Source of the DNA: Streptomyces showdoensis
GTDB taxonomy: Bacteria; Actinomycetota; Actinomycetes; Streptomycetales; Streptomycetaceae
Assembly (NCBI RefSeq): GCF_039535475.1
Contig: NZ_BAAAXG010000002.1
Location: 248,001 to 312,000 of the forward strand
Reading direction: 5' to 3'
Length of the DNA: 64,000 bases
The stretch's first letter is position 1. Every line of letters begins with the position of its first letter. Both the position numbers and the translations under genes were made by a program. Of this stretch, positions 1-64,000 are shown piece by piece. Below the pieces are notes generated by a model, which had not been told where the DNA came from, made no database searches, and saw only the letters and a list, made by a program, of their open reading frames with translations.

Positions 1-579
1 GACGTCGAGCTCGGCCCCCTGCACACCCGCCGCCCCACCGTGCCCGTCGACCGGAGCCAGACGCTCGCCCTGAAGATGCTGATCACTGCCGGCGTCTCCG
101 TCGTGACCACGACGCTCCTCATGGTGGCGACGGTCGCGATCATCGGTATGGACGCCTCGCACCTGCCCATGCTCTGGCTCTTCTCCTATTGCGCGACCCT
201 CTCCGTCGGCCTCGGCGTTCAGGCCATCAACGCCGCCTTCGGCAGCATCGGCCAGCTGGTCTCCATGTTCGTGTTCATCGCCCTGGCCCTGCCCTCCTCC
301 GGCGCCACCGTGCCGCTCCAGGCCACTCCCGGCTTCTACCGCTTCCTCGGGGCCTTCTCGCCCATGCGCCAGCTCAGTTCCGGGGTGCGCTCCATCCTCT
401 ACTTCGACGCACAGGCCGACGCCGGCCTGGCGCGCGGCTGGACGATGATCGCGATCGGCACCGTCGCGGCGCTGGTGTTCGGCTTCGCCATGACCCGCTA
501 CTACGACAGCCGGGGCCTGCACCGCATGACCCCCCAGCCCGAGGACACCGGCGGCCCCCGCCCCGCCCCCACCGCCTGA
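1..579 (+). CDS. Membrane protein, C-terminal part (ABC-2/YhgE-like permease), 5' end outside window
   Basis: The reading frame is open to the first base of the window, so this is the last 192 residues of a longer protein; the internal GTG at position 40 is probably not the start. Four hydrophobic segments are visible: one near the GVSVVTTTLLMVATVAI stretch, one ending in a Ser/Tyr/Cys-rich segment, one around the SMFVFIALALPSSG stretch, and a final one before a short basic and Pro-rich tail. The order (SGATVP loop, then an FSPMRQLSSGVRS segment, then the last helix) resembles the C-terminal half of YhgE/Pip or DUF3533-type ABC-2 membrane proteins. Family assignment is by general resemblance only; substrate unknown. 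Confidence 0.6.
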   Translation, partial: DVELGPLHTRRPTVPVDRSQTLALKMLITAGVSVVTTTLLMVATVAIIGMDASHLPMLWLFSYCATLSVGLGVQAINAAFGSIGQLVSMFVFIALALPSSGATVPLQATPGFYRFLGAFSPMRQLSSGVRSILYFDAQADAGLARGWTMIAIGTVAALVFGFAMTRYYDSRGLHRMTPQPEDTGGPRPAPTA

Positions 580-919
580 CGTGCCGGCCCGACGGCTCCA
601 CGGGGGGCCGGGATCCCTCACGGCTGGTGACGAAGGGAATTCGCGAGGTAGCAATTAGATGAATCCCAAACTGAATTACCGTCAATAGGTTCTCTCTGTA
701 TATCTCGATTCGATAACAAGATTGCCGAAAAGGTCTGGACTTTTAGCGTTCCGGCTCTCAACTAGGTTTTTCTACAACGGAATTGAGTGTTCATCAGATC
801 CCTTGTCGAGGTAACGGTCTGATATCTCGAAGGCCATTCCCGTTTGCCCGAATTCTCCACCGGGCTCGTCTGGCAGGCTTCCGCGCACCCACTCCTCCGA
901 CCAAGGACTTGAGGTGCAC
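580..919. other. AT-rich intergenic region, no gene seen
   Basis: About 340 bases separate the membrane protein from the metalloprotease. From roughly 640 to 800 the composition is visibly AT-rich compared with everything around it, with runs such as CAATTAGATGAATCCC and AGGTTTTTCTACAACG. No ORF with Streptomyces-like codon use lies on either strand. It probably holds the protease promoter and a long 5' leader; I could not fix a convincing -35/-10 pair. Confidence 0.6.
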
Positions 920-2959
920 ATGACTAGACATCGCAGGAAGCGTGACCACAGGCGCAAGCCCAGGGGGTTGATGTTCGCCACCGTCGCCGTGGCATCGGCG
1001 GCGGTGATCGCGGCAGGTGCCGCCTACGCCGGCATAGGGGGTGACGCCCGCGCGGGAACGCCCCCACGCGGCATACCCGCGCAGGCCGGTGCGGCGACCG
1101 CACCCCTCGTGCCCGCCGCCGCGCCCGCCAGGGACGAGGAACCGGAGCCCATCGTCGGCAAGCCCGCCAACGACACCCGGCGAGGGATGGTCTACGACGG
1201 GCTCAAGGCGGCAGCCGAGGGCGACCGTTGTACGGGTGTCTACCGCACCGACTCCGGACTGTGCACCCATGGACCCGACGCGCCCCCCAAGGGGGTGGAC
1301 ATCAAGGCGGACGTGGCTCCGGCCGTCGTCGCCAAGGCACCCGCGGCCGGACGTCCGCAGGACGCACCCGTCGCCGACGCCGCCGGGGCCAGGGCGGCCG
1401 CCGCCGCGGCCCCGGAGCCCGCCGAGGCGTCCGGAAGCCAGGCCGTGGCCGCGGGCCCCGCGGGGCAGACCGTCCAGTGCGACGGTGACGGCAGCACCGG
1501 CAACCGCGTACAGGTCGCATACGTGCACGGCCCCGACCGTGACCGGTACGCCGAGTACGTCGCCTCGTTCCGCAAGTGGGCGGCCGACGCCGACCTCATC
1601 TACGCGACGAGCGCCAAGGAGACCGGCGGTGTACGGCACATCCGCTACGTGACCGCGGCCGACTGCACGCCCACCGTCCTCGACATCGAGCTTCCCGCGT
1701 CCGCGCTCGCCGAGTTCAGCGCGACGAACAACGCGCTCGCCGCCAAGGGCCTCGACCGGCGTGACCGCAAGTACATGATCTTCGCGGACACCAACGTCTA
1801 CTGCGGCATCGGCACCTTCGCCGGCGACGAACGACCGGGGCAGAACAACCAGAGCAACTTCGGCCCCTCCTACGGACGCACGGACGCCGGCTGCTGGGGC
1901 GGCCACACCGCCGCGCACGAACTCGGACACAACCTCGGCGCGGTCAACAACAGCGCGCCCAACACCAGTCGCGGCGCACACTGCACGGACGAGTACGACG
2001 TCATGTGCTACTCGGACACCCCGTACTACCCCCAGATGCGGTACGTGTGCTCCAACCAGGCGGCCGAGAACATCCTTGACTGCAATCACGACGACTACTT
2101 CCACACCAACCCCAGGGCCGGCAGCTATCTGGCCACGCACTGGAACATCGCCGACAACCAGTTCCTGATGCGGTCCGGCGGCGGCACCGGCCCCGACCCG
2201 AACCCCAGCCCGACCCCGACCCCGACCCGGACCCCGACCCCGACCCCGACACCCACCAGGCAGCCCACCGGCGGCCCGGAGGTGACGGTCGGCCAGGTCC
2301 AGTCCACGGCCGCCGTCGCGAGCTGGTCCCGGGTCGACGGCGCCGCCTGGTACCAGGTCCTGCTGAACGGCAGGCACCTGACCTGGGTGCAGTCGCAGGC
2401 GCTGCGCATCTACAACCTTCAGCCCGGCACCCAGTACACGGTCGCCGTCTCGGTCCGCGACCGGTCCGGCCGGGACAGCGGCGCCGGACGCACGACCACC
2501 TTCCGTACCCCCGCGACGGGCGGTGGCACGACCAGGCCCGGCACCCGCTACACCCTCGGCAACGCGGGCACCGGCATGGCCGCCGAGGTCTGGGGCGGGC
2601 GCTCCGCCGACGGCACGGTGCTCGTCGGAGCGCGCGCCACCGGCTACGCCCAGCAGCAGTGGCTGTTCGACGACGCGGGCAGTGGCCTCGTCCGCATCCG
2701 CTCCGCCGCCTCCGGCAGGTGCCTGCAGACGGGCGGAGCCCCGGCCCAGGGCATGTGGGTCGCCCAGCAGGCGTGCGGCAACGCCGCCACGCAGCGGTGG
2801 AAGCTGTCCGACCGCAACGGAGCGATCACCGTGACCGACCCGAGCGGCGGCTACGCCCTGACGGTGAGCAACCGCCCGTACTACGGGAGCTGGCTCCTCG
2901 ACCTGCAGCGCGCCAACGGCGGTGCGACACAGGCATGGACGGTCCAGAAGGTCTCCTGA
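920..2959 (+). CDS. Secreted zinc metalloprotease with fibronectin III and ricin-type lectin domains
   Basis: A 679-residue exported protein. Residues 1-38 form a Sec/Tat-like signal with a very basic n-region (RHRRKRDHRRK) and an Ala-rich core. The catalytic domain (about 180-410) contains HELGHNLG, with zinc ligands His333 and His337 and catalytic Glu334, and a later DVMCY that fits a metzincin Met-turn. The usual third ligand (His or Asp three residues after the Gly) is Asn343 here. A (PT)n linker at about 415-450 leads to a fibronectin type III domain (about 452-534) and a ricin B-type beta-trefoil (about 545-679, QQW and QRW repeats). Likely degrades extracellular protein while binding carbohydrate. 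ATG at 920 has GAGG five bases upstream; a GTG at 914 with AAGGA is an equal alternative. Confidence 0.88.
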   Translation: MTRHRRKRDHRRKPRGLMFATVAVASAAVIAAGAAYAGIGGDARAGTPPRGIPAQAGAATAPLVPAAAPARDEEPEPIVGKPANDTRRGMVYDGLKAAAEGDRCTGVYRTDSGLCTHGPDAPPKGVDIKADVAPAVVAKAPAAGRPQDAPVADAAGARAAAAAAPEPAEASGSQAVAAGPAGQTVQCDGDGSTGNRVQVAYVHGPDRDRYAEYVASFRKWAADADLIYATSAKETGGVRHIRYVTAADCTPTVLDIELPASALAEFSATNNALAAKGLDRRDRKYMIFADTNVYCGIGTFAGDERPGQNNQSNFGPSYGRTDAGCWGGHTAAHELGHNLGAVNNSAPNTSRGAHCTDEYDVMCYSDTPYYPQMRYVCSNQAAENILDCNHDDYFHTNPRAGSYLATHWNIADNQFLMRSGGGTGPDPNPSPTPTPTRTPTPTPTPTRQPTGGPEVTVGQVQSTAAVASWSRVDGAAWYQVLLNGRHLTWVQSQALRIYNLQPGTQYTVAVSVRDRSGRDSGAGRTTTFRTPATGGGTTRPGTRYTLGNAGTGMAAEVWGGRSADGTVLVGARATGYAQQQWLFDDAGSGLVRIRSAASGRCLQTGGAPAQGMWVAQQACGNAATQRWKLSDRNGAITVTDPSGGYALTVSNRPYYGSWLLDLQRANGGATQAWTVQKVS

Positions 2960-3085
2960 CCTCGACCTGTCCTCCGGCCCGCACCTCGACGGCGACCTCC
3001 GGGCCGCCCCGGCGCCGGTGGACGGCCACCACGGCCGTTCACCGGCGCCACCGCACCACACCCACGTACCAGGAGCACCGCAACG

Positions 3086-3715
3086 ATGCGTACACACCGC
3101 ACCTTCCGCGCCGGCACGGGCCTCGGCCTTCTGCTCGTGCTCGTCGCCCAGGTCCTGGCCCTGCCGACCACCGCCCAGGCCCACGGCGACACCGTCAAGG
3201 TGGTGGTGACCGGCCAGCGAGAGGGGCACGTCACGACCGAGATCACCTGGGAGAACGACGGGGACGCCGTCGACGAGGCCGTCGCCGCCACGGTGAACGC
3301 GACCAGCCCCGACGGAACTCGTTCCATGGGCCCGTGGCCGCTGGTCCGCGACCCCGGGACCCGCACGGGCTGGAGCACGGCCGAGGTCCTCACGCCCGGC
3401 ACGTGGAAGGTCTCCGTCGACGTGGGCTTCCCCTCCCTCGGCCATGGGGAAGGGGAGATCTCGATCCCCGTGGTCGACCCGTCACCGACCGGGCCCCGGC
3501 CGACTCCCACCACGTTCGCTCCGGTCCCCACGACGCCCGCCGCTCCGGCCCCGTCCGCGCCGCCCTCTCCCTCGGCGGGCCCGGCGGGCGACCGGGGATC
3601 GGGCGACCGGGGATACCGTACGGTCGGCTGGACGGTGGCGGGTCTGGCCGGATTCGGGCTCGTCGGCGCCGCAGCAGGCGTGCTCGTACGGCGGGCCCGC
3701 GCCCGCAGACGTTGA
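3086..3715 (+). CDS. Secreted, membrane-anchored YtkA/FixH-like protein
   Basis: 209 residues. A signal peptide ends at about residue 32 (LPTTAQA then HGDTVKVVV). The mature part is one beta-sandwich-like domain (about 33-135) ending in a GTWKVSVDVGFPSLGHG stretch that recalls YtkA/FixH-type domains. A Pro/Thr/Ala-rich spacer follows, then one transmembrane helix (about 178-200) and a basic RRARARRR tail, so the domain is displayed outside the membrane. It lies 126 bases after the metalloprotease on the same strand and may be co-transcribed. Function unknown; the N-terminal His-Gly of the mature protein could bind metal, but that is inference. Confidence 0.7.
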   Translation: MRTHRTFRAGTGLGLLLVLVAQVLALPTTAQAHGDTVKVVVTGQREGHVTTEITWENDGDAVDEAVAATVNATSPDGTRSMGPWPLVRDPGTRTGWSTAEVLTPGTWKVSVDVGFPSLGHGEGEISIPVVDPSPTGPRPTPTTFAPVPTTPAAPAPSAPPSPSAGPAGDRGSGDRGYRTVGWTVAGLAGFGLVGAAAGVLVRRARARRR

Positions 3716-3812
3716 GGACCGGCCCCGCCTGCCCCGGACTCGCGCGCCATGAACGCGGACGACGGCCGCGCTCCGCCCACGGCGTGGCGTCCGGGTGCGG
3801 CACACTGGCGGC

Positions 3813-5036
3813 GTGCGCATCGTGATGATGACGGCAGGGTCGCGGGGCGACGTCGCGCCGTACACGGGTCTGGGTGCCGGTCTCGTACGGGCCGGGCACG
3901 AGGTGACGCTGGCCGCGCACGGGATGTTCGAGCCGCTGGTGGAGGGGTCCGGGGTGCGGTTCCGGCCGTTGCCGGTGGACCCCCGTGCCGAACTGCACTC
4001 CGCGCGGGGCCGGCGGCTGCACGACGCGCGGACCGGCGCCGGGAAGCTCGTACGGCTGGCCTCCATGGCCCGGGGTGCGGTCGACGAGATGACGGCGGCT
4101 CTGGTCGAGGCGGCGCGGGAGGGCGACGCCCTGCTGGTCGGCGGGTCGCTGGGGCCGCTCGGGTACGCCCTCGCCGACGGCCTGTCGGTGCCCGCCCTGG
4201 GGCTGCACCTCCAGCCGCTGCATCCCACGGGGGAGTTTCCCCCTCCGGTCCTCGGGACGCGGTCCCTGGGCGCGGTGGGGAACCGTCTGAGCGGACGGGC
4301 CGTCATGACGTCGGTGGACCTGCTCTTCTCCGACGCCGTGCGGTCGCTGCGGCGGCACGGGCTCGGGACGGCGGGCCGCTCCCCGAGGCGGCGGGCGCGA
4401 CCGGTGCTGCACGGGTACAGCGAACTCGTCGTCCCCCGGCCCCGCGACTGGCCGGCCGCGCTGGAGGTGGCCGGGTACTGGTGGCCGCACGAGACCGGGC
4501 GGTTGTCCCGGGAGGTGGAGGACTTCCTCGCGGCCGGGCCCCCACCGGTCTTCGTCGGCCTGGGCAGCGCCACCGTTCCCGATCCCGAGCGGGTGAGCCG
4601 CGCGCTCGTCACCGCGCTGCGCGCGGCCGGGGTCCGCGGGATCGTCCAGCGGGGCTGGGCGGGACTGGGCGCCCGGGGCGACGACATCCTGACCGTCGAC
4701 GAAGTGCCGCACGCCTCGCTGTTCCCCCGGACGGCCGCCGTCGTCCACCACGCGGGAGCGGGCACGACCGGCGCCGTCCTGCGGGCCGGGGTGCCCTCCG
4801 TCCCGGTGCCGGTCCAGTTCGACGCGGCGTTCTGGTCGTCCCGGCTGACCGCGCTGGGCACGGCTCCCGGGGCGGTGCCGCTGCGCCGCCTGACCTCCGG
4901 GGCCCTGGCCACGGCCCTGCGCCGGGCGACGGAGGAGGGCTCCTACCGCGCCCGTGCCCGCACCCTGGCCGACCGCCTGGCCATGGAGGACGGCGTCGCG
5001 CCGGTGCTCGCGGCGCTCGACCGCCTGGCGACCTGA
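3813..5036 (+). CDS. Family 1 (UGT/MGT-like) glycosyltransferase
   Basis: 407 residues, GT-B fold. The N-terminus (MRIVMMTAGSRGDVAPY) is typical of sterol/macrolide-type GT1 enzymes: GSRGD loop, then a GHEVTLAAH strand. The C-terminal nucleotide-sugar domain has VFVGLGS (about 250), then HHAGAGTTGAVLRAGVP with the donor-binding His, and a P-V-P-VQFDAAFW segment. It would move a sugar from a nucleotide donor to a lipid or natural product acceptor in the cytosol. GTG at 3813 fits the family N-terminus; an upstream GTG at 3795 would only add six residues. No biosynthetic cluster surrounds it, so the acceptor cannot be inferred. Confidence 0.88.
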   Translation: MRIVMMTAGSRGDVAPYTGLGAGLVRAGHEVTLAAHGMFEPLVEGSGVRFRPLPVDPRAELHSARGRRLHDARTGAGKLVRLASMARGAVDEMTAALVEAAREGDALLVGGSLGPLGYALADGLSVPALGLHLQPLHPTGEFPPPVLGTRSLGAVGNRLSGRAVMTSVDLLFSDAVRSLRRHGLGTAGRSPRRRARPVLHGYSELVVPRPRDWPAALEVAGYWWPHETGRLSREVEDFLAAGPPPVFVGLGSATVPDPERVSRALVTALRAAGVRGIVQRGWAGLGARGDDILTVDEVPHASLFPRTAAVVHHAGAGTTGAVLRAGVPSVPVPVQFDAAFWSSRLTALGTAPGAVPLRRLTSGALATALRRATEEGSYRARARTLADRLAMEDGVAPVLAALDRLAT

Positions 5037-5145
5037 ACCTCCCGCCGACGGCCGCCCGCACGGCCTGGACCTGGATGCCGCTCCCGTCGCCGATCCCGAT
5101 GCGTACCCGCCGGGAAGCCGGCCCGGGACACGGCACGATGGCCCG

Positions 5146-6204
5146 ATGAACGAACAACAGGGAAACACGGCACAGGAATCGATCGGGGACATCGCCCGAC
5201 GGCTCGTCGCGGCGGACAGCGGCGGCTGGACGCCGGAGGGCGTGAGGGCTCTGGCGGCCGGTCTGGGGTGGGCCTGGGCCGGTACGGCGGACGCTCCCGT
5301 ACTGATCACCGGCCGGTCCTCGGGCGATGCCCGGCTGCGCCCGGTCGGCGACTACGAGAAGCGCTACACCGACGGCGAGTCGTACGTGGAGCTCGCGGTA
5401 CCCGTGGCGGACCCCGCCCCGGACGCCGCGGCGCAGGCGGCGGCCTTCCGCGCCGCTAAGGAGGAGGTGACCGCCGCACTCGGCAAGCCGTCCGTCATGG
5501 GCTCGCACGGTGACATGGGCCCGTTCTACGACAGCGAGCCCCTCTGGGGCGCCCCGTTCCTCCGCTGGCGCGGCAGGCCGGACACGCTCGAACTGCGTGC
5601 CGGGAAGTCCGGGCCGGAGCTGGTCCTGCAGCCCACCGACCCCGCGGAGAACTGGTTCTGGCGGCAGGGCGTCGGCGAGGAGCACGCGATCAGCGGTTTC
5701 TTCGGCAGCAACCGCGATCAGGCCAACGTCGGCCTCGGATTCCCGGGCGGGTGGACCGCCCGCAGCTGGGAGACCGTCACCCGGTCGCTGGGGGACTTCC
5801 TGGGAGCGCTGCCCGCGGAGACCACCGCCCTGGGGATCCGGATCGGGATGCCGTTGTACGGGCGCGACGGTCGCAGCGCGCCCCTCCTCTTCGACGTGGT
5901 GTGCGGCGACCGGCTCTCGATCGCCTGCTTCGCCCCGGACGAGGTCGACCCGGCGGCCCTCGGCTGGGGCACGGTCGCCGAGTTCCCGCACACGGCGTCG
6001 GTCTTCGGCGACGACGGTCCGGTGTGGCGCGTGGACGCGGGCGGCCCCGGCGAGCCGAAGGGCAGGGCGCTGGCCGAGATGCTCGTGGCCACCGCCAGGG
6101 CGGCGGGCGCGAACGATCCCACCGACGTGATCATCGGCGGTGAGGCGGGCTACGTGGACGACTACCACGTCACCTACTACGGGCTGGGCCTGCCGACCGG
6201 CTGA
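5146..6204 (+). CDS. Conserved actinobacterial protein of unknown function (DUF6301-like)
   Basis: 352 residues, soluble, acidic, no signal peptide. It reads as two related halves: residues about 15-165 (helix, a DYEKRYTDGESYVELAVPV strand pair, a helix ending in TAALGKPS, then a W-x(n)-TLELR strand and an ENWFW element) and a second half with another RSLGDFLGALP helix and strands up to the C-terminus. The first half resembles in outline proteins labelled DUF6301 in Streptomyces. Start ATG 5146 chosen because the preceding in-frame sequence is Pro/Arg-rich and non-conserved in style. Role unknown; such proteins are sometimes immunity-like, but nothing next to it is a toxin. Confidence 0.6.
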   Translation: MNEQQGNTAQESIGDIARRLVAADSGGWTPEGVRALAAGLGWAWAGTADAPVLITGRSSGDARLRPVGDYEKRYTDGESYVELAVPVADPAPDAAAQAAAFRAAKEEVTAALGKPSVMGSHGDMGPFYDSEPLWGAPFLRWRGRPDTLELRAGKSGPELVLQPTDPAENWFWRQGVGEEHAISGFFGSNRDQANVGLGFPGGWTARSWETVTRSLGDFLGALPAETTALGIRIGMPLYGRDGRSAPLLFDVVCGDRLSIACFAPDEVDPAALGWGTVAEFPHTASVFGDDGPVWRVDAGGPGEPKGRALAEMLVATARAAGANDPTDVIIGGEAGYVDDYHVTYYGLGLPTG

Positions 6205-6227
6205 CCGCCTTCCGAAGGCGACCGGGT

Positions 6228-6289
6228 GGGTGCCCGGCGGGGAGGGGGCGGGCCCTTCCCACCGGGCCCTCCCTCCCCGCCGGGCACCC
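6228..6289. terminator. Strong bidirectional hairpin terminator
   Basis: Perfect 19-base inverted repeat: left arm 6228-6246 (GGGTGCCCGGCGGGGAGGG) and right arm 6271-6289, with a 24-base partly self-complementary loop. It sits between convergent genes ending at 6204 (+) and 6309 (-), so it can serve both. There is no U-tract, as is usual in Streptomyces. Confidence 0.85.
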
Positions 6290-6308
6290 CCACCTCACGC
6301 CGCCGCGG

Positions 6309-7988
6309 TCACAGGACCGCCGCGAGCAGCTCCTTGGTGTACGGCGCGCTCGGTGTGTCGAAGACCGCGTCCCGTGGGCCCGTCTCCACCAGCTCGCCCG
6401 CTCGCAGGACCGCGATCCGGTCGCAGAAGTGCCGTACCACCGCCAGGTCGTGGGAGATGAAGAGGAGCGACAGGCCGAGTTCCTCGCGCAGGTCCATGAG
6501 GAGGTTCAGGACCTGGGCCTGGACGGAGACGTCCAGCGCGGAGACCGGTTCGTCGGCGATGATCAGGCGGGGCCGTACGGCCAGCGCCCGGGCGATGCCG
6601 ATGCGTTGACGCTGGCCGCCGGAGAACTCGTGCGGATGGCGGGACAGGTGCGACGCGGAAAGTCCCACCTGTTCGAGGAGCTCCGCCGCGCGCTTCCTGC
6701 GCCCCGCCGCGTCCAGGTCGGTGTGGACGCGCAGCGGCGTCGTGACGATCTGCTCCACCGTGCGGCGCGGGTTCAGCGAGGCGTACGGGTCCTGGAAGAC
6801 CAGCTGGACGTCCCGGCTCAGCTCGCGCCGCAGGCGCGTGCTCGTCGCCGCCCCCGAGATGTCCCTGCCGTCGAAGCGGACCTGCCCCCTCGTCGGGCGA
6901 CGCAGGCCGGCCAGGACCCGGGCGATCGTGGACTTTCCCGAACCGGACTCGCCGACCAGGCCCAGGGCCTCGCCGCGCGCCACGTGCAGGCTCACGCCCC
7001 GGACGGCGGGATGGGGGCGGGCGCGACGGCGGCCCGGGTAGTCCACGCGGAGGTCGCGCACTTCGGCCAGGACGCCGCGGTCGCGGTCGCGGCCGGGGTC
7101 GGAGCCAGGGCCGGGGGCCGCAGGGAGGCGGCCCGCCGGCCGTGACCGCGGCCCCGGGTCGTCGAGCGTGGGGAGGCGGGTGCCGGGCGGGGTGCTCAGG
7201 GTGGGGGCCGCTCCGATCAGCGCTCGGGTGTAGGGGTGGGCGGGAGAGGACAGGAGGCGCTGCGTGAGCCCCTCCTCCAGGGCTTCGCCGTCCCTCAGCA
7301 CCATGGTGCGATGGCACGTCGCCGCCACCACGCCCACGTCGTGGGTGATCAGGAGCATGGCGGTGCCGGTCTCCGACTGGAGGGCGCGGATCAGGTCGAG
7401 AACCTGGTGCTGGACCCGGGCGTCCAGTGCCGTGGTCGGTTCGTCGGCGATCAGGACGTCCGGATGGTTGATCAGCGCCATGGCGATGACCGCCCGCTGC
7501 CGCATGCCGCCCGAGAGCTGATGGGGGTGGTCCGAGGCCCGCGCGGCCGGGATGCCCACCCGTTCCAGCATGGCCGCCGCCCGCTCCCGCGCCTCCCTCC
7601 GGTTCGCCTTCGGGTGGTGGACGCGGTGCGCCTCCGCGATCTGCGCGCCGATGCCGTGGAAGGGCGACAGCGCGTCCAGGGCGTCCTGGAAGACCATGGC
7701 GACGCGGGATCCCCTGATCCTCCTGAGGACCGATTCCGGCGCGCCCACCGTCTCGGTCCCGGGGTGGCCCACCTGGACGCTCCCCTCGACACGGGTGCGC
7801 GCCGGGTCGTGGAGGCCCAGGGCCGCCAGGCCGATCGTCGACTTGCCCGAGCCCGACTCCCCGACCAGGCCCAGGACCTCACCCGGCGCCAGGTCGAAGG
7901 AGACGCCCCGGACCGCCGTAACCGGCCCGTGGGCCGTGCCGAAGGTGACCGTCAGGTCGCGGACGCGCAAGGCGTGTGGGGTACTCAT
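6309..7988 (-). CDS. Dipeptide/oligopeptide-type ABC transporter, fused double ATPase (DppD-DppF type)
   Basis: 559 residues with two complete ABC cassettes in one chain. Cassette 1: Walker A GESGSGKST at 43-51, signature LSGGMRQR, Walker B VLIADEPTTALD. Cassette 2: Walker A GESGSGKST at about 342-351, Q-loop VFQDPYASLNPRR, signature FSGGQRQR, Walker B LIIADEPVSALD. It energises uptake by the permeases encoded upstream in the same operon. The start ATG overlaps the stop of the permease gene as ATGA, so the two are translationally coupled. A Pro/Arg-rich linker (about 285-315) joins the cassettes. This gene ends at the bidirectional terminator. Confidence 0.93.
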   Translation of the reverse strand: MSTPHALRVRDLTVTFGTAHGPVTAVRGVSFDLAPGEVLGLVGESGSGKSTIGLAALGLHDPARTRVEGSVQVGHPGTETVGAPESVLRRIRGSRVAMVFQDALDALSPFHGIGAQIAEAHRVHHPKANRREARERAAAMLERVGIPAARASDHPHQLSGGMRQRAVIAMALINHPDVLIADEPTTALDARVQHQVLDLIRALQSETGTAMLLITHDVGVVAATCHRTMVLRDGEALEEGLTQRLLSSPAHPYTRALIGAAPTLSTPPGTRLPTLDDPGPRSRPAGRLPAAPGPGSDPGRDRDRGVLAEVRDLRVDYPGRRRARPHPAVRGVSLHVARGEALGLVGESGSGKSTIARVLAGLRRPTRGQVRFDGRDISGAATSTRLRRELSRDVQLVFQDPYASLNPRRTVEQIVTTPLRVHTDLDAAGRRKRAAELLEQVGLSASHLSRHPHEFSGGQRQRIGIARALAVRPRLIIADEPVSALDVSVQAQVLNLLMDLREELGLSLLFISHDLAVVRHFCDRIAVLRAGELVETGPRDAVFDTPSAPYTKELLAAVL

Positions 7989-8977
7989 GCCAACCTCACC
8001 CGAGGATCCAGCCAGGCCACCACCAGGTCGGCCACGGCCACGAACACGACGACGAAGAACGCGGCGAGGAGCACGGTGCCGACGACCGTGGGCAGGTCGT
8101 TGCCGTTCACCGCGTCGACGGCCAGCTTGCCGACGCCGCCGAGCCCGAACACGGTCTCCGTGATGAACGCGCCGCCCAGCAGCGCCCCGACCTCCAGGCC
8201 GAGCAGCTGCACCAGCGGGCCGGCCGCTCCCCGGGCGGTGTACCTCAGATGGGTGCGCAGGGTGCCCAGACCCTTCGCGCGGGCCGTGCGCACGTACCCG
8301 TGGTGCATGGTCTCCAGCATCTGCGAGCGCGTCAGGCGGGCGTACACGGCCGCGTTGACGAAGCCCAGCACCAGCCACGGGAGGACCAGTCCCAGGGCCC
8401 ACTGGGCCGGCTGGGCGGCGAAGGGAACGTACCGCGGCGGCGCGAACAGTCCCGTGGAGTAGACGAGCAGGAACTGGAGCACGTATCCGAGGAAGTAGAT
8501 CTGGACGCTGGCGCCCAGCAGGTTGAAGCCGGACAGCAGGCGGTCGGACGGCCGGCCCCGGCGCAGCGCCGCCGTCAGGCCCGAGCCGACGCCCAGGACG
8601 AGGATCACCCCGAGGGCGCCGACCGCGAGGGAGACGGTCACCGGGAGCCGGTCCTCGATGGCGGTGAGGACGGGCTGGTGGAGGGCGTAGGAGTAGCCGA
8701 GGCAGGGGGAGGGGCAGGGGATCGGGGTGCCGTCGACGTCCGCGATGGTGCGGCCGGTGACGATGCCGCCGACGTAGTCGGTGAACTGGGCGAGGATCGG
8801 CTGGTCGAACCCCATGCTCGTGCGCACGGCCGCGAGCTGCGCGGAGTCGCACCTGGGGCCGCAGGCGATCCGAGCCGGGTCGGAGGGGGCGGCGTGGAAG
8901 AGCCCGAAGGCCGTGGCGGTGATCGCGACGAGCACCGCCACGGCCTGCGCGACCCTCTTGAGGAGGTATCGGGTCAT
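7985..8977 (-). CDS. Peptide/nickel-type ABC transporter permease (DppB family)
   Basis: 330 residues, about six transmembrane helices. The N-terminal helix starts MTRYLLKRVAQAVAVLV as in DppB/OppB proteins. The cytoplasmic EAA-type loop (ARAKGLGTLRTHLRYTARG) that contacts the ATPase is present near residue 240. Unusual for the family is a Cys-containing periplasmic segment (CGPRCDSAQL and PCPSPCLGY, four Cys in all) between helices 1 and 2, which could form disulfides. The gene follows the binding-protein gene by 12 bases and overlaps the ATPase gene by 4. Confidence 0.92.
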   Translation of the reverse strand: MTRYLLKRVAQAVAVLVAITATAFGLFHAAPSDPARIACGPRCDSAQLAAVRTSMGFDQPILAQFTDYVGGIVTGRTIADVDGTPIPCPSPCLGYSYALHQPVLTAIEDRLPVTVSLAVGALGVILVLGVGSGLTAALRRGRPSDRLLSGFNLLGASVQIYFLGYVLQFLLVYSTGLFAPPRYVPFAAQPAQWALGLVLPWLVLGFVNAAVYARLTRSQMLETMHHGYVRTARAKGLGTLRTHLRYTARGAAGPLVQLLGLEVGALLGGAFITETVFGLGGVGKLAVDAVNGNDLPTVVGTVLLAAFFVVVFVAVADLVVAWLDPRVRLA

Positions 8978-8989
8978 GGTCGCAGGAGG

Positions 8990-10768
8990 TCAGGAGTTCT
9001 CGACGTACACGTTGGCCAGGGCCGGGACGCCGTAGATCGGGTGGGTGGCGGCGCCGCCGATCTTCTCGCCGCGGAACTGGGAGATGCTCTTGTAGAGGAA
9101 GGGCACCAGCGGGACGTCCTTCATGACCGTCTCCTCCAGGTCGATCAGCTCCTCGGCCTTCTTCTGCGCGTCACCGATCCGCGCGATGCGGGCCAGCTCC
9201 CCGTCCACCCGCGGGTTGCCGTAGCGGATGGGGTTGGACACCGCGTCGAGGTGGCTCTCGTAGCCGAGGGGGAGCAGGGTCGACGGGGTGGGCCAGTCCA
9301 CGGAGTTGGTGGACAGGAACAGGTCGTACGGGTTGTCGCCGCCGCCGAAGACCACGTCGCTGAAGGCGGCCGGCGTGAGGCCCTTCGCGACGAGCTTGAT
9401 CCCGGCCTTGGCGAAGGCGTCGACGAGGACCTGGGCGACCTGGTCGTCCTGCGGGCTCTCCGTGGGGTACGCGTACGTCAGCTTGGTGACCTTCCGCTCC
9501 GCCTTGGCCAGGTGTTCCCTGGCCTTGGCGACATCGCCGGCGGGGGCGACGGGGTAGAGGTCGTACTTCTTCCAGCCGACGACGGCGGGAGAGGAGAGGG
9601 TGGTCGCGAAGTCGCCGGCGTAACGGCCGCCGAGGACCTGGCGGGCCTGTTCGCGTGGGAAGAGGTAGTGGATGGCCTTGCGGACCTCGGGGTCGGTGAC
9701 CCGGTCGTTCCTGATGTAGAGGTCCTGGGTGTAGGCGCCCTGACTGCCCGAGACGACGAGCCTGCGCTTGGCGGGGTCGCGTTCGACCGTGGCGATCAGC
9801 TCCGGCGGCAGCGTGTCCTTGGTGGTGAGCGTGGTCGCGCCGGCGCCCTGCCCGTTGAACACCTCCTGCGCGGTGTTGAGGGCCGCCTTGCCGAAGGTGA
9901 ACTCGAAGCGGTCCGGATAGGCGTGGCGGATCGAGTCGGTCTCCGGCTTCCAGTGCGGATTGCGCTCCAGGGTGAGGCTCTGGTTCTGCCGGTGCTCGAC
10001 GATCCGGTACGGCCCGGTGGCGAAGGGCTTCAGGTCGTAGCCGGTGCCGGTGTCCTTGTCCTCGCGGACCGGCGAGGAGGAGGACTGGGCGGCCATGTAC
10101 GGCACGTCGGACTGCGGCTCGGGGAAGTGGAAGACGAGGGTCTTGTCGTCGGGCGTCTCGATGGCCCTGAGGTCGCCGTCCTTCTTGGGGCCGCCGTACT
10201 TCTTCACGGCCTCGGTCCGGTCCTTGGATCCGGTGAGCCACTGCGGCCAGTACGTGGGGCCGATCTCGAAGCCGGGGGCGAAGGTGCGCTCGATGCCGTA
10301 CTTGACCTGCTGCGCGGTGACGGGCTTGCCGTCCTCCCAGGCGATGCCGTCCTTCAGCCGGTAGGTCCAGGTGCGACCGCCGTCGGAGGACGTGCCGGTG
10401 TCGGTGGCGAGGTCGCCGACCAGCCTGGGCCTGCCGTCGACGATCTGGTACTGCGTCAACTGCCGGCCCCACAGCAGGGAGGTGCTGTATCTCTCGCCGG
10501 CGTAGATCTTCTGCGGGTCGAGGTGGGAGAAGTCGGCCTCGTTGGCGACGGTGACGGTGCCGCCCTTGCGGGCTCCGGTGATCTCGGGGGCGGGTCCCCG
10601 GCTGTCCTTCGCGGTGCCGAGGGTGGTGGTCAGCAGCCGGCCGCTCTTGGCCGCGGTGCTGTTCTGCGCCGTGCCGGCGCCCGCGCCTGCGGAGCAGGAG
10701 CACAGCAGCACGGCGGCGGCGGTGGCCAGAACGGGGACGGCTGCGGCGCGGGTGGTGAATGCGGGCAT
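8990..10768 (-). CDS. Extracellular solute-binding lipoprotein, family 5 (peptide/nickel type)
   Basis: 592 residues. A lipoprotein signal ends in the lipobox LCSC (about residues 22-25). The mature part has the SBP_bac_5 layout: an early EADFSHLDPQKIY stretch, a KDGIAWEDGKPVTAQQVKYGIER segment (the family signature region split by a short loop), a large central lobe, and a C-terminal KDVPLVPFLYKSIS element. It captures the substrate outside the membrane and delivers it to the two permeases. It is second in the operon (gap 58 bases from the upstream permease gene). The ligand cannot be read from sequence; peptides, nickel chelates or opine-like compounds are all possible. Confidence 0.92.
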   Translation of the reverse strand: MPAFTTRAAAVPVLATAAAVLLCSCSAGAGAGTAQNSTAAKSGRLLTTTLGTAKDSRGPAPEITGARKGGTVTVANEADFSHLDPQKIYAGERYSTSLLWGRQLTQYQIVDGRPRLVGDLATDTGTSSDGGRTWTYRLKDGIAWEDGKPVTAQQVKYGIERTFAPGFEIGPTYWPQWLTGSKDRTEAVKKYGGPKKDGDLRAIETPDDKTLVFHFPEPQSDVPYMAAQSSSSPVREDKDTGTGYDLKPFATGPYRIVEHRQNQSLTLERNPHWKPETDSIRHAYPDRFEFTFGKAALNTAQEVFNGQGAGATTLTTKDTLPPELIATVERDPAKRRLVVSGSQGAYTQDLYIRNDRVTDPEVRKAIHYLFPREQARQVLGGRYAGDFATTLSSPAVVGWKKYDLYPVAPAGDVAKAREHLAKAERKVTKLTYAYPTESPQDDQVAQVLVDAFAKAGIKLVAKGLTPAAFSDVVFGGGDNPYDLFLSTNSVDWPTPSTLLPLGYESHLDAVSNPIRYGNPRVDGELARIARIGDAQKKAEELIDLEETVMKDVPLVPFLYKSISQFRGEKIGGAATHPIYGVPALANVYVENS

Positions 10769-10826
10769 GACGAACTCCGATGCGTGGTGCAGGTGTTGAG
10801 GGTGAGGGTGGGTGAAGGGGAGGGGT

Positions 10827-11753
10827 TCAGCGGACGGTGTGCGGGTCGAGCGCGTCCCGGACGGCGTCGCCGAGGAGGTTGAAGGCGAGGACGAAGACGA
10901 GGAGCGAGACGCCGGGGAACACCAGGTAGGTGGGGTCGTCGTAGAAGACCTCGGAGCCCCGGGAGATCATGCGGCCCCAGTCGGGGATGGGCTCGCTGAT
11001 GCCGACGCCCAGGAAGGACAGCGCGGCCTCGGTGGTGACGAACGCCGGCACCGTGAGGGTGATGTGCACCAGGACCGGTGCCCAGACGTTCGGCAGCAGT
11101 TCACGGAAGACGATGTGCCGTCGGCTCGCGCCGACGGCCCGGGCCGCCTCGACGAACTCCCGCTCGCGCAGGGACCGTACGAGGGTGCGCAGCACCATCG
11201 CGAGCGGTACCCAGCCGAAGGCGGAGAAGACGAGGACGAGGACGGTGAACTGCATCCAGGCGGGTTCGTCCTCGCCCGGACCGACGAAGCGGGTCTGGAC
11301 GACGGGGCCGAGCGTGAGCAGGAGCAGCAGCGCCGGGAAGGCCAGCAGCACGTTGCAGACGAAGGTGAACGCCCTGTCGACGAGGCCGCTGAGATAGCCG
11401 ACGGTGACGCCGACGACCACGCCGATGACGGCGACGACGGCGGCCGAGGCGAGGGCGATCAGCAGCGAGGTGCGTATGCCGTAGAGGAGCTGGGCGAGGA
11501 CGTCCCGCCCGAGGCCGGGTTCGATGCCGAACCAGTGCTGGGCGGAGACACCGCCGTTGGGCAGCATGGGCAGGCCTTCGGGGCTCAGCAGGCCGGCCTG
11601 GTTCTGACCGTAGTGCTCGGTGGGGTTCTTGCCGTAGAGGGCGGCGAGGAGGGGTGCGGCGGCGGCGAGGAGCAGGAAGAACCCGACGACGCCCAGCGAG
11701 ACGATTCCGACCCGGTCGCGCCGGAACGCCTGTGCCACCGATACCGCTGCCAT
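10827..11753 (-). CDS. Peptide/nickel-type ABC transporter permease (DppC family)
   Basis: 308 residues with an N-terminal helix after FRRDRVGIVSLGVVGFF and a long external segment carrying an HWFGIEPGLGRDVLAQLLYG stretch, which is diagnostic of DppC/OppC (the usual form is HxLGTDxxGRD). Five more helices and an EAA loop (ARAVGASRRHIVFREL) follow. It is the first gene of the four-gene importer operon (C, A, B, fused DF), an order different from the usual A-B-C-D-F. Confidence 0.93.
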   Translation of the reverse strand: MAAVSVAQAFRRDRVGIVSLGVVGFFLLLAAAAPLLAALYGKNPTEHYGQNQAGLLSPEGLPMLPNGGVSAQHWFGIEPGLGRDVLAQLLYGIRTSLLIALASAAVVAVIGVVVGVTVGYLSGLVDRAFTFVCNVLLAFPALLLLLTLGPVVQTRFVGPGEDEPAWMQFTVLVLVFSAFGWVPLAMVLRTLVRSLREREFVEAARAVGASRRHIVFRELLPNVWAPVLVHITLTVPAFVTTEAALSFLGVGISEPIPDWGRMISRGSEVFYDDPTYLVFPGVSLLVFVLAFNLLGDAVRDALDPHTVR

Positions 11754-11845
11754 GCTGCCGTACTCCCGACTCGCTCGGCCGCTCCCGTAGTGGGGGAGGG
11801 CCCTGGATCACGCCGGAGACGGGGTCCCCGCTCCGCACAGGGGGG

Positions 11846-11874
11846 ATTAGATCAGAAGGTCAACAGGCCTGCAA
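11846..11874 (-). promoter_or_regulatory. Candidate housekeeping-type promoter of the ABC importer operon
   Basis: Reading the minus strand: TTGCAG (complement of 11869-11874), 17 bases, then TCTAAT (complement of 11846-11851), about 90 bases before the DppC-type ATG at 11753. The rest of the 374-base gap (11754-12127) holds no ORF I can support; part of it is AT-richer than the surroundings and must also contain the promoter of the divergent phosphatase gene. Confidence 0.5.
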
Positions 11875-12127
11875 TGTGCCTAATTCGAAGGGTGAATGGC
11901 TTGAGGGCCTTGGATGTCAAGAATGTTTCCCCGTTCACGGTGCCGAAACAGGAATGCGCCCACATCGGCATGAAACGCCTGAACCGGAGAGACCGGCGTC
12001 ACAGGCTCCACCCGGGTCCCCGTCGTACGGCGGGGACAGCCGGCCGCGCCCCGTCCGACCCGCGCGTCGCGTCCGGAACCAGACCGAGCGCACTGCGGTC
12101 ACGACCGCTCGGAAGGATGATGGGACC

Positions 12128-14548
12128 ATGGAAGGGCTGCCTTTCACTCCCGGAGCGGATGAAGGCGGGCACCTCGGTCCGCCCCCGGCCGCTTTCGCCC
12201 TGCTCGACGCGGACGGAGTGCTCGTCGGCTGGAGCCCCGAGGCCGAGGCCCTCGTGGGCTATCCCGCCGCGCAGGTGCTGGGACGCCACGCGGCGGACCT
12301 GCTCGTGATGTCGCACGCCGATCGCGACGGACCGGGAGGGCCGCACGCCGCTCGCGACGGGCCGGAAGGGCGGCGGACGCACCCGCGGCCGCGGTTCGGC
12401 GGGACCCGCAGTGCCGTCGTGGACGTGCGCCACCGCAGCGGACACACCGTGCGCGTGGCGGTGACTCTGCGTCCCCTGACCCCCGCTCCCGACGGGAGCC
12501 CCACCGGCCGGGCCCCCTCCGCCGTCCTCATGGCGACCGAGCTGGAGGGGCTTCGCTGGTGGGAGACCCGGCAGGCGATGCTGCAGGGGCTCGTGACCCA
12601 GTCGCCGGTCACGCTGACCATCTACGGACCCGGCGCGCGCCTCCTGTGGGCCAACGCGTCCAGTGTCCGGGAGCTCGGCGGCGACCTGGAGGCGTCCCTG
12701 GGCCGCTCCATGACCGAACTCTTTCCCGGCGACGTCCTCACCACCCAGCACATGGCGCCGCCCGAGGAGTTCGTCCGGCAGATCCTCGAGTCCGGCGAAC
12801 CGGTCATCGACGTGCACTTCCGAGGGCGCGCCCCGGCCGACCCGCGGCGTGAGCGCGTCTGGTCCTCGTCCTACTTCCGGCTCCTGGACGGCCGGGGGGA
12901 GCCGGTGGGCGTGTGCGAACAGTCCATCGACGTCACCGACCACTACCGTGCCCAGCAGCGCCTGGAGCTGCTGGCGGAGGCCGGCGCGCGGATCGGGGCG
13001 ACGCTCGACCCGTCCGGAACGGCAGCGGAGCTCGCCAAGGTCGCCGTGCCGCACTACGCCGACGCCGTGCTGGTCGACGTGGCGGCGGAGGTGCTCGAAG
13101 GGGAGGAGCCGCAGCCCGTCACGGCAGGGGGCCTGGTGCGCGTGGCCGATACCGACGGAGAGCCCTCCGCGGTGGGCGAGCGGGTCGCGTACGCCGCCGG
13201 ATCGCCGCAGGCCGAGGGCCTGGCCGCGGGACGTACGACCGCGGACGCCGTGGGCGCCCCGCGACGGCTCCACGTCCCGCTGATCGTCCGGGGGACGCCC
13301 TTGGGCCTGGTCACCTTCGTGCGGGGCGACGACTCGGAAGCCTTCGACGACGGCGATCGGGCGGTGGCGGAGGAGCTGGCCTCACGGACCGCCGTGTGCA
13401 TCGACAACGCCCGGAGGTACCTCCGGGAGCGCAGCGCGGCGTTCCTGCTCCAGCGCAGCCTGCTGCCACGATCGCTGCCCGAGCTGAGCGCGGTCGAGGC
13501 GGCGAGCCGCTACCTTCCCGCCGACAGCCACCTCGGCGCCGGCGGTGACTGGTTCGACGTCATCCCGCTGTCCGGCGCACGGGTCGGACTGGTCGTGGGG
13601 GACGTCGTCGGCCACGGGCTGGGAGCCGCTGCCGCCATGGGGCGCCTGCGCGCGATGGTGCGCACCCTGGCCGAGCTGGACCTCACGCCCGACGAACTCC
13701 TGGCCCGGCTGAACGACCAGGTCGGCAAGGACGCGACGGACCGGAACGCGAAGGGCCCGGACGGCGGCGGCGCCGTCGGGGCGACCTGCGTCTACGGGAT
13801 CTACGATCCGGCTTCCGGGACGAGCACCTGGGCGGCGGCGGGACACCCGCCACCGGCCGTCGTTCCGCCGGAGGGCCCCGTCGGCTTCCTCCGCCTGCCG
13901 CCGGGGCCCCCGCTGGGCGTGGGGCGGCTTCCGTACGAGGGCGCGGAAGTGGAGCTCGGGGCGGGAAGCCTGGTCGTCCTGTTCACCGACGGCCTCGTGG
14001 AGGCCCGGGGGCAGGGCGCCGAGGTGGGGACGGCCCGCCTGGCGGCGGTGCTCGGGGAGCAGCGGGGGTCGTCCGCCGACCTGGTGTGCGCCCATGTCGT
14101 CGCGGAGCTGGCGTCGGACCGCGTGCGGGACGACGCGACGCTCCTCGTCGTGCGGACCCGCGCGCTGGACGCACGCCAGGTAGCGGCCTGGGAGCTGCCC
14201 CCGGACCCCTCGCTCGTCGCCCGCGCGCGGTCGATGGCCGCGGAACAGCTCGGGCGGTGGGGACTGGACGACCTGGCCTTCACCACGGAACTGGTGGTCA
14301 GCGAACTGGTCACCAACGCGATCCGTCACGCCTCGGGACCGATCGGTCTGCGCCTCATCCGGGACCGTTCCCTCATCTGCGAGGTCTCCGACGCGCAGCA
14401 CACCTCACCGCATGCCCGTTACGCCGGCAACGACGAGGAGGGCGGACGCGGGTTGTTCATGGTCTCCCAGCTCACCGAGCACTGGGGCACGCGCTACATG
14501 CCGACAGGCAAGACGATCTGGGCGGAACAGGCCTTGCCCGTGCCCTGA
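12128..14548 (+). CDS. PAS-PAS-GAF-SpoIIE phosphatase with C-terminal anti-sigma-type ATPase domain
   Basis: 806 residues, cytosolic. In order: PAS 1 (about 15-75), PAS 2 (about 150-265, from VTLTIYGPGARLLWANASS), GAF (about 280-430), a PP2C/SpoIIE phosphatase domain (about 445-670; GAGGDWFDVIPL and VVGDVVGHG carry the metal-binding Asp residues), and a HATPase_c domain of the RsbW/SpoIIAB kind (about 690-805; ELVTNAIRHA). Proteins of this build tune anti-sigma-factor/antagonist switches by dephosphorylating an STAS-domain antagonist. GGAAGGA about ten bases before the ATG supports the start. No sigma factor or STAS gene is adjacent, so the target is elsewhere. Confidence 0.9.
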   Translation: MEGLPFTPGADEGGHLGPPPAAFALLDADGVLVGWSPEAEALVGYPAAQVLGRHAADLLVMSHADRDGPGGPHAARDGPEGRRTHPRPRFGGTRSAVVDVRHRSGHTVRVAVTLRPLTPAPDGSPTGRAPSAVLMATELEGLRWWETRQAMLQGLVTQSPVTLTIYGPGARLLWANASSVRELGGDLEASLGRSMTELFPGDVLTTQHMAPPEEFVRQILESGEPVIDVHFRGRAPADPRRERVWSSSYFRLLDGRGEPVGVCEQSIDVTDHYRAQQRLELLAEAGARIGATLDPSGTAAELAKVAVPHYADAVLVDVAAEVLEGEEPQPVTAGGLVRVADTDGEPSAVGERVAYAAGSPQAEGLAAGRTTADAVGAPRRLHVPLIVRGTPLGLVTFVRGDDSEAFDDGDRAVAEELASRTAVCIDNARRYLRERSAAFLLQRSLLPRSLPELSAVEAASRYLPADSHLGAGGDWFDVIPLSGARVGLVVGDVVGHGLGAAAAMGRLRAMVRTLAELDLTPDELLARLNDQVGKDATDRNAKGPDGGGAVGATCVYGIYDPASGTSTWAAAGHPPPAVVPPEGPVGFLRLPPGPPLGVGRLPYEGAEVELGAGSLVVLFTDGLVEARGQGAEVGTARLAAVLGEQRGSSADLVCAHVVAELASDRVRDDATLLVVRTRALDARQVAAWELPPDPSLVARARSMAAEQLGRWGLDDLAFTTELVVSELVTNAIRHASGPIGLRLIRDRSLICEVSDAQHTSPHARYAGNDEEGGRGLFMVSQLTEHWGTRYMPTGKTIWAEQALPVP

Positions 14549-14606
14549 CGGCCACGCGCCGCGACGAGGCGGACCTGGCCCGCGGGACCCGGCCGCCGGG
14601 GGCGGC

Positions 14607-15698
14607 TCATGGCGTGTGCATGCGTACGGCCAGGGCGGCGATGTCGTCGTCGAGGCTGCCCCTGCTGTGGCGCAGGAGGTCGTGGTGCAGGGCCGTGAGT
14701 AGATCACGGGGAGGCGTGGGGGGCTGCCGGCGCATCCACGCCGTCAACGGGAAGAACTCGCCGTCCCGGGCCCGGGTTTCCGCGATCCCGTCCGTGTAGA
14801 GGAGGAGGACCTCCCCGGGAGCGAAGTCGAAGGCGTCCATGCCGTAGTGGTCGCCGATCAGCTCCGCGAGACTGAGCAGGGGCGAGGGGTCGGACGGCTC
14901 CAGGACGCGCACGCTCTTCAGGCCGTGGACCAGGGGCGGGGGGTGTCCGCAGTTGACGATGGTGATGCGGCCGCCCTCGTGCGGGATCTCGACGAGCAGC
15001 GCGGTGGCGAAGCGTTCCATCGGCGCCTCGGGCGGATGGGCGGCGTTGTGCCGGGCGCAGCTGGCGTCCAGCCGGCGGGCGACGTCGGCCATGGAGGCTT
15101 CGCCGTGTGCCCCCTCCCGGAAGGCGTTGACGATCGCAGCGGCGGCTCCCACCGCCGGCAGCCCTTTGCCCCGTACGTCTCCGATGAGGAGCCGTACGCC
15201 GTACGGGGTGTCGACCACCTCGTAGAAGTCCCCGCCGATGCGGGCCTCCGCGGCGGCCGCGAGGTACAGCGACTCGATCTCGATGTTCCGGAAACGGTGC
15301 GGCAGGGGCCGCAGCACCACCTGCTGGGCGGCGTCGGCGACCAGCCGCACCTGGAACAGCGTGCGCTCCCGCTGGAGCCGGACATGGCTTCCGTACGCGG
15401 CGGCCACGGTGACCGCGACGATCCCCCCGCAGGTCCACCACGTCCCCAGGTCGGGGAAGACGAAGCTGAGGCCGATCATCAGAAGGAGGCAGACGGTCCC
15501 GAGAAGGACGGTCGGGAGGACCGGCCACATGGAGGCGGCCAGGGCCGGCGCCGCGGGCAGGAGCCGGCTGAAGGCCATCTCCGGCGGGGTGGCGTAGGCC
15601 AGGCTGGCGATCACGACGGTCAGAATCACCGGCGACAGCCGCACGAGCCTGCCGTAGCCGTTGCTCCGACGGAGCCGCGGCCGTCCGGACTCGATCAT
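14607..15698 (-). CDS. Membrane-anchored PP2C/SpoIIE-type protein phosphatase
   Basis: 363 residues from ATG 15698 (MIESGRPRLRRSN). Three or four transmembrane helices occupy about residues 20-115; a short linker leads to the PP2C domain (about 130-363) with IGGDFYEVVDT and LIGDVRGKGLPAVGAAAA, then NCGHPPPLV and LLLYTDGIAETR, all standard SpoIIE-family motifs. It likely reads a membrane cue and dephosphorylates a cytosolic partner. It converges on the preceding phosphatase gene (58-base gap). The in-frame extension up to 15863 is Pro/Arg-rich and unlikely to be translated. Confidence 0.87.
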   Translation of the reverse strand: MIESGRPRLRRSNGYGRLVRLSPVILTVVIASLAYATPPEMAFSRLLPAAPALAASMWPVLPTVLLGTVCLLLMIGLSFVFPDLGTWWTCGGIVAVTVAAAYGSHVRLQRERTLFQVRLVADAAQQVVLRPLPHRFRNIEIESLYLAAAAEARIGGDFYEVVDTPYGVRLLIGDVRGKGLPAVGAAAAIVNAFREGAHGEASMADVARRLDASCARHNAAHPPEAPMERFATALLVEIPHEGGRITIVNCGHPPPLVHGLKSVRVLEPSDPSPLLSLAELIGDHYGMDAFDFAPGEVLLLYTDGIAETRARDGEFFPLTAWMRRQPPTPPRDLLTALHHDLLRHSRGSLDDDIAALAVRMHTP

Positions 15699-15920
15699 GA
15701 ATCCCAGCGTATCCGCGAGGGGCCCGCTCAGCGACGTGACGAAGGGGGCCCCATGGCACGGGGCGGCCCTGCCGGCCGGCGCGGGTGGGACCCCGCGAGC
15801 CGGCTGCCGGGCAGGAGCCCGGCTCAGGCGCCTCTTCCCGTGCCCCAGGAGGCAGCGGGCCATGCTGTCGGTCGTGGCCGGGGTCCCGTCGCCGCCGGAC
15901 GCGCCGGGCCCGGTGCCGCC

Positions 15921-17273
15921 CTACAGGAGCGGCTGGGCGGGTGCCGGACCGAGCGTGGTGGTGCCGGCGGTGCGGTGGCCGAGGCCCGTGCGGTACGCGT
16001 CGAGGGCCGCCTCCACCCGGCCGGTGCGGCGCAGCAGGTCGCCGAGGAGCCGGCACAGGTCGGCGAGGTCGCCCGCGGCGCCGGCCCGTTCCAGGAGGCC
16101 CAGTGCGCGGAGGTAGTGCTGCTCGGCCGCCTCGGTGTCGTGGGCGTCCTCGGCGATGATGCCGAGCAGCCGGTGCGCGGCGGCCGAGTGCACCGCGCCG
16201 CGCTCAGGGGAGAGGCCGCCGAGCACTCCCCGGAGGAGCTTCGACGCCTCCTCGGACGCGCCGCGCCGGTGGAGCACGTCGGCGAGTTCGACGGCGACCT
16301 GACTGCTGTAGAGGGTGGCGCGCCGGGAGTCGAGCATGGCCAGGGCGGCGCGCAACTCCTCCTCCGCGCGGGAGAGTTCGCCTTTCTGCGCGTACACGTA
16401 CCCGCGCATCCAGCGGCAGTTGGCCAGCTCCGTACGGATCTTCAGCTGGTGGTACATCTCGGCGGCCTTGGCGAGTGAGGCGTCCGCCTCGGCGATCCTG
16501 CCCTCGGCGAGCAGGGTGCGCGCGACCGAGCGGTGCATCCGGGCGATCAGCGCCGGGTCGCCGGCCTGGGGGGCGAGGGCGAGGGCCAGTTCCGCCGCCT
16601 GCGCGGCGCGGGCCTGCGCGCCCATGTCCATGTAGGGACTGATCAGGGCGGTGTGGAGCAGGAGCAGGGCGTCGGGGTCGTGCAGTCCGGCGAGGTTGAT
16701 CTCGTCGAGCGTGGACTCCAGGAGGTAGACGGCGTAGCGGAGTTCACCGGCCAGGTAGTGGGCGACGGCGCGGCCGCGCCGGGCCGGGACGCGGGCGGGC
16801 AGCGAGGCTGTGGCCAGGGTGTTCTCGGCGTGCTCGAAGTGTTCGCGGGCAGCCGTGAGGTCGCCGGTGTCGAGACGGCATTCGCCGAGCCCGAGCAGCG
16901 CGGTGGCCTGTTCGTCGACGAGCCCGTGCGTCACGGCCTCCGCGAGCAGCTCGGCGTACTGGAGAGCGGCCTGTTCGGCCTCGCCGTCGGTGAGGACGCG
17001 TTGCGCCTCGGTGAGCCGGAGCCGCAGGCCGGAGGCGAGGTGGGCGGGCCGTCCGGTGGCGAGTTCGTCGAAGGCGACGCCGAGCCGGCCGGCGAGATGG
17101 TGCAGCGCCTCGTCGGAGGGGCGCACCCGGCCGGCCTCCAGGGTGGAGACGTAGGCGGGCGTGTAGGAGGGCTCGGCCAGCTGTCTCTGTGTCAGTCCCC
17201 TTTCGCGCCGCAGCCGTTGCACTCTGCGGCCGATGATCTCGGGGTCGTCCCGCTTCGCCATGCGCTCCATCAT
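15921..17273 (-). CDS. XRE-family regulator with TPR repeats
   Basis: 450 residues. An N-terminal helix-turn-helix (about 12-66: RRVQRLRRERGLTQRQLAE ... YVSTLEAGRVRPSD) is followed by about ten degenerate TPR-like helical hairpins to the C-terminus. This architecture is common for Streptomyces regulators that respond to a small ligand or peptide bound by the TPR part. ATG 17273 has AGGGG seven bases upstream; the ATG at 17261 is an alternative. It is divergent from the M64 peptidase gene, which makes that gene a plausible target. Confidence 0.88.
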   Translation of the reverse strand: MMERMAKRDDPEIIGRRVQRLRRERGLTQRQLAEPSYTPAYVSTLEAGRVRPSDEALHHLAGRLGVAFDELATGRPAHLASGLRLRLTEAQRVLTDGEAEQAALQYAELLAEAVTHGLVDEQATALLGLGECRLDTGDLTAAREHFEHAENTLATASLPARVPARRGRAVAHYLAGELRYAVYLLESTLDEINLAGLHDPDALLLLHTALISPYMDMGAQARAAQAAELALALAPQAGDPALIARMHRSVARTLLAEGRIAEADASLAKAAEMYHQLKIRTELANCRWMRGYVYAQKGELSRAEEELRAALAMLDSRRATLYSSQVAVELADVLHRRGASEEASKLLRGVLGGLSPERGAVHSAAAHRLLGIIAEDAHDTEAAEQHYLRALGLLERAGAAGDLADLCRLLGDLLRRTGRVEAALDAYRTGLGHRTAGTTTLGPAPAQPLL

Positions 17274-17387
17274 GCCAGTGCCCCTCGCTGTCCTCGCCGG
17301 TGAGAGCGCTGCCGTGACGGTTCCGGGCCGTCGGCCCGCCTTGCCCGTCCCGTCCCGGGCCTTGTGTCCCCGACTCCCAACCCCCTA

Positions 17388-17407
17388 GCTTAAGCCGCTG
17401 GTTAAGC
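17388..17407. promoter_or_regulatory. TTAAGC direct repeat in the XRE/M64 divergent promoter
   Basis: TTAAGC occurs at 17390-17395 and 17402-17407, 12 bases apart; the first copy is part of the perfect palindrome GCTTAAGC (17388-17395). It lies 30-50 bases before the M64 start in an otherwise GC-rich gap. Candidate operator, possibly for the divergent XRE-TPR protein (inference). Confidence 0.4.
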
Positions 17408-17438
17408 AGATTTACATCACGGCTTGAGAGAGGTCGTC

Positions 17439-18779
17439 GTGCTCAGACACGGATCTACCCGCACCCGCTGGATCGTCTCCGTCGGCGCCGCTGCCACGGC
17501 CGCCGCCCTGCTCGCCGGCGCGAGCGCGTCCGCCGCGGAGCCCGTCCCCGTCACCGGCACCGTCCCGGTGGCGACGCACGAGGTCGAGTACTTCGACGGC
17601 CCCCGGGCCGAACCCCGGCACAAGAGGGTTCCGGCCCAGGCCCCGGCGAGGATCACCGGCCAGCGGCGGGCGACCGCGACCACGCCCGCCCCGGCCACAG
17701 CCGCGGTGACCCCCGTCCAGGAGACCGGACCGGTCTCGGGGCGGCTCGACCTGGTCGTCATGGGCGACGGCTACACCGCCGGGCAGCAGGCCGACTTCCA
17801 CGCGGACGCGCAGGCCACGCTCGACGCGGTCTTCGCCATCGAGCCGTACGCCAGCTACCGCGGCCTGTTCAACATCTGGCTGGTGGACGCCGCCTCCGCC
17901 GAGTCCGGCGTCTCCGGCGACCCGACCGCAGCGGTCGTGAGGGACACGGCCCTCAGCTCCTACTTCTTCTGCGAGGACACCGAGCGGCTGCTCTGCCTCG
18001 ACACGTCCAAGGTGACCGCGTACGCCGACCAGGCGCCCGCCTCCGACATCGTCTTCGTCATCGCCAACTCCACCAAGTACGGCGGCGCGGGCTACAGCTT
18101 CCCCACCCCGCCGGACGGGGCCTCGTACCGCGGCATCGCCACCATGTCCTCCGACAACCCGCAGTCGTACCTCATAGGCGCCCACGAGCTCGGCCACTCG
18201 ATAGGCCTGCTGGCCGACGAGTACCAGTACGCCGGCTACGGCGCCTACCCGTACCCCTCGTCCGACAGCGCCAACATCTCCGTCACCGCCGACCTCGGCA
18301 CGAGCAAGTGGTACCGCTGGCTGGGCGAGCAGGACCCGACCGGCTCCGTGATCGGCACCTACGAGGGCGGCGACTACTACGAGACGGGCGTCTACCGCCC
18401 GACCGGCACCTCCCTCATGCGCACCCTGGCCTCCACGCAGTTCAACCACGTCGGACGCGAGGCGATGATCAAGGGCTTCTACACCTACGCGGACGCCGTG
18501 ACCTCGACCGTGCCGACCGGGACCCGGGTGCGCGCGACCCAGGCCCTCACCGTCCGGCTCGCCCCGGTGTCCGGCCTCGCGCGTCCGGTCCTGACCTGGT
18601 ACGTCGACGGGAAGCCGGTCACCCGGGCCACGGGCGACCCGTCGGTGACCCCCGCCGAACTCGGCGCGGTCCGCAGCGGCCAGCGGGTCACGGCCACGGT
18701 CACCGACACCACGCGGGCCGTCCGCGACCCCGCGGTCCGCGCGGCGACGAGCAACTCGCTGACCTGGCGCGTGCGCTGA
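17439..18779 (+). CDS. Secreted M64-family (IgA-type) zinc metallopeptidase
   Basis: 446 residues from GTG 17439 (GAGAGAGG six bases upstream). The signal peptide ends after SASAAEP at about residue 33. A propeptide-like region is followed by the M64 core: the LVVMGDGYTAGQQADF entry motif, then AHELGHSIGLLADEY with His249, Glu250 and His253 and the DEY downstream. An Ig-like beta domain (about 365-446, beginning VPTGTRVRATQALTVRLAP) closes the protein. The enzyme would act on protein outside the cell. It is divergent from the XRE-TPR regulator and ends at a hairpin terminator. Confidence 0.9.
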   Translation: MLRHGSTRTRWIVSVGAAATAAALLAGASASAAEPVPVTGTVPVATHEVEYFDGPRAEPRHKRVPAQAPARITGQRRATATTPAPATAAVTPVQETGPVSGRLDLVVMGDGYTAGQQADFHADAQATLDAVFAIEPYASYRGLFNIWLVDAASAESGVSGDPTAAVVRDTALSSYFFCEDTERLLCLDTSKVTAYADQAPASDIVFVIANSTKYGGAGYSFPTPPDGASYRGIATMSSDNPQSYLIGAHELGHSIGLLADEYQYAGYGAYPYPSSDSANISVTADLGTSKWYRWLGEQDPTGSVIGTYEGGDYYETGVYRPTGTSLMRTLASTQFNHVGREAMIKGFYTYADAVTSTVPTGTRVRATQALTVRLAPVSGLARPVLTWYVDGKPVTRATGDPSVTPAELGAVRSGQRVTATVTDTTRAVRDPAVRAATSNSLTWRVR

Positions 18780-18795
18780 CGCTCCCCGACGACGA

Positions 18796-18819
18796 CGGCC
18801 GGGCGCGAGAGCCCGGCCG
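18796..18819. terminator. Hairpin terminator between convergent genes
   Basis: Arms CGGCCGGGC (18796-18804) and GCCCGGCCG (18811-18819) with a GCGAGA loop, 17 bases after the M64 stop and 75 bases beyond the end of the convergent reductase gene. Confidence 0.7.
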
Positions 18820-18893
18820 CCCTCACGCGCGTCGGCCCGGGCCGGAGCGGCCGGTGGCCGCCCGCCGGGTGGGAGGAACCGCGGCAACCACCG

Positions 18894-19499
18894 TCAGTAG
18901 CTGTCGTACCTGGGTCGGCCGGCCGGCCGGTAGACACCGACCACGGTGCCGCCCTTCGTCGTCGAGACGCTGACCGGCTCCAGCGCCGTGGGGATCGCAC
19001 CCTCGGCGAACAGCCGCTTGCCCGTGCCGATGATCACCGGGTGGATGGTCAGCCTGTACTCGTCGACCAGATCGTGCCGCATGAGGGTCTGGGCGAGGTC
19101 GCCGCTGCCGACGACGTTGACGGAGCCGCCGTCGGAGGCCTTCAGCGCCCGTACGGCATCGACGGTGTCACCCTCCAGGAGCGTGGAGTTCTGCCACTGG
19201 ACGGACGTCAGCGTCCGAGACGCCACGTACTTGTGCATGCCGTTCATGCGCGCGGTGAACGGGTTGCCGGGATCGGCCGTCGGCCAGTACGACGCGAAGA
19301 TCTCGTACGTCTTGCGCCCGAGCAACATCGCGTCGGAGCGCTCGTACCACTCGGCGACGGCCGCGCCGACCTCGTCGTCGTCCACCGGCTTCTGCCAGCC
19401 GCCGTGCCGGAAGCCGCTCTCCGGGTCCTCGTCCGGCCCGCCCGGTGCCTGCATGACGCCGTCGAGCGTCAGGAACGTACAGACGATGATCTTGCGCAT
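18894..19499 (-). CDS. Dihydrofolate reductase-family protein (RibD C-terminal-like)
   Basis: 201 residues. MRKIIVCTFLTLDGVMQAPG is the start signature of the YyaP/YwjB-like branch of the DHFR/RibD C-terminal fold, followed by DAMLLGRKTYEIFASYWP and the GSGDLAQTLMRHDLVDEYRL helix with an IHPVIIGTGKRLF strand. It should bind NADPH; the real substrate of this branch is unknown and it is not a folate enzyme by itself. AAGGGAG lies six bases before the ATG. Confidence 0.88.
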   Translation of the reverse strand: MRKIIVCTFLTLDGVMQAPGGPDEDPESGFRHGGWQKPVDDDEVGAAVAEWYERSDAMLLGRKTYEIFASYWPTADPGNPFTARMNGMHKYVASRTLTSVQWQNSTLLEGDTVDAVRALKASDGGSVNVVGSGDLAQTLMRHDLVDEYRLTIHPVIIGTGKRLFAEGAIPTALEPVSVSTTKGGTVVGVYRPAGRPRYDSY

Positions 19500-19624
19500 G
19501 GTGTGCTCCCTTCGTCTACGGGTAGACCACACGACCGCCGGAAACTCATCGCGCCCCGTCCGCGGCACCGCACGACGGGGTCGCACCGCGACATCGGATC
19601 CGGTATCCGTGCGACATCGACCGT

Positions 19625-19659
19625 GACATTCGGACACGACATTCGGACACGACATTCGG
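19625..19659. repeat. 13-base tandem repeat in a divergent promoter
   Basis: Unit GACATTCGGACAC at 19625-19637 and 19638-19650, then a partial GACATTCGG at 19651-19659. It lies midway between the divergent starts of the DHFR-like gene (19499) and the cyclophilin gene (19777). Confidence 0.75.
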
Positions 19660-19776
19660 GACCCCGCAACTCGAAGGCGTCACGCCGATCGGCCGGAAAT
19701 CCCGCTCCCGCGGGCCACACCGCGCCCTAGACTGCGACCGCTCCAAGACCTGGAGATCATCGGGAGGGCGTGCAGG

Positions 19777-20502
19777 ATGAGACGAGCACTGATCAGTGCG
19801 TTCGCGGCCGCGGCGTTGGTGGTGTCCGGGGGGAGTGTCGCCACCGCCTCCGACAGCGCTCCGCCGCGCACCACGCACGGTCCCTGCCAGTACACCCAGA
19901 CCCCGGACGAGCCGCCGGCGCGCCGTGTTCCGCTGCCGCCCGACCCACGGCGCACCCCTGACCGTGGCACGGTCGACGTGGCCGTTCCGACCAGTCAGGG
20001 CCCGCTTCCGCTGCGCTTGGACCGGGCCAAGGCGCCGTGCACGGTCCAGAGTTTCCTGCACCTGGCACGGCACGGTTTCTACGACCGTACGGTGTGCCAC
20101 CGCCTGACGGCGTACCCGACGCTGAAGGTCCTGCAGTGCGGCGACCCGACCGGCACCGGTGAGGGCGGGCCCGGGTACAAGTACAAGGACGAACTTCCGG
20201 TGGACCTGCCGCCCGCGGCCACCGATCCCACGGGCGCCCGTCGGCTCTACGGTCGCGGCCTGCTGGCGATGGCCAACGCCGGCCCGAACACGAACGGCTC
20301 ACAGTTCTTCGTCGTCTACGGCGACTCCGCACTGCGACCGAACTACACGGTGTTCGGCACGGTCGGTCCCGCCGGTCTGACGACACTCGACAAGGTCGCC
20401 GCCGGAGGCATCGAGCCGACCGCGGAGAACCCGGCACCGGTCGACGGCACACCCGCACTGCGGACCGAGCTGCTCCACGTCCGGCTGTCCTGCCGGCACT
20501 GA
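19777..20502 (+). CDS. Exported cyclophilin-type peptidyl-prolyl isomerase
   Basis: 241 residues. A signal peptide covers residues 1-24 (VATASDS cleavage region). The cyclophilin core follows: KAPCTVQSFLHLARHGFYD, VCHRLT, GRGLLAMANAGPNTNGSQFF and YTVFGTV, close to the canonical FH-R and GSQFF active-site elements. The usual phenylalanine-His-Arg is Cys-His-Arg here, and extra Cys residues suggest disulfides fitting an extracellular foldase. The GGAGG nine bases before the ATG supports the start. The gene converges on the MASE1 gene. Confidence 0.9.
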   Translation: MRRALISAFAAAALVVSGGSVATASDSAPPRTTHGPCQYTQTPDEPPARRVPLPPDPRRTPDRGTVDVAVPTSQGPLPLRLDRAKAPCTVQSFLHLARHGFYDRTVCHRLTAYPTLKVLQCGDPTGTGEGGPGYKYKDELPVDLPPAATDPTGARRLYGRGLLAMANAGPNTNGSQFFVVYGDSALRPNYTVFGTVGPAGLTTLDKVAAGGIEPTAENPAPVDGTPALRTELLHVRLSCRH

Positions 20503-20656
20503 CACACCGCGATGTCGCCGCGTCCACGACGAACGTGGCCGGCGGGGGAGCGGCAGGCCGCTGCCGCCTGGGAGGCCGGCCGACGACAGGCGGCCGCCGC
20601 CCGGGGCGCGGGTCGGCTCCAGGCCGCGGACCAGCGCGAGGTGCCCCGCCGGACGC

Positions 20657-21676
20657 TCACGGATTCCGGTGCCCGCCGGGTGGGGCCGCCCGGCTCTCGG
20701 CGGCGCCGGGCGGTCCCGGTGAGGGCTCGCCCGCCGCGAGGTGCTCCAGGACCTCCGCCAGTTCCTGGCAGGCGCGGCGCACCGACCGGCGGGTCGCACG
20801 CTGCTCGGTGATGACGGAGGCGAGAAGCAGGGCGGTCAGGGCGGCGGAACCGTTGAACGCCTGCAGCTTGGCCATGATCTCGACGTCCGTGAGGTGGAGG
20901 AACGCGCCCCGCCCGGAGGTCGCCTCGAAGGTGGCGAGCACGGAGGCGAAGAGCGCGCACAGCATGCCTCCGGCGAGCTGGAAGCGGAGCGCAGCCCAGA
21001 TCAGCAGGGGGAAGACGAGGAACAGCATGCTCATCGGGCTGAGCACGATCATGGGCATGAGGACCAGGGTCGTCAGTCCCAGAAGGGCCGCCTCCTTCCA
21101 GCGCCGCATCCGGAGCCGTCCGGCCGGCCCCGCGAGGACGAGCAGGAGCGGGGCGACGAGCAGCACCCCCATCGTGTCGCCCACCCACCAGGCCAGCCAG
21201 ACGGGCCAGAACTCGCTCTTGTCCAGGGAGCCCTTCGCCACCTGCAGCCCGACCCCCGCGGTCGCGCTGATCATCATGGCGCCGCACCCGCCGAGGAAGA
21301 CCAGGGAGAGTCCGTCCCGCAGCCGCGCCATGTCGCGACGGAAACCGGAGCGTCTCAGCAACAGGAAGGCGCAGAGCGGCGCGACGGTGTTGCTGACCAC
21401 GGTGACCACCGTGGTGGGCCCCGGAGTGGTGAGGGAGGCGATGACGAGGAAGGAGCCGAGGGCGATCCCGGGCCAGACCCGCGCGCCGAGCAGCAGCAGG
21501 GCGGCGACGGCGACGCCGGTGGGAGGCCAGATGGGGGTGACCACCGCGCCTTCGACGACGAGGCGTCCCAACAGGCCGAGTCGTCCGGCCGCGTAGTAGC
21601 AAACCGCCACGGCGAGCGACATCAGAGCCGCCTCCGCGGAGGACCGGAACTGCCGAGTATCCAACACGTCAGCCAT
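20657..21676 (-). CDS. MASE1-domain membrane sensor protein
   Basis: 339 residues, about eight transmembrane helices over residues 15-290, with a VTPIWPPTGVAVAALLL stretch that is the MASE1 signature (WPP-G-A) in the second helix. After the membrane part only a short tail remains (about 295-339), with no output domain. In Streptomyces MASE1 modules are often fused to SpoIIE phosphatases or kinases; here the phosphatase is the separate gene immediately upstream on the same strand, so the two probably form one split sensor-effector pair. ATG 21676 fits the start of the first helix. The ORF extension upstream is made of the tandem repeat and is unlikely to be coding. Confidence 0.85.
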   Translation of the reverse strand: MADVLDTRQFRSSAEAALMSLAVAVCYYAAGRLGLLGRLVVEGAVVTPIWPPTGVAVAALLLLGARVWPGIALGSFLVIASLTTPGPTTVVTVVSNTVAPLCAFLLLRRSGFRRDMARLRDGLSLVFLGGCGAMMISATAGVGLQVAKGSLDKSEFWPVWLAWWVGDTMGVLLVAPLLLVLAGPAGRLRMRRWKEAALLGLTTLVLMPMIVLSPMSMLFLVFPLLIWAALRFQLAGGMLCALFASVLATFEATSGRGAFLHLTDVEIMAKLQAFNGSAALTALLLASVITEQRATRRSVRRACQELAEVLEHLAAGEPSPGPPGAAESRAAPPGGHRNP

Positions 21677-21752
21677 CAGACACCGGCCGGGCCGCCACGG
21701 CCGGGCAAGGCCCCTGCGTGTCGGGAGCCGCCGTCCGGTTCGGGCCCCGCCG

Positions 21753-21896
21753 GGCCGGAGGTCCGCTCCGGCCCGAGGTCCGCCCCGGCCTGAGGACCGC
21801 TCCGGCCTGAGGTCCGCTCCGGCCGGAGGTCCGCTCCGGCCCGAGGTCCGCCCGGCCCGAGGTCCGCCCAGGCCCGAGGATCGACCCGGCCCGAGG
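21753..21896. repeat. 17-base tandem repeat array, about 8.5 copies
   Basis: Unit GGCCCGAGGTCCGCTCC with variants at positions 4-5 (CG, TG or CC to GG) and near the end; one copy is a base short. The array fills the gap between the SpoIIE-type phosphatase stop (21913) and the MASE1 start (21676), so it would lie inside a shared transcript. There are no spacers, so it is not a CRISPR. Confidence 0.85.
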
Positions 21897-21912
21897 CGGC
21901 GGGCCCCTCCCC

Positions 21913-22755
21913 TCACTCCGTGGCCGGCGACCGGGCGGGACCGCCGTCATGGCCGACGACCAGGACGGCCGCGTCGTCCTCGTGCCCCACCGTGGCCGCC
22001 AGCTTCATGACGGCGGTGGCGAGCGCGTCGACGTCCAGTCCGGCGACGGCGGTGATCCCGGCGAGCCTCGTCACCCGGTCCAGACCCTCGTCGATGTGGA
22101 GCGAGGGCCCCTCCACCACCCCGTCGGTCAGGAGGACGAAGACACCGTCGGAGGTGAGGAGGTGGCGCGTGGCCGGGTAGTCGACGCCGCGCAGCACACC
22201 GAGAGGGGGCCCGCCCTCGCTGTCGTCGATGCCGGAGCGGCCGTCGCTGGTGGCCCAGATGTGGGGGATGTGACCGGCCCGGGCGCACTCCAGGGTGCCG
22301 GCAGCGGGGTCGAGCCGCAGGAAGGTGCAGGTGGCGAAGAGGTCGGCGCCCAGAGAGACGAGCAGGTCGTTGGTGCGCCCGAGCAGCTCTCCCGGGTCTC
22401 CGGTGACGGACGCCAGCGCGCGCAGTGCGACGCGGACCTGTCCCATGTAGGCGGCGGCCTCGATGTTGTGTCCCTGCACGTCACCGATGGACATGCCGAT
22501 CCGCCCGCCGGGCAGGGAGAAGGCGTCGTACCAGTCACCGCCGACGTTGAGCCCGTGGTTGGCGGGCTCGTAGCGGACGGCCAGCCGGGCGCCCGGAAGA
22601 CTGGGCAGGTCCGAGGGCAGCATGCCGCGCTGCAGGGCCACGGCGAGCTCGACACGGGAACGCTGCGTCTCGGCCAACTCCCGCGCTCTGGCGGTCAGCG
22701 ATCCCAGCCGGACCAGAAGGTCCTCGCTGTTGTCGGCCGGCCGTCTGCGGAACAT
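21913..22755 (-). CDS. Soluble SpoIIE/PP2C-type protein phosphatase
   Basis: 280 residues. A short coiled helix (about 10-45, LVRLGSLTARARELAETQRSR) leads straight into the phosphatase domain with LQRGMLPSDLP, NVGGDWYDAFSL, MSIGDVQGHNIEAAAYM, and VFVLLTDGVVEGP. No sensor domain of its own; the downstream MASE1 protein is the probable sensory partner. It lacks the HATPase domain found in the phosphatase at 12.1 kb. Confidence 0.9.
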   Translation of the reverse strand: MFRRRPADNSEDLLVRLGSLTARARELAETQRSRVELAVALQRGMLPSDLPSLPGARLAVRYEPANHGLNVGGDWYDAFSLPGGRIGMSIGDVQGHNIEAAAYMGQVRVALRALASVTGDPGELLGRTNDLLVSLGADLFATCTFLRLDPAAGTLECARAGHIPHIWATSDGRSGIDDSEGGPPLGVLRGVDYPATRHLLTSDGVFVLLTDGVVEGPSLHIDEGLDRVTRLAGITAVAGLDVDALATAVMKLAATVGHEDDAAVLVVGHDGGPARSPATE

Positions 22756-23087
22756 GTATCACTCCGACGTCACGACGATCCTCGCATCCACTTCGTCCCG
22801 GTCTCCAGCACGCCGGACCCCGGGGGGCCGGCTCGGTACGGACAGGCCCCTCCCACTCTGCCCGGAGGGGACGGCGTCCGCATCTCATCGGCGGAGAAGG
22901 CGGCGGATCCCTCGGGGCACGAGCCACAGCGCACTCCTCGCGCCGTATCCGGGTGGAGCAGGGCATCGCCCGCCTCGAGAACCGGCGGGCACTGGCCCAC
23001 CCCGTTCCCCGGTCCTCACTCCTCGGCCGGCCGTGATCGACCACGTGGAAGATGGGTGGGACCGATCATGCAGGGCAGGAGAGCTGC
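22756..23087. other. Intergenic, no gene seen
   Basis: 332 bases between divergent starts of the phosphatase and the YihY gene. No ORF with proper codon use; it must hold both promoters, none of which I could identify with confidence. Confidence 0.5.
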
Positions 23088-24011
23088 GTGACGTCGAACA
23101 GTCTCCGCACCTGTCGGAGCACGCCCGGGAACCGGTCCTTCGAGCTGCTCGCACGCATCCGCACGCGCCTGTGGAGCACCGCCGTGCGGCTGTGGGAGGA
23201 CAACGTCGCCGACTACGCGGCGGCCCTCACCTACTACGCGGTACTGGCACTGGTGCCCGCCCTGCTGGTCTCCGTCTCCCTGGTGGGACTGGCCGGGGCC
23301 GATACGCGCGAGCATCTGATCCGCGACCTCACCTCGTACGCTCCGCCCCAGTCGGCCCAGGTGCTCAGGCAGGCCCTGGAGGGCATCACCTCCTCGCCCT
23401 CCTCGCTGTGGCCGCTGCTCGTCAGCGGCGTCCTGAGCGCCCTGTGGTCCGCCTCCAGCTACCTGTCGGTCTTCCGGCGCGCCCTGCACGCGATGCACCG
23501 TCTGCCCGACACGCGCCGGCCACTGCGTGCCGCCCACGTCCTCCTCCTCACCTCGGGCGCGCTGCTGGCCCTGCTCGTCATGGGCGCCGCGAGCCTCGTC
23601 GCGACCGGCCCGGTGGTCCGGCGGCTCGCGGCGGCCGCCGGCCGCTCGGGCGCGGACGCCATGACCCTGCTGCGCTGGCCGGTGCTGCTGGTGATCGTCA
23701 CGGCACTGATCCTGATCCTCTACCGGACGGGGCCCGTCCAGGGCCGGGGCCTGCGCCGGGGGTTCGCGGGCGGAGCCCTCGCGGCCTTCCTGTGGCTCGG
23801 GGCCTCGGCGCTCTTCACCCTCTACACGCAGTTCGGGACCTACAGCCGCCTCTACGGTTCGCTGGCGGGAATCATCGTCTTCCTCGTGTGGCTGTGGTTC
23901 GGCAATCTGTCCCTGCTCGCCGGCGCGCAGTTCAACGCGGTGCGCGCGCGGCAGGCAGAAGGGTCCGACGACGAGCCGCGGGAAGCCGAGGCCGCCGCCT
24001 CCTACAGGTAG
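23088..24011 (+). CDS. YihY/UPF0761 family inner-membrane protein (BrkB-like)
   Basis: 307 residues, six predicted transmembrane helices. The family hallmarks are present: DNVADYAAALTYYAVLALVP in the first segment and YSRLYGSLAGIIVFLVWLW in the last, with the conserved Tyr-Gly-Ser-Leu-Ala. Originally called ribonuclease BN in E. coli in error; true function unknown. GTG 23088 has AGGAG six bases upstream, preferred to the ATG at 23052. The last 10 bases overlap the 3' end of the convergent PLD-type gene. Confidence 0.88.
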   Translation: MTSNSLRTCRSTPGNRSFELLARIRTRLWSTAVRLWEDNVADYAAALTYYAVLALVPALLVSVSLVGLAGADTREHLIRDLTSYAPPQSAQVLRQALEGITSSPSSLWPLLVSGVLSALWSASSYLSVFRRALHAMHRLPDTRRPLRAAHVLLLTSGALLALLVMGAASLVATGPVVRRLAAAAGRSGADAMTLLRWPVLLVIVTALILILYRTGPVQGRGLRRGFAGGALAAFLWLGASALFTLYTQFGTYSRLYGSLAGIIVFLVWLWFGNLSLLAGAQFNAVRARQAEGSDDEPREAEAAASYR

Positions 24012-25219
24012 CGGCGGATGGGCAGTACCGCCGTCTCCCGGGCCCGCTGCAGAAGCGACCGCCGCTTCCAGCGGCCCGGGCGGATCAGCTCGCTCACCCG
24101 GAGGTCCTCGTCGTAGTGCGCGTCGAGGGCGGCGGTGAACTCGGAGTCCATGACGGCGAGCATGACCTCTTCGTCGTGGTCGAGGGAGCGGCGGTTGAAG
24201 TTCGTGGAGCCGATCAGGGACACGACGCCGTCCATGGTGATGACCTTCGCGTGCATCATGGTCGGCTGGTACTGGTGGATGCGCACCCCGTCGGCGGTCA
24301 GCGCCTCGTAGTGGTGCTGCCCCGCCAGCTGGCACACCCGCTTGTCCGTGTGGGGGCCGGGCAGCAGGATCTCGACTTCCACGCCGCGGCGGGCCGTGGC
24401 GCGGAGCAGGTCGATGAAGTAGTCGTCCGGGGCGAAGTAGGCGGTCGCCAGACGGATCCGTTCCTCCGCCGATTCGAGGATCACCCGAATCAGGGTCTGC
24501 ATGTCCTGCCAGCCGACGCTGGCCGACCCGCGGACCACCTGCACGATGGCGCTCCCGCTCGGGGGGTGGCCGACGAACCGGTCACGCTCGTCGAAGAGCT
24601 CCGTGTGGCATTCGGCCCAGTTCTGGGCGAAGGCGGCGGCGATGCCGTCCACGGCCGGGCCCCGGACCTCGACGTGGGTGTCCCGCCACTCGTCGGGATT
24701 GCGGGCGTCGCCACACCATTCCTCGGCGATCCCGACGCCTCCGGTGAAGGCGGTCAGCTCGTCGACCACGAGGGCCTTGCGGTGGCAGCGGTGGTTCTGC
24801 TTGAGCGGCGAGAGGTAGAGGGGCTTGCGGAACCACGCGACCTCGACTCCGGCCCCGCTCATCCGTTCCAGCAGGTCCTTCTCGATCAGGCGGCTGCCGA
24901 AGCCGTCGAGAAGCAGCCGCACCCGCACCCCCGCACGTGCCCGGTCGGTCAGGGCTTCGGCGAAACGCCGCGCGATGTCGCCCCGCCAGTAGACGAAGGT
25001 CATCATGTCGACGGTGTGACGCGCGTTGCCGATCGCGTCCAGCATCGCGGCGAAGATCTCGTCGCCGTTGCGCAGGGGGCGTACGGCGTTGCCCTCGGTC
25101 GCCGCGATGCCGATGAGCCGCTCCAGCCGCCGGCGTATGCGGTGGATCCGCTCGTCCACGGCGCCGCTGTCGGCGGAGGCGCTGGTCGCGCCGGCCTGCG
25201 GTTGCTCTCTGTCAGACAT
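24002..25219 (-). CDS. Phospholipase D-like/cardiolipin synthase-type protein
   Basis: 405 residues with two HKD motifs: HRKALVVDELTAFTGG (about 150) and HAKVITMDGVVSLIGSTN (about 330). The layout HTVDMMTFVYWRGDIARRF then VRVRLLLDGFGS matches bacterial cardiolipin synthases, which condense two phosphatidylglycerols. There is no obvious N-terminal transmembrane anchor, so it is a short-form enzyme or a related PLD. GAGGGGGAC precedes the ATG. Its 3' end overlaps the YihY gene tail-to-tail by 10 bases. Confidence 0.87.
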   Translation of the reverse strand: MSDREQPQAGATSASADSGAVDERIHRIRRRLERLIGIAATEGNAVRPLRNGDEIFAAMLDAIGNARHTVDMMTFVYWRGDIARRFAEALTDRARAGVRVRLLLDGFGSRLIEKDLLERMSGAGVEVAWFRKPLYLSPLKQNHRCHRKALVVDELTAFTGGVGIAEEWCGDARNPDEWRDTHVEVRGPAVDGIAAAFAQNWAECHTELFDERDRFVGHPPSGSAIVQVVRGSASVGWQDMQTLIRVILESAEERIRLATAYFAPDDYFIDLLRATARRGVEVEILLPGPHTDKRVCQLAGQHHYEALTADGVRIHQYQPTMMHAKVITMDGVVSLIGSTNFNRRSLDHDEEVMLAVMDSEFTAALDAHYDEDLRVSELIRPGRWKRRSLLQRARETAVLPIRRYL

Positions 25220-25426
25220 CCCAGTCCCCCTCGGTCGGGCCATCGACGACCAGGACCTTATCCGACGGCATCCAGGACGGGGCCGGGGGAGGGCGAAGGA
25301 GCGCGAAGGGGAGGGGGCGTCGGCGCCGGGGCTGGTGGCCGGCACTCGGACGACGTGAGGGGCCGGAGTCCCATCCGCCGGAGTGCAGCGGGAATGACCG
25401 GCCCGGGCGATGCAGTTGCCGTACAC

Positions 25427-25849
25427 ATGAGCGTTCCCGAGCGTGACGGCCCTGTTCCCGCCGGGCACGGCCGCTCCGGTCCGGCGACCGCGCGCGAACG
25501 CCTGGCGGCCGACCGTGCCGACACGCTGGCGCGGATGGCGGCTCTGGGCCGGGACTTCGACGGGATCGTCGCGGCGAACGCCCTGGTCGCGGTCGACGAC
25601 GAGCACGACCCCGAGGGAGGGACCACCGCCTTCGAGCGCGCCCATGTGGCCTTCCTCATGGAGCAGGCACGCGGACACCTCGCCGAGCTGGACGGAGCCC
25701 TCCAGCGGCTTGAACGCGGCACCTACGGGGAGTGCGAGGGCTGCGGCAGCAGGATCCCGCCCGAGCGCCTGGAGATTCGACCGGCGGCGACGACGTGCGT
25801 GTCGTGTGCCGAGCCCGGCCGCCACCGGCCTCGGCGGCCCGCGCACTGA
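25427..25849 (+). CDS. DksA/TraR-type C4 zinc-finger protein
   Basis: 140 residues. A helical hairpin (about 20-100; RMAALGRDFDGIVAA to HLAELDGALQRLERGTYGE) ends in the zinc finger CEGCGS ... CVSC. The coiled-coil-tip acids needed by true DksA are not clearly arranged, so a role at the RNA polymerase secondary channel is possible but not shown. No good ribosome binding site precedes ATG 25427; an in-frame ATG at 25394 is an alternative start. It is divergent from the PLD-type gene and upstream of MscS. Confidence 0.85.
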   Translation: MSVPERDGPVPAGHGRSGPATARERLAADRADTLARMAALGRDFDGIVAANALVAVDDEHDPEGGTTAFERAHVAFLMEQARGHLAELDGALQRLERGTYGECEGCGSRIPPERLEIRPAATTCVSCAEPGRHRPRRPAH

Positions 25850-26017
25850 TCGCCGCCGTCCCCCGCTCGCCGACGGCCCCGGGCGGCAGAGACCGGGGAG
25901 ACGCCCGTTCGGCGACGGGACCCCGCCGCCGCCGGACTCCTCCGGCGGATGTTTGGCGTGCTCGCCTGCGGTGAGGCGTGCGGGACGAACCTGTTCGACT
26001 CATCGACTGGGGGGCAC

Positions 26018-27160
26018 ATGGAGAGCGTGATCCGACTGGCGATCTCCGTCGGCGGCTCGGCGCTGGCGGCCTTGGCCGTCTGCCGTGCGGCGGACCTGCT
26101 GGCACGGTTCGCCGACGCGAGGCATCCGGAGACCCCGCTGTGGGGGCTGCTGCGCCGCTGCCGTACGCCGCTGTACGTCGTCGTGCTGGCCGCCCTGCTC
26201 AGATGGACCTACCCGATGGCGTCGCCCGGACGGGGGCCGCTCGAAGAGCACGCGGGGGCGGTGAGCCGCGTCCTGCTGCTGTGCCTGATCGGCGGAGGCG
26301 CCTGGCTCGCGGTACGGACGGTCGCCGCCGTCGTCGAGTCCTCGTACGCGCGCTACGCCGGGCGTTCGCGCGACGCCGCCCGGCTGCGCCGGGTCCGTAC
26401 CCAGGTCACCCTGATCATGCGGGTGGTGTCCGTCGCCGTCGGGGTGCTCGCCGCCGCCGCGGCCCTCGTCACCTTCCCCTCGTTCCGCACCCTCGGCACG
26501 TCCCTGCTCGCCTCGGCCGGCATCATCGGCATCGTGGCTGGTGTGGCGGCCCAGTCGACGCTGAGCAACCTCTTCGCCGGCTTCCAGATCGCCTTCGGTG
26601 ACATGGTCCGGATCGGTGACACCGTCGTCGTGGACGGCGAGTGGGGTGTCGTGGAGGAGGTGACGCTCACCTTCCTCACGGTCCGGACCTGGGACGAACG
26701 TCGCGTCACGCTCCCCGTCTCGTACTTCACCTCGCGGCCGTTCGAGAACTGGTCCCGCGGCGGCGCGGAGATGACGGGGTCGGTGTTCGTCCACTGCGAC
26801 CACTCGACACCGGTCGCGCTCGTCCGGGCGCACCTCCGGGAGTTCCTCACCACGTGCGACACCTGGGACGGGCGAGGCTGGGACCTCGCCGTCACCGACA
26901 CCTCACCGACCGGCATCACGATGCGGGCGATCGTGACCGCCAAGGACGCCGACGACCTGTGGACGACCCGTTGTGCCGTACGGGAGGAGCTCGTCGGCTG
27001 GCTCGTGCGGGAGCATCCGGGCGCCCTCCCCAAGGTCGTCACCGCTCCCGCGGCGGACGCCTTCGACCGACCGTGGGAGAACGCCCGGGCGCCGCGGCAG
27101 CGACGCCCCCGTCAGCCTGCCCGGAACCCCACCCGGCCGGGGGACGCGCCTTCGGACTGA
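26018..27160 (+). CDS. Mechanosensitive ion channel, MscS family
   Basis: 380 residues. Four helices: about 5-25, 50-68, 85-105 and 130-155; the pore helix and beta domain follow with LLASAGIIGIVAGVAAQSTLSNLFAGFQIAFGDMVRIGD split over residues 165-205, the MscS signature. The C-terminal alpha/beta vestibule runs to about 355, then a basic, Pro-rich tail. It would release solutes on osmotic downshock. ATG 26018 chosen because it opens the first membrane helix, with a G-run just upstream. Confidence 0.92.
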   Translation: MESVIRLAISVGGSALAALAVCRAADLLARFADARHPETPLWGLLRRCRTPLYVVVLAALLRWTYPMASPGRGPLEEHAGAVSRVLLLCLIGGGAWLAVRTVAAVVESSYARYAGRSRDAARLRRVRTQVTLIMRVVSVAVGVLAAAAALVTFPSFRTLGTSLLASAGIIGIVAGVAAQSTLSNLFAGFQIAFGDMVRIGDTVVVDGEWGVVEEVTLTFLTVRTWDERRVTLPVSYFTSRPFENWSRGGAEMTGSVFVHCDHSTPVALVRAHLREFLTTCDTWDGRGWDLAVTDTSPTGITMRAIVTAKDADDLWTTRCAVREELVGWLVREHPGALPKVVTAPAADAFDRPWENARAPRQRRPRQPARNPTRPGDAPSD

Positions 27161-27285
27161 AGGCCGACCTCAACGGGGCGTCGCCCCTCCGTGGCCGACC
27201 CCGCGGTGATTGCGCCGCCCATGGAGGGGCAGCCGGGGATTTCAGACGCGTTCCGACCGTGTTCGCATGAGCGAGGAGGACGACG

Positions 27286-27614
27286 GTGAACACCCGTACG
27301 GCAGAACAGGAAGACTTCGTGGCGGCCATCCTCGAGGATCACCGCACCATGGAGGACCTTCCGGCGCATGCGCAGCGTCGAGGCAGGTGGAGGACGTCGG
27401 GTCCGAGGAGTGGGACAGCCGCCTGGAGGAACTGGTGAAGGCGGTCGATCACCACCTGGACGAGGAAGAGCGGACGATCCTCAACGGTGCCAGGGAGAGC
27501 GTCCCCGACGAGCGCCGGGCCGAGCTGGGCAGGGCGTTCCTGGAAGAGCGCGCGAAGCGACTGGCCTCGGACTGCGGCAGCCTGGAGAACGTGCGCGCGA
27601 TCGTCCACGGATGA
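27286..27614 (+). pseudogene. Hemerythrin-domain gene, internally deleted and frameshifted
   Basis: GTG 27286 follows an excellent GAGGAGGA site and starts MNTRTAEQEDFVAAILEDH, the usual start of Streptomyces hemerythrin-domain proteins. At about 27360 the frame changes (FRRMRSVEAG continues one frame over). At about 27381-27388 it jumps again to the frame encoding QVEDVGSEEWDSRLEELV and HHLDEEERTIL, ending at 27614. Compared with the roughly 190-residue family, about 60-70 residues with the middle iron ligands are missing. So it carries a small frameshift plus an internal deletion and cannot make a working diiron protein. No standard single-frame start explains both halves. Confidence 0.8.
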
Positions 27615-27767
27615 CGGCGCTCCCGAAGCCGGGGCGGTGCGGGCGCGGGGCCCGCGTGGCCCTGTCGATCAGCGCCTGCGGTTCGCGCGTTCTCACCGTG
27701 CCCGAGCCGGCGCAGCGAGGACAGCCGTTTCGGCGCCGCCTCCCTCATGGGAGGGGACGTGCACTCC

Positions 27768-27811
27768 AAGAGGGCGCCTGCCCCGGGAAACCCCGGGGCA
27801 GGCGCCCTCTT
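27768..27811. terminator. Perfect 20-bp hairpin terminator
   Basis: Left arm 27768-27787 (AAGAGGGCGCCTGCCCCGGG), loop AAAC, right arm 27792-27811, perfectly complementary. It lies nine bases beyond the aldehyde dehydrogenase stop (minus strand) and also faces the hemerythrin remnant. Confidence 0.9.
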
Positions 27812-27819
27812 CCGTGCCT

Positions 27820-29343
27820 CTAGAAGAAGCCGAGCTTCTTCGGCGAGTACGACACGAGAAGATTCTTGGTCTGCTGGTAGTGGTCCAGCATCATCTTGTG
27901 GGTCTCGCGGCCCACGCCGGACTGCTTGTAGCCGCCGAAGGCCGCGTGCGCCGGGTACGCGTGGTAGCAGTTGGTCCAGACGCGGCCCGCCTGGATGGCG
28001 CGGCCCGCGCGGTAGGCGGTGGTGGTGTCGCGGGTCCAGACGCCGGCGCCGAGGCCGTACAGGGTGTCGTTGGCCGTGCGGACGGCGTCGTCGAAGTCGG
28101 TGAAGGACGTGACGGCGACGACCGGGCCGAAGATCTCCTCCTGGAAGACCCGCATCCGGTTGTCGCCCTCGAAGATGGTCGGCTGCACGTAGTAGCCGCC
28201 CGCCAGCTCGCCGTCGTACTCGATCCGCTGACCGCCCGTCAGGATCTTCGCGCCCTCCTGCTGGCCGATCTCCAGGTACGAGAGGATCTTCCCCAGCTGG
28301 TCGTCGGAGGCCTGCGCGCCGATCATGGTGGCCGTGTCGAGGGGGTGGCCCGGGAGGATCAGCTCCGTGCGGGCGATCGCCGCCTCCAGGAACTCGCGGT
28401 AGTGACCGCCCTGGATCAGCGCCCGTGAGGGACAGGTGCACACCTCGCCCTGGTTGAGGGCGAACATGGTGAAGCCCTCCAGCGCCTTGTCGCGGAAGTC
28501 GTCGTCCGCCGCCCACACGTCGTCGAAGAAGATGTTCGGCGACTTGCCGCCCAGCTCCAGGGTGACCGGCTTCAGGTTCTCCGCGGCGTACTGCATGATC
28601 AGCCGGCCCGTCGACGTCTCGCCGGTGAAGGCGATCTTCGCGATCCGGGGCGAGGACGCCAGCGGCTTGCCCGCCTCCTCGCCGAAGCCGTTGACGATGT
28701 TCACCACGCCCGGCGGCAGCAGGTCGGCGACCAGGCTCAGCCAGTAGTGGACCGAGACCGGCGTCTGCTCGGCCGGCTTGAGGACGACCGCGTTGCCCGC
28801 CGCGAGCGCGGGGGCCAGCTTCCACACCGCCATGAGGATCGGGAAGTTCCACGGGATGATCTGGGCGACCACCCCCAGCGGCTCGTGGTAGTGGTACGCC
28901 ACGGTGTCCTCGTCGATCTCGCTCAGCGAGCCCTCCTGGGCCCGCAGCGCGCCCGCGAAGTAGCGGAAGTGGTCGATGGCCAGGGGGATGTCGGCGGCCA
29001 GGGTCTCGCGGACCGGCTTGCCGTTCTCCCAGCTCTCGGCGACCGCCAGCGCCTCCAGGTTCGCCTCCATCCGGTCCGCGATCCGCAGCAGGACCTGGGC
29101 CCGCTCCGCCGGCGCCGTGCGGCCCCAGCCCGGCGCCGCCGCGTGCGCCGCGTCCAGTGCCCGCTCCACGTCCTCGGCCGTGCCGCGGGCCACCTCCGTG
29201 AACGCCCGGCCGTCGACCGGGCTCGGGTTCTCGAAGTACCGCCCGCGCGCCGGGGCGACGTACTCACCGCCGATCCAGTGGTCGTAGCGGGGCGCGTACG
29301 ACATGATCGAACCCTCGGTGCCGGGTGCGGCGTAACGGGTCAT
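27820..29343 (-). CDS. exaC: NAD-dependent aldehyde dehydrogenase (ExaC/acetaldehyde type)
   Basis: 507 residues. ALDH superfamily with [19 protein letters not shown], the Glu in TLELGGKSP, and the catalytic Cys in [11 protein letters not shown] (about residue 301-303); the CTCPSR form is characteristic of the ExaC/AldA group that oxidises acetaldehyde and other short aldehydes in ethanol breakdown. ATG 29343 has GAGGAGG eight bases upstream, preferred to ATG 29349. The GAF regulator gene ends 47 bases upstream on the same strand, an arrangement common for alcohol/acetoin-type regulons. Transcription ends at the adjacent perfect hairpin. Confidence 0.9.
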
Positions 29344-29390
29344 GGGCATGGCCTCCTCGTACCGCGCCGGCCGTCCCTGGCCGGCTGTGC

Positions 29391-30794
29391 TCAGCGGCGA
29401 GTCTGCGCGGTCCGACGTTGCAACCCCGTTGCACCCGAAGCCAGTTCGGCGTCCAGCGCGCTGAGCCGTGCCCGTACGGCCGGGGCCTGCGCCGCCGGTA
29501 CGGCCGAGGCGAGCGCCCGCCACACCGCCAGGTCGTCCTCGCCCCACGCGCTGTACGCCCAGTCGGCCAGCAGCCCCGGATCGGCCCGGTCCACCAGCGC
29601 GGCCCGCAGCCGCCCGGCCAGCCGCTCCCGGAGACGTACCACCGCCGGCGCCCGCGAGCCCGGCAGCAGCGGCCCCGCGTACTCGCCGAGCGCCGTCGCC
29701 ACCGCACCCGAGGCGAGCCGCCGGTCCACCGTCAGGAAGTCCGCGTCGACCTCCCCGGCCAGCCGGTACGGGCGCGAGGCGAGCAGCTCCGCTCCGAGCA
29801 GCCCCCGCAGCCGGGACATCTCCGCCCGCAGCGTCACCGGGGTCACCGACTCGTCCTCGTAGAGCAGGGTCAGCAGCTCGTCACCGCCCACGCCCTCCGG
29901 CCGGTGCGCCAGGACCACCAGGATCTCGCTGTGCCGACGGCTCAGCCGCAGCCGCCGCCCCGCCAGCTGCAGCAGCGCCTCGTCCCGGCCCAGCGCCGAG
30001 AGCCGCGGGCGGGCGGCGGCCGGGGCCGGGGAGAGCAGCGCCAGCTGCGACTCCGCCGCCCGCGCCACCGCTTGCACGAACGCCAGGCTGTGCGGGTGCG
30101 CGAGCCCGTCCCCGCCCGTGATGTCGACCGCGCCGAGCAGCCGCCCGCTGCGCGGGTCGTGCACCGGCGCCGCCGCGCAGGTCCACGCCTGCGCCGGGCG
30201 CTGGAAGTGCTCGGCGGCGCACACCTGCACCGGCCGGTCCACGGCGAGCGCGGTGCCCGGGGCGTTCGTGCCCGCCGCCGTCTCCGACCAGCGGGCCCCG
30301 GGCACGAAGTTCATCCGGCGCGCGCTGCGGAGCGTCCCCGGGTGGCCCTCCACCCACAGCATCCGCCCCGCCGCGTCGCAGACCGCGATCAGATGCTCGC
30401 CGTCCCGCGCGTACGCCCCCATCAGCTCCCGGATCACCGGCATCGCCGCCGCCAACGGGTGCTCCTCCCGGTGCCCCGCCAGCTCCTCCTCGTCGAGCTC
30501 GACCCGCGCCGCGCCGTCCGGACTCACCCGCGCCCGCACCGAGCGCCGCCAGGACTCGGCGACCAGCGCCCGCACCGGAGGGACGCCGAGCGGACCCCCG
30601 GCCGTGAACGCCTCGTGCGCCCGGCGCACCGCACCGGACCCGCCCGTCGCACACCCCCCGGCCGCCCCGCCCGCCCCGGACCCGCCCGCCCCGGCCGCCT
30701 CGGCCGTCCTGTCCGCCCCGTCGGTCCCGTCGGTCCCGTCCGTCGTGCTCGTCGTGCTCGCGGTGCTCGTCGTACCGGTCCGCGCAACGCTCAA
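29391..30794 (-). CDS. GAF-domain transcriptional regulator (AcoR-like sensor, winged-helix output)
   Basis: About 467 residues. After a low-complexity Thr/Gly/Ala-rich N-terminus comes a module typical of AcoR N-termini ([10 protein letters not shown], then [11 protein letters not shown]), a GAF domain (about 120-270; [15 protein letters not shown] strand, [23 protein letters not shown]) and a C-terminal winged-helix-like domain ([20 protein letters not shown] ... [14 protein letters not shown]). It lacks the sigma-54 AAA domain of true AcoR. Probably activates the downstream aldehyde dehydrogenase. TTG 30794 is chosen since GGGGAGG lies five bases upstream; GTG 30935 is possible but lacks a binding site and would overlap the folD promoter region. 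Confidence 0.78.
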
Positions 30795-30881
30795 CTCGGC
30801 CTCCCCGGCGAGGTCGTCCGCCTCGTGGACGCCATCGTCGTGCGCGCGGGGGGCGCCGACAAGCGTCCGGGCGGCCTCGCA

Positions 30882-30913
30882 TATGCCCCCTGTCCTGTAT
30901 GCCCCCTGTCCGG
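30882..30913. repeat. Two tandem 16-base repeats in the regulator/folD divergent region
   Basis: TATGCCCCCTGTCCTG (30882-30897) is followed directly by TATGCCCCCTGTCCGG (30898-30913). They lie about 90 bases before the GAF regulator start and about 35 bases before the riboswitch, so they could be tandem operator half-sites for either gene. Confidence 0.7.
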
Positions 30914-30948
30914 TACCCGTCACGAGGACCGTCACGTACAGTGGTTCC

Positions 30949-31067
30949 GGGCCGTGACTGGCGCTTGAGGTGGATCACCACCGGGGAGCGGCCCGGCGGA
31001 CGCGCCCCGCGCGTCCGTGTCGCGGTCGCGCGCCTGGGCATCCACCGGTCATCGTCGACGCCCAGGA
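30949..31067 (+). promoter_or_regulatory. ZTP (pfl) riboswitch of folD
   Basis: Conserved pfl-motif pieces occur in order: GTGACTGGCG, then GGTGG-ATCA-CCACC, then GGGGAGCG, and after a variable hairpin CGCCTGGGCA. P1 pairs GGGCCG (30949-30954) with CGGCCC (30989-30994); P2 pairs 30969-30973 with 30978-30982; the linker folds as GGACGCG with CGCGTCC. The expected pseudoknot is present: GGCGC (30960-30964) with GCGCC (31030-31034). ZTP/ZMP signals a shortage of 10-formyl-tetrahydrofolate and normally turns on folate one-carbon genes such as folD. A plausible -10 (TACAGT, 30937-30942) places the transcript start at the aptamer. CCTGGGC (31033-31039) also matches GCCCAGG (31060-31066), which overlaps the AGGAG ribosome binding site. 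Confidence 0.9.
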
Positions 31068-31074
31068 GTGGCCC

Positions 31075-31929
31075 ATGTCCACCAGCACCGCCCGCCTCAT
31101 GGACGGCACCGCGCTCGCTCGCCGCACGGTCGAGGAGACCGCCGCCCGCGCCGCCGAGATCACCCGCCGCACCGGCACCACCCCCTGTCTGGCGACCGTC
31201 CTCGTCGGCGCCGACCCGGCCTCCGTCACGTACGTGAAGATGAAGCAGAACCGCTGCGCGAAGGCCGGAATCCGCTCCCAGCACGTCGAGCTGCCCGCCT
31301 CCACGACCACCGAGGAGCTCGTCGCGGCGATCACCGCGCTCTCCGAGGACCCCGAGGTCCACGGCATCCTGCTCCAGCACCCGGTCGGCCCGCACATCGA
31401 CGAGCGCGCCGCGTTCGAGGCCATCGCCCCGGAGAAGGACGTCGACGGCGTCACCATGGCCTCCTTCGCCGCCATGGGCTTCGGCCTGCCCGGCTTCGTC
31501 TCCTGCACCCCCGGCGGCATCATGCGGCTGCTCGACGCGTACGACGTCGAGCTCAGCGGCAAGCGGGCCGTGGTCGTCGGCCGCAGCGCGATCCTCGGCA
31601 AGCCGGCCGGTCTGCTGCTCCTCGGCCGCGACGCCACCGTCACCTACTGCCACTCCCGCACCACCGACCTCTCCGCCGCCGTCCGCGAGGCCGACATCCT
31701 CGTCGCCGCCGTCGGCAAGCCCCACTTCATCAAGGGCGAGGACATCAAGCCGGGCGCCGTCGTGATCGACGCCGGCTACAACCCGGGCAACGTCGGCGAC
31801 GTCGACTTCGCGAGCGCCGCCGAGCGGGCCTCCCTCATCACCCCCGTCCCCGGCGGCGTCGGCCCCATGACGATCGCCGTCCTGCTCGCCCAGACCGTCG
31901 AGGGGGCCGAGCGCCAGCTCGGGCTGTGA
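31075..31929 (+). CDS. folD: Bifunctional methylenetetrahydrofolate dehydrogenase/methenyl cyclohydrolase
   Basis: 284 residues, complete. The catalytic Lys lies in the SVTYVKMKQNRCAKAGI region (family YVxxK motif), the substrate loop is GILLQHPVGPHID, and the NADP-binding half has VVVGRSAILGKPAGLLLL and the terminal TPVPGGVGPMTIA signature. It interconverts 5,10-methylene-, 5,10-methenyl- and 10-formyl-tetrahydrofolate in the cytosol, feeding purine and formyl-Met synthesis. AGGAG is seven bases before the ATG and is part of the riboswitch expression platform. It is transcribed alone. Confidence 0.96.
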   Translation: MSTSTARLMDGTALARRTVEETAARAAEITRRTGTTPCLATVLVGADPASVTYVKMKQNRCAKAGIRSQHVELPASTTTEELVAAITALSEDPEVHGILLQHPVGPHIDERAAFEAIAPEKDVDGVTMASFAAMGFGLPGFVSCTPGGIMRLLDAYDVELSGKRAVVVGRSAILGKPAGLLLLGRDATVTYCHSRTTDLSAAVREADILVAAVGKPHFIKGEDIKPGAVVIDAGYNPGNVGDVDFASAAERASLITPVPGGVGPMTIAVLLAQTVEGAERQLGL

Positions 31930-32101
31930 CCCGGTCACGGCCCTGGCCGCCCACCGGGGACGCCGGTCCGGTACGTCCCTTCCTGACCGGTCCGTGCTCA
32001 CCCCGCGGTGATCAGGGTCTCGCCCCAGCAGCGGGATTGTCACGGTTCTGTACGAGCGGCGCCCAAGTCGCGGATATCGCTCGCCACATGGGCGACGCCG
32101 G

Positions 32102-32902
32102 GTGAACCTGTTCCCTATGCTCCACCCGCCGACGGCATCCCCGTCCCGCGGCGCCCGGCCCCCTCGACGGCCGGGCGCCGTCGCCCTGCTCGCCGCGGCG
32201 CTCGCCGCGGTCCTGCTCCTCTCGGGCGTCCTCACCGCGCGCGGCGGCACCGACGCCCGTGCCCCGCGCGCCGTGGGCCCCGCGCCCGCCGGGGCCGCCA
32301 CGGCTCCGCCGCCGGACGCGGGACCCGCCGGAGGGCGGGCCGACACGCCGTACGACACGCCCGGCCAGCACCCCTCTGCCCAGGGCGAGAGCCCCTCGCC
32401 CCTGCCGACCCGTACCGCGGACCCGACCAGGACGGCGAAGCCCCGCCACACCCGCAAGGCCACCACGACGCCCACCGCACCCGCCACCACCCCGGCGACC
32501 GGCGGCCCGAGCCGGCGCCCCCGGCCCGGCGCGAGCCGCTCGACCGCGCCGGCGGGCACGACGTACGACCGGCTGCGCGTCGGCGACTGCTTCGACATCG
32601 ACCGCGACGCGCCGGGCACCGTCGTCCACCGCCCCTGCGACAGGCGGCACGACGCCGAGGTCGTGGCCCGGCTGCGGCTCACCGGCAGGTACGCCGACGA
32701 CGCGGCGGTCCGGGACGCGGCCGCCGACCTGTGCCGCGGGCTGCTCCGCCGCAAGGCGGCGGAACAGCCGCTCGGCACCCGCTGGACCACCTTCGTCCAG
32801 TACCCGTACCGCACCAGCTACCTGCTCGGCGAGGACACCGCCGTCTGCAGTCTGGCCGCTCCCTCCGGTACGGGCCGGAAGCTCACCGCTCCGCTGCAGT
32901 GA
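32102..32902 (+). CDS. Membrane-anchored protein with septum-formation-like domain
   Basis: 266 residues: short cytosolic N-terminus, one transmembrane helix (about 25-46), a long Pro/Thr/Ala-rich extracellular spacer (about 50-155), and a C-terminal domain (about 158-255) with YDRLRVGDCFDID, a Cys in HRPCDRRHDAEVV, and two further Cys. The VGDCF...C...HDAEV pattern matches the outline of the Septum_form (PF13845) domain seen in actinobacteria. Role in cell envelope or septation is inference. Neither GTG 32102 nor the in-frame ATG 32117 has a clear ribosome binding site. The helix and domain order are the main support. Confidence 0.65.
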   Translation: MNLFPMLHPPTASPSRGARPPRRPGAVALLAAALAAVLLLSGVLTARGGTDARAPRAVGPAPAGAATAPPPDAGPAGGRADTPYDTPGQHPSAQGESPSPLPTRTADPTRTAKPRHTRKATTTPTAPATTPATGGPSRRPRPGASRSTAPAGTTYDRLRVGDCFDIDRDAPGTVVHRPCDRRHDAEVVARLRLTGRYADDAAVRDAAADLCRGLLRRKAAEQPLGTRWTTFVQYPYRTSYLLGEDTAVCSLAAPSGTGRKLTAPLQ

Positions 32903-32920
32903 CACCGCCCGGCGGCCCCG

Positions 32921-34265
32921 TCAGGGCGCCGCCACCGCCGCGAGCGCCGCCGCCGGGTCCTGTTCCGCCGGGCCCGCCGGGGTCCAGTGGCCGTGCTCCT
33001 TGCGGTACGGCCACCAGCGGCCGTCCTCGCCGAGGCGGAGCTGGGCGTCCGTGCCGGCCACCGTCCAGCGGGTGGCGCCCGCCGGCCGCAGCTCGGGCCG
33101 CTCCCCGTCCTCCCAGGCCTCCGCGAGCTGCGCCCGCGCCCGCACCAGCGCCTCGGGGGCCGGCACCCCCCTCCTCCTCCAGGACCGCCAGCGCGGCCAC
33201 GCCGCCGAACCGCCATGCCCGCACGCCCCGTTCGAGCTCGGCCGGGCCGCGCCCGGACCCCTCGGCGAGCCGCGCCGCGATCCACGACACGGGCGCGCCC
33301 GCGGCGAGCCGCACCGCGTCCTGGGACGGCGTCAGCGGAGCGGCGTCGAAGGCCCCGGCGAGCATCCGGTGCGCCCGGGCCGCCGCGTCCGCCGCCAGGA
33401 ACTCCAGCGCCGCCGGATCGATCCCGGGCTCCGGACCCTGCTCGGTGTCGAGCGACGGCGGCTCACCCGGTACCGCGGGCGGCCCCGGCGGGACGGGCAG
33501 CGGCGGCAGGATGCCACCCACCGCGAACGCCTCCTCCGCCGACACGCCCGACGGACGCCGCCCACCCGGCCGGCCGGACGCACCGGCCGCGCCGGACACA
33601 CCCGAGGCGCCCGGCGCGCCGAGGCCACCGGGCCCGCCCGACCCGCCCGCCCCGGCACCCTCCGCCGCGCCCTCGGCCCCGGCCGCCCGCGCCGCGCTGC
33701 GCTCCTGCAGCGCGTCGAGCAGCGCCCGCTCCCCACGCCCCCGCATCAGCAGCAGCACGAACGGATCCTCGTCGAGCAGCCGCGCCACCTGGTAGCACAG
33801 CGCCGCCGTGTGCGGGCAGTGGTCCCAGGCCTCGCAGCCGCACCGCGGCTCCAGATCGCCGACGCCCGGCAGCAGTTCGAGCCCGGCCGCCGACGCGTCC
33901 TCCACCAGGTGCGGCGGCATCTCGCGGTCGAGCAGGGCCGCGATGTGCCCCGCACTGTCCACCGCCAGGTCGACCAGCCGGTCCCACTCCGCCCCGGACA
34001 GCTCCTGGAGCAGCACGTCGCTGCGGTACGCCGTGCCGTCGGGGTCCTGCACCACGGCCGTGATCCGGCCCGGCCGCACCGACACCGCGCCGACCGCGCC
34101 GGCCCGCGCGTGTCGCCGCCCCTGCTTGAGCTGCTGCCCGTCGAGCGCCGTGTCCTCCAGCGCCTGCAGCCACGCCCGGCCCCACCAGCTCCGGGCGAAC
34201 ACCGAGCCCCGCACCGGCGGCAGCGGCGCGAAGGTCCGCTCGTCCTCGGTCCCGTACCCGCTCAT
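32921..34265 (-). CDS. SWIM zinc-finger protein, reading frame broken near its C-terminus
   Basis: The first about 366 residues (from MSGYGTEDERTFAPL) include the SWIM finger CGCEAWDHCPH (C-x-C-x5-C-x-H, about residue 140) and a variable Gly/Pro-rich region. At a run of six C (33167-33172, G6 on the coding strand) the frame shifts. With one base fewer, the text continues EEEGVPAPEALVRARAQLAEA and on to a natural stop at 32921, giving about 447 residues; without it, the chain runs into Gly/Ala/Arg-rich nonsense. The gene overlaps the helicase stop as ATGA. SWIM proteins paired with SNF2 helicases are presumed to bind DNA or protein in a shared complex. A real mutation or a homopolymer sequencing error both fit. 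Confidence 0.82.
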
Positions 34266-37200
34266 CGTCCGTCCTCCCCGCGCAGCCGCACCAGCTCCGC
34301 CAGCTCCGCGTCGGTCAGTTCCGTCAGTGCCGCCTCGCCGCCGCCGAGCACGGCGTCGGCCAGCTCGCGCTTGCGCTCCAGCATGGCCGCGATCCGGTCC
34401 TCGATCGTGCCCTCGGCGATCAGCCGGTGCACCTGCACCGGCTGGGTCTGGCCGATGCGGTACGCGCGGTCGGTGGCCTGCGCCTCCACCGCCGGGTTCC
34501 ACCAGCGGTCGTAGTGCACGACGTGCCCGGCCCGGGTCAGGTTGAGCCCGGTGCCCGCCGCCTTCAGCGACAGCAGGAAGACCGGCACCTCGCCGGCCTG
34601 GAAGCGGGCGACCATCGCCTCCCGCTCGGCGACCGGCGTGCCGCCGTGCAGGAACTGGGTGGGCACGCCGCGCCCGGCCAGGTGCGCCTCGAGGAGCCGG
34701 GCCATCTGCACGTACTGCGTGAAGACGAGGACGCTCGCGTCCTCCGCCAGGATCGTGTCGAGCAGCTCGTCGAGCAGCTCCAGCTTCCCCGAGCGGCCCT
34801 CCACCCGGGGGCGCTCCTCCTTGAGGTACTGCGCCGGGTGGTTGCAGATCTGCTTGAGGCCGGTGAGCAGCTTGACCACCAGACCGCGCCGCTCCATCCC
34901 GTCGGCCTCGGCGATCGCGGCCAGCGTCTCGCGGACGACGGCCTCGTAGAGACCCGCCTGCTCCTTCGTCAGGGCCACCGCACGGTCGGTCTCCGTCTTC
35001 GGCGGCAGTTCCGGAGCGATCCCCGGGTCCGACTTGCGGCGCCGCAGCAGGAACGGGCGCACCAGCGCGGAGAGCCGCTCGGCCGCCGCCGGATCGCGAC
35101 CGCCCTCGACCGCCGAGGCGTAGCGGGCCCGGAACGCGCCGAGCCCGCCGAGCAGCCCCGGCGTCGTCCAGTCGAGGATCGCCCACAGCTCGGAGAGGTT
35201 GTTCTCCACCGGCGTGCCCGACAGCGCGACCCGCGCCGCACCCGGGATCGTGCGCAGCGCGCGGGCGGTCGCCGCGTACGGGTTCTTGACGTGCTGCGCC
35301 TCGTCCGCGACGACCAGGCCCCAGGAGCGCTCGGCGAGCCGGCGCGCGTCGAGCCGCATCGTGCCGTACGTGGTGAGGACGAACTCGCCGTCGGCGAGGG
35401 CGTCCAGGTCCCGCGCCGGGCCGTGGAAGCGGCGCACCGGCGTGCCGGGGGCGAACTTCTCGATCTCGCGCTGCCAGTTGCCCATCAGCGAGGTCGGGCA
35501 CACCACCAGGGTGGGCCCGGCGGACCGCGGATCGCTCTGCCGGTGCAGATGCAGGGCGATCAGCGTGATCGTCTTGCCCAGGCCCATGTCGTCGGCGAGG
35601 CACCCGCCGAGCCCGAGCGAGGTCATCCGGTGCAGCCAGCCGAGACCGCGCAGCTGGTAGTCGCGCAGGGTCGCGGCGAGCGCGGCGGGCTGGGCGACCT
35701 CCTCTCCGCCGCCCTCGGGGTCGGCGAGCCGCGCCCGCAGCCGCTCCACCCAGCCGGTCGCCTCGACCTCGACCCGGCGCCCGTCGACCTCGGCGGTGCC
35801 GGTGAGGACGGCGCCCAGTGCGTCGACCGGGGTGAGCGTGCGGTCCCGGGAGGCACGGGCCCGCCGCAGCTCCTCGGGGTCGACGAGCACCCACTGGTCC
35901 CGGAGGCGGACGAGCGGCCGGCCGGCCTCGGCGATCCGGTCGAGCTCCGCGCGCGTCAGCTCCTCGTCGCCCACCGCGAAGCGCCAGTCGAAGGAGAGCA
36001 GGGCGTCGGCGGAGAGGAACGAGGGCAGGGCGTCGCCCCGGTCGCGCGCGGCGCGGCCGCCAGGGCCGTCGGGCTCGTCGTCCGGACCCCCGGCGGCACC
36101 GGAGGCGCCGAAGCCACGGAACCCGCCCGACGCGCCGGGCCCTTCGGGCGTGCCCGCCGGGCCGATGACGGCCCGGGCGGTGAGCCGGTTCGCGAGCTCG
36201 CGCGGCCAGTGGACGCGGACCCCGGTCGCCGCGAGCGCGCGGGCCGCGGGCCCCAGGAGCTCGGTGATCTCCTCGTCGGCGAGGTCGACGGCGTCGGGGA
36301 CGGCCGCCGAGAGCAGCGGTGAGAGCGGCGGCCATGCCCTCGCCGCGCGCCGCAGCGCGAGCAGGGCATCCATCCGGGCGCGGGGCCCGAAGGCGGCGCC
36401 CGCCGGGGAGGTCCCGGCCCACACCGCGGCCGCGTCCGCGACCAGGGTGGGGTCGGCGACGGCGTGCATCTGCAGGACGGCGCGGAAGGCGGGGCCGGGG
36501 ACGGTGGCGGCGGACCCGCAGACGCCGTCGGCGAGGTCCGTCCCCGCCGCCGGGCCCGGGCCGTCCGCACCCGTCAGTTCCAGCCGCAACGACAGCCGGA
36601 CGCCCGCGTCGTGACCCGCCGCCACGTCCGCGGCCCAGCCCCGCTGGTGGGGGAGCTCCTGGGGATCCTGGCGCTCGTCGGCGGCGAAGGCCGGTCCGCC
36701 GGCGGCCAGGGGAGCGGCCGGGGTGCGGGGCAGCACGTCGGCGACGGCGTCGGCGAACGCCCGCAGCAGGCCCTCCTGTTCGGGAAGCATCAGCGGCTCG
36801 TCCTCCGCCGCGGCCGGCAGGGGGACGGCGTGGGCGGACGGCGGCATGGAGGCGGCGAGGTCACGGAGCGCGGCCAGCTCCTCGGGACCCAGCGGACCGG
36901 CCCGCCACGCGTCGCGGTCGGTGGCGGTGAGCCCGGGCAGCAGCAGGCCCCGGGCCACCAGGCCGAGGGAGAACAGCGCCGCCGCGCCCCAGAACGCGGC
37001 CGCGGGCGAGGCGCCGTCGGCGGAGCGCGCCCGTACGAGGACCGGCAGGGCCTCCCGTACGGGGAGCAGCAGGGCGGGCACGGTCCGCGGGAGGACGTCG
37101 TCGCCGACGACGGTCAGGTCGGTGACGCTGCCGGTGCCGGCCGACGGTCGGAACTCCGGGGCCCAGAAGGCGATGCGGCCCGCGCGCGGCGGATCGGCGG

Positions 37201-37405
37201 GGAGGAAGACGGCGGAACAGCGAACGAGTTCGTCGTCGGGCGAGCCGGGGGAGCCGGGGGAGCCGGGGGAGCCGGGCGCGTCGGACGGGCCGGGGGCGGC
37301 GAGGGCGTCGGGGGAGTCAGAGGAGTCAGAGGAGTCGAGGGAGGGGACTACGGGACTCGGGGAAGACGGAGAGGGAGGGGACGAGGGCGACGGCGACAGC
37401 GACAA
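34262..37405 (-). CDS. SNF2-family DEAD/DEAH-box helicase
   Basis: About 1047 residues. A Ser/Pro-rich N-terminal extension (about 1-55) is followed by a region like the SNF2-associated domain (about 60-560) and the ATPase: motif I LADDMGLGKTITLIAL, motif II VADEAQHVKNP, motif III LSGTPVENNLSELW, then the helicase C domain with VLVFTQYVQMARLLEAHL and HYDRWWNPAVEAQATDRAYR. It should translocate on DNA or remodel nucleoprotein; the SWIM gene is coupled directly downstream. TTG 37405 has GAGGA five bases upstream and is preferred to TTG 37417, which has none. The start is the least certain part. Confidence 0.88.
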   Translation of the reverse strand: MSLSPSPSSPPSPSSPSPVVPSLDSSDSSDSPDALAAPGPSDAPGSPGSPGSPGSPDDELVRCSAVFLPADPPRAGRIAFWAPEFRPSAGTGSVTDLTVVGDDVLPRTVPALLLPVREALPVLVRARSADGASPAAAFWGAAALFSLGLVARGLLLPGLTATDRDAWRAGPLGPEELAALRDLAASMPPSAHAVPLPAAAEDEPLMLPEQEGLLRAFADAVADVLPRTPAAPLAAGGPAFAADERQDPQELPHQRGWAADVAAGHDAGVRLSLRLELTGADGPGPAAGTDLADGVCGSAATVPGPAFRAVLQMHAVADPTLVADAAAVWAGTSPAGAAFGPRARMDALLALRRAARAWPPLSPLLSAAVPDAVDLADEEITELLGPAARALAATGVRVHWPRELANRLTARAVIGPAGTPEGPGASGGFRGFGASGAAGGPDDEPDGPGGRAARDRGDALPSFLSADALLSFDWRFAVGDEELTRAELDRIAEAGRPLVRLRDQWVLVDPEELRRARASRDRTLTPVDALGAVLTGTAEVDGRRVEVEATGWVERLRARLADPEGGGEEVAQPAALAATLRDYQLRGLGWLHRMTSLGLGGCLADDMGLGKTITLIALHLHRQSDPRSAGPTLVVCPTSLMGNWQREIEKFAPGTPVRRFHGPARDLDALADGEFVLTTYGTMRLDARRLAERSWGLVVADEAQHVKNPYAATARALRTIPGAARVALSGTPVENNLSELWAILDWTTPGLLGGLGAFRARYASAVEGGRDPAAAERLSALVRPFLLRRRKSDPGIAPELPPKTETDRAVALTKEQAGLYEAVVRETLAAIAEADGMERRGLVVKLLTGLKQICNHPAQYLKEERPRVEGRSGKLELLDELLDTILAEDASVLVFTQYVQMARLLEAHLAGRGVPTQFLHGGTPVAEREAMVARFQAGEVPVFLLSLKAAGTGLNLTRAGHVVHYDRWWNPAVEAQATDRAYRIGQTQPVQVHRLIAEGTIEDRIAAMLERKRELADAVLGGGEAALTELTDAELAELVRLRGEDGR

Positions 37406-37413
37406 CGCATTCC

Positions 37414-37423
37414 TCAAATTTGA
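37414..37423. promoter_or_regulatory. Palindrome TCAAATTTGA at the helicase/desaturase divergent start
   Basis: A perfect 10-base AT-rich palindrome in very GC-rich DNA, overlapping the region just upstream of the helicase start. It could be a regulator site or promoter element; no match to a known motif is claimed. Confidence 0.35.
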
Positions 37424-37499
37424 CTACCGTGGGGTCGAGCGGCCGAGGGTACCCGAACGCGGCATCCGCACGCGCCGCGCGACGCCGTGATCCGGGTCA

Positions 37500-37533
37500 C
37501 CCCCACCCGTCGGGGTGGGGAAGACCCCACCCC
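37500..37533 (+). promoter_or_regulatory. Leader with two mutually exclusive hairpins before the desaturase gene
   Basis: Segment B (GGGGTGGGG, 37512-37520) can pair either with segment A (CCCCACCC-type, 37500-37508) or with segment C (CCCCACCCC, 37525-37533, AAGA loop). It lies about 130 bases before the desaturase ATG. The arrangement resembles an attenuator but could be chance in G+C-rich DNA. Confidence 0.4.
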
Positions 37534-37663
37534 CGCCCGAGGGCCGCCCCCCGAGCGGGCCCGGGTGGTGCCGCCATGGCCCGGTCCGAGTGCTCATCCG
37601 TACGTTTCTACAAGCCGCCGCGACCCACGCTGCGGCTCCTTCCACGGACCCCGGAGCCCCGCC

Positions 37664-38770
37664 ATGTCCCAGGCCACCGCGACGCTCGCCGCGCCCCTCG
37701 CGGCCCCCGACCCGCGCCCCGCCCGCCGTCACGGCAAGGGCGGCGGCAGCGAGTTCGCCCCGCTGCTGCGCAGCATCAAGGAGCAGGGGCTCCTCGACCG
37801 CCGGCCCGGCTGGTACGCCCGGGGCATCCTGGTCAACCTCCTCGGCATCGCCGCCGTGATCGGCGGACTCGTCCTCCTCGGCCCGTCCTGGTGGGCGCTG
37901 CTCCTCGCCGTGCCGCTCGCGCTGCTCTCCGCCCGCGTCTCCTTCGTCGGCCACGACGCCGGCCACGCGCAGATCACCGACCGGCGCGGCCTCGGCCGGG
38001 CCATCCAGCTCGTCCACGCCAACCTGCTCCTGGGCATGAGCCGCGAGTGGTGGAACGACAAGCACAACCGCCACCACGCCAACCCCAACCACCTCGACAA
38101 GGACCCGGACGTGGCCGCCGACGTCCTCGTCTTCGCCGCCCACCAGACCGGCGGACGCACCGGTCTGCGCCGCTGGCTCACCCGCCACCAGGCCTGGCTG
38201 TTCTTCCCGCTGACGACCCTGGAGGGCATCGCCCTCAAGGTGTACGGGGTCCAGGCGCTGCTCTCCAAGGAGGGCCCGTACCGCACCCGGCGCGAGCGGC
38301 TCGTCGAGGGCGGACTGCTCCTCGCGCACCTCGCCGGGTACGCCACGCTGCTCCTGACCCTGCTGAACCCGCTGCAGGCCCTGGCCTTCGCGCTGATCCA
38401 CCAGATGCTGCTCGGCGTGCACCTGGGCATGGCCTTCGCCCCCAACCACAAGGGGATGGAGATGCCGGACGCCCACCCGGACGGCGACTCGTGGGGCCAT
38501 CTGCGCCGCCAGGTGCTGACCTCCCGCAACATTCGCGGCGGGGCGCTCACCGACTGGTTCCTCGGCGGTCTCAACTACCAGATCGAGCACCACCTCTTCC
38601 CCAGCATGCCGCGCCCGCACCTGCGCCTCGCCCAGAGCGCGGTCCGCGCGCACTGCGCCGAACTCGGCATCCCGTACACGGAGACCGGCTTCGTCGAGTC
38701 GTACCGCCAGGCGCTCGGGCATCTGCACGAGGTCGGAGCACCCCTCCGGGCCGCGGACCGCGTCGCATAG
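37664..38770 (+). CDS. Membrane fatty acid desaturase
   Basis: 368 residues, four main membrane helices. The three histidine boxes of the acyl-lipid/front-end desaturase family are present: HDAGH (about residue 104), HNRHH (about 140), and QIEHH (about 305); the QxxHH third box is typical of front-end or fatty-acid delta desaturases. It would introduce a double bond in membrane acyl chains using a diiron centre and reduced ferredoxin. GGAG is about nine bases before the ATG. The MOSC gene follows 41 bases downstream and may share the transcript. Confidence 0.92.
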   Translation: MSQATATLAAPLAAPDPRPARRHGKGGGSEFAPLLRSIKEQGLLDRRPGWYARGILVNLLGIAAVIGGLVLLGPSWWALLLAVPLALLSARVSFVGHDAGHAQITDRRGLGRAIQLVHANLLLGMSREWWNDKHNRHHANPNHLDKDPDVAADVLVFAAHQTGGRTGLRRWLTRHQAWLFFPLTTLEGIALKVYGVQALLSKEGPYRTRRERLVEGGLLLAHLAGYATLLLTLLNPLQALAFALIHQMLLGVHLGMAFAPNHKGMEMPDAHPDGDSWGHLRRQVLTSRNIRGGALTDWFLGGLNYQIEHHLFPSMPRPHLRLAQSAVRAHCAELGIPYTETGFVESYRQALGHLHEVGAPLRAADRVA

Positions 38771-38811
38771 GGTCGAGTGGCGCGGCATCCGAGGAGAGGG
38801 GACTCCACGTC

Positions 38812-39468
38812 ATGAGCGATACGAGCACGGCCACGAGCGTCACGAGCGGCACGAACGGCACGAGCGGCACGGACGCCGACGCGCGCACCGGCACCGGCGC
38901 GGGCGCGGGCGGCTCGGAGGCCACGGGCCGGGCCACCGTCACGACGGTCAGCAGCAACGGCGTCTACTCGTTCACCAAGCCCAACCGGGAGAGCATCAGG
39001 CTCCTCGCCGGCCTGGGCGTGGAGGGGGACGTGCACGCCGGGGTCACCGTCAAGCACCGCTCGCGGGTGGCCAAGGACCCGACCGTGCCCAACCTGCGCC
39101 AGGTCCACCTGATCCACGGCGAGCTCTTCGACGACGTGGCCCTCGCCGGCTTCGACGTGGCCCCCGGCGCGCTGGGGGAGAACGTCACCACCCGGGGCAT
39201 CGACCTGCTCGGCCTGCCGACCGGTACCCGGCTCCACCTGGGTGCCGAGGCCGTCGTGGAGGTCACCGGGCTGCGCAACCCGTGCGCGCAGATCGACGGT
39301 TTCCGGCACGGACTGCTGAAGCAGGTCCTCGGCCGGGACGAGGAGGGCCGGATCGTCCGCAAGGCGGGCATCATGTCGGTCGTCCTGGCCGGCGGGGAGG
39401 TGCGTCCCGGCGACGCGATCCGCGTCGAGCTGCCGCCGGAGCCGCACCGGCCGCTGGAGCAGGTCTGA
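38812..39468 (+). CDS. MOSC-domain protein (molybdenum cofactor sulfurase C-terminal type)
   Basis: 218 residues. A Thr/Ser/Gly-rich N-terminus (about 1-45) precedes the MOSC domain: GLGVEGDVHAG, NLRQVHLIHGELFDDV, GALGENVTTRGIDLLGLP, and LRNPCAQIDGF with the conserved Cys in the N-P-C motif. MOSC domains bind or carry sulfur/molybdopterin; this stand-alone form is close to YiiM/YuaD-type proteins that detoxify hydroxylated bases, though the substrate is not known. GAGGAGAGGGG precedes the ATG by about ten bases. Probably co-transcribed with the desaturase gene. Confidence 0.9.
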   Translation: MSDTSTATSVTSGTNGTSGTDADARTGTGAGAGGSEATGRATVTTVSSNGVYSFTKPNRESIRLLAGLGVEGDVHAGVTVKHRSRVAKDPTVPNLRQVHLIHGELFDDVALAGFDVAPGALGENVTTRGIDLLGLPTGTRLHLGAEAVVEVTGLRNPCAQIDGFRHGLLKQVLGRDEEGRIVRKAGIMSVVLAGGEVRPGDAIRVELPPEPHRPLEQV

Positions 39469-39736
39469 CCGTCGGGGCGGGCCGGTCGGGGCGGGCCCCT
39501 GTCGGGGCGGAACGGCCGGGTCCGGTCGACGTGGGCCAGGGCGAGCCGGCGTGGGTCCGGTCACACCGAGGAGGGTTCGGCCCCCGTCCTTGAGGGGCTT
39601 ACCGGATGGCCGGATTCCGACCGGTTCGGGTGAACTGAAGGCTACGTGCTGGTAACTTGCGCGAGTTGATCAAGGTCGGGGGCCCGCTCCGCGGTGCCGC
39701 CCGGCCTGAGCCACTCCCCATTTCCAAGGAACCACA

Positions 39737-41329
39737 TTGGCACGCACCGTCCGCACGACGGCCCTGGCCCTCACGCTCTCCTTCGCCCTGCTGCCGGCCG
39801 CCCCGGCGTCCGCCGCATCGCCCTCCCCGACCCCGCGCCTGGACGCCGTCGAGCAGTCCCTGCGCCAGGTCTCCCCGGGTCTTGAGGGCTCCGTCTGGGA
39901 GCGCACCGCCGGGAACCGCCTGGGCGCCTCCGCCCCCGGCGGCTCCGACTGGCTGCTCCAGACCCCCGGTTGCTGGGGCGACCCCTCCTGCGCCGACCGC
40001 CCCGGCTCCCGCCGCCTGCTGGAGAAGGTGCGCGAGGACATCGCGCAGGCACGGCAGAGCGTCGACATATCCACCCTGGCCCCGTTCCCGAACGGCGGCT
40101 TCCAGGACGCGATCGTGGCGGGCCTGAAGGAGGCGGCGCGGAAGGGCAACCGGCTCCAGGTGCGCGTCCTCGTCGGCGCGGCGCCGGTCTACCACGCCAA
40201 CGTGATCCCGTCCTCCTACCGCGACGAGCTGGTCGCCAAGCTGGGTCCGGACGCCGCGGACATCACGCTCAACGTGGCCTCCATGACGTCCTCGAAGACC
40301 GGCTTCTCCTGGAACCACTCCAAACTGGTGGTCGTGGACGGCGAGTCGGTCATCACCGGCGGCATCAACAGCTGGAAGGACGACTACCTGGACACCACCC
40401 ACCCGGTGAACGACGTCGACCTCGCGCTCTCCGGCCCGGCGGCGGGTTCCGCGGGCCGCTACCTCGACGCCCTGTGGGACTGGACCTGCAAGAACAAGAG
40501 CAGCTGGAGCAGCGTCTGGTTCGCCTCCTCCAACGGCGCCGGCTGCCTGCCCACCCTGCCCCGGACCACCGCCCCGGCGGCCGTCGGCGACGTCCCCGCG
40601 ATCGCGGTCGGCGGCCTCGGCGTCGGCATCCGGCAGAGCGACCCGGCCTCGCCCTTCAAGCCCGCGCTGCCGGACGCCTCCGCCGCCAAGTGCGGCCTGA
40701 CCGGCCGGGACCACACCAACGCCGACCGGGACTACGACACGGTCAACCCGGAGGAGAGCGCCCTGCGCGCGCTGGTCGCGAGCGCGACCGAGCACGTCGA
40801 GATCTCGCAGCAGGACCTGAACGCGTTCTGCCCGCTGCTGCCCCGGTTCGACATCCGGCTCTACGACACCCTGGCCGCGAAGCTGGCCGCCGGGGTGAAG
40901 GTCCGCATCGTCGTCAGCGACCCGGCCAACCGGGGTGCCGTCGGCAGCGGCGGCTACTCCCAGATCACGTCGCTGTCCGAGGTGAGCGACGTCCTGCGGG
41001 CCCGCCTCAAGCTCCTGACGGGCGACGACCGGAAGGCGCGCACGGCCATGTGCCAGAGCCTCCAGCTCGCCTCGTTCCGCGCCTCCGACAAGGCCACCTG
41101 GGCGGACGGCAAGCCGTACGCGCAGCACCACAAGCTGGTCTCGGTGGACGACGCGGCCTTCTACATCGGCTCGAAGAACCTGTACCCGTCCTGGCTCCAG
41201 GACTTCGGCTACGTGATCGAGAGCCCGGCCGCCGCCCGCCAGCTCGCGGACAGCCTGCTCGCCCCGCAGTGGAAGTACTCGCAGGCGACCGCCACGTACG
41301 ACTACGCGCGCGGCGTCTGCCAGGGCTGA
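39737..41329 (+). CDS. pld: Secreted phospholipase D (Streptomyces type)
   Basis: 530 residues. Signal peptide 1-27 (PAAPASAAS). Two HKD motifs: [18 protein letters not shown] (about 195) and [19 protein letters not shown] (about 470), with the [19 protein letters not shown] segment and Cys spacing typical of Streptomyces PLD enzymes that hydrolyse or transphosphatidylate phosphatidylcholine outside the cell. TTG 39737 has AAGGA about seven bases upstream. The 268-base upstream gap contains a GTTCACCCG stretch on the minus strand that is weakly PHO-box-like, but only one unit is seen. Confidence 0.93.
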
Positions 41330-41369
41330 CGGAGACAGGGTCCGGCCGACCCGCCCGGTCCGTGCGGCC

Positions 41370-41438
41370 TTCCCGGCCCTCCCGGTCCTCCCGTCCCTCC
41401 TGGTCTTCCTGGTCTTCCCGGTCTTCCCGGCCCTCCGG
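41370..41438. repeat. Pyrimidine-rich imperfect repeat tract
   Basis: Imperfect repeats of about nine bases (variants of TTCCCGGTC and CTCCCGGTC) fill the gap between convergent genes ending at 41329 and 41439. Long one-strand pyrimidine bias; no hairpin terminator is visible. Confidence 0.6.
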
Positions 41439-41825
41439 TCAGTGCCTGCGCTGCCCGGAGGGGCCCACCAGAAGCGCTTCGGAGACCAGGCGGACGCCCC
41501 GGGAGAGCCGGCCCAGCTGGTCGAGCTCGGTGGCGTACATCCGGATCGTGTTCTCGATGACCACCTCGGCCACGCCCATCCTCGGCAGCTCGGCCCGGCT
41601 CGTCTGGAGGGCCGCGCGCACCGTCCGCATCTCGTGCTGGAGCTGCAGCTGCACGTGCCGGGTGAGCACGGCGGGGTGGCGGGTCAGCGTCGAGTAACCG
41701 CCGTAACGGGCCGGGAGGAGGTCGCGCATCCAGCGGGTCGCGGTGCGCTCCCAGTCGTGCGTGCCGGGGGCCTTGACCTGGAGGGGCCAGTCGGGGCTGC
41801 GCGTGAGGGTGGCCGTCTGGGACAT
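41439..41825 (-). CDS. Small conserved protein of unknown function
   Basis: 128 residues, soluble, helical after residue 45. Visible features are an N-terminal SPDWPLQVKAPGTHDWER segment, a Tyr/Gly-rich ARYGGYSTLTRHP turn, and two amphipathic helices (HVQLQLQHEMRTVRAALQ and VVIENTIRMYATELDQLG). I do not recognise a family. ATG 41825 is chosen over GTG 41834; only a weak GGAA-type site precedes it. An energetic hairpin (41873-41909) and two AT-rich palindromes (42.05-42.10 kb) lie in its upstream region, so it is probably regulated. Confidence 0.65.
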   Translation of the reverse strand: MSQTATLTRSPDWPLQVKAPGTHDWERTATRWMRDLLPARYGGYSTLTRHPAVLTRHVQLQLQHEMRTVRAALQTSRAELPRMGVAEVVIENTIRMYATELDQLGRLSRGVRLVSEALLVGPSGQRRH

Positions 41826-41872
41826 TCTCGTCACTTCCGAGGGGTGTCGAAGCTCTGATCGAGACAGTGGGA

Positions 41873-41909
41873 GGCGGCCTCGGCCCAGGGGGGGTTGGCC
41901 GAGGCCGCC
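41873..41909 (-). promoter_or_regulatory. Leader hairpin upstream of the 41.8-kb gene
   Basis: Perfect 13-base arms GGCGGCCTCGGCC (41873-41885) and GGCCGAGGCCGCC (41897-41909) with an 11-base G-rich loop, about 50 bases before the ATG at 41825. By position it may be an attenuator, or a terminator for transcripts arriving from the RpiR gene. Confidence 0.55.
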
Positions 41910-42048
41910 ACGGGCGCTCCTCCGAGGGATCCATGAGCCTTGAACGTCACCCGGTCCCGCCGCGAGGAGGTGCGACGCGCTGGGTGGCTGATCGACGAGG
42001 ACGTGGGGTCGTCCTCCCTGGCTCCTGACGGATCCGGAACGCCGCAGT

Positions 42049-42096
42049 CAGTAAATATATTTACTGTCGAGTACGCAAGGGTATGAAAAATTTCAT
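42049..42096. promoter_or_regulatory. Pair of AT-rich palindromes, candidate operators
   Basis: CAGTAAATATATTTACTG (42049-42066) is a perfect 18-base palindrome. ATGAAA-AA-TTTCAT (42083-42096) is an inverted repeat with a two-base centre. They sit in an AT-rich patch between the RpiR gene end and the unknown gene at 41.8 kb. TGAAA...TTTCA-like sites are plausible for RpiR-family repressors, which is inference. Confidence 0.55.
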
Positions 42097-42159
42097 GCAG
42101 GAGCGGGTCCTGAATACCCCTCTGCGGAGACACGGCCTCCGCGGCCTCCGGAGCTGCCG

Positions 42160-43143
42160 CTAGAGGAAGAATCCGTGCTGGTCAGCGGCCTGCTCATACT
42201 GTTCGAGCCGGGCCTGGGTCCGCTCCGGGTCGGCGTCGGCCATGGCCTGGAGCAGGGCGGCCGAGAGCATCCCGGGAGCCGCGTACGAGTCGAAGACCAG
42301 CCGGGAACCGGTCCCCGCGGTCAGCACCACGTCGGCCTCCTCGACCAGCGGGCCGACCGTCGGGTCGGTGATCAGCACCACCCGCAGGCCGGTGCTCCGG
42401 GCGGCCCGCAGGGCGGCCAGGGTCTCGTTGGCGTGCCGCGGCATGGCGAAGGCCAGCACCCACTCGCCGCCGGCCGCCCGGGCCTGGAGCAGCGCGTCGT
42501 AGGCCACGCTGCCGCCCCGGGTCACGAGGCGGACGTCGGGGTGGATGCGGCGGGCCGCGTACGCGAAGTACTCCGCGAGCGACACCGAGATCCGCAGGCC
42601 CAGGACGGTCAGCGGCACCGAGCGCGCCAGCTCGCGGCCGATCTCGAGGACCTGGTTGGTGTCGGCGAGGAGGCGGCGGACGTTCTCCAGGTTCTCGATC
42701 TCGGCGTCGACGGCGGCCTGGAGCTCGTTCTGCCGGATCTGCTCGCGCGTGTCGGGGGTGCCGGCCACCGCGCTCAGGGCGATGGGCTGCAGCGCGTCGC
42801 GCAGGGCGGGATAGCCGCTGAAGCCGAGGGAGACGGCGAACCGGGTCACCGAGGGCTGGCTGACGCCGACGCGCTCGGCGACCTCGGTGATGGAGAGGAA
42901 GGCGGCCTCGGTGAGGTGGTCGATCAGGTACTGGGCGATCCGCCGCTGACCGGGGGAGAGTCGGTGTCCGTCGAAGAGCGCGAGCAGCCGGTCGGCGGGC
43001 GCCTTCTCCTGCCCCCGGCGGGGTCCCGCCGGGCGTGATCGCGGCCGCCTGTGCGCGTGCCTGCTGCCCCGATGACACCGGCGGACCTCCCTCTCAGTCG
43101 CTCGTGTTCCAACATAGCCCACGCCCCGCAGGCGGATGATCAT
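42160..43143 (-). CDS. RpiR/MurR-family regulator with HTH and SIS domains
   Basis: Helix-turn-helix: HRLSPGQRRIAQYLIDHL ... FLSITEVAERVGVSQPSVTRFAVSLG; then a SIS sugar-phosphate-binding domain (VPLTVLGLRISVSLAEYFA, LVTRGGSVAYDALLQ, and SRLVFDSYAAPGML). Such proteins control amino-sugar or sugar-phosphate catabolism. The in-frame start at 43143 gives 327 residues, but codons before about 43017 (TGT, CAT, CGA, TCA, AGG) are atypical. A GTG at 43078 with AGGGAGG seven bases upstream begins MSSGQQARAQAAAITPGG in another frame and would join the body if one G were absent from the G5 run at 43012-43016. So the N-terminus may be frameshifted. No murQ or transporter gene is adjacent. Confidence 0.85.
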   Translation of the reverse strand: MIIRLRGVGYVGTRATEREVRRCHRGSRHAHRRPRSRPAGPRRGQEKAPADRLLALFDGHRLSPGQRRIAQYLIDHLTEAAFLSITEVAERVGVSQPSVTRFAVSLGFSGYPALRDALQPIALSAVAGTPDTREQIRQNELQAAVDAEIENLENVRRLLADTNQVLEIGRELARSVPLTVLGLRISVSLAEYFAYAARRIHPDVRLVTRGGSVAYDALLQARAAGGEWVLAFAMPRHANETLAALRAARSTGLRVVLITDPTVGPLVEEADVVLTAGTGSRLVFDSYAAPGMLSAALLQAMADADPERTQARLEQYEQAADQHGFFL

Positions 43144-43176
43144 TGCGCCGTGCGGGGCGGGGCCGGCGGGCGACCA

Positions 43177-44544
43177 TCACTCCACGGAGCAGGAGTTGAC
43201 CACGTCGCCGTCGGCCGGCCGGGCGATCACGTGGTCCGCGGGCGGCGTCACGTCCCGCTCGACCCACCGGGTCAGCGCGGTGAACGCCGAGCGGTAGCAG
43301 GGCAGGATCGGCCGCAGCCGGTCCGGGTACGTGTCGTACAGCCCGTCGGTGTGGGTGCCGTCCTGGACCGTGTAGAAGCGGTGCAGCGCGCCCCGCCCCC
43401 GTCCGTCGATCATCCGCGCGTACACGTCCGAGTCGGTGGCGACCGGCAGCAGCGTGTCCAGGTCGCCGTGCAGCGTGATCAGCGGCTTGCCGATCCGGCC
43501 GGTCAGCGCCACCTTGGCGACCGCCCGGTGCACCGAGGCCGGCCGGGACGCGTAGTCGTACGCGGCGTCCGACGCGCACGGCGCGAGGATCTCCGGCACG
43601 GTGGTGCCGGCCGTCGCGCCGGGGCACTTCGGGTCGTACGAGGGGTCGAACTCCGCCCGGAACATCTTCTGCGTCAGACCCCAGTAGGCCTTCTCGTGGT
43701 ACGGCCACAGGAAGCGCGAGCCGGGCGCGAAGCCGGCGCGGAGCAGGTCCTCGTCCGTGGCCGTGCCGAAGGTCCGGGCCACGGTGACCGGGAGGCTGGT
43801 GAGGAGGTTGGGGCCGCGGGTGGTCCACAGCACGCCCTCCCAGTCGACGCCGCCGTCGTACAGCTCGGGCCGGTTCTCCAGCTGCCAGCGGGTCAGATAG
43901 CCGCCGTTGGAGATGCCCGTCATGTACGTGCGGCGCGGGGCCTTCCCGTAGCGCTGGCGCACCGCCCTCTTCGCCGCCTTGGTCAGCTCGGTCACCCGGC
44001 GGTTCCATTCCGCGACCGCGTCGCCCGGCTCCCGCCCGTCCGTGAAGAAGTCGGCGCCCGTGTTCCCCTTGTCCGTGGCGGCGTACGCGAAGCCCTGGGC
44101 CAGCACCTGGTCCGAGACGATCGTGTCCGCGGAGTACTGCCGACGGGTGCCCGGGGCGCCCGTGACGACCAGGCCGCCGTTCCAGTCGTCGGGCAGCCGG
44201 ATCACGAACTGCGCGTCGTGGGCCCAGCCGTGGGTCGCGTTGGACCGCGAGTCGTCGGGGAAGTACCCGTCGATCTGGACGCCCGGGACCCCGGACGGAT
44301 GGCGCGTCCCCTTCGCCGAGAGCCCCGCCTGGTCGCCCATGTCGGTGTACGGCGTGCCGGCGAGCCCCGCGGTCGTCAGGTCCGGCAGGCACGCCGACTC
44401 CTGGCGCTCCGCCCCCGGCACCTGCAGTCGCTCCTGTCGGGCGCAGTGCCCGGGGACCTGCGCCCCGGCGGGAGCCGCGGGCCCGAGGACGGTCAGCCCC
44501 GTCAGGAGCGCGGCGAGCAGGGGGACGCCTTGGGACGGGCGCAT
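43177..44544 (-). CDS. Secreted tannase/feruloyl esterase-like alpha/beta hydrolase
   Basis: 455 residues. Signal peptide 1-28 (APAGAQVPG). The catalytic Ser is in GISNGGYLTRWQ (about 200), the Asp in LHGDLDTLLPV (about 365), and the His in QDGTHTDGLYD (about 405), a Ser-Asp-His triad. Paired Cys residues (near 34/52, 305/325, and 425/453) fit disulfides in an exported enzyme. Overall pattern follows Streptomyces proteins labelled tannase/feruloyl esterase family; the true ester substrate is unknown. GGAGG six bases before the ATG. Confidence 0.8.
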   Translation of the reverse strand: MRPSQGVPLLAALLTGLTVLGPAAPAGAQVPGHCARQERLQVPGAERQESACLPDLTTAGLAGTPYTDMGDQAGLSAKGTRHPSGVPGVQIDGYFPDDSRSNATHGWAHDAQFVIRLPDDWNGGLVVTGAPGTRRQYSADTIVSDQVLAQGFAYAATDKGNTGADFFTDGREPGDAVAEWNRRVTELTKAAKRAVRQRYGKAPRRTYMTGISNGGYLTRWQLENRPELYDGGVDWEGVLWTTRGPNLLTSLPVTVARTFGTATDEDLLRAGFAPGSRFLWPYHEKAYWGLTQKMFRAEFDPSYDPKCPGATAGTTVPEILAPCASDAAYDYASRPASVHRAVAKVALTGRIGKPLITLHGDLDTLLPVATDSDVYARMIDGRGRGALHRFYTVQDGTHTDGLYDTYPDRLRPILPCYRSAFTALTRWVERDVTPPADHVIARPADGDVVNSCSVE

Positions 44545-44722
44545 GGTGGGCCTCCGGGGGTGACGACGGTACGGGCGCCCGGCGCGCTGCGGGCGCCGGC
44601 GCGCGCCGTGGTGCGTCGGCGTACACCGCGGCGCGCCGCCACATCCTGCGCGGCACCCCCGGTCACCGGACCATGGGCCCGGGCCACACCTCGGCCTCCG
44701 CCGACATGTGGACCGCGGGCAC

Positions 44723-44779
44723 CCTCGCGCCGGGCCCCGTGCCGTCTCCTCGCGCCGGGCCCCGTGCCGTCCCCTCGCG
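44723..44779. repeat. 25-base tandem repeat, two copies plus a partial
   Basis: Copies at 44723-44747 and 44748-44772 differ only in the last base; CCTCGCG follows at 44773-44779. The unit contains CGCGCCGGGCCCCGTG. It lies between the tannase-like gene start and the end of the unknown gene that begins at 45709. Confidence 0.75.
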
Positions 44780-44804
44780 TCGTCCCCTCGTCTTCCCCGG
44801 GCGC

Positions 44805-45709
44805 CTACGAGGGCCGGACCGCCATCGCGTCGAGCGCTTCGAGGAGCGCGGGCAGCTTCGGCCCCGGGGTCACCGGAAGCACCTCGTTCGGCGCGTCGTC
44901 GAGGAGGACGAAGGCCATGTCACCGGTCCGCGCCACCAGCGACCAGCCGGGCCCGTCGGCGCGCAGGGTCCGCGCGTCGCCCCGGCGAAGCTGGACCGGA
45001 CCCGGCCGACGGGCGGAGCCTCCTCCAGGTAGGCGCCGAGTTCGGCAAGCGCCCGGCGCACCCCGGCGGAGGGGCCGGGCACGGGCACGGGGGAGCCGCC
45101 GGCCGCGGCGGCATCCGAGCCCGCCGCGGCGTCCCCGCCCGGGGCTCCCGTTCCGCCCCCACCCCTGGCCACAGTGCCGGCCCCGTCCCCGGCCCCTTCC
45201 GTCCCGGCGTCCATCCGCCCGCGCCACTCGGCCCACTGAAGGGCCACCATGTCCGCGCCGAGCCGCCGCTGGGCCGGCCCCCACCCGTTCTCGTCCGGCG
45301 GCGAGAGCGGCTCCAGGGAGCCCTCCTCCGGCGCGGGATCGTGGGGCGCCGGAAGGCCGTGCGCGGCGGCGGCGACCGCGAGCGGCCAGCCGGGGAGCGC
45401 GGAGACGACCGAGCGCTCGTCGGGGGAGAGGTCGTACGGCATCCCGCAGTCCCAGGTGGAGATGGCCACGGCGACCAGCGACACGTCGTCGACGACCACG
45501 GTCCACCGGGCGCCCGTGCCGTCCTGCCCGAGCACGAGCCCGTAGCCCTCGGCGTACGGTGCGAGGCCCAGGGAGGCACAGGCGGCCGGGTAGTCGTCGC
45601 CGAGCACGGTCGGGAACCGCGCGGGCGTCAGCAGCGCCGCCGTCAGCACGAACAGCGCGTCGTCGTCGCCGTCCTCCGCGCCGGGCACGGCGGATTCCGC
45701 TCCACTCAC
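44805..45709 (-). CDS. Unknown actinobacterial protein, frameshifted in its last quarter
   Basis: GTG 45709 has GGGGAGG five bases upstream. The first frame encodes MSGAESAVPGAEDGDDD, a LFVLTAALLTPARFPTVLG helix, and a WTVVVDDVSLVAVAIS core, then a Gly/Ala spacer and ALAELGAYLEEAPPVGRVR. At 44994-45001 the frame changes: adding one G to the coding strand continues VQLRRGDARTLRADGPGW, DMAFVLLDDAPNEVLPV and PGPKLPALLEALDAMAV, stopping at 44805; without it the tail is Arg/Trp-rich nonsense. Intact length would be about 301 residues. I do not recognise the family; no membrane or secretion signal. The lesion may be real or a sequencing error. Confidence 0.7.
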
Positions 45710-45942
45710 GTGAGCCTCCCCATCTGGTCGTCGGCGCACCCTAACCAGCCGGTAACCTGCCCGTCGAGAGGAATGCAGTGTGACCTGCGCGGATGAGGAA
45801 CGGCTACGTCCCCCGTCCGCATCCCCTGCAAGCTGACCAGCGGTACGCGAGGCGTACCGCAGCCGGCCCGGAGGCGTTGCGAGGTCAGGGGAGCGCGGCT
45901 TCACGAGGAGTGCTCCACCGAGCCGCCGAGCGCTCCGCCTCG

Positions 45943-46464
45943 TCAGCGCAGTGTCTTGCTCCAGCTTCCGTTGACCTCCACCGCGTCCGCGTAACCGTAG
46001 GAGCCGTAGAGGCCTGCTCCGGCGGGTTCGAGGGCCAGGATGGGCTCACCCCGTCCGCTGGTCTTGCGGTAGACCACCACGAAGGACCCGATCATCGGGA
46101 AGTCCCGCAGGAACTGCTTGATGATGTCCCGGCAGGAGTGGCAGGGGCCCTTGTCCGTGACGAGCTGGATCTCGCCACCGGTGACCTGCGCCAAGATCTG
46201 GTTCAGGTACTGGTCGTCAGGGCAGCCGAGCCGCTCCAGGACCATGTTGGCCAGGAGGTTGATGGTCTGCCGCTCCGGATCCTTGTTGTGCATGTAGTTG
46301 CCCGCGTTCACGCCCTTGGGGTCGGGCAGCCCGTGGTAGTAGGTGCTCCCGACCACGGTGGTGCCCGACGTGCGCTGGAGCGTTCCTTCGAGGTCGGGAC
46401 CTGCGGTGAAGGAGAGACGGAACTTCAAGGTCGCCTCGTTGAGGTATGCGGCTGCCGTGGTCAC
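45943..46464 (-). CDS. Deaminase-superfamily protein of the bacterial toxin type
   Basis: 173 residues. After an N-terminal beta segment (YLNEATLKFRLSF), the core runs GVNAGNYMHNKDPERQTINL, then the ANMVLERLG helix, GGEIQLVTDKGPCHSCRD with the zinc-binding PCxxC, and IIKQFLRDFPMIGSFVVVYR. The Glu in DPERQ with the following helix and the PCxxC helix match the layout of BURPS668_1122/Toxin_deaminase-like domains, in which the usual H-A-E is replaced by x-x-E. It may deaminate a nucleotide or nucleic acid base. No secretion domain or obvious immunity gene is next to it. GTG 46464 has GGAG five bases upstream; a longer start at 46572 would overlap direct repeats. Confidence 0.7.
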   Translation of the reverse strand: MTTAAAYLNEATLKFRLSFTAGPDLEGTLQRTSGTTVVGSTYYHGLPDPKGVNAGNYMHNKDPERQTINLLANMVLERLGCPDDQYLNQILAQVTGGEIQLVTDKGPCHSCRDIIKQFLRDFPMIGSFVVVYRKTSGRGEPILALEPAGAGLYGSYGYADAVEVNGSWSKTLR

Positions 46465-46515
46465 GTGTACTCCGTCCGCTGATGGGGCTGGGTCCGGAAC
46501 ACCGTGACACACGCC

Positions 46516-46534
46516 AATAAACGAGGAATAAACG
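46516..46534. promoter_or_regulatory. AATAAACG direct repeat upstream of the deaminase gene
   Basis: AATAAACG at 46516-46523 and 46527-46534, repeating every 11 bases (one helical turn), 52-70 bases before the deaminase start. Candidate operator; the AT content contrasts with the surroundings. Confidence 0.5.
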
Positions 46535-46733
46535 GGCAGTTGAGGGCCATCCGGCACGAGGATCGCCGTCATGCCCCTGGAGCGGTCCTCGTCGCCGGCA
46601 GAGGGCTCGCCGTCGATCGGCCAGTTCTTGAAGACGTGGCCGGGCGGGCGGGCCGGGGTGGCCGGGCCTCGTCCGGCGGGGCGGCGGGAGACTTCCTCGC
46701 GGCACAGGCGTGATCACCGGATCGCCCGCACGG

Positions 46734-47336
46734 TCACTCCGTACGCCGCACCGCGAGGGCCAGGTACCGGTCGTCCTCGTCCACGTAGCTCTCCAGCTCC
46801 CATCCCGAACCGGTCAGCACCGCGCGGAGGTTGGGCTCGGCGCGCAGGTCGTCGTCGGTGATCTGCCGGCCGTGCCGGGCGGCGAGCGCGGCGCGGCCGA
46901 TCGGGTGGAAGAGGGCGAGCCGCCCGCCGGGCCGGACCACCCGGGCCAGCTCCCGCAGGTCCGCGGCCGGGTCGGCGAGGTGCGAGACGAGCCCCGCCCC
47001 GAACACGGCGTCCAGCGCGCCGGACCGCAGCGGGAGCCGGGCCACGTCCGCGAGGACCAGCGCGGCGGCCTTCCCGCGCCCGGCCGCCACCGCCGCGTCG
47101 AGCATCTCGGGCGTCAGGTCCGCGCCGATCACGGTGCCCGCCGGGCCGACCGCCTCGCGCAGCGGGGGCAGGGCGCGGCCGGTGCCGCAGCCCGCGTCGA
47201 GCACGGCGTCGCCGGGGCGCAGCCCGAGGTCGGCGACGGCGGCGGCGTAGGCGGGGCCGTCGTCGGGGAACCGGGAGTCCCAGTCGGCGGCGCGCACGCC
47301 GAAGAACTCGCGTACCTGTGTGGGGTCATCGCTCAT
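46734..47336 (-). CDS. Class I SAM-dependent methyltransferase
   Basis: 200 residues. Motif I VLDAGCGTGRALPPL (about 45-60), post-I GADLTPEMLDAA, motif II/III region LPLRSGALDAVFGAGLVSHL and PGGRLALFHPI: the UbiE/Methyltransf_11 pattern. The substrate is not deducible; small-molecule methylation is likely. ATG 47336 is used; ATG 47345 would add three residues. It stands alone, divergent from the MHYT gene. Confidence 0.88.
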   Translation of the reverse strand: MSDDPTQVREFFGVRAADWDSRFPDDGPAYAAAVADLGLRPGDAVLDAGCGTGRALPPLREAVGPAGTVIGADLTPEMLDAAVAAGRGKAAALVLADVARLPLRSGALDAVFGAGLVSHLADPAADLRELARVVRPGGRLALFHPIGRAALAARHGRQITDDDLRAEPNLRAVLTGSGWELESYVDEDDRYLALAVRRTE

Positions 47337-47521
47337 GCGCCCCATGATCGCGTACCGGCGGGGTCACCCGCAGGCGTGAGGTTCCTCCCCGGACGAGTGA
47401 ACGTTCTGTGTGCACGTTCGAGTCCGCCGCGATCGTTCGGGACCATCTCTCTGTCATATTCCATCAGCTTTCGAAATGCGCCCCTGATGCGCCCCTGGGG
47501 GCGCACTAGCGTCCCTGAGTC

Positions 47522-48424
47522 ATGGGACACCTGGACCACGCCACCTTCGGCTGGCTGACACCCGCGCTGTCGTACGCGATGGCCTGCATAGGCGCCGCCC
47601 TCGGTCTGCGCTGCACCGTACGCGCCCTCGACGCCACCGGCCGCTCACGGCGCAACTGGCTGCTCGCCGCGGCCTCCGCCCTCGGCACCGGCATCTGGAC
47701 GATGCACTTCGTCGCGATGCTCGGCTTCGGCGTGACCGGCACGGACATCCGCTACGACGTCCCGCTCACCCTGCTCAGCCTGGTCGTCGCCATGGCCGTC
47801 GTCGGCGTCGGGGTCGTCGCCGTCGGATACGGACGCGACAGCCGCCGCTCCCTCCTGATCGGCGGCCTCACCACCGGCGTCGGCGTCGCGAGCATGCACT
47901 ACATGGGCATGGCGGCCCTCCGGCTGCACGGGGAGGTCCGGTACGACCCGATGCTCGTCGCCCTCTCCGTCGTCATCGCGGTCGTGGCGGCCACGGCGGC
48001 CCTCTGGGCGGCGCTCAACATCCACGCACCGGCGGCCGTGGCCCTCGCCTCCCTCGTCATGGGCGCCGCGGTCAGCAGCATGCACTACACCGGCATGCTC
48101 GCCGTCCGGGTCGAGGTATCCCCCTCCGCCGCGCCCCTCCCGGGCGCCTCCGTCATGCAGTTCATCTTCCCGCTCGCCGTCGGCCTCGGCTCCTACCTCT
48201 TCATCACCTCGGCCTTCGTCGCGCTCTCCCCGACCGCGAGGGAACGCGCCGCCTACGCCTCCGCCGGACGGCTCACCGAACCCGACGACCGCGCCGTGGA
48301 CGTCGCACCCCCCGGCTTCCGCCCCGAGCCGCCGGACGCCCGCCACCCCGTCCCGCCCGCCCGCCCCCATCCCTCGGGCCCGGTGGACGACACCCCGGCG
48401 GACCCCCGCCACGTGCGGGCCTGA
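47522..48424 (+). CDS. MHYT-domain integral membrane sensor
   Basis: 300 residues with seven helices and three MHYT-type motifs, MHFVAM, MHYMGM and MHYTGM (at about residues 61, 126 and 185), thought to bind copper or sense O2, CO or NO at the membrane. The MHYT module is normally fused to signalling domains; here only a Pro-rich, probably disordered tail (about 245-300) follows. It is 115 bases upstream of the conservon on the same strand, so it could feed that system; this is inference. Confidence 0.9.
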   Translation: MGHLDHATFGWLTPALSYAMACIGAALGLRCTVRALDATGRSRRNWLLAAASALGTGIWTMHFVAMLGFGVTGTDIRYDVPLTLLSLVVAMAVVGVGVVAVGYGRDSRRSLLIGGLTTGVGVASMHYMGMAALRLHGEVRYDPMLVALSVVIAVVAATAALWAALNIHAPAAVALASLVMGAAVSSMHYTGMLAVRVEVSPSAAPLPGASVMQFIFPLAVGLGSYLFITSAFVALSPTARERAAYASAGRLTEPDDRAVDVAPPGFRPEPPDARHPVPPARPHPSGPVDDTPADPRHVRA

Positions 48425-48538
48425 GGCCCCAGGGGCGCCCGCCGGGACACCACAGGCGCCGTCGCCCGCACCGTAAGCCCCGAGCACCAGGCGGACCGCC
48501 CCTTACCGGCCGGCCGTGAACGAAGGAACGAGGAGGCC

Positions 48539-51439
48539 ATGCGAACTCCCCGCAAGACCCCGGAGGCCGAGCCCCCGGCGCAACCGTCCACGGCGGCCCG
48601 CGGCCGCCGCGCGCACGCCGGGCGGCCCGCCGACGAGACGGCACGGAGCGAGCCGACCGCCCCCCGCACGGCCACCGCCCACTCGGCCACCGCCCACTCG
48701 GCCACCGCCCACTCGGCCTCCGCCCACTCGGCCTCCGCCCACTCGGCCTCCGCAACCGCCGGCCCCCGTCCCGGTTCCGCCGGCCCCGCCTCCCGCCCCG
48801 GCAGCCGCCCGCCCGCGCGCGCCCGCGTGAGCGGACTGCGGCCCCGCACGGTCCGCGCCAAGATCGTCTCCCTGCTCATGGTCCCGGTCGTGTCCCTGCT
48901 CGCCCTCTGGGGATTCGCCACCGTCACCACCGCCCAGGACATCGCCCGCCTCCGCCTCCTCCAGACGGTCGACACCGACATCCGGCAGCCCGTCGCCGCC
49001 GCCGTCGCCGCCCTCCAGGACGAGCGCCGCGCCGCCGTCCGCCAGACGGCGGCCCCCGGCACCGGACGCTCCGCCGAGCTCAAGGACCGGATCGGGCGCA
49101 CCGACGCCGCCGTCGCCCGGCTCCGCCTCGACGACCGGCACACCGTCGGCGACACCGGCAACCTCCCCGAGGACGTCTCCGGCCGGGTCGCCGCCTTCGT
49201 CGCGAAGGCCGAGGGACTGAGCCGGCTCCGCACCGCCGCGGCCGAGGGCCGCGCCGACCGGGACCAGATCTACGACGCGTACACCTCCGCGGTCTCCGCC
49301 GGGTTCGCCGTCACCGGCGCCCTGACCGGCATCCAGGACGCCCAGGCCGGCTCCGACGCCCGCGTGCTCCTCGAACTCGCCCGCGCGGGGGAGATGCTGG
49401 CCCGCGAGGACGCCCTCCTCGGCTCCGCCCACCTCACCGGGCAGCTCGACGCCGACCACCTCCGGGCGTTCGGCGGCGCCGTCGAGGCCCGCCGCGCCCT
49501 CGTCGAATCCGCCACCGCCGACCTGCCCGCGGCCCAGCGCACCGCCTGGCACGCGCTCACCGCCCAGCCCGGCTACCGGCAGCTCACCGAGGCCGAGGAC
49601 CTCGTCCGCGCCGCCGACCCCGGCCGCCGGGCCGCCCAGGCCGCCCCCTCCGCCGACTGGGACGACGCCCACGCCGTCGTACGCGACGGCATCTCCGCCA
49701 TCGAGGCGGCCGCCCACCGCGCCGCGGCCGACCGGGCCGACCCGTTCGGCGGCGGCGCCTTCAGCACGGGCGGCGCCGCCGTCCTCCTCGGCCTCGCCGC
49801 CGTGGCCGCCTCCCTCGCCATCTCCGTCCGCATCGGCCGCGGCCTCGTCGTCGAACTCGTCAGCCTGCGCAACACCGCTCTGGAGATCGCCCGCCGCAAA
49901 CTCCCCTCCGCCATGCGCCGGCTGCGCGCGGGAGAGGAGATCGACGTCCAGGCCGAGGCCCCGCCGGGACCCGCGCCCCAGGACGAGATCGGCCAGGTCG
50001 GCGAGGCGCTCACCACCGTCCACCGGGCCGCGCTCTCCGCCGCCGTCGAGCGCGCCGAACTCGCCAACGGCATCTCCGGCGTCTTTGTCAACCTCGCCCG
50101 CCGCAGCCAGGTGCTGGTGCACCGCCAGCTCAACCTGCTCGACACCATGGAACGGCGCGCCGACGACCCCAACGAACTCGGCGACCTCTTCCGGCTCGAC
50201 CACCTCACGACCCGGATGCGCCGCCACGCCGAGAGTCTGATCATCCTCTCGGGCGCCGCCCCCGGCCGCGCCTGGCGCATGCCCGTCCCCCTCACCAACG
50301 TCGTCCGCGCCGCTGTCTCCGAGATCGAGGACTACGCCCGCGTCGAGGTCCGGCAGCTCCCCGAGACCGCCATCGTCGGCGGCGCCGTCGCCGACCTCAC
50401 CCACCTGCTCGCCGAACTCATCGAGAACGCCGCCCAGTTCTCCCCGCCGCACACCAAGGTCCGGATCAGCGGCGAACCCGTCGGCAACGGCTACGCCCTG
50501 GAGATCGAGGACCGCGGCCTCGGCATGGGCAAGGACAGCCTGGCCGAGGCGAACGCCCGGATCGCCCAGTCCGAGGCCCTCGACCTCTTCGACAGCGACC
50601 GGCTCGGACTCTTCGTCGTCTCCCGCCTCTCCGCGCGGCACGAGATCCGGGTCCACCTGCGCACCTCGCCCTACGGCGGCACCACCGCGGTCGTCCTGCT
50701 CCCCACCGACCTGCTCCAGGGCGCCCTCCCGCCCGGCCGCGGCACCGCCACCGGCCACCCCGCACAGATCCCCCATGCGCCCGGACCCACGCGCGGCGCC
50801 GAGACCGGCCACGCCGCCGAGGCGCCCGTACGCGGAGAGCGCCCCGACCCGGTCGTCCTCCCGCCCCAGGCCGCCCGCGGGCACGACCCCGAAATGCCCC
50901 GCCCGCCCCGGATACCGGCGCTCCCCGCACCTCGTGAGGCGCAGGGCGGGCCGCAGGCGGCGGGCGGCCGCGCCGCGCAGGGCCCGCCGCCCGCCGGAGT
51001 CACCGCCCTCCGCCAGCGCACCCGCTCCGTGACCGCCGCACCCCCGCCGCGCCCCGCCCCCGTCCTGCCGCCGCCCCCGGCCCCGCCCGGCGACGGCGCC
51101 GACGGCCGGCCGCCCGAGGCGGGCGGCGAGGGAGCACCGGACCCGGGCGCCGACCTGCCCCGACGGGTGCGACAGGCCAGCCTCGTACCGCAGTTGCGCG
51201 AGGCACCCGCCGCCGGGCCGTACGCCCCGGCGGACACCGGGCCCGCCCCGGACGAGCGCACCCCCGAGCAGGTCAGGGACCGCATGGCCGCCTACCGCGA
51301 CGGCTGGCAGCGCGGCGGCGGCCCCGCCCCGGGCACCCCGGCCCACGGCACCCCCCTCGGCAGCAGACGCCCCCTGGGCTCCGGTCACCACGGCCGGCCC
51401 GCAACCAGCGCCCCCGGCAGTGAAGGAGACGACGCATGA
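48539..51439 (+). CDS. cvnA: Conservon protein CvnA: nitrate/nitrite-sensing-type histidine kinase-like receptor
   Basis: 966 residues. A disordered N-terminus with ATAHS repeats, transmembrane helix 1 at about 105-125 (IVSLLMVPVVSLLALWGF), an extracytoplasmic NIT-like sensor (about 130-400), helix 2 at about 410-432 (AAVLLGLAAVAASLAIS), a HAMP-like stretch, then a HATPase_c (about 580-720) with LAELIENAAQFSPPHTKVRI and EDRGLGMG, and a long Pro-rich tail. The phospho-acceptor His region (VNLARRSQVLVHRQLNLLD) is degenerate, as in other CvnA proteins. The four conservon proteins are known to form a complex at the membrane resembling a G-protein receptor system. Stop overlaps cvnB as ATGA. Confidence 0.9.
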   Translation: MRTPRKTPEAEPPAQPSTAARGRRAHAGRPADETARSEPTAPRTATAHSATAHSATAHSASAHSASAHSASATAGPRPGSAGPASRPGSRPPARARVSGLRPRTVRAKIVSLLMVPVVSLLALWGFATVTTAQDIARLRLLQTVDTDIRQPVAAAVAALQDERRAAVRQTAAPGTGRSAELKDRIGRTDAAVARLRLDDRHTVGDTGNLPEDVSGRVAAFVAKAEGLSRLRTAAAEGRADRDQIYDAYTSAVSAGFAVTGALTGIQDAQAGSDARVLLELARAGEMLAREDALLGSAHLTGQLDADHLRAFGGAVEARRALVESATADLPAAQRTAWHALTAQPGYRQLTEAEDLVRAADPGRRAAQAAPSADWDDAHAVVRDGISAIEAAAHRAAADRADPFGGGAFSTGGAAVLLGLAAVAASLAISVRIGRGLVVELVSLRNTALEIARRKLPSAMRRLRAGEEIDVQAEAPPGPAPQDEIGQVGEALTTVHRAALSAAVERAELANGISGVFVNLARRSQVLVHRQLNLLDTMERRADDPNELGDLFRLDHLTTRMRRHAESLIILSGAAPGRAWRMPVPLTNVVRAAVSEIEDYARVEVRQLPETAIVGGAVADLTHLLAELIENAAQFSPPHTKVRISGEPVGNGYALEIEDRGLGMGKDSLAEANARIAQSEALDLFDSDRLGLFVVSRLSARHEIRVHLRTSPYGGTTAVVLLPTDLLQGALPPGRGTATGHPAQIPHAPGPTRGAETGHAAEAPVRGERPDPVVLPPQAARGHDPEMPRPPRIPALPAPREAQGGPQAAGGRAAQGPPPAGVTALRQRTRSVTAAPPPRPAPVLPPPPAPPGDGADGRPPEAGGEGAPDPGADLPRRVRQASLVPQLREAPAAGPYAPADTGPAPDERTPEQVRDRMAAYRDGWQRGGGPAPGTPAHGTPLGSRRPLGSGHHGRPATSAPGSEGDDA
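48671..48745 (+). repeat. 15-base in-frame tandem repeat in cvnA
   Basis: Five units: GCCACCGCCCACTCG three times, then GCCTCCGCCCACTCG twice, encoding Ala-Thr/Ser-Ala-His-Ser. The unit length is a multiple of three, so copy number can vary without changing frame. Confidence 0.85.
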
Positions 51440-51870
51440 TCGACCACGAGAGGATGTCCCACCACCGCTCCGGCGAGCTCGACTGGCTCCTCGACGACCT
51501 CGTCACCCGGGTCCGCGAGGTCCGGCACACCGTCGTCCTCTCCAACGACGGCCTCGCGGTCGGCGCCTCCAGCGGGCTCAGCCGCGAGGACGCCGAGCAC
51601 CTGGCCGCCATCGCCTCCGGCTTCAACAGCCTCGCCAAGGGCGCCGGACGCCAGTTCCACACCGGCGGGGTGCGCCAGACGATGGTCGAGATGGACGACG
51701 GCTTCCTCTTCGTCGCGGCCGCCGGAGACGGCTCCTGTCTGGCCGTGCTCAGCTCCGTCCACGCCGACATCGGCCTCATCGCCTACGAGATGGCCCGCCT
51801 GGTGAAGCGGGTCGGCGAACACCTGCACACCCCGCCGCGGCTCACCGTGACCCCGCCGGCCGCCGGCTGA
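51436..51870 (+). CDS. cvnB: Conservon protein CvnB: roadblock/LC7 protein
   Basis: 144 residues. Roadblock/LC7 fold: LDWLLDDLVTRVREVRHTVVL, SNDGLAVGASSGLSREDAEH, and AAAGDGSCLAVLSSVHAD. In conservons this partner regulates the CvnD GTPase, comparable to MglB with MglA. Its start overlaps the end of cvnA by 4 bases, and cvnC starts 12 bases after its stop. Confidence 0.93.
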   Translation: MIDHERMSHHRSGELDWLLDDLVTRVREVRHTVVLSNDGLAVGASSGLSREDAEHLAAIASGFNSLAKGAGRQFHTGGVRQTMVEMDDGFLFVAAAGDGSCLAVLSSVHADIGLIAYEMARLVKRVGEHLHTPPRLTVTPPAAG

Positions 51871-51882
51871 CCGGAGAGCCCC

Positions 51883-52398
51883 ATGAACACCGACAGCACG
51901 GGCAGCACCGCCGGCGATGACGGCATCGGCAGCATCGGCAGTACCGGCAGAACCAGCAGCACTGACAGCACGGGCAGCGCCGGCAGCGCTGGCAGTGCCG
52001 GTCCGGCCCGGGCAGAGCCGGGCAGTCGGTGGTACGACGCCGAGGCCGGGCCGCTGGTCCGGCCGTACGCCCTGACCGGCGGCCGCACCAAACCGGGACC
52101 GAGCAACGTACGGTTCGACCTCATCGCGCTCGTCGTCGTCGACGACGACCCGCCGGGCGGGGCCGAGGAGTCCCTGCTCGGCCCCGAGCACCGGTCCCTG
52201 CTCGCCCTGTGCCGGGCCGAGACCCAGTCGGTCGCCGAACTCGCGGCCGACGCCGACCTCCCGGTCGGCGTCGTGCGGGTGCTCCTCGGCGACCTCCTCG
52301 AAGCGGGGTTCGTACGGGTCAGCAGGCCCGTCCCGCCCGCGCAACTCCCTGATGAACGCATCCTGAGGGAAGTAATCGATGGCCTACGAGCGCTCTGA
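51883..52398 (+). CDS. cvnC: Conservon protein CvnC: DUF742 protein
   Basis: 171 residues. The first about 45 residues are Ser/Thr/Gly repeats; the DUF742 domain follows (RWYDAEAGPLVRPYALTGG, LIALVVV, HRSLLALCRAETQSVAELA) with a winged-helix-like end, LPVGVVRVLLGDLLEAGFV. CGGAG is eight bases before ATG. The last 20 bases overlap the first codons of cvnD in another frame. Confidence 0.92.
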   Translation: MNTDSTGSTAGDDGIGSIGSTGRTSSTDSTGSAGSAGSAGPARAEPGSRWYDAEAGPLVRPYALTGGRTKPGPSNVRFDLIALVVVDDDPPGGAEESLLGPEHRSLLALCRAETQSVAELAADADLPVGVVRVLLGDLLEAGFVRVSRPVPPAQLPDERILREVIDGLRAL

Positions 52399-52993
52399 GA
52401 GCACCCCGGCGGGCGGCGTGGACACCACGGCCCTCGCGCTGAAGATCCTGGTCGCCGGCGGCTTCGGGGTCGGCAAGACCACCCTCGTCGGCGCCGTGAG
52501 CGAGATCCGGCCGCTGCGGACGGAGGAACTGCTCAGCCGGGCCGGGGAGTCGGTGGACGACACCGGAGGCGTCGCCCAGAAGACCACCACGACCGTCGCC
52601 ATGGACTTCGGCCGCATCACCATCCGTTCCGGACTCTCCCTCTACCTCTTCGGGACCCCGGGACAGGACCGGTTCTGGTTCCTGTGGGACGAGTTGTCCC
52701 AGGGGGCGCTCGGCGCGGTCGTCCTCGCCGACACCCGGCGCCTGGAGGACTGCTTCCCCGCCGTCGACTACTTCGAGCACCGCAAGATCCCCTTCGTCGT
52801 CGCCGTCAACTGCTTCCCGGGCGCCCGGACGTACGGCGCGCACGACGTCTCGCGCGCCCTGGACCTCGACCGCGGGACCCCGGTGGTGCTCTGCGACGCC
52901 AGGGACCGCGACTCCGGCAAGGAGGTGCTGATCCGCCTGGTCGAGTACGCCGGCCGGATGCACACGGCACGGCTTCTGGACTCGGTGGGATGA
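52379..52993 (+). CDS. cvnD: Conservon protein CvnD: small Ras-like ATP/GTP-binding protein
   Basis: 204 residues. P-loop GGFGVGKTTLVGAVSEI (about 22-38), switch II GTPGQDRFWFLWDEL (about 85), and a VVAVNCFPGA strand where Ras proteins have NKxD, the usual conservon variation. It is the GTPase-like output of the conservon, acting with CvnB at the membrane receptor CvnA. It overlaps cvnC by 20 bases, so the four genes are tightly coupled. Confidence 0.93.
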   Translation: MAYERSESTPAGGVDTTALALKILVAGGFGVGKTTLVGAVSEIRPLRTEELLSRAGESVDDTGGVAQKTTTTVAMDFGRITIRSGLSLYLFGTPGQDRFWFLWDELSQGALGAVVLADTRRLEDCFPAVDYFEHRKIPFVVAVNCFPGARTYGAHDVSRALDLDRGTPVVLCDARDRDSGKEVLIRLVEYAGRMHTARLLDSVG

Positions 52994-53110
52994 GCGCCGT
53001 CGGGCGTCGCGTGCGCGGGGCGGCGCGCAGGTGGCGACGGGTGCTTGCTCTGTCCACGACAGTGCGTAAGGCTGACCGGTGACAGGCACCAACAGGGGGA
53101 GGACCACACG

Positions 53111-53533
53111 ATGGCGTTGGACCGAGGACTCGACTGGCTTCTCGACGACCTGACCGGTCGGGTCGATTCCATACAGCACGCACTGGTGTTGTCGAACGAC
53201 GGCCTGGTGACCGGGGCGAGCAGCGGCCTGGCCCGGGAGGACGCGGAGCACCTCGCCGCGGTCTCCTCCGGTCTGCACAGCCTCGCCCGCGGCTCCGGCC
53301 GGCACTTCAAGGCCGGGCGGCCACGGCAGACGATGGTCGAGTTCGACGAGGCCCTGCTCTTCGTGACCGCGGCCGGGGACGGCAGCTGCCTGTGCGTCCT
53401 GAGCGCGGCGGAGGCCGATGTCGGCCAGGTCGCCTACGAGATGACGCTGCTCGTGAACCGGGTCGGCGAGCACCTGGGCGTGGCGGCGCGACAGCCCGGC
53501 GGCGAGGTTATCCACAGGCCGAGCGAAGGATAG
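53111..53533 (+). CDS. Second roadblock/LC7 protein (CvnB-like) after the conservon
   Basis: 140 residues, clearly homologous to the CvnB at 51.4 kb: LDWLLDDLTGRVDSIQHALVL, SNDGLVTGASSGLAREDAEH, and TAAGDGSCLCVLSAAEAD. It has its own GGGGGAGG site nine bases before ATG and a 117-base upstream gap, so it may be transcribed separately. It could compete with or replace CvnB on CvnD (inference). The DUF6397-like gene follows 60 bases later. Confidence 0.92.
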   Translation: MALDRGLDWLLDDLTGRVDSIQHALVLSNDGLVTGASSGLAREDAEHLAAVSSGLHSLARGSGRHFKAGRPRQTMVEFDEALLFVTAAGDGSCLCVLSAAEADVGQVAYEMTLLVNRVGEHLGVAARQPGGEVIHRPSEG

Positions 53534-53593
53534 TCACTACGGGTTACGGTCGTCACCGAGAGTATTCACGACTCGTGGGGGAGGACCGACCGT

Positions 53594-54619
53594 ATGGACA
53601 CGCAGGAGAACGGCTCGCCGACGGTGGCACCGGGGCGGGCGGCAGAAGAGCTGGGACTGCGGCGCGACGAGTTCCAGCTCGCCGTCCAACTGGGCGTCGT
53701 CCGGACCGTACCGGGACGGGCGCAGGGGACGGCGACGGGCTCCGCGCCCGCCGCCGGCCCGGACGGGCCCGCGGGCGCGGCCCGCCGACGCGTGCACCGG
53801 AGCGAGATCGAACGGCTCAGAGCCGCCCCGGACTTCCCCGACGGACTCAGGGACCGGGTCCGCCTCGTCGGCGCGACGGAGGGTGCCGGTCTGATGGAGG
53901 TCACCCGGGACCGCTTCACCAGACTCGCCAGGACCGGCCACTTCAGCCCGCTGAGGTTCTACGTCAACCGCTATCGACGGGTCGTCTGGCTCTACCCCGC
54001 CTCCGAACTGGGCGAGTTCGCCCTCAACCACCCTGGCCTCCTCAGCGGGCGCCTCCCCCTCGACGTGCGCTCCAGGGCCGAGGGCTTCGAGGACTGGCGG
54101 CCGCGCAACTGGAGGGCCCGGCGGCTCGGTTCGCTGCTTCGGGCGAGCGACGACCCCTGGGTGCGCACGGCGGCGATCGCCTCGCTGCTCGACCCCCTCC
54201 AGCTGGCGGAGGTCGTCGACGACCCGTACGAGCGGGTCTATGTGGACCGGCTCCGGCCCGCGCCGCCCGCGTGGCGTCCGACCGGCCCGACCGCCCGCGA
54301 GATCGCCGACCGGCTGATGCTCGCGGACGACCCGGACGAGATCCTCTGGCACCGGATGAGCCTCGCCCTCGCCCTGGACGAGGCCCGGGCCGACCGCCCG
54401 GCCCCACGGCCGGACGGACGGAGGGGGCCGCCCGCCGCCGCGGTGGGGGCGGAGGCGGCGCCCGTCCGTGAGGACGGTGAGGGGCAGGAGGACGATCCTC
54501 CGTCCGGCGCACCCGGCCCGGTGCGCCCGGCGGGCGTCACCCGGCCGCCCGGGAGGCGCGTCAGGCGCGGCCTGCTCGACCGGCTCCGTCGCAGGCGCAG
54601 GGAGGCGGTGCGCGGCTAG
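53594..54619 (+). CDS. DUF6397-family-like protein
   Basis: 341 residues. N-terminal helix-turn-helix-like segment (GRAAEELGLRRDEFQLAVQL), an Ala/Pro spacer, then a central region (HRSEIERLRAAPDFPDGL; VTRDRFTRLARTGHFSPLRF; NRYRRVVWLYPASELGEF) and a RPRNWRARRLGSLLRASDD segment with a LLDPLQLAEVVDDPYERVY element. The overall pattern agrees with Streptomyces proteins called DUF6397, found near conservon-type genes. The C-terminal third is disordered and very basic at its end. It looks cytosolic and may bind DNA; function unknown. Confidence 0.75.
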   Translation: MDTQENGSPTVAPGRAAEELGLRRDEFQLAVQLGVVRTVPGRAQGTATGSAPAAGPDGPAGAARRRVHRSEIERLRAAPDFPDGLRDRVRLVGATEGAGLMEVTRDRFTRLARTGHFSPLRFYVNRYRRVVWLYPASELGEFALNHPGLLSGRLPLDVRSRAEGFEDWRPRNWRARRLGSLLRASDDPWVRTAAIASLLDPLQLAEVVDDPYERVYVDRLRPAPPAWRPTGPTAREIADRLMLADDPDEILWHRMSLALALDEARADRPAPRPDGRRGPPAAAVGAEAAPVREDGEGQEDDPPSGAPGPVRPAGVTRPPGRRVRRGLLDRLRRRRREAVRG

Positions 54620-54768
54620 GCCGGGTGGCGCGGGGCAACGGCGGAGGACGGAACCGCCGAGCGGCGGTGCGATGCCCGGCGGAACTGCGGAGCGGCGGAA
54701 CGTCGCCCGGCGGTCGGCCGGCGGTCGGCCGGGGTGCGGAGGGGCGGGGGCGCGGGCACGATGGGCGC

Positions 54769-56316
54769 ATGTTGCTGGCCCGGGTCGCGGACGTGTCGGG
54801 GAAGGTCGCGGCCACCTCGGCGCGGTCCCGGAAGATCGGCCTGCTGGCCGAACTGTTCGCGGAGGCGGCGCCCGAGGAGAGCCCGCTGGTCATCGCCTAC
54901 CTCTCCGGGCGGCTTCCGCAGGGGCGGATCGGCGTCGGCTGGAGCGTGCTCAAGCACGTCGTCCCGCCGGCCGTCGGGCCCGCCGCCGAGCCGACCCTGA
55001 CCCTCGCCGGCACCGACGGGGTCATGACCGAACTCGCCGCCGTCTCCGGCGCGGGGGCGCAGGCGCGTCGCGAACGGCTCGTACGCGGGCTGATGGAGGC
55101 CGCCACCCTCAGCGAGCAGGAGTTCCTGATCCGGCTTCTGTCCGGGGAGGTGCGCCAGGGGGCTCTCGACGCCATCGCGCTGGAAGGGGTGGCCCGGGCC
55201 GCCGAGGTGGCACCGGAGGAGCTGCGGCGGGCCGTCATGCTCGAAGGCTCGCTGCCCCGGGTGGCGAGGGCCGTGCTCGCCGAGGGCGCCGCGGTGCTCG
55301 ACACGTTCACGCTGCGGGTGGGCAGTCCCGTGCAGCCCATGCTCGCCCACACCGCGGGCAGCGTGACGGAGGCCCTCGGCGGCCTCGGGCCCTGCGTCGT
55401 GGAGGAGAAGCTGGACGGGATCCGCATCCAGGTCCACCGCCTCGGCGAGGAGGTCCGGGTGTACACCCGCTCCCTCGACGACATCACCGACCGGCTCCCC
55501 GAGGTCGTCGCCGTCGCCCTGGAGACGCGCGGCGACGGGCTCGTCCTGGACGGCGAGGTCATCGCGGTCGACCCCGCGACGGGGCGGCCGATGCCCTTCC
55601 AGGACATCGCCTCCCGGGTCGGCTCCCGGGTCGACGTGGCCACTGCACGGGCCGCGCTGCCCCTGTCGCCGGTCTTCTTCGACGTGCTCGCGGCGGACGG
55701 CCGGGTGCTCGTGGACCTCCCGGGGGAGGAGCGGCACCGGGTGCTCGCCCGGCTGCTGCCCGAGCCGTTGCGGGTGCGCCGCAGCGTCGTCGCCGACCCG
55801 GCGGAGCCCGGCGCGGCCGAGGCCGCCGAGGACTTCTTCCGGGAGGCGCTGGCCCGCGGCCACGAGGGCGTGCTGGTCAAGGCGCTCGACGCGCCCTACG
55901 TCGCGGGGCGCCGGGGACGCAGCTGGCTGAAGGTGAAGCCCGTGCACACCCTGGACCTGGTGGTGCTCGCCGCCGAGTGGGGGCACGGGCGGCGTACCGG
56001 GCTGCTGTCCAACCTGCATCTGGGGGCCCGGGCGGCCGACGGCACGTTCGTGATGTTGGGGAAGACCTTCAAGGGGCTCACGGACGAGATGCTTCGTCTG
56101 CAGACCGAGCGGCTCGGCGAACTGGCCGTGTCCGACGACGGGTTCACGGTGCGGGTGCGGCCGGAGTTCGTCGTGGAGGTCGCCTACGACGGGCTCCAGC
56201 GCTCCACCCGCTACCCGGCGGGGGTGACCCTGCGCTTCGCCCGGGTCCTGCGGCACCGCCCGGACAAGAGCGCGGCCGAGGCCGACACGGTGGAGCGGGT
56301 CCTCGCGGGCGGCTGA
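54769..56316 (+). CDS. ATP-dependent DNA ligase
   Basis: 515 residues, archaeal/LigB-like three-domain build: N-terminal DNA-binding helices (about 1-200), adenylation domain with the nucleotidyl-Lys in motif I EEKLDGIRIQVHRLG (about 212), motif III VLDGEVIAVDPA, motif IV GHEGVLVKALDAPY, motif V SWLKVKPVHTLD, and an OB domain to the end. It seals nicks with ATP and would be an accessory to the NAD-dependent LigA. ATG 54769 opens MLLARVADVSGKVAATSARS, the typical start. A gap of 149 bases follows the DUF6397-like gene. Confidence 0.95.
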   Translation: MLLARVADVSGKVAATSARSRKIGLLAELFAEAAPEESPLVIAYLSGRLPQGRIGVGWSVLKHVVPPAVGPAAEPTLTLAGTDGVMTELAAVSGAGAQARRERLVRGLMEAATLSEQEFLIRLLSGEVRQGALDAIALEGVARAAEVAPEELRRAVMLEGSLPRVARAVLAEGAAVLDTFTLRVGSPVQPMLAHTAGSVTEALGGLGPCVVEEKLDGIRIQVHRLGEEVRVYTRSLDDITDRLPEVVAVALETRGDGLVLDGEVIAVDPATGRPMPFQDIASRVGSRVDVATARAALPLSPVFFDVLAADGRVLVDLPGEERHRVLARLLPEPLRVRRSVVADPAEPGAAEAAEDFFREALARGHEGVLVKALDAPYVAGRRGRSWLKVKPVHTLDLVVLAAEWGHGRRTGLLSNLHLGARAADGTFVMLGKTFKGLTDEMLRLQTERLGELAVSDDGFTVRVRPEFVVEVAYDGLQRSTRYPAGVTLRFARVLRHRPDKSAAEADTVERVLAGG

Positions 56317-56426
56317 GAGCCGTCCACAGGGAGGGCGGAGGGCGGAGGGGGGGAGGGGGGTGCCCCTATCTTTGGTCAAGGGAAACGGGGGTGCGTCGAG
56401 TCGGTGAGCCGGGGCAGCATGGCGGG

Positions 56427-56489
56427 GTGGCTGATCTGCTGTGGGATGACGTGAAGTGCTTCTTCGACCCTTCGGCCGCAGCAGCGTGA
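56427..56489 (+). pseudogene. Beheaded gene: first 15 codons only, joined to IS110 DNA
   Basis: GTG 56427 starts VADLLWDDVKCFFDP, which matches the first residues of a Streptomyces family usually about 150 residues long and beginning MAD-LWDDVKNFFDPD. After Pro15 (about base 56470) the DNA switches to the inside of the IS110-like remnant, giving four Ala codons and a stop at 56489. The remainder of the gene is not found on the other side of the remnant. A purine-rich stretch (56330-56370) precedes it. Confidence 0.6.
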
Positions 56490-57096
56490 CCAGTCGACGC
56501 CGTCCGGCCTTGCGTATCTGGTCCGGGGAGCCGAACCGTTCCAGCAGGGTGAGGATGGCCGGGTGCTGCAACCGCGGTCCCAGCACCCGTTCCAGGGAGG
56601 GATGGATCTGGGTCAGCAGGCCGTGCAGCCGGTTCGCGACCCTGGTCGCCTCGCCGGCCAGGTCGTCGTCGAACCCGACGATCATCTCCAGCTCGGCGAT
56701 CGTCTCGTCCTCGCCGTCGATCGCCCGCAGTGTGTGCGGCATCGCGCGGGCCGCGTCCGCGATGATGAAAGCGTCTCTCGCGTCGGTCTTGGCCTCGCAC
56801 GGGTAGAGGTCGGCGATCCGTCTCATCGTCAGCCCCGGCAAGTAGGCGACCGGGCAGCCCATGTCCCGGGCGACCGCCAGCGGCAGGGCGCCGATCGAGG
56901 CCGGCTGGTCGACCACGACGAGCACCGTTCCGTGCTTGGCCTGGAGTTTTGCGAACAGCTCGCGGAGTTTGGGCTCGGTGTTGGGCAGGCGCTTGTCGAA
57001 CGCCTTCTTTCCGGCCGGGGTGACGGCGGTGGCGTGGTGTTCGCCCTTGCCGACGTCCAGGCCGAGGAAGACGTCGATGTCGCCGGTGTCGATCAC
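56466..57096 (-). mobile_element. IS110-family transposase remnant, N-terminal two thirds of the catalytic half
   Basis: ATG 57096 opens MIDTGDIDVFLGLDVGKG; the DEDD-type N-terminal domain shows FLGLDVGKGEHHATAV, VVVDQPASIGALPLAVARD and EAKTDARDAFIIADAAR, then a helical region to LVTLLRPKG (about residue 209). There the protein should continue through the C-terminal transposase_20 domain, but the sequence runs instead into the beheaded gene. The C-terminal half, with the catalytic Ser, is absent, so the element is dead. The 57097-57180 segment is probably the original left end. No terminal repeats or target duplications are expected for this family. Confidence 0.85.
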
Positions 57097-57209
57097 GCGC
57101 AGGCCCCTCCATCACGCTTTCGTCCGGCCTTGCCTCGGCACCGAGCTGCCACATCCACGTTACGGAGAGCTCTTCCAGCCTGGGTGAAGCCGGTGCTCAA
57201 GCCCCTCAT

Positions 57210-57241
57210 CACCGGGTCCGGCGATGCCTCCGGACCCGGTG
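57210..57241. terminator. Perfect 12-bp hairpin right of the IS110 remnant
   Basis: CACCGGGTCCGG (57210-57221) and CCGGACCCGGTG (57230-57241) with an eight-base loop. It could be a terminator or part of the IS110 end. The rest of the gap to 57355 contains G-runs and no gene. Confidence 0.5.
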
Positions 57242-57355
57242 ACACCACCCCCCGGATCCTGAACAACAAGGGGGGGGGAAGTCATGCCGGACCCGAAGGC
57301 CGGAGGCCCCATTGCGGAGCCACGGAAAAGGTAACGGGGGGGAGGGCCCCCGGGG

Positions 57356-58048
57356 TCAGCGGTTGTCGTCCGTGTGGCGGCGGCGGACCCAGAGCGGGAG
57401 GACGAACCAGCACAGCAGGTACCAGAGGAACAGGCCCCCGACCAGCCAGGGCACGTAGGAGGCCCGTGTCGCCACCCGGAGCACCAGCAGCAGGGCCGTG
57501 GTCAGGGTGGCGAGGAGCAGCACGAGCCCGACGGAGATCAGCCGGGAGGTCCAGATGACCGCCCGGGGCTTGAGGCGGCGCCCGGCGACCATCCGGTGGA
57601 AGGAGACCGGGCCGATCAGCGCCCCGATCGCCGCGGCGGAGAGCGAGACGGTGATCACGTAGATCGTCCGGTCGGTGTCCGGCAGTTCGGCGAAGCGGGG
57701 GGTGAAGACGACCGTGAGGAGGAAGCCGAAGAAGATCTGCACGCCTGTCTGGGCGACCCTGATCTCCTGCATCAGTTCGCCCCAGCGCCGGTCCGCCCGT
57801 TCCTCGGGCGTCTCGTGGCGCCCGCGGCGCAAGCCCGCGTCGTCGGGCCGCGCGGGTTCGTCCTGCCCCGCGGGTTCGTCCTGCCCCGCGGGTTCGTCCT
57901 GGCCCGCAGGTTCGTCGGGCCCCGAGGGTTCGTCGGGCCCCGCAGGTTCCTCGGGGCTCGCGGGTTCCTCGGGGCTCGCGGGTTCCTCGGGCCCCGCGGG
58001 TTCCTCGGGCCCCGCGGGTTCGTCAGGCCGCTCCGGTCCTCCGGCCAC
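57356..58048 (-). CDS. DUF6328-family membrane protein with an acidic repeat N-terminus
   Basis: 230 residues from GTG 58048 (GGGAGG five bases upstream). Residues about 8-70 are ten hexapeptide repeats of the type D/E-E-P-A-G-P. Then ETPEERADRRWGELMQEIRV and VAQTGVQIFFGFLLTVVFTP lead into four membrane helices, the last before a basic RRRHTDDNR tail; this core matches the DUF6328 outline. The repeat part would face the cytosol. Function unknown. Longer in-frame starts upstream are Gly/Arg-rich and unlikely. Confidence 0.8.
   Translation of the reverse strand: MAGGPERPDEPAGPEEPAGPEEPASPEEPASPEEPAGPDEPSGPDEPAGQDEPAGQDEPAGQDEPARPDDAGLRRGRHETPEERADRRWGELMQEIRVAQTGVQIFFGFLLTVVFTPRFAELPDTDRTIYVITVSLSAAAIGALIGPVSFHRMVAGRRLKPRAVIWTSRLISVGLVLLLATLTTALLLVLRVATRASYVPWLVGGLFLWYLLCWFVLPLWVRRRHTDDNR
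57850..58029 (-). repeat. 18-base in-frame tandem repeat, about ten copies
   Basis: Plus-strand unit CGCGGGTTCGTCCTGCCC and variants encode, on the minus strand, the Glu-Pro-Ala hexapeptide repeats of the DUF6328-like protein. The period is a multiple of three. Confidence 0.85.
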
Positions 58049-58198
58049 CTGTCCTCCCGTGTCCCTCTCGATGTTCCTCTCGTGTCCCTGCCTGCCCCTG
58101 GCTGTCCCTGCCTGTCCTCCGTGTCGCTCCCCTCCACCGTGCCACGAACCTCGCGGTACGCCCTGCCGGGGGGCATGCTGGAAGCGGGACATGAGGAG

Positions 58199-58576
58199 AT
58201 GAGCGACGTGTACGACTTGCACATCGACACCGATGTCACCGTGCAGCTGAGCGAATGCTGCCGGGAGGACGCCCAGGCCGTCTTCGAGGTCCTCGACCAC
58301 ACCTATCAGCTCGAGGACATGACGGCACCGGGCCCCAAGGCGGCCACCGGGCCCGCCACCACCGTCTGGATGGCCACCTTCGACACGGCGGGGGGCCGGC
58401 ACGAGAAGACCCCGCCGGTCCGGCTGACCGCCATGGTCGGCGCGACGCTCACCGGCGGTTACCACGCCGTCGACGAGGTCGAGAAGGTGCTGGCACGCAG
58501 TTTCGACATCCAGTCCCTGCAATCCGTCTCCGGCGACCAGGAGACCGAGGCGCGACTCCTTCTCGCCTCCCGCTGA
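58199..58576 (+). CDS. Small conserved protein of unknown function
   Basis: 125 residues: a beta strand DLHIDTDVTVQLSE, helix CCREDAQAVFEVLDHTY, strand VWMATFDTA, strand VRLTAMVG and a C-terminal helix YHAVDEVEKVLARSF. The Cys-Cys pair after the first strand is notable. Soluble; I do not recognise the family. GAGGAG touches ATG 58199 directly, so GTG 58208 nine bases after it may be the real start. It is divergent from the DUF6328-like gene. Confidence 0.6.
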   Translation: MSDVYDLHIDTDVTVQLSECCREDAQAVFEVLDHTYQLEDMTAPGPKAATGPATTVWMATFDTAGGRHEKTPPVRLTAMVGATLTGGYHAVDEVEKVLARSFDIQSLQSVSGDQETEARLLLASR

Positions 58577-58742
58577 ACCGTGACTCCGGGTGACGTCATG
58601 CGACCTCGTGACCCCATGAACCCGTGACCCCGTGACCCCCGAGCCCCCGGGCGGAGCGGACGGGCGCCGCCCGGGGCCGTCCTGCGCGGACGGGCCAGGA
58701 GCCGGTCCGGCGCCCGGCCGGGGCCCCCTCGCGGCGCAGCTA

Positions 58743-58755
58743 TACACCGTGTGTA
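58743..58755. promoter_or_regulatory. TACAC-CGT-GTGTA palindrome before the deacetylase gene
   Basis: Five-base arms (58743-58747 and 58751-58755) in a locally AT-richer stretch, 83 bases before the deacetylase ATG and just before TAGAGT (58754-58759), a possible -10. Candidate operator overlapping the promoter. Confidence 0.45.
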
Positions 58756-58837
58756 GAGTGCTGGATGTGCCGGAAGGCCCCGCCATGACCAGCGCGGGCC
58801 CGGCACTCGAACCATCTTCGGGGAAAGTGGGTAGCTC

Positions 58838-59623
58838 ATGTTCCGAACCAGGTCGGGCCGACGCCGGGGACCGGCGGTCGCCCTCCTCGCCGCCGCGTCC
58901 CTGGTCCTCACCGTCTCCGGCTGCTCCGCGGACACGGTCACCCCCGGTGACGCGCGCGGCGGCGCCCCGGTGGACCGCAAGGGCGCGGCCGCCGCCGGCG
59001 TGGACTGCGCCAAGGCCAAGTGCATCGCGCTCACCTTCGACGCGGGACCGGGCAAGGACACGCCGCACCTCCTGGACGTGCTCAAGGAGAAGAAGGTCCA
59101 CGCGACCTTCTTCCTGCTCGGCAAGAAGCACGTCGACCGCTATCCGCAGGTCGTCAAGCGGATCTCGGACGAGGGGCACGAGGTCGCCAACCACACCTGG
59201 ACCCACGGGATCCTCACCGACCTGGACGCCGCAGAGGTCCGCGACGAGCTCTCCCGCACCCAGGACGCGATAGCGAAGATCACCGGGCACAAGCCCACCC
59301 TCATGCGCCCGCCGCAGGGCCGCACCGACGAGACCGTCGCCGAGGTGAGCCGCGAGCTCGGTCTGGCCCAGGTCCTGTGGAGCATCACGGCCAAGGACTA
59401 CTCCACCACCGACACCGCGCTCATCCGGAAGCGGGTGCTGGACCAGGCCCACCGCGACGGGATCATCCTGCTCCACGACATCTACGACGGCACCGTCCCG
59501 GCCGTGCCCGGGATCATCGACGAGCTGAAGAGCCAGGGGTACACCTTCGTCACCGTGCCCGAGCTGCTCGCCCCCGGGAAGGCCGAGCCGGGTGTGGTGT
59601 ACCGCCCCGAGAAGGACGACTGA
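58838..59623 (+). CDS. Polysaccharide deacetylase (NodB) lipoprotein
   Basis: 261 residues. Lipoprotein signal with lipobox VSGC (about residue 29). The NodB domain begins KCIALTFDAGPGKDTPHLLD, where the usual TFDDG is TFDAG: the catalytic Asp is kept and the second, metal-binding Asp is Ala. Then ATFFLLGKKHVDRYP, ANHTWTHG with the two metal His, RPPQGRTDETV, and IILLHDIYDGT. It would remove acetyl groups from peptidoglycan or another surface glycan. TFDAG is common in a Streptomyces branch, so activity is likely retained. Confidence 0.9.
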   Translation: MFRTRSGRRRGPAVALLAAASLVLTVSGCSADTVTPGDARGGAPVDRKGAAAAGVDCAKAKCIALTFDAGPGKDTPHLLDVLKEKKVHATFFLLGKKHVDRYPQVVKRISDEGHEVANHTWTHGILTDLDAAEVRDELSRTQDAIAKITGHKPTLMRPPQGRTDETVAEVSRELGLAQVLWSITAKDYSTTDTALIRKRVLDQAHRDGIILLHDIYDGTVPAVPGIIDELKSQGYTFVTVPELLAPGKAEPGVVYRPEKDD

Positions 59624-59692
59624 TCCGGCCGGAGCCGTGGAGCGGGTGCCAAAACGGGTGAGGTGACTCACATCCGGCACAGGGGACACCCC

Positions 59693-59718
59693 GGAACAAG
59701 GGGCGAAGGTTTAGCGTT
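59693..59718 (+). promoter_or_regulatory. ECF-sigma-type promoter
   Basis: GGAAC (59693-59697), 18 bases, GTT (59716-59718). This fits the SigR-like pattern GGAAT-N18-GTT, and with AAC-N17-CGT also the SigE-like pattern. Transcription would start at about 59725, with no long ORF downstream before a terminator. Confidence 0.5.
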
Positions 59719-59724
59719 CATCTG

Positions 59725-59837
59725 TATGTGACGGTGAAGGGGCCCGGTGCCCTAGGTCCCCCCCCAAGTGGCGACCGCCCTTCCGCTACGTCACGGCAAT
59801 CGGCCCCGGTTGGAATCCCCCGTCCAACCGGGGCTTT
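59725..59837 (+). ncRNA. Putative structured small RNA
   Basis: Between the ECF-type promoter and a clear intrinsic terminator lie about 110 bases without a convincing ORF. GTGACG (59728-59733) pairs with CGTCAC (59789-59794), closing a large domain with internal G- and C-runs (GGGGCCCGG, CCCCCCC), and the terminator hairpin follows. It could be a free-standing sRNA or a terminated leader of the lipoprotein gene at 60.04 kb. No known RNA family is recognised. Confidence 0.4.
59803..59837 (+). terminator. Intrinsic terminator with U-tract
   Basis: GCCCCGGTTGGA (59803-59814) and TCCAACCGGGGC (59823-59834), eight-base loop, followed by TTTG. One of the few hairpins here followed by a short T-run. 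It lies 180 bases beyond the deacetylase stop. The remaining gap to 60041 holds no supported gene. Confidence 0.8.
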
Positions 59838-60041
59838 GTCGACTCCGGGCGCAGGCCTCGCACGCCCCGCACGCCCCCTGAGCACCCTCTTGGCGGCGCG
59901 TGCCCCGGCGTGTCCGACCCCTTCGAGTGAGTCGTACGGGCCCTCCGCATGGCCGGTACGGCGCCGGGCATTGATCGCCACGAACGGCGGCGAGCACGCC
60001 GTCCGACCGCCCCGATCAGGCCCGCCACCAGGGGGAACCCC

Positions 60042-60743
60042 ATGCGTCACGGAATCCGCAGCGCACTCGTGACGGCCGCGGCCGCCCTCGTCCTGGCCGG
60101 CTGCGCCACCGTCCGGCCCGGCCTCCCGGGGCCGCCGGCCGCCACCACGCGGCAGGAGCAGGACCGGCTCCTCCGGTCCGTCGAGCACCGCCTCGTCGCC
60201 GACTGCCTCGACGACCGCGGCCTCGCCCTCACCACGCGTGCCCGGGCCCCCGCGGAGGACCGCCGGCTCGAGGCCGCACTCTTCGGCAGCGGACCCCGCG
60301 AACTCTCCCTGACCCTCGCCGGCGGGCTCACCGTCACCGCCAACAGCGACGGCTGCGTCGCCACCGCCCGCGCGAGCCTCTACGGCGACCAGTCCCGCTG
60401 GTTCCGCGCCCAGGTCACCGTCGACAACCTGCACGCCGAGGCCCAGGCCCGGATGAAGGACGACCCCGCGCACCGGGCGGCCCTCGACCGCTGGACCCGG
60501 TGCGCCGCACCGGACGGCGAGCCGCGGGACGCCCGCCCCGACCCGATCCTCGCCGAGCGCTGCTCCCGCGAGAGCGGACTCGCCGACGTCCGGGCCCGGC
60601 TGGAGCCCGTCGAGCTGGCCGCGGTGCGCACCCTGCACCGCGACCAGGTCACCGCCTACGAGCAGCTGCGCGCCCGCGCGCTGCGGCGGGCAGCCGCGCT
60701 GTCCGCGACCACCCCCACGACGAAAGGCAACGACGCTTCATGA
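60042..60743 (+). CDS. Lipoprotein of unknown function
   Basis: 233 residues. Lipobox LAGC (about residue 20; ALVLAGCATVRPG). The mature protein is charged and helical (RQEQDRLLRSVEHRLVADCL, VTVDNLHAEAQARMKDD, LEPVELAAVRTLHRDQVT), with paired Cys residues near 45 and 110 and near 165 and 185. No family recognised. GGGGGAAC precedes the ATG. It overlaps the next gene as ATGA, implying translation together with the I36 inhibitor. Confidence 0.75.
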   Translation: MRHGIRSALVTAAAALVLAGCATVRPGLPGPPAATTRQEQDRLLRSVEHRLVADCLDDRGLALTTRARAPAEDRRLEAALFGSGPRELSLTLAGGLTVTANSDGCVATARASLYGDQSRWFRAQVTVDNLHAEAQARMKDDPAHRAALDRWTRCAAPDGEPRDARPDPILAERCSRESGLADVRARLEPVELAAVRTLHRDQVTAYEQLRARALRRAAALSATTPTTKGNDAS

Positions 60744-61111
60744 AGCGATTCCTCGGCTCCACCGCCGCCGCCGTGCTCGCCCTCGCCGGCGGACTCGCGC
60801 TGACCGCACCGGCCGCCGCGGCCGAATGCCCCTCAGGGGAGTTCTGTGTGTGGCAGGACGCGAACTTCGGCGGCCAGCGGGCCAACTGGAGCGGCGACGA
60901 CGGCTGGTGGGAGAGCTGGATCGCCGACACCGACTCCTCCTGGGCCAACCACGGCATCTCGGGCCCGGGCATCAAGGACCACGTCCGGGTCTACGAGAGC
61001 GCCTGGCAGGGCGGCTCGATGACGGTCTGTCTGGCCCCCGGTCAGGAGGTCGGGTCCAACGGCGCGGCCAACGACCGGGGCGACTCACACATCTGGGCCA
61101 CCGGCTGCTGA
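60740..61111 (+). CDS. Secreted peptidase inhibitor, family I36-like
   Basis: 123 residues. Signal peptide 1-28 (LTAPAAAAE). The mature 95-residue protein has the SMPI/beta-gamma-crystallin pattern ECPSGEFCVWQDANFGGQR and a second repeat ending VYESAWQGGSMTVCL, with four Cys placed for two disulfides. I36 members of Streptomyces inhibit metalloproteases outside the cell; the target here is not known, but two secreted zinc proteases lie elsewhere in the window. Its ATG overlaps the lipoprotein stop. Confidence 0.85.
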   Translation: MKRFLGSTAAAVLALAGGLALTAPAAAAECPSGEFCVWQDANFGGQRANWSGDDGWWESWIADTDSSWANHGISGPGIKDHVRVYESAWQGGSMTVCLAPGQEVGSNGAANDRGDSHIWATGC

Positions 61112-61127
61112 GCCCCCGCCGGACGCC

Positions 61128-61165
61128 CGCGCCCCGCCCCCTAAGCTCCGGGGAGGCGGGGCGCG
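61128..61165. terminator. Bidirectional hairpin between convergent genes
   Basis: CGCGCCCCGCC (61128-61138) and GGCGGGGCGCG (61155-61165) with an inner CCCC/GGGG extension, between genes ending at 61111 (+) and 61182 (-). Confidence 0.8.
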
Positions 61166-61181
61166 GCGTTCCGCCGGACGG

Positions 61182-61916
61182 TCAGCCGCGCGGGCCGCCC
61201 GGGTGTCGCAGGGCCGAGGAGAGCAGCAGTCCCGCGCCCCGCACCGTGCTGGTGGCCGGGTCGTTCGCCAGACGCAGCCGGACGCCGAGGCGCAGGGCGA
61301 GGCGGCTGGTCAGGTCGAGACGGAGCGCACCGCCGCCGGTCACCAGGACGCCGCGGCCCAGCGCTCCGCGGACCGCGCCCGTCGAGTCCCGCCGCCACAG
61401 GTCCACGACCATCTCCGCGGCCGCGTGCACGACCGCCCCCGGCGAACCGCCCGCCTCCGCGAGGTCGTCGAGGCCGACCTCGGCCAGGCGGGCGTCCTGG
61501 ACGGCGCCGTCGACGAGCAGGGTGACCTCGGTCAGCTCCGCCCCCAGGTCGACCACGAGCAGCGGGCCGCCGCCCGAGGGGCCCGCGTAGGCCGCGGCCG
61601 CGCGGGCGCTGTTCACCGACACGATCCGCGCCGGACCGAGCCCGGCGACCATCCGCCGGGCCTCCTCGCGTTCCGCCGGGCCGGCCAGCACCGGGTGGCA
61701 GAGCATCACGACGGCCTCGTCCATCGTTCCGCCGAACGCCGACTCGGCGACCTGGCGGAGCAGCCGCCGGTGCGGGGTGGCGTCGGTGACCCGCCCGCGC
61801 CGCACCGGCCCGCTGGGCACGTCCGCGACGACGCCCGCGCCGGGTGCCCACACCCGGGTGCGTGAGCTGCCGATGTCCAGGGCGAGCCCGCGAACCGCCT
61901 TCTGCGCCGTACCCAT
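61182..61916 (-). CDS. Short actin-fold (MreB-like) ATPase-type protein
   Basis: 244 residues, about 100 fewer than MreB. It keeps the three actin/Hsp70 nucleotide elements: phosphate 1 GLALDIGSSRTRVWAPG, phosphate 2 LLVVDLGAELTEVTLLVDG and the adenosine motif GVLVTGGGALRLDLTSRL. Missing are parts of the IB and IIB subdomains used in filament formation, so it may be a monomeric relative. GGAG is seven bases before ATG 61916. It lies alone downstream of hmp on the same strand. Cell-shape role is possible but unproven. Confidence 0.78.
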   Translation of the reverse strand: MGTAQKAVRGLALDIGSSRTRVWAPGAGVVADVPSGPVRRGRVTDATPHRRLLRQVAESAFGGTMDEAVVMLCHPVLAGPAEREEARRMVAGLGPARIVSVNSARAAAAYAGPSGGGPLLVVDLGAELTEVTLLVDGAVQDARLAEVGLDDLAEAGGSPGAVVHAAAEMVVDLWRRDSTGAVRGALGRGVLVTGGGALRLDLTSRLALRLGVRLRLANDPATSTVRGAGLLLSSALRHPGGPRG

Positions 61917-62020
61917 CCGCCCGCTCCTGCCACTGATCATGAGGTGATTTAGCGGCATCACTATGCAATATCCCGGGCGATAAAGCTATGGCCCATCGGA
62001 TTGCAGGAAGCTGCAGCCGG

Positions 62021-63208
62021 TCAGGCCTCGCCGCCCAGCCACAGGTCGGGGCCGAAGACCTCGTAGTGGACCGCCGCCGGGGCCACCCCGCGGGCGAGCA
62101 GGTCGCCGCGCACCGCGCGCATGAAGGGCAGCGGGCCGCAGAGGTAGGCGGTGAGGTCCGTCGGCAGGTCGAGTTCCGCGATCCGGGCCCGGCCGCGCCC
62201 GGCGTCGGCGGCGCCCGGTTCCTCGTACCAGAGGTGCAGCGAGCCCTGCGGCAGCGCGTCGACCAGGCGGCGCAGCTCCTCGCGGTGTGCGTGGCTCTCG
62301 GGGGAGCGGTCGGCGTGGACGACGGTCACCGGGCGGTTCGAGCCGGTGGCCGCGAGGTGGTCGAGCATCGCCAGCATGGGCGTCGAGCCGATGCCGGCGG
62401 AGGCGAGCAGCAGCGGACCCTCGCCCTCGGGGAGGACGAGGTCGCCGAACGGCGCCGAGACGGTGAGCCGGTCGCCGACGGCCGCGTGCGCGTGCAGCCA
62501 GGACGAGACCTCGCCGGCCGGGTCGCCGTCGACCCGCTTGACGGTGATGCGCCATTCGGGTCGGCCGGGCGCGGCGGAGAGGCTGTACTGGCGGATCTGC
62601 CGGGCGCCGTCGGGGAGCGTGACCTGGACGCTGACGTACTGGCCGGGGCGGAACGCGCCGGCCGGCCGGCCGTCGACGTGGCGCAGCACGAAGGAGGCGG
62701 TGTCGGGGGTCTCGGTGCGCCGTTCGGCGATCTCCATCGGCTGCCACACCTGCCCCTCCGCGACGCCCTGCTCCTGGTAGAGCCGGGCCTCGATGGCGAT
62801 GAGGGCGTTGGCCATCAGCCAGTACACCTCGTCCCAGGCGCGGGCGACCTCGGGCGTCACGGCCTCGCCGAGCACGGCGGCGATCGCGGCGAAGAGGTGC
62901 TCGTGGACCACCTTGTACTGCGCGGAGGTGACGCCGAGCGAGGCGTGCTTGTGGGCGATCCGGGAGAGCATCACGTCGGGGCGGGCCCCGGGCTGCTCCA
63001 GCAGCGCCCCGGCGAAGGCGGCTATGGAGCCGGCCAGGGCCTTGCGCTGGTCGCCGGTGGCCTGGTTGCCGCGGTTGAAGAGGTCCCGCAGCAGCTCGGG
63101 GTGGGCGGCGAAGAGCCCCGCGTAGAACCGTTCGGTGATCTCGTCGAGCGCCCCGCCGACGGCGGGGAGGGTGGCGCGGACGACCGGGGTGGCCTGCTCG
63201 GACAGCAT
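62021..63208 (-). CDS. hmp: Flavohemoglobin, nitric oxide dioxygenase
   Basis: 395 residues. Globin domain (1-about 135) with the proximal heme His in IAHKHASLGV (His85-87 region), then a ferredoxin-reductase-like module: FAD-binding RQYSLSAAPG (about 195), and NAD-binding LLASAGIGSTPMLAML (about 265) with the C-terminal HYEVFGPD. It oxidises nitric oxide to nitrate with O2 and NAD(P)H. GGAG is five bases before the ATG. A 23-base NsrR-type site is centred 23 bases upstream, and nsrR is the next gene upstream on the same strand. Confidence 0.95.
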   Translation of the reverse strand: MLSEQATPVVRATLPAVGGALDEITERFYAGLFAAHPELLRDLFNRGNQATGDQRKALAGSIAAFAGALLEQPGARPDVMLSRIAHKHASLGVTSAQYKVVHEHLFAAIAAVLGEAVTPEVARAWDEVYWLMANALIAIEARLYQEQGVAEGQVWQPMEIAERRTETPDTASFVLRHVDGRPAGAFRPGQYVSVQVTLPDGARQIRQYSLSAAPGRPEWRITVKRVDGDPAGEVSSWLHAHAAVGDRLTVSAPFGDLVLPEGEGPLLLASAGIGSTPMLAMLDHLAATGSNRPVTVVHADRSPESHAHREELRRLVDALPQGSLHLWYEEPGAADAGRGRARIAELDLPTDLTAYLCGPLPFMRAVRGDLLARGVAPAAVHYEVFGPDLWLGGEA

Positions 63209-63219
63209 GGCGGCTCCAT

Positions 63220-63242
63220 AAGTGGTAGATGATCTACGTATT
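63220..63242. promoter_or_regulatory. NsrR box upstream of hmp
   Basis: A 11-1-11 site: AAGTGGTAGAT (63220-63230), G, ATCTACGTATT (63232-63242). The core GTAGAT-G-ATCTAC is a perfect palindrome and the ends are AA and TT, as in described Streptomyces NsrR sites. It lies 12 to 34 bases before the hmp ATG. Confidence 0.8.
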
Positions 63243-63292
63243 TAAAGAGGTGTGGAAGCCCCGCGGGTGCGCGGGGGAGTGGCGGGGCTCGG

Positions 63293-63739
63293 TCAGTCGG
63301 TGCGGCGGCCCGCGGACAGGGCGACGAGCACCGGGCCGGTGGGGGACTCGACCAGCTCCGCGACGGTCAGCGGATCGAGGGTGCGGTAGAAGGCCTCCTG
63401 TGCCTCCCGCAGTGCGCCGCGCAGCCGGCAGGCCGTACGCAGCGGACACGGAGGATCGCCCTCACAGGCGACGACCTCCTCCTCGCCCTCCAGGGTCCGG
63501 GCCAGCCAGCCCACCGAGGAACGCCGGCCGAGCTCGGTCAGCGTCAGCCCGCCGCCCCGGCCGCGCCGCGCCTCGACCACGCCGAGGTGCTGGAGGCGCG
63601 TGACCACCTTCGCCATGTGGGCGTGGGGGACGGCCATGGACTCCGCCACCTCCCGTGTGGTGGGGGAGTCGTCCTGCCCGGAGACCGCCAGGCGCATCAC
63701 GGCTCGCAGCGCCAGGTCGGTGAATTTCGTCAACCGCAC
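63293..63739 (-). CDS. nsrR: Nitric oxide-sensing Rrf2-family repressor
   Basis: 148 residues. Winged helix TTREVAESMAVPHAHMAKVV and the wing GGGLTL; the iron-sulfur cluster ligands are Cys92, Cys98 and Cys104 (CEGDPPCPLRTAC) with Asp8 in MRLTKFTDLALR, the same set as known for S. coelicolor NsrR (three Cys plus an Asp on a [4Fe-4S]). NO destroys the cluster and releases hmp. The gene is 84 bases upstream of hmp with NsrR boxes before both, so it should repress itself too. Confidence 0.94.
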   Translation of the reverse strand: MRLTKFTDLALRAVMRLAVSGQDDSPTTREVAESMAVPHAHMAKVVTRLQHLGVVEARRGRGGGLTLTELGRRSSVGWLARTLEGEEEVVACEGDPPCPLRTACRLRGALREAQEAFYRTLDPLTVAELVESPTGPVLVALSAGRRTD

Positions 63740-63754
63740 GGAACGACCGTATCA

Positions 63755-63777
63755 AAGGCGTATCTGGCATGCGTATT
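63755..63777. promoter_or_regulatory. Second NsrR-like box, upstream of nsrR
   Basis: AAGGCGTATCT (63755-63765), G, GCATGCGTATT (63767-63777): again 11-1-11 with AA and TT ends. The right half, read on the other strand, begins AATACG exactly like one half of the hmp box. It lies 16 to 38 bases before the nsrR ATG and overlaps the stop codon of the next gene. Confidence 0.65.
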
Positions 63778-64000
63778 AAGGGTCGGGTTCTCCGTGCCGC
63801 CGCTTGTGGTGCCGCCACAGCCACCAGCCGCCGACCGCCATCGACCCCGTGAACAGCGTGATGCCCAGGACCGGCCACTGCCGGTCGGCGATCCGGGCGT
63901 CCGTGAGCGCGACCACCGTGAGCGCCACCAGGGGGACGAGCAGGGACAGCACGGCCCGCAGTGAGGCGACCACCATCGCCGGGTCGAGCCGCCCGGAACG
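63776..64000 (-). CDS. Small two-helix membrane protein, 5' end probably outside window
   Basis: ATG 63976 would give 66 residues with two transmembrane helices (LRAVLSLLVPLVALTVVALT and LGITLFTGSMAVGGWWLW) and a basic WRHHKRRHGEPDP tail. The frame remains open to the window edge, so the true start may lie beyond 64000. No family recognised. Confidence 0.55.
   Translation of the reverse strand, partial: RSGRLDPAMVVASLRAVLSLLVPLVALTVVALTDARIADRQWPVLGITLFTGSMAVGGWWLWRHHKRRHGEPDP

Follow-up and report, generated by a model that had tools for sequence, protein, structure and literature searches.

The pfl switch of Clostridium beijerinckii is described, in the accessible part of the report, as a strand-displacement device in which an invading strand begins by pairing with the 3' nucleotides of P3 and then advances through the pseudoknot; unless the ligand blocks its way an intrinsic terminator is completed, which gives an ON switch (PMC10085676). 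The ZTP riboswitches of Fusobacterium ulcerans and Thermosinus carboxydivorans belong to the same aptamer class and, as far as the available texts go, are also turned on by ZMP through terminator-based, transcriptional platforms (PMC7484762, PMC7337938). A Pectobacterium ZTP reporter was built as a translational lacZ fusion whose expression needs the ligand, but its available passages describe no expression platform, and its text uses none of the terms Shine-Dalgarno, ribosome binding or expression platform (PMC10117056). A covariation model of the full ZTP riboswitch, like the present work, offers comparative evidence for rearrangement of the aptamer by the expression platform; it was seeded from terminator-containing sequences, and its main text contains neither Streptomyces nor Shine-Dalgarno (PMC13273304). 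Within Streptomyces, the ydaO/c-di-AMP riboswitch is likewise thought, according to the excerpts available, to block the ribosome-binding site and translation initiation, although its aptamer, its ligand and its targets (cell-wall hydrolases as described) are different (PMC8079986). The terms ZTP, ZMP and pfl are absent from the texts of the transcript papers on S. lividans and S. avermitilis. No description of the platform treated here was found among the matches listed in the open literature, and Kim 2015 and Strobel 2019, which lie outside that scope, may describe translational members.

The window analysed here, a stretch of 64,000 nucleotides from Streptomyces showdoensis, contains an aptamer of this class immediately before a folD gene. 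It resembles the C. beijerinckii pfl switch in its aptamer and in the predicted order of displacement, P3 first and the pseudoknot afterwards. However, while the C. beijerinckii invader completes an intrinsic terminator, that of folD overlaps the Shine-Dalgarno sequence, from which we infer a translational output, unlike that of the Fusobacterium and Thermosinus switches. The aptamer is a known kind of sensor for folate shortage, and the translational platform proposed here is well supported by comparison of sequences. We assign a probability of roughly 0.78 to the reading that this ZMP/ZTP riboswitch controls translation initiation of the second folD of the genome as an ON switch. If true, a short, sequence-locked invader would let one aptamer be compared across two kinds of output, and one of the two FolD and one of the three SHMT genes would be folate-stress-inducible copies in an antibiotic-producing genus.

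The aptamer, its putative promoter and the folD gene

The Rfam covariance-model search placed RF01750 at 30944-31046 of the plus strand; its 45 bits (E 3.9e-4) exceed the gathering score, which is 39 for this family. This was the sole RNA-family match over its gathering score in the window, and the same site was recovered in the genome search. The architecture of the family (P1-J1/2-P2, a 3' stem-loop P3 and a pseudoknot from J1/2 to the P3 loop) was complete. Both the Rfam alignment and a base-by-base check supported P1 (six pairs, 30949-30954/30989-30994) enclosing P2 (five pairs, 30969-30973/30978-30982) within 30949-30994. The base-by-base check also gave a linker hairpin of seven pairs at 30998-31016 (30998-31004/31010-31016) and the five pairs of the pseudoknot between GGCGC in J1/2 (30960-30964) and GCGCC in the P3 loop (31030-31034), all on the plus strand. 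A preliminary description, made from the letters alone, had listed these four helices, which the pair check confirmed, and the covariance search that it proposed gave the significant match above. P3, which was absent from its list, was found with the Rfam alignment and the pair check at 31025-31039 (+); it comprises three pairs (31025-31027/31037-31039), one of them U-G. The heptamer CCTGGGC (31033-31039, +), which we take to contact the ligand, is the core common to the pseudoknot, the ligand site and P3, and is also the predicted anti-Shine-Dalgarno strand.

Of 119 distinct folD core regions, 117 have a P3 built from GCC/GGC, and the two others are the window (GTC/GGC) and L195 (GCC/GGT); the base following GGGC is A in the window and G in 113 of the 119. 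In addition, the Rfam alignment flagged non-standard pairs at the outer end of the short P3 of the window. The U-G pair and the A after GGGC may produce a weaker P3 and a switch moved toward OFF. The U-G pair also bears on the idea that the window copy is a decayed element that has lost its function, to which we give scarcely any credit. That the U-G form occurs once in the 119 regions, precisely in the window, and that its 45 bits lie under the scores of the best 30 same-genus sites would be in line with decay, but a U-G is still a pair, nothing is missing from the pseudoknot, P1, P2 or the 7-bp complement, and the score exceeds the gathering score.

A putative -10 element, TACAGT (30937-30942, +), lies just upstream of the aptamer and was identified by the fixed spacing of TANNNT in relatives. 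Among 149 same-genus sites (one of the 150 was excluded for too little upstream sequence), 148 had this motif starting 7-11 bases ahead of the Rfam match, versus 44 of 1043 background windows; it started 3-11 bases before it in 76 of 80 class-level sites, three of them from the same genus, versus 3 of 560 in the background. Because its distance to the aptamer is nearly fixed, the RNA probably starts near P1, and the promoter seems to be passed on together with the aptamer as a unit. A scan of 30850-31150 with the sigma-70 consensus gave no promoter-like site. In S. lividans and S. avermitilis, according to the available parts of the papers, TANNNT is the reported -10 motif (PMC8079986, PMC8780764).

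The gene directly 3' of the aptamer (31075-31929, +) encodes a protein of 284 aa with PF00763 and PF02882 over their cut-offs; NCBIfam FolD models also matched it, none of them, among the matches listed, reaching its own cut-off. The RF01750 copy thus precedes a one-carbon-metabolism gene, as expected of the class, and folD is included in the pfl-associated gene list in the accessible part of that report (PMC2864571). In the S. showdoensis genome (8.5 Mb, 29 contigs) RF01750 matches twice, at the folD copy and before a glyA, and there are two FolD genes and three SHMT genes. Contig 26 carries the other folD, whose product shares 46.9% identity with the window paralogue over 286 aligned columns. 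Some 12.5 kb separate it from the ZTP site of glyA, which is the single ZTP match of that contig. This glyA copy (L001; contig 26, 735633-735721, minus strand) is followed by a longer leader that forms other stable stems, and differs from folD, with its simple GYYC-AGGAG platform. Upstream of the ATG, the reading frame of the window's folD contains no stop across the aptamer as far as a GTG at 30970 (a 319-aa ORF, 30970-31929, +), so automatic annotation could put the start inside the riboswitch. Divergent to folD, the minus strand at 27820-30935 carries a GAF-domain ORF with weak similarity to DhaR (55.5 bits, cut-off 551); next to it comes an acetaldehyde dehydrogenase of the ExaC type, which scored over its own cut-off.

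Complementarity between the aptamer core and the ribosome-binding site

The Shine-Dalgarno sequence AGGAG (31064-31068, +), read from the sequence, is separated by 6 nt from the ATG start codon (31075-31077). It is overlapped by GCCCAGG (31060-31066, +), the predicted displacing strand or invader, which is a perfect complement of the core CCTGGGC; both the complementarity and the overlap had been proposed in the preliminary description, and direct reading gave the same positions. The local 50-nt hairpin folded no better than its shuffles (93 of 200 were as good, z -0.05) and, in consequence, the case for the complementarity rests on conservation. The fold of the whole leader (z -1.74) was dropped as a proof since the folding method cannot model the pseudoknot. 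Nearest-neighbour energies were -13.1 kcal/mol for the hairpin, -1.4 for P3 and -8.4 for the pseudoknot, whose strands were treated as a simple duplex with the loop cost omitted; these modelled values favour the sequestered form as the one that RNA without ligand would prefer.

Conservation was studied in a genus sample of 150 genomes, of which 114 had an RF01750 match at E <= 0.001 and 112 one over the cut-off. This gave at least 150 same-genus sites; among the 150 listed, 57 lay before folD, 54 and 37 before two types of glyA, and 2 before a purH-like gene. The 57 genus-sample loci and 76 folD-homologue loci gave 133 folD leaders, 109 of them distinct, identical leaders being counted once and some genomes occurring in both sets. 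The homologue loci were the best 80 of 516 by similarity and lean to close relatives; a text pattern, and not Rfam, served to recognise the aptamer in 76 of these 80, L190, L215, L218 and L219 excepted. The same-genus site L095, with no recognised start, was left out. An initial class of four folD loci without aptamer was discarded, as for three of them it was an artefact of the text pattern: Rfam found the aptamer there, with 5, 7 and 7 pairs. L186 gave no Rfam match, but its sequence begins 154 bases before the gene.

The core CCTGGGC was present in 132 of the 133 folD leaders and the remaining one had CCTGGGT. When it was compared with the last 24 bases before the start, 91 of the 109 distinct leaders contained seven contiguous Watson-Crick or G-U pairs, 17 contained six and one contained five, versus seven pairs in 4 and six pairs in 17 of 115 background starts, a crude set of ORFs taken from the window and the folD-homologue loci by codon-position GC and Shine-Dalgarno match, doubtful starts included. 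L063 reached just 5 pairs, as did the rescued L188. The real heptamer was the top of its 140 permutations in these leaders (6.58; next 5.75; median 4.0). Furthermore, G-Y-Y-C stood before RGGAG in 82 of the 96 distinct folD leaders having RGGAG, versus none of 32 background starts (Fisher p 1.6e-19, a value inflated, as are all such p-values here, by the shared descent of the leaders).

For this reason, changes were also counted on a tree of the folD coding sequences with 92 leaders, 17 of the 109 (15 with CGCCTGG, L059 and L190) being omitted. As a C before RGGAG was required, the invariance at -1 and at the G and A positions and the lack of transversions at 0 arise by construction and were not used. 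Of the 23 changes inferred for the two free positions in the middle of the pairing, 22 were C<->T (17/17 at -2 and 5/6 at -3), so that pairing with G was preserved. The ten linker positions upstream underwent 219 changes, 127 of them transversions by hand sums, although these numbers are inflated because linker length varies and the columns were aligned from the Shine-Dalgarno sequence with no gaps allowed. Changes away from C went to T in 13 of 14 cases at the middle positions, whereas in the linker 39 of 101 did so (p 3.8e-5). At the outermost pair, position -4, six changes were inferred and the pair was lost in all six. Two-sided covariation was not found in the folD leaders, since the aptamer side hardly varies. 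The complementarity was conserved in the folD leaders, with the pair counts given above, and neither of the outcomes which that description had named as adverse, no significant Rfam match or loss of the complement in relatives keeping the aptamer, was observed.

Minimum-energy folds from the core to the start codon paired the Shine-Dalgarno sequence with the core in 99 of the 109 leaders. An alternative helix between the Shine-Dalgarno sequence and an aptamer strand, as expected of a translational sequestration riboswitch, is thus conserved. In 15 of the 109 leaders (L010, L020, L022, L025, L028, L035, L037, L042, L045, L048, L050, L137, L205, L210 and L219) sites of the CGCCTGG(G)AGG type appeared instead, one of which reads CGCCTGGGGG. 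According to their sequence they could pair as CUGGGCG/CGCCUGG, with seven pairs, two of them G-U, one register over. The CGCCTGG of these ribosome-binding sites is also an exact repeat of the CGCCTGG of the aptamer core, and could mimic the pseudoknot strand.

The GYYC might be conserved for another reason, such as inheritance, another RNA or a protein site, its complementarity with CCTGGGC having no regulatory role. The unremarkable folding energy, the relatedness of the leaders by descent and the nearly fixed aptamer side, hence the absence of two-sided covariation, fit such an explanation. We consider it very unlikely, however, because the linker changes freely while the middle positions change almost solely between C and T, the real heptamer beats 139 permutations, and a different gene, one type of glyA, obeys the same rule (34/44). 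Moreover, GYYC does not lengthen the pairing with the anti-Shine-Dalgarno end of 16S rRNA.

The predicted translational switch

In the reading that we prefer, when ZMP/ZTP is scarce the emerging GCCCAGG would first pair with the 3' strand of P3 (GGGC) and next migrate into the end of the pseudoknot (CCT), and the resulting 7-bp helix would bury part of AGGAG. When ZMP/ZTP accumulates, on shortage of 10-formyl-THF, the ligand would lock P3 and the pseudoknot; CCTGGGC would then be unavailable, the ribosome-binding site would stay open and FolD would be made. As regards the terminator-type riboswitch, no terminator-like site was found in 30850-31150, and none of the 109 folD leaders had TTTT at -12 to +20 of the start. 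The match of the Shine-Dalgarno segment with the aptamer strand that is also invaded in C. beijerinckii, together with the lack of a terminator, makes a translational ON switch the most likely option. The ON direction fits the biology, given that ZMP/ZTP rise when 10-formyl-THF is short (PMC9481103) and that GlyA and FolD together can make formyl-THF (PMC2864571), both as stated in the accessible parts of these papers. Nevertheless, the direction of switching is not fixed by the aptamer, since a tandem ZTP arrangement, the moeA case, is predicted in the available text to be an OFF switch (PMC9481103). The translational reading had already been put forward in the preliminary description; the conservation across folD leaders, the C<->T changes that keep the pairing and the lack of a terminator support it, and the ligand-dependent step is a prediction.

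The aptamer could instead act mainly on transcription, through the alternative helix together with Rho or pausing, the occlusion of the ribosome-binding site being secondary or a consequence. The published ZTP riboswitches of three papers are transcriptional in the texts available (PMC10085676, PMC7484762, PMC7337938), an RNA-seq survey reports, in its accessible part, that ZMP-ZTP loci, like those of other families, show termination (PMC12121620), and the action of Rho is invisible to the sequence methods used here. On the other hand, intrinsic terminators and TTTT near the start are lacking in the regions given above, and conservation is tied to the Shine-Dalgarno sequence even though the distance from the end of the core to the start codon ranges from 21 to 65 nt. 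On balance a mainly transcriptional action seems unlikely, and control of translation initiation remains the preferred reading.

Reach of the platform among other ZTP leaders

The class-level set comprised 85 sites after exclusion of weaker ones and same-genus repeats. Five without the core pattern were dropped, as were leaders without a recognised start or core, and 71 were kept. Among the class-level glyA leaders kept, 21 of 41 had CCTGGGT instead of CCTGGGC, and five class-level sites with CGTCTGGG are not part of the kept set, so the core, called invariant in the preliminary description, deserves that name before folD and not in these glyA leaders.

The pattern GYYCRG, with a background rate of 13 in 115 starts, was found in 34 of 44 leaders of one Streptomyces glyA type, mostly as GTCCGGAGG with six pairs. 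It was present in 3 of 31 leaders of the second Streptomyces glyA type and 1 of 40 class-level glyA leaders, and absent from all 20 class-level leaders without an assigned gene, from the 4 leaders of the class-level set that belong to the second glyA type, and from the purH-like leaders (0/2 and 0/1). Class-level folD leaders had it in 2 of 5; three of these five are from the same genus (L232, L240 and L259), and the two outside the genus did not carry it. The heptamer ranked 11 and 22 among the 140 permutations in the two Streptomyces glyA types, 40 in class-level glyA leaders and 65 in those without an assigned gene. In minimum-energy folds the Shine-Dalgarno sequence paired with the core in 38 of 44 and 11 of 31 leaders of the two Streptomyces glyA types, and in 10 of 40 class-level glyA leaders. 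A rule valid for all ZTP riboswitches was rejected, as the enrichment is absent in the second glyA type and in the class-level sets. These comparisons tie the platform to folD and one type of glyA in Streptomyces and its close relatives, and not to the aptamer class itself.

These data suggest a genus-wide translational ZTP regulon in Streptomyces. Its members, folD and one type of glyA, would share a platform whose displacing strand is the Shine-Dalgarno segment itself (GYYC-RGG). The fixed CCTGGGC would dictate the surroundings of the ribosome-binding site, and the platform would evolve mostly by C<->T wobble changes and register shifts. We regard this broader proposal as probable; the lack of the pattern in the two folD leaders from outside the genus, and in the second glyA type's four leaders of the class-level set, weighs slightly against it.

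In two of the 150 same-genus sites (L043 and L140) the aptamer precedes a gene read, from its translation alone, as AICAR formyltransferase-related. Finally, in six class-level glyA leaders (L243, L244, L252, L266, L267 and L275) reading by eye showed that the strand just after the core (CCTCCGGC-like) is complementary to GCCGGAGG, which sits at the ribosome-binding site, as in a local sequestering hairpin unlike the folD platform.
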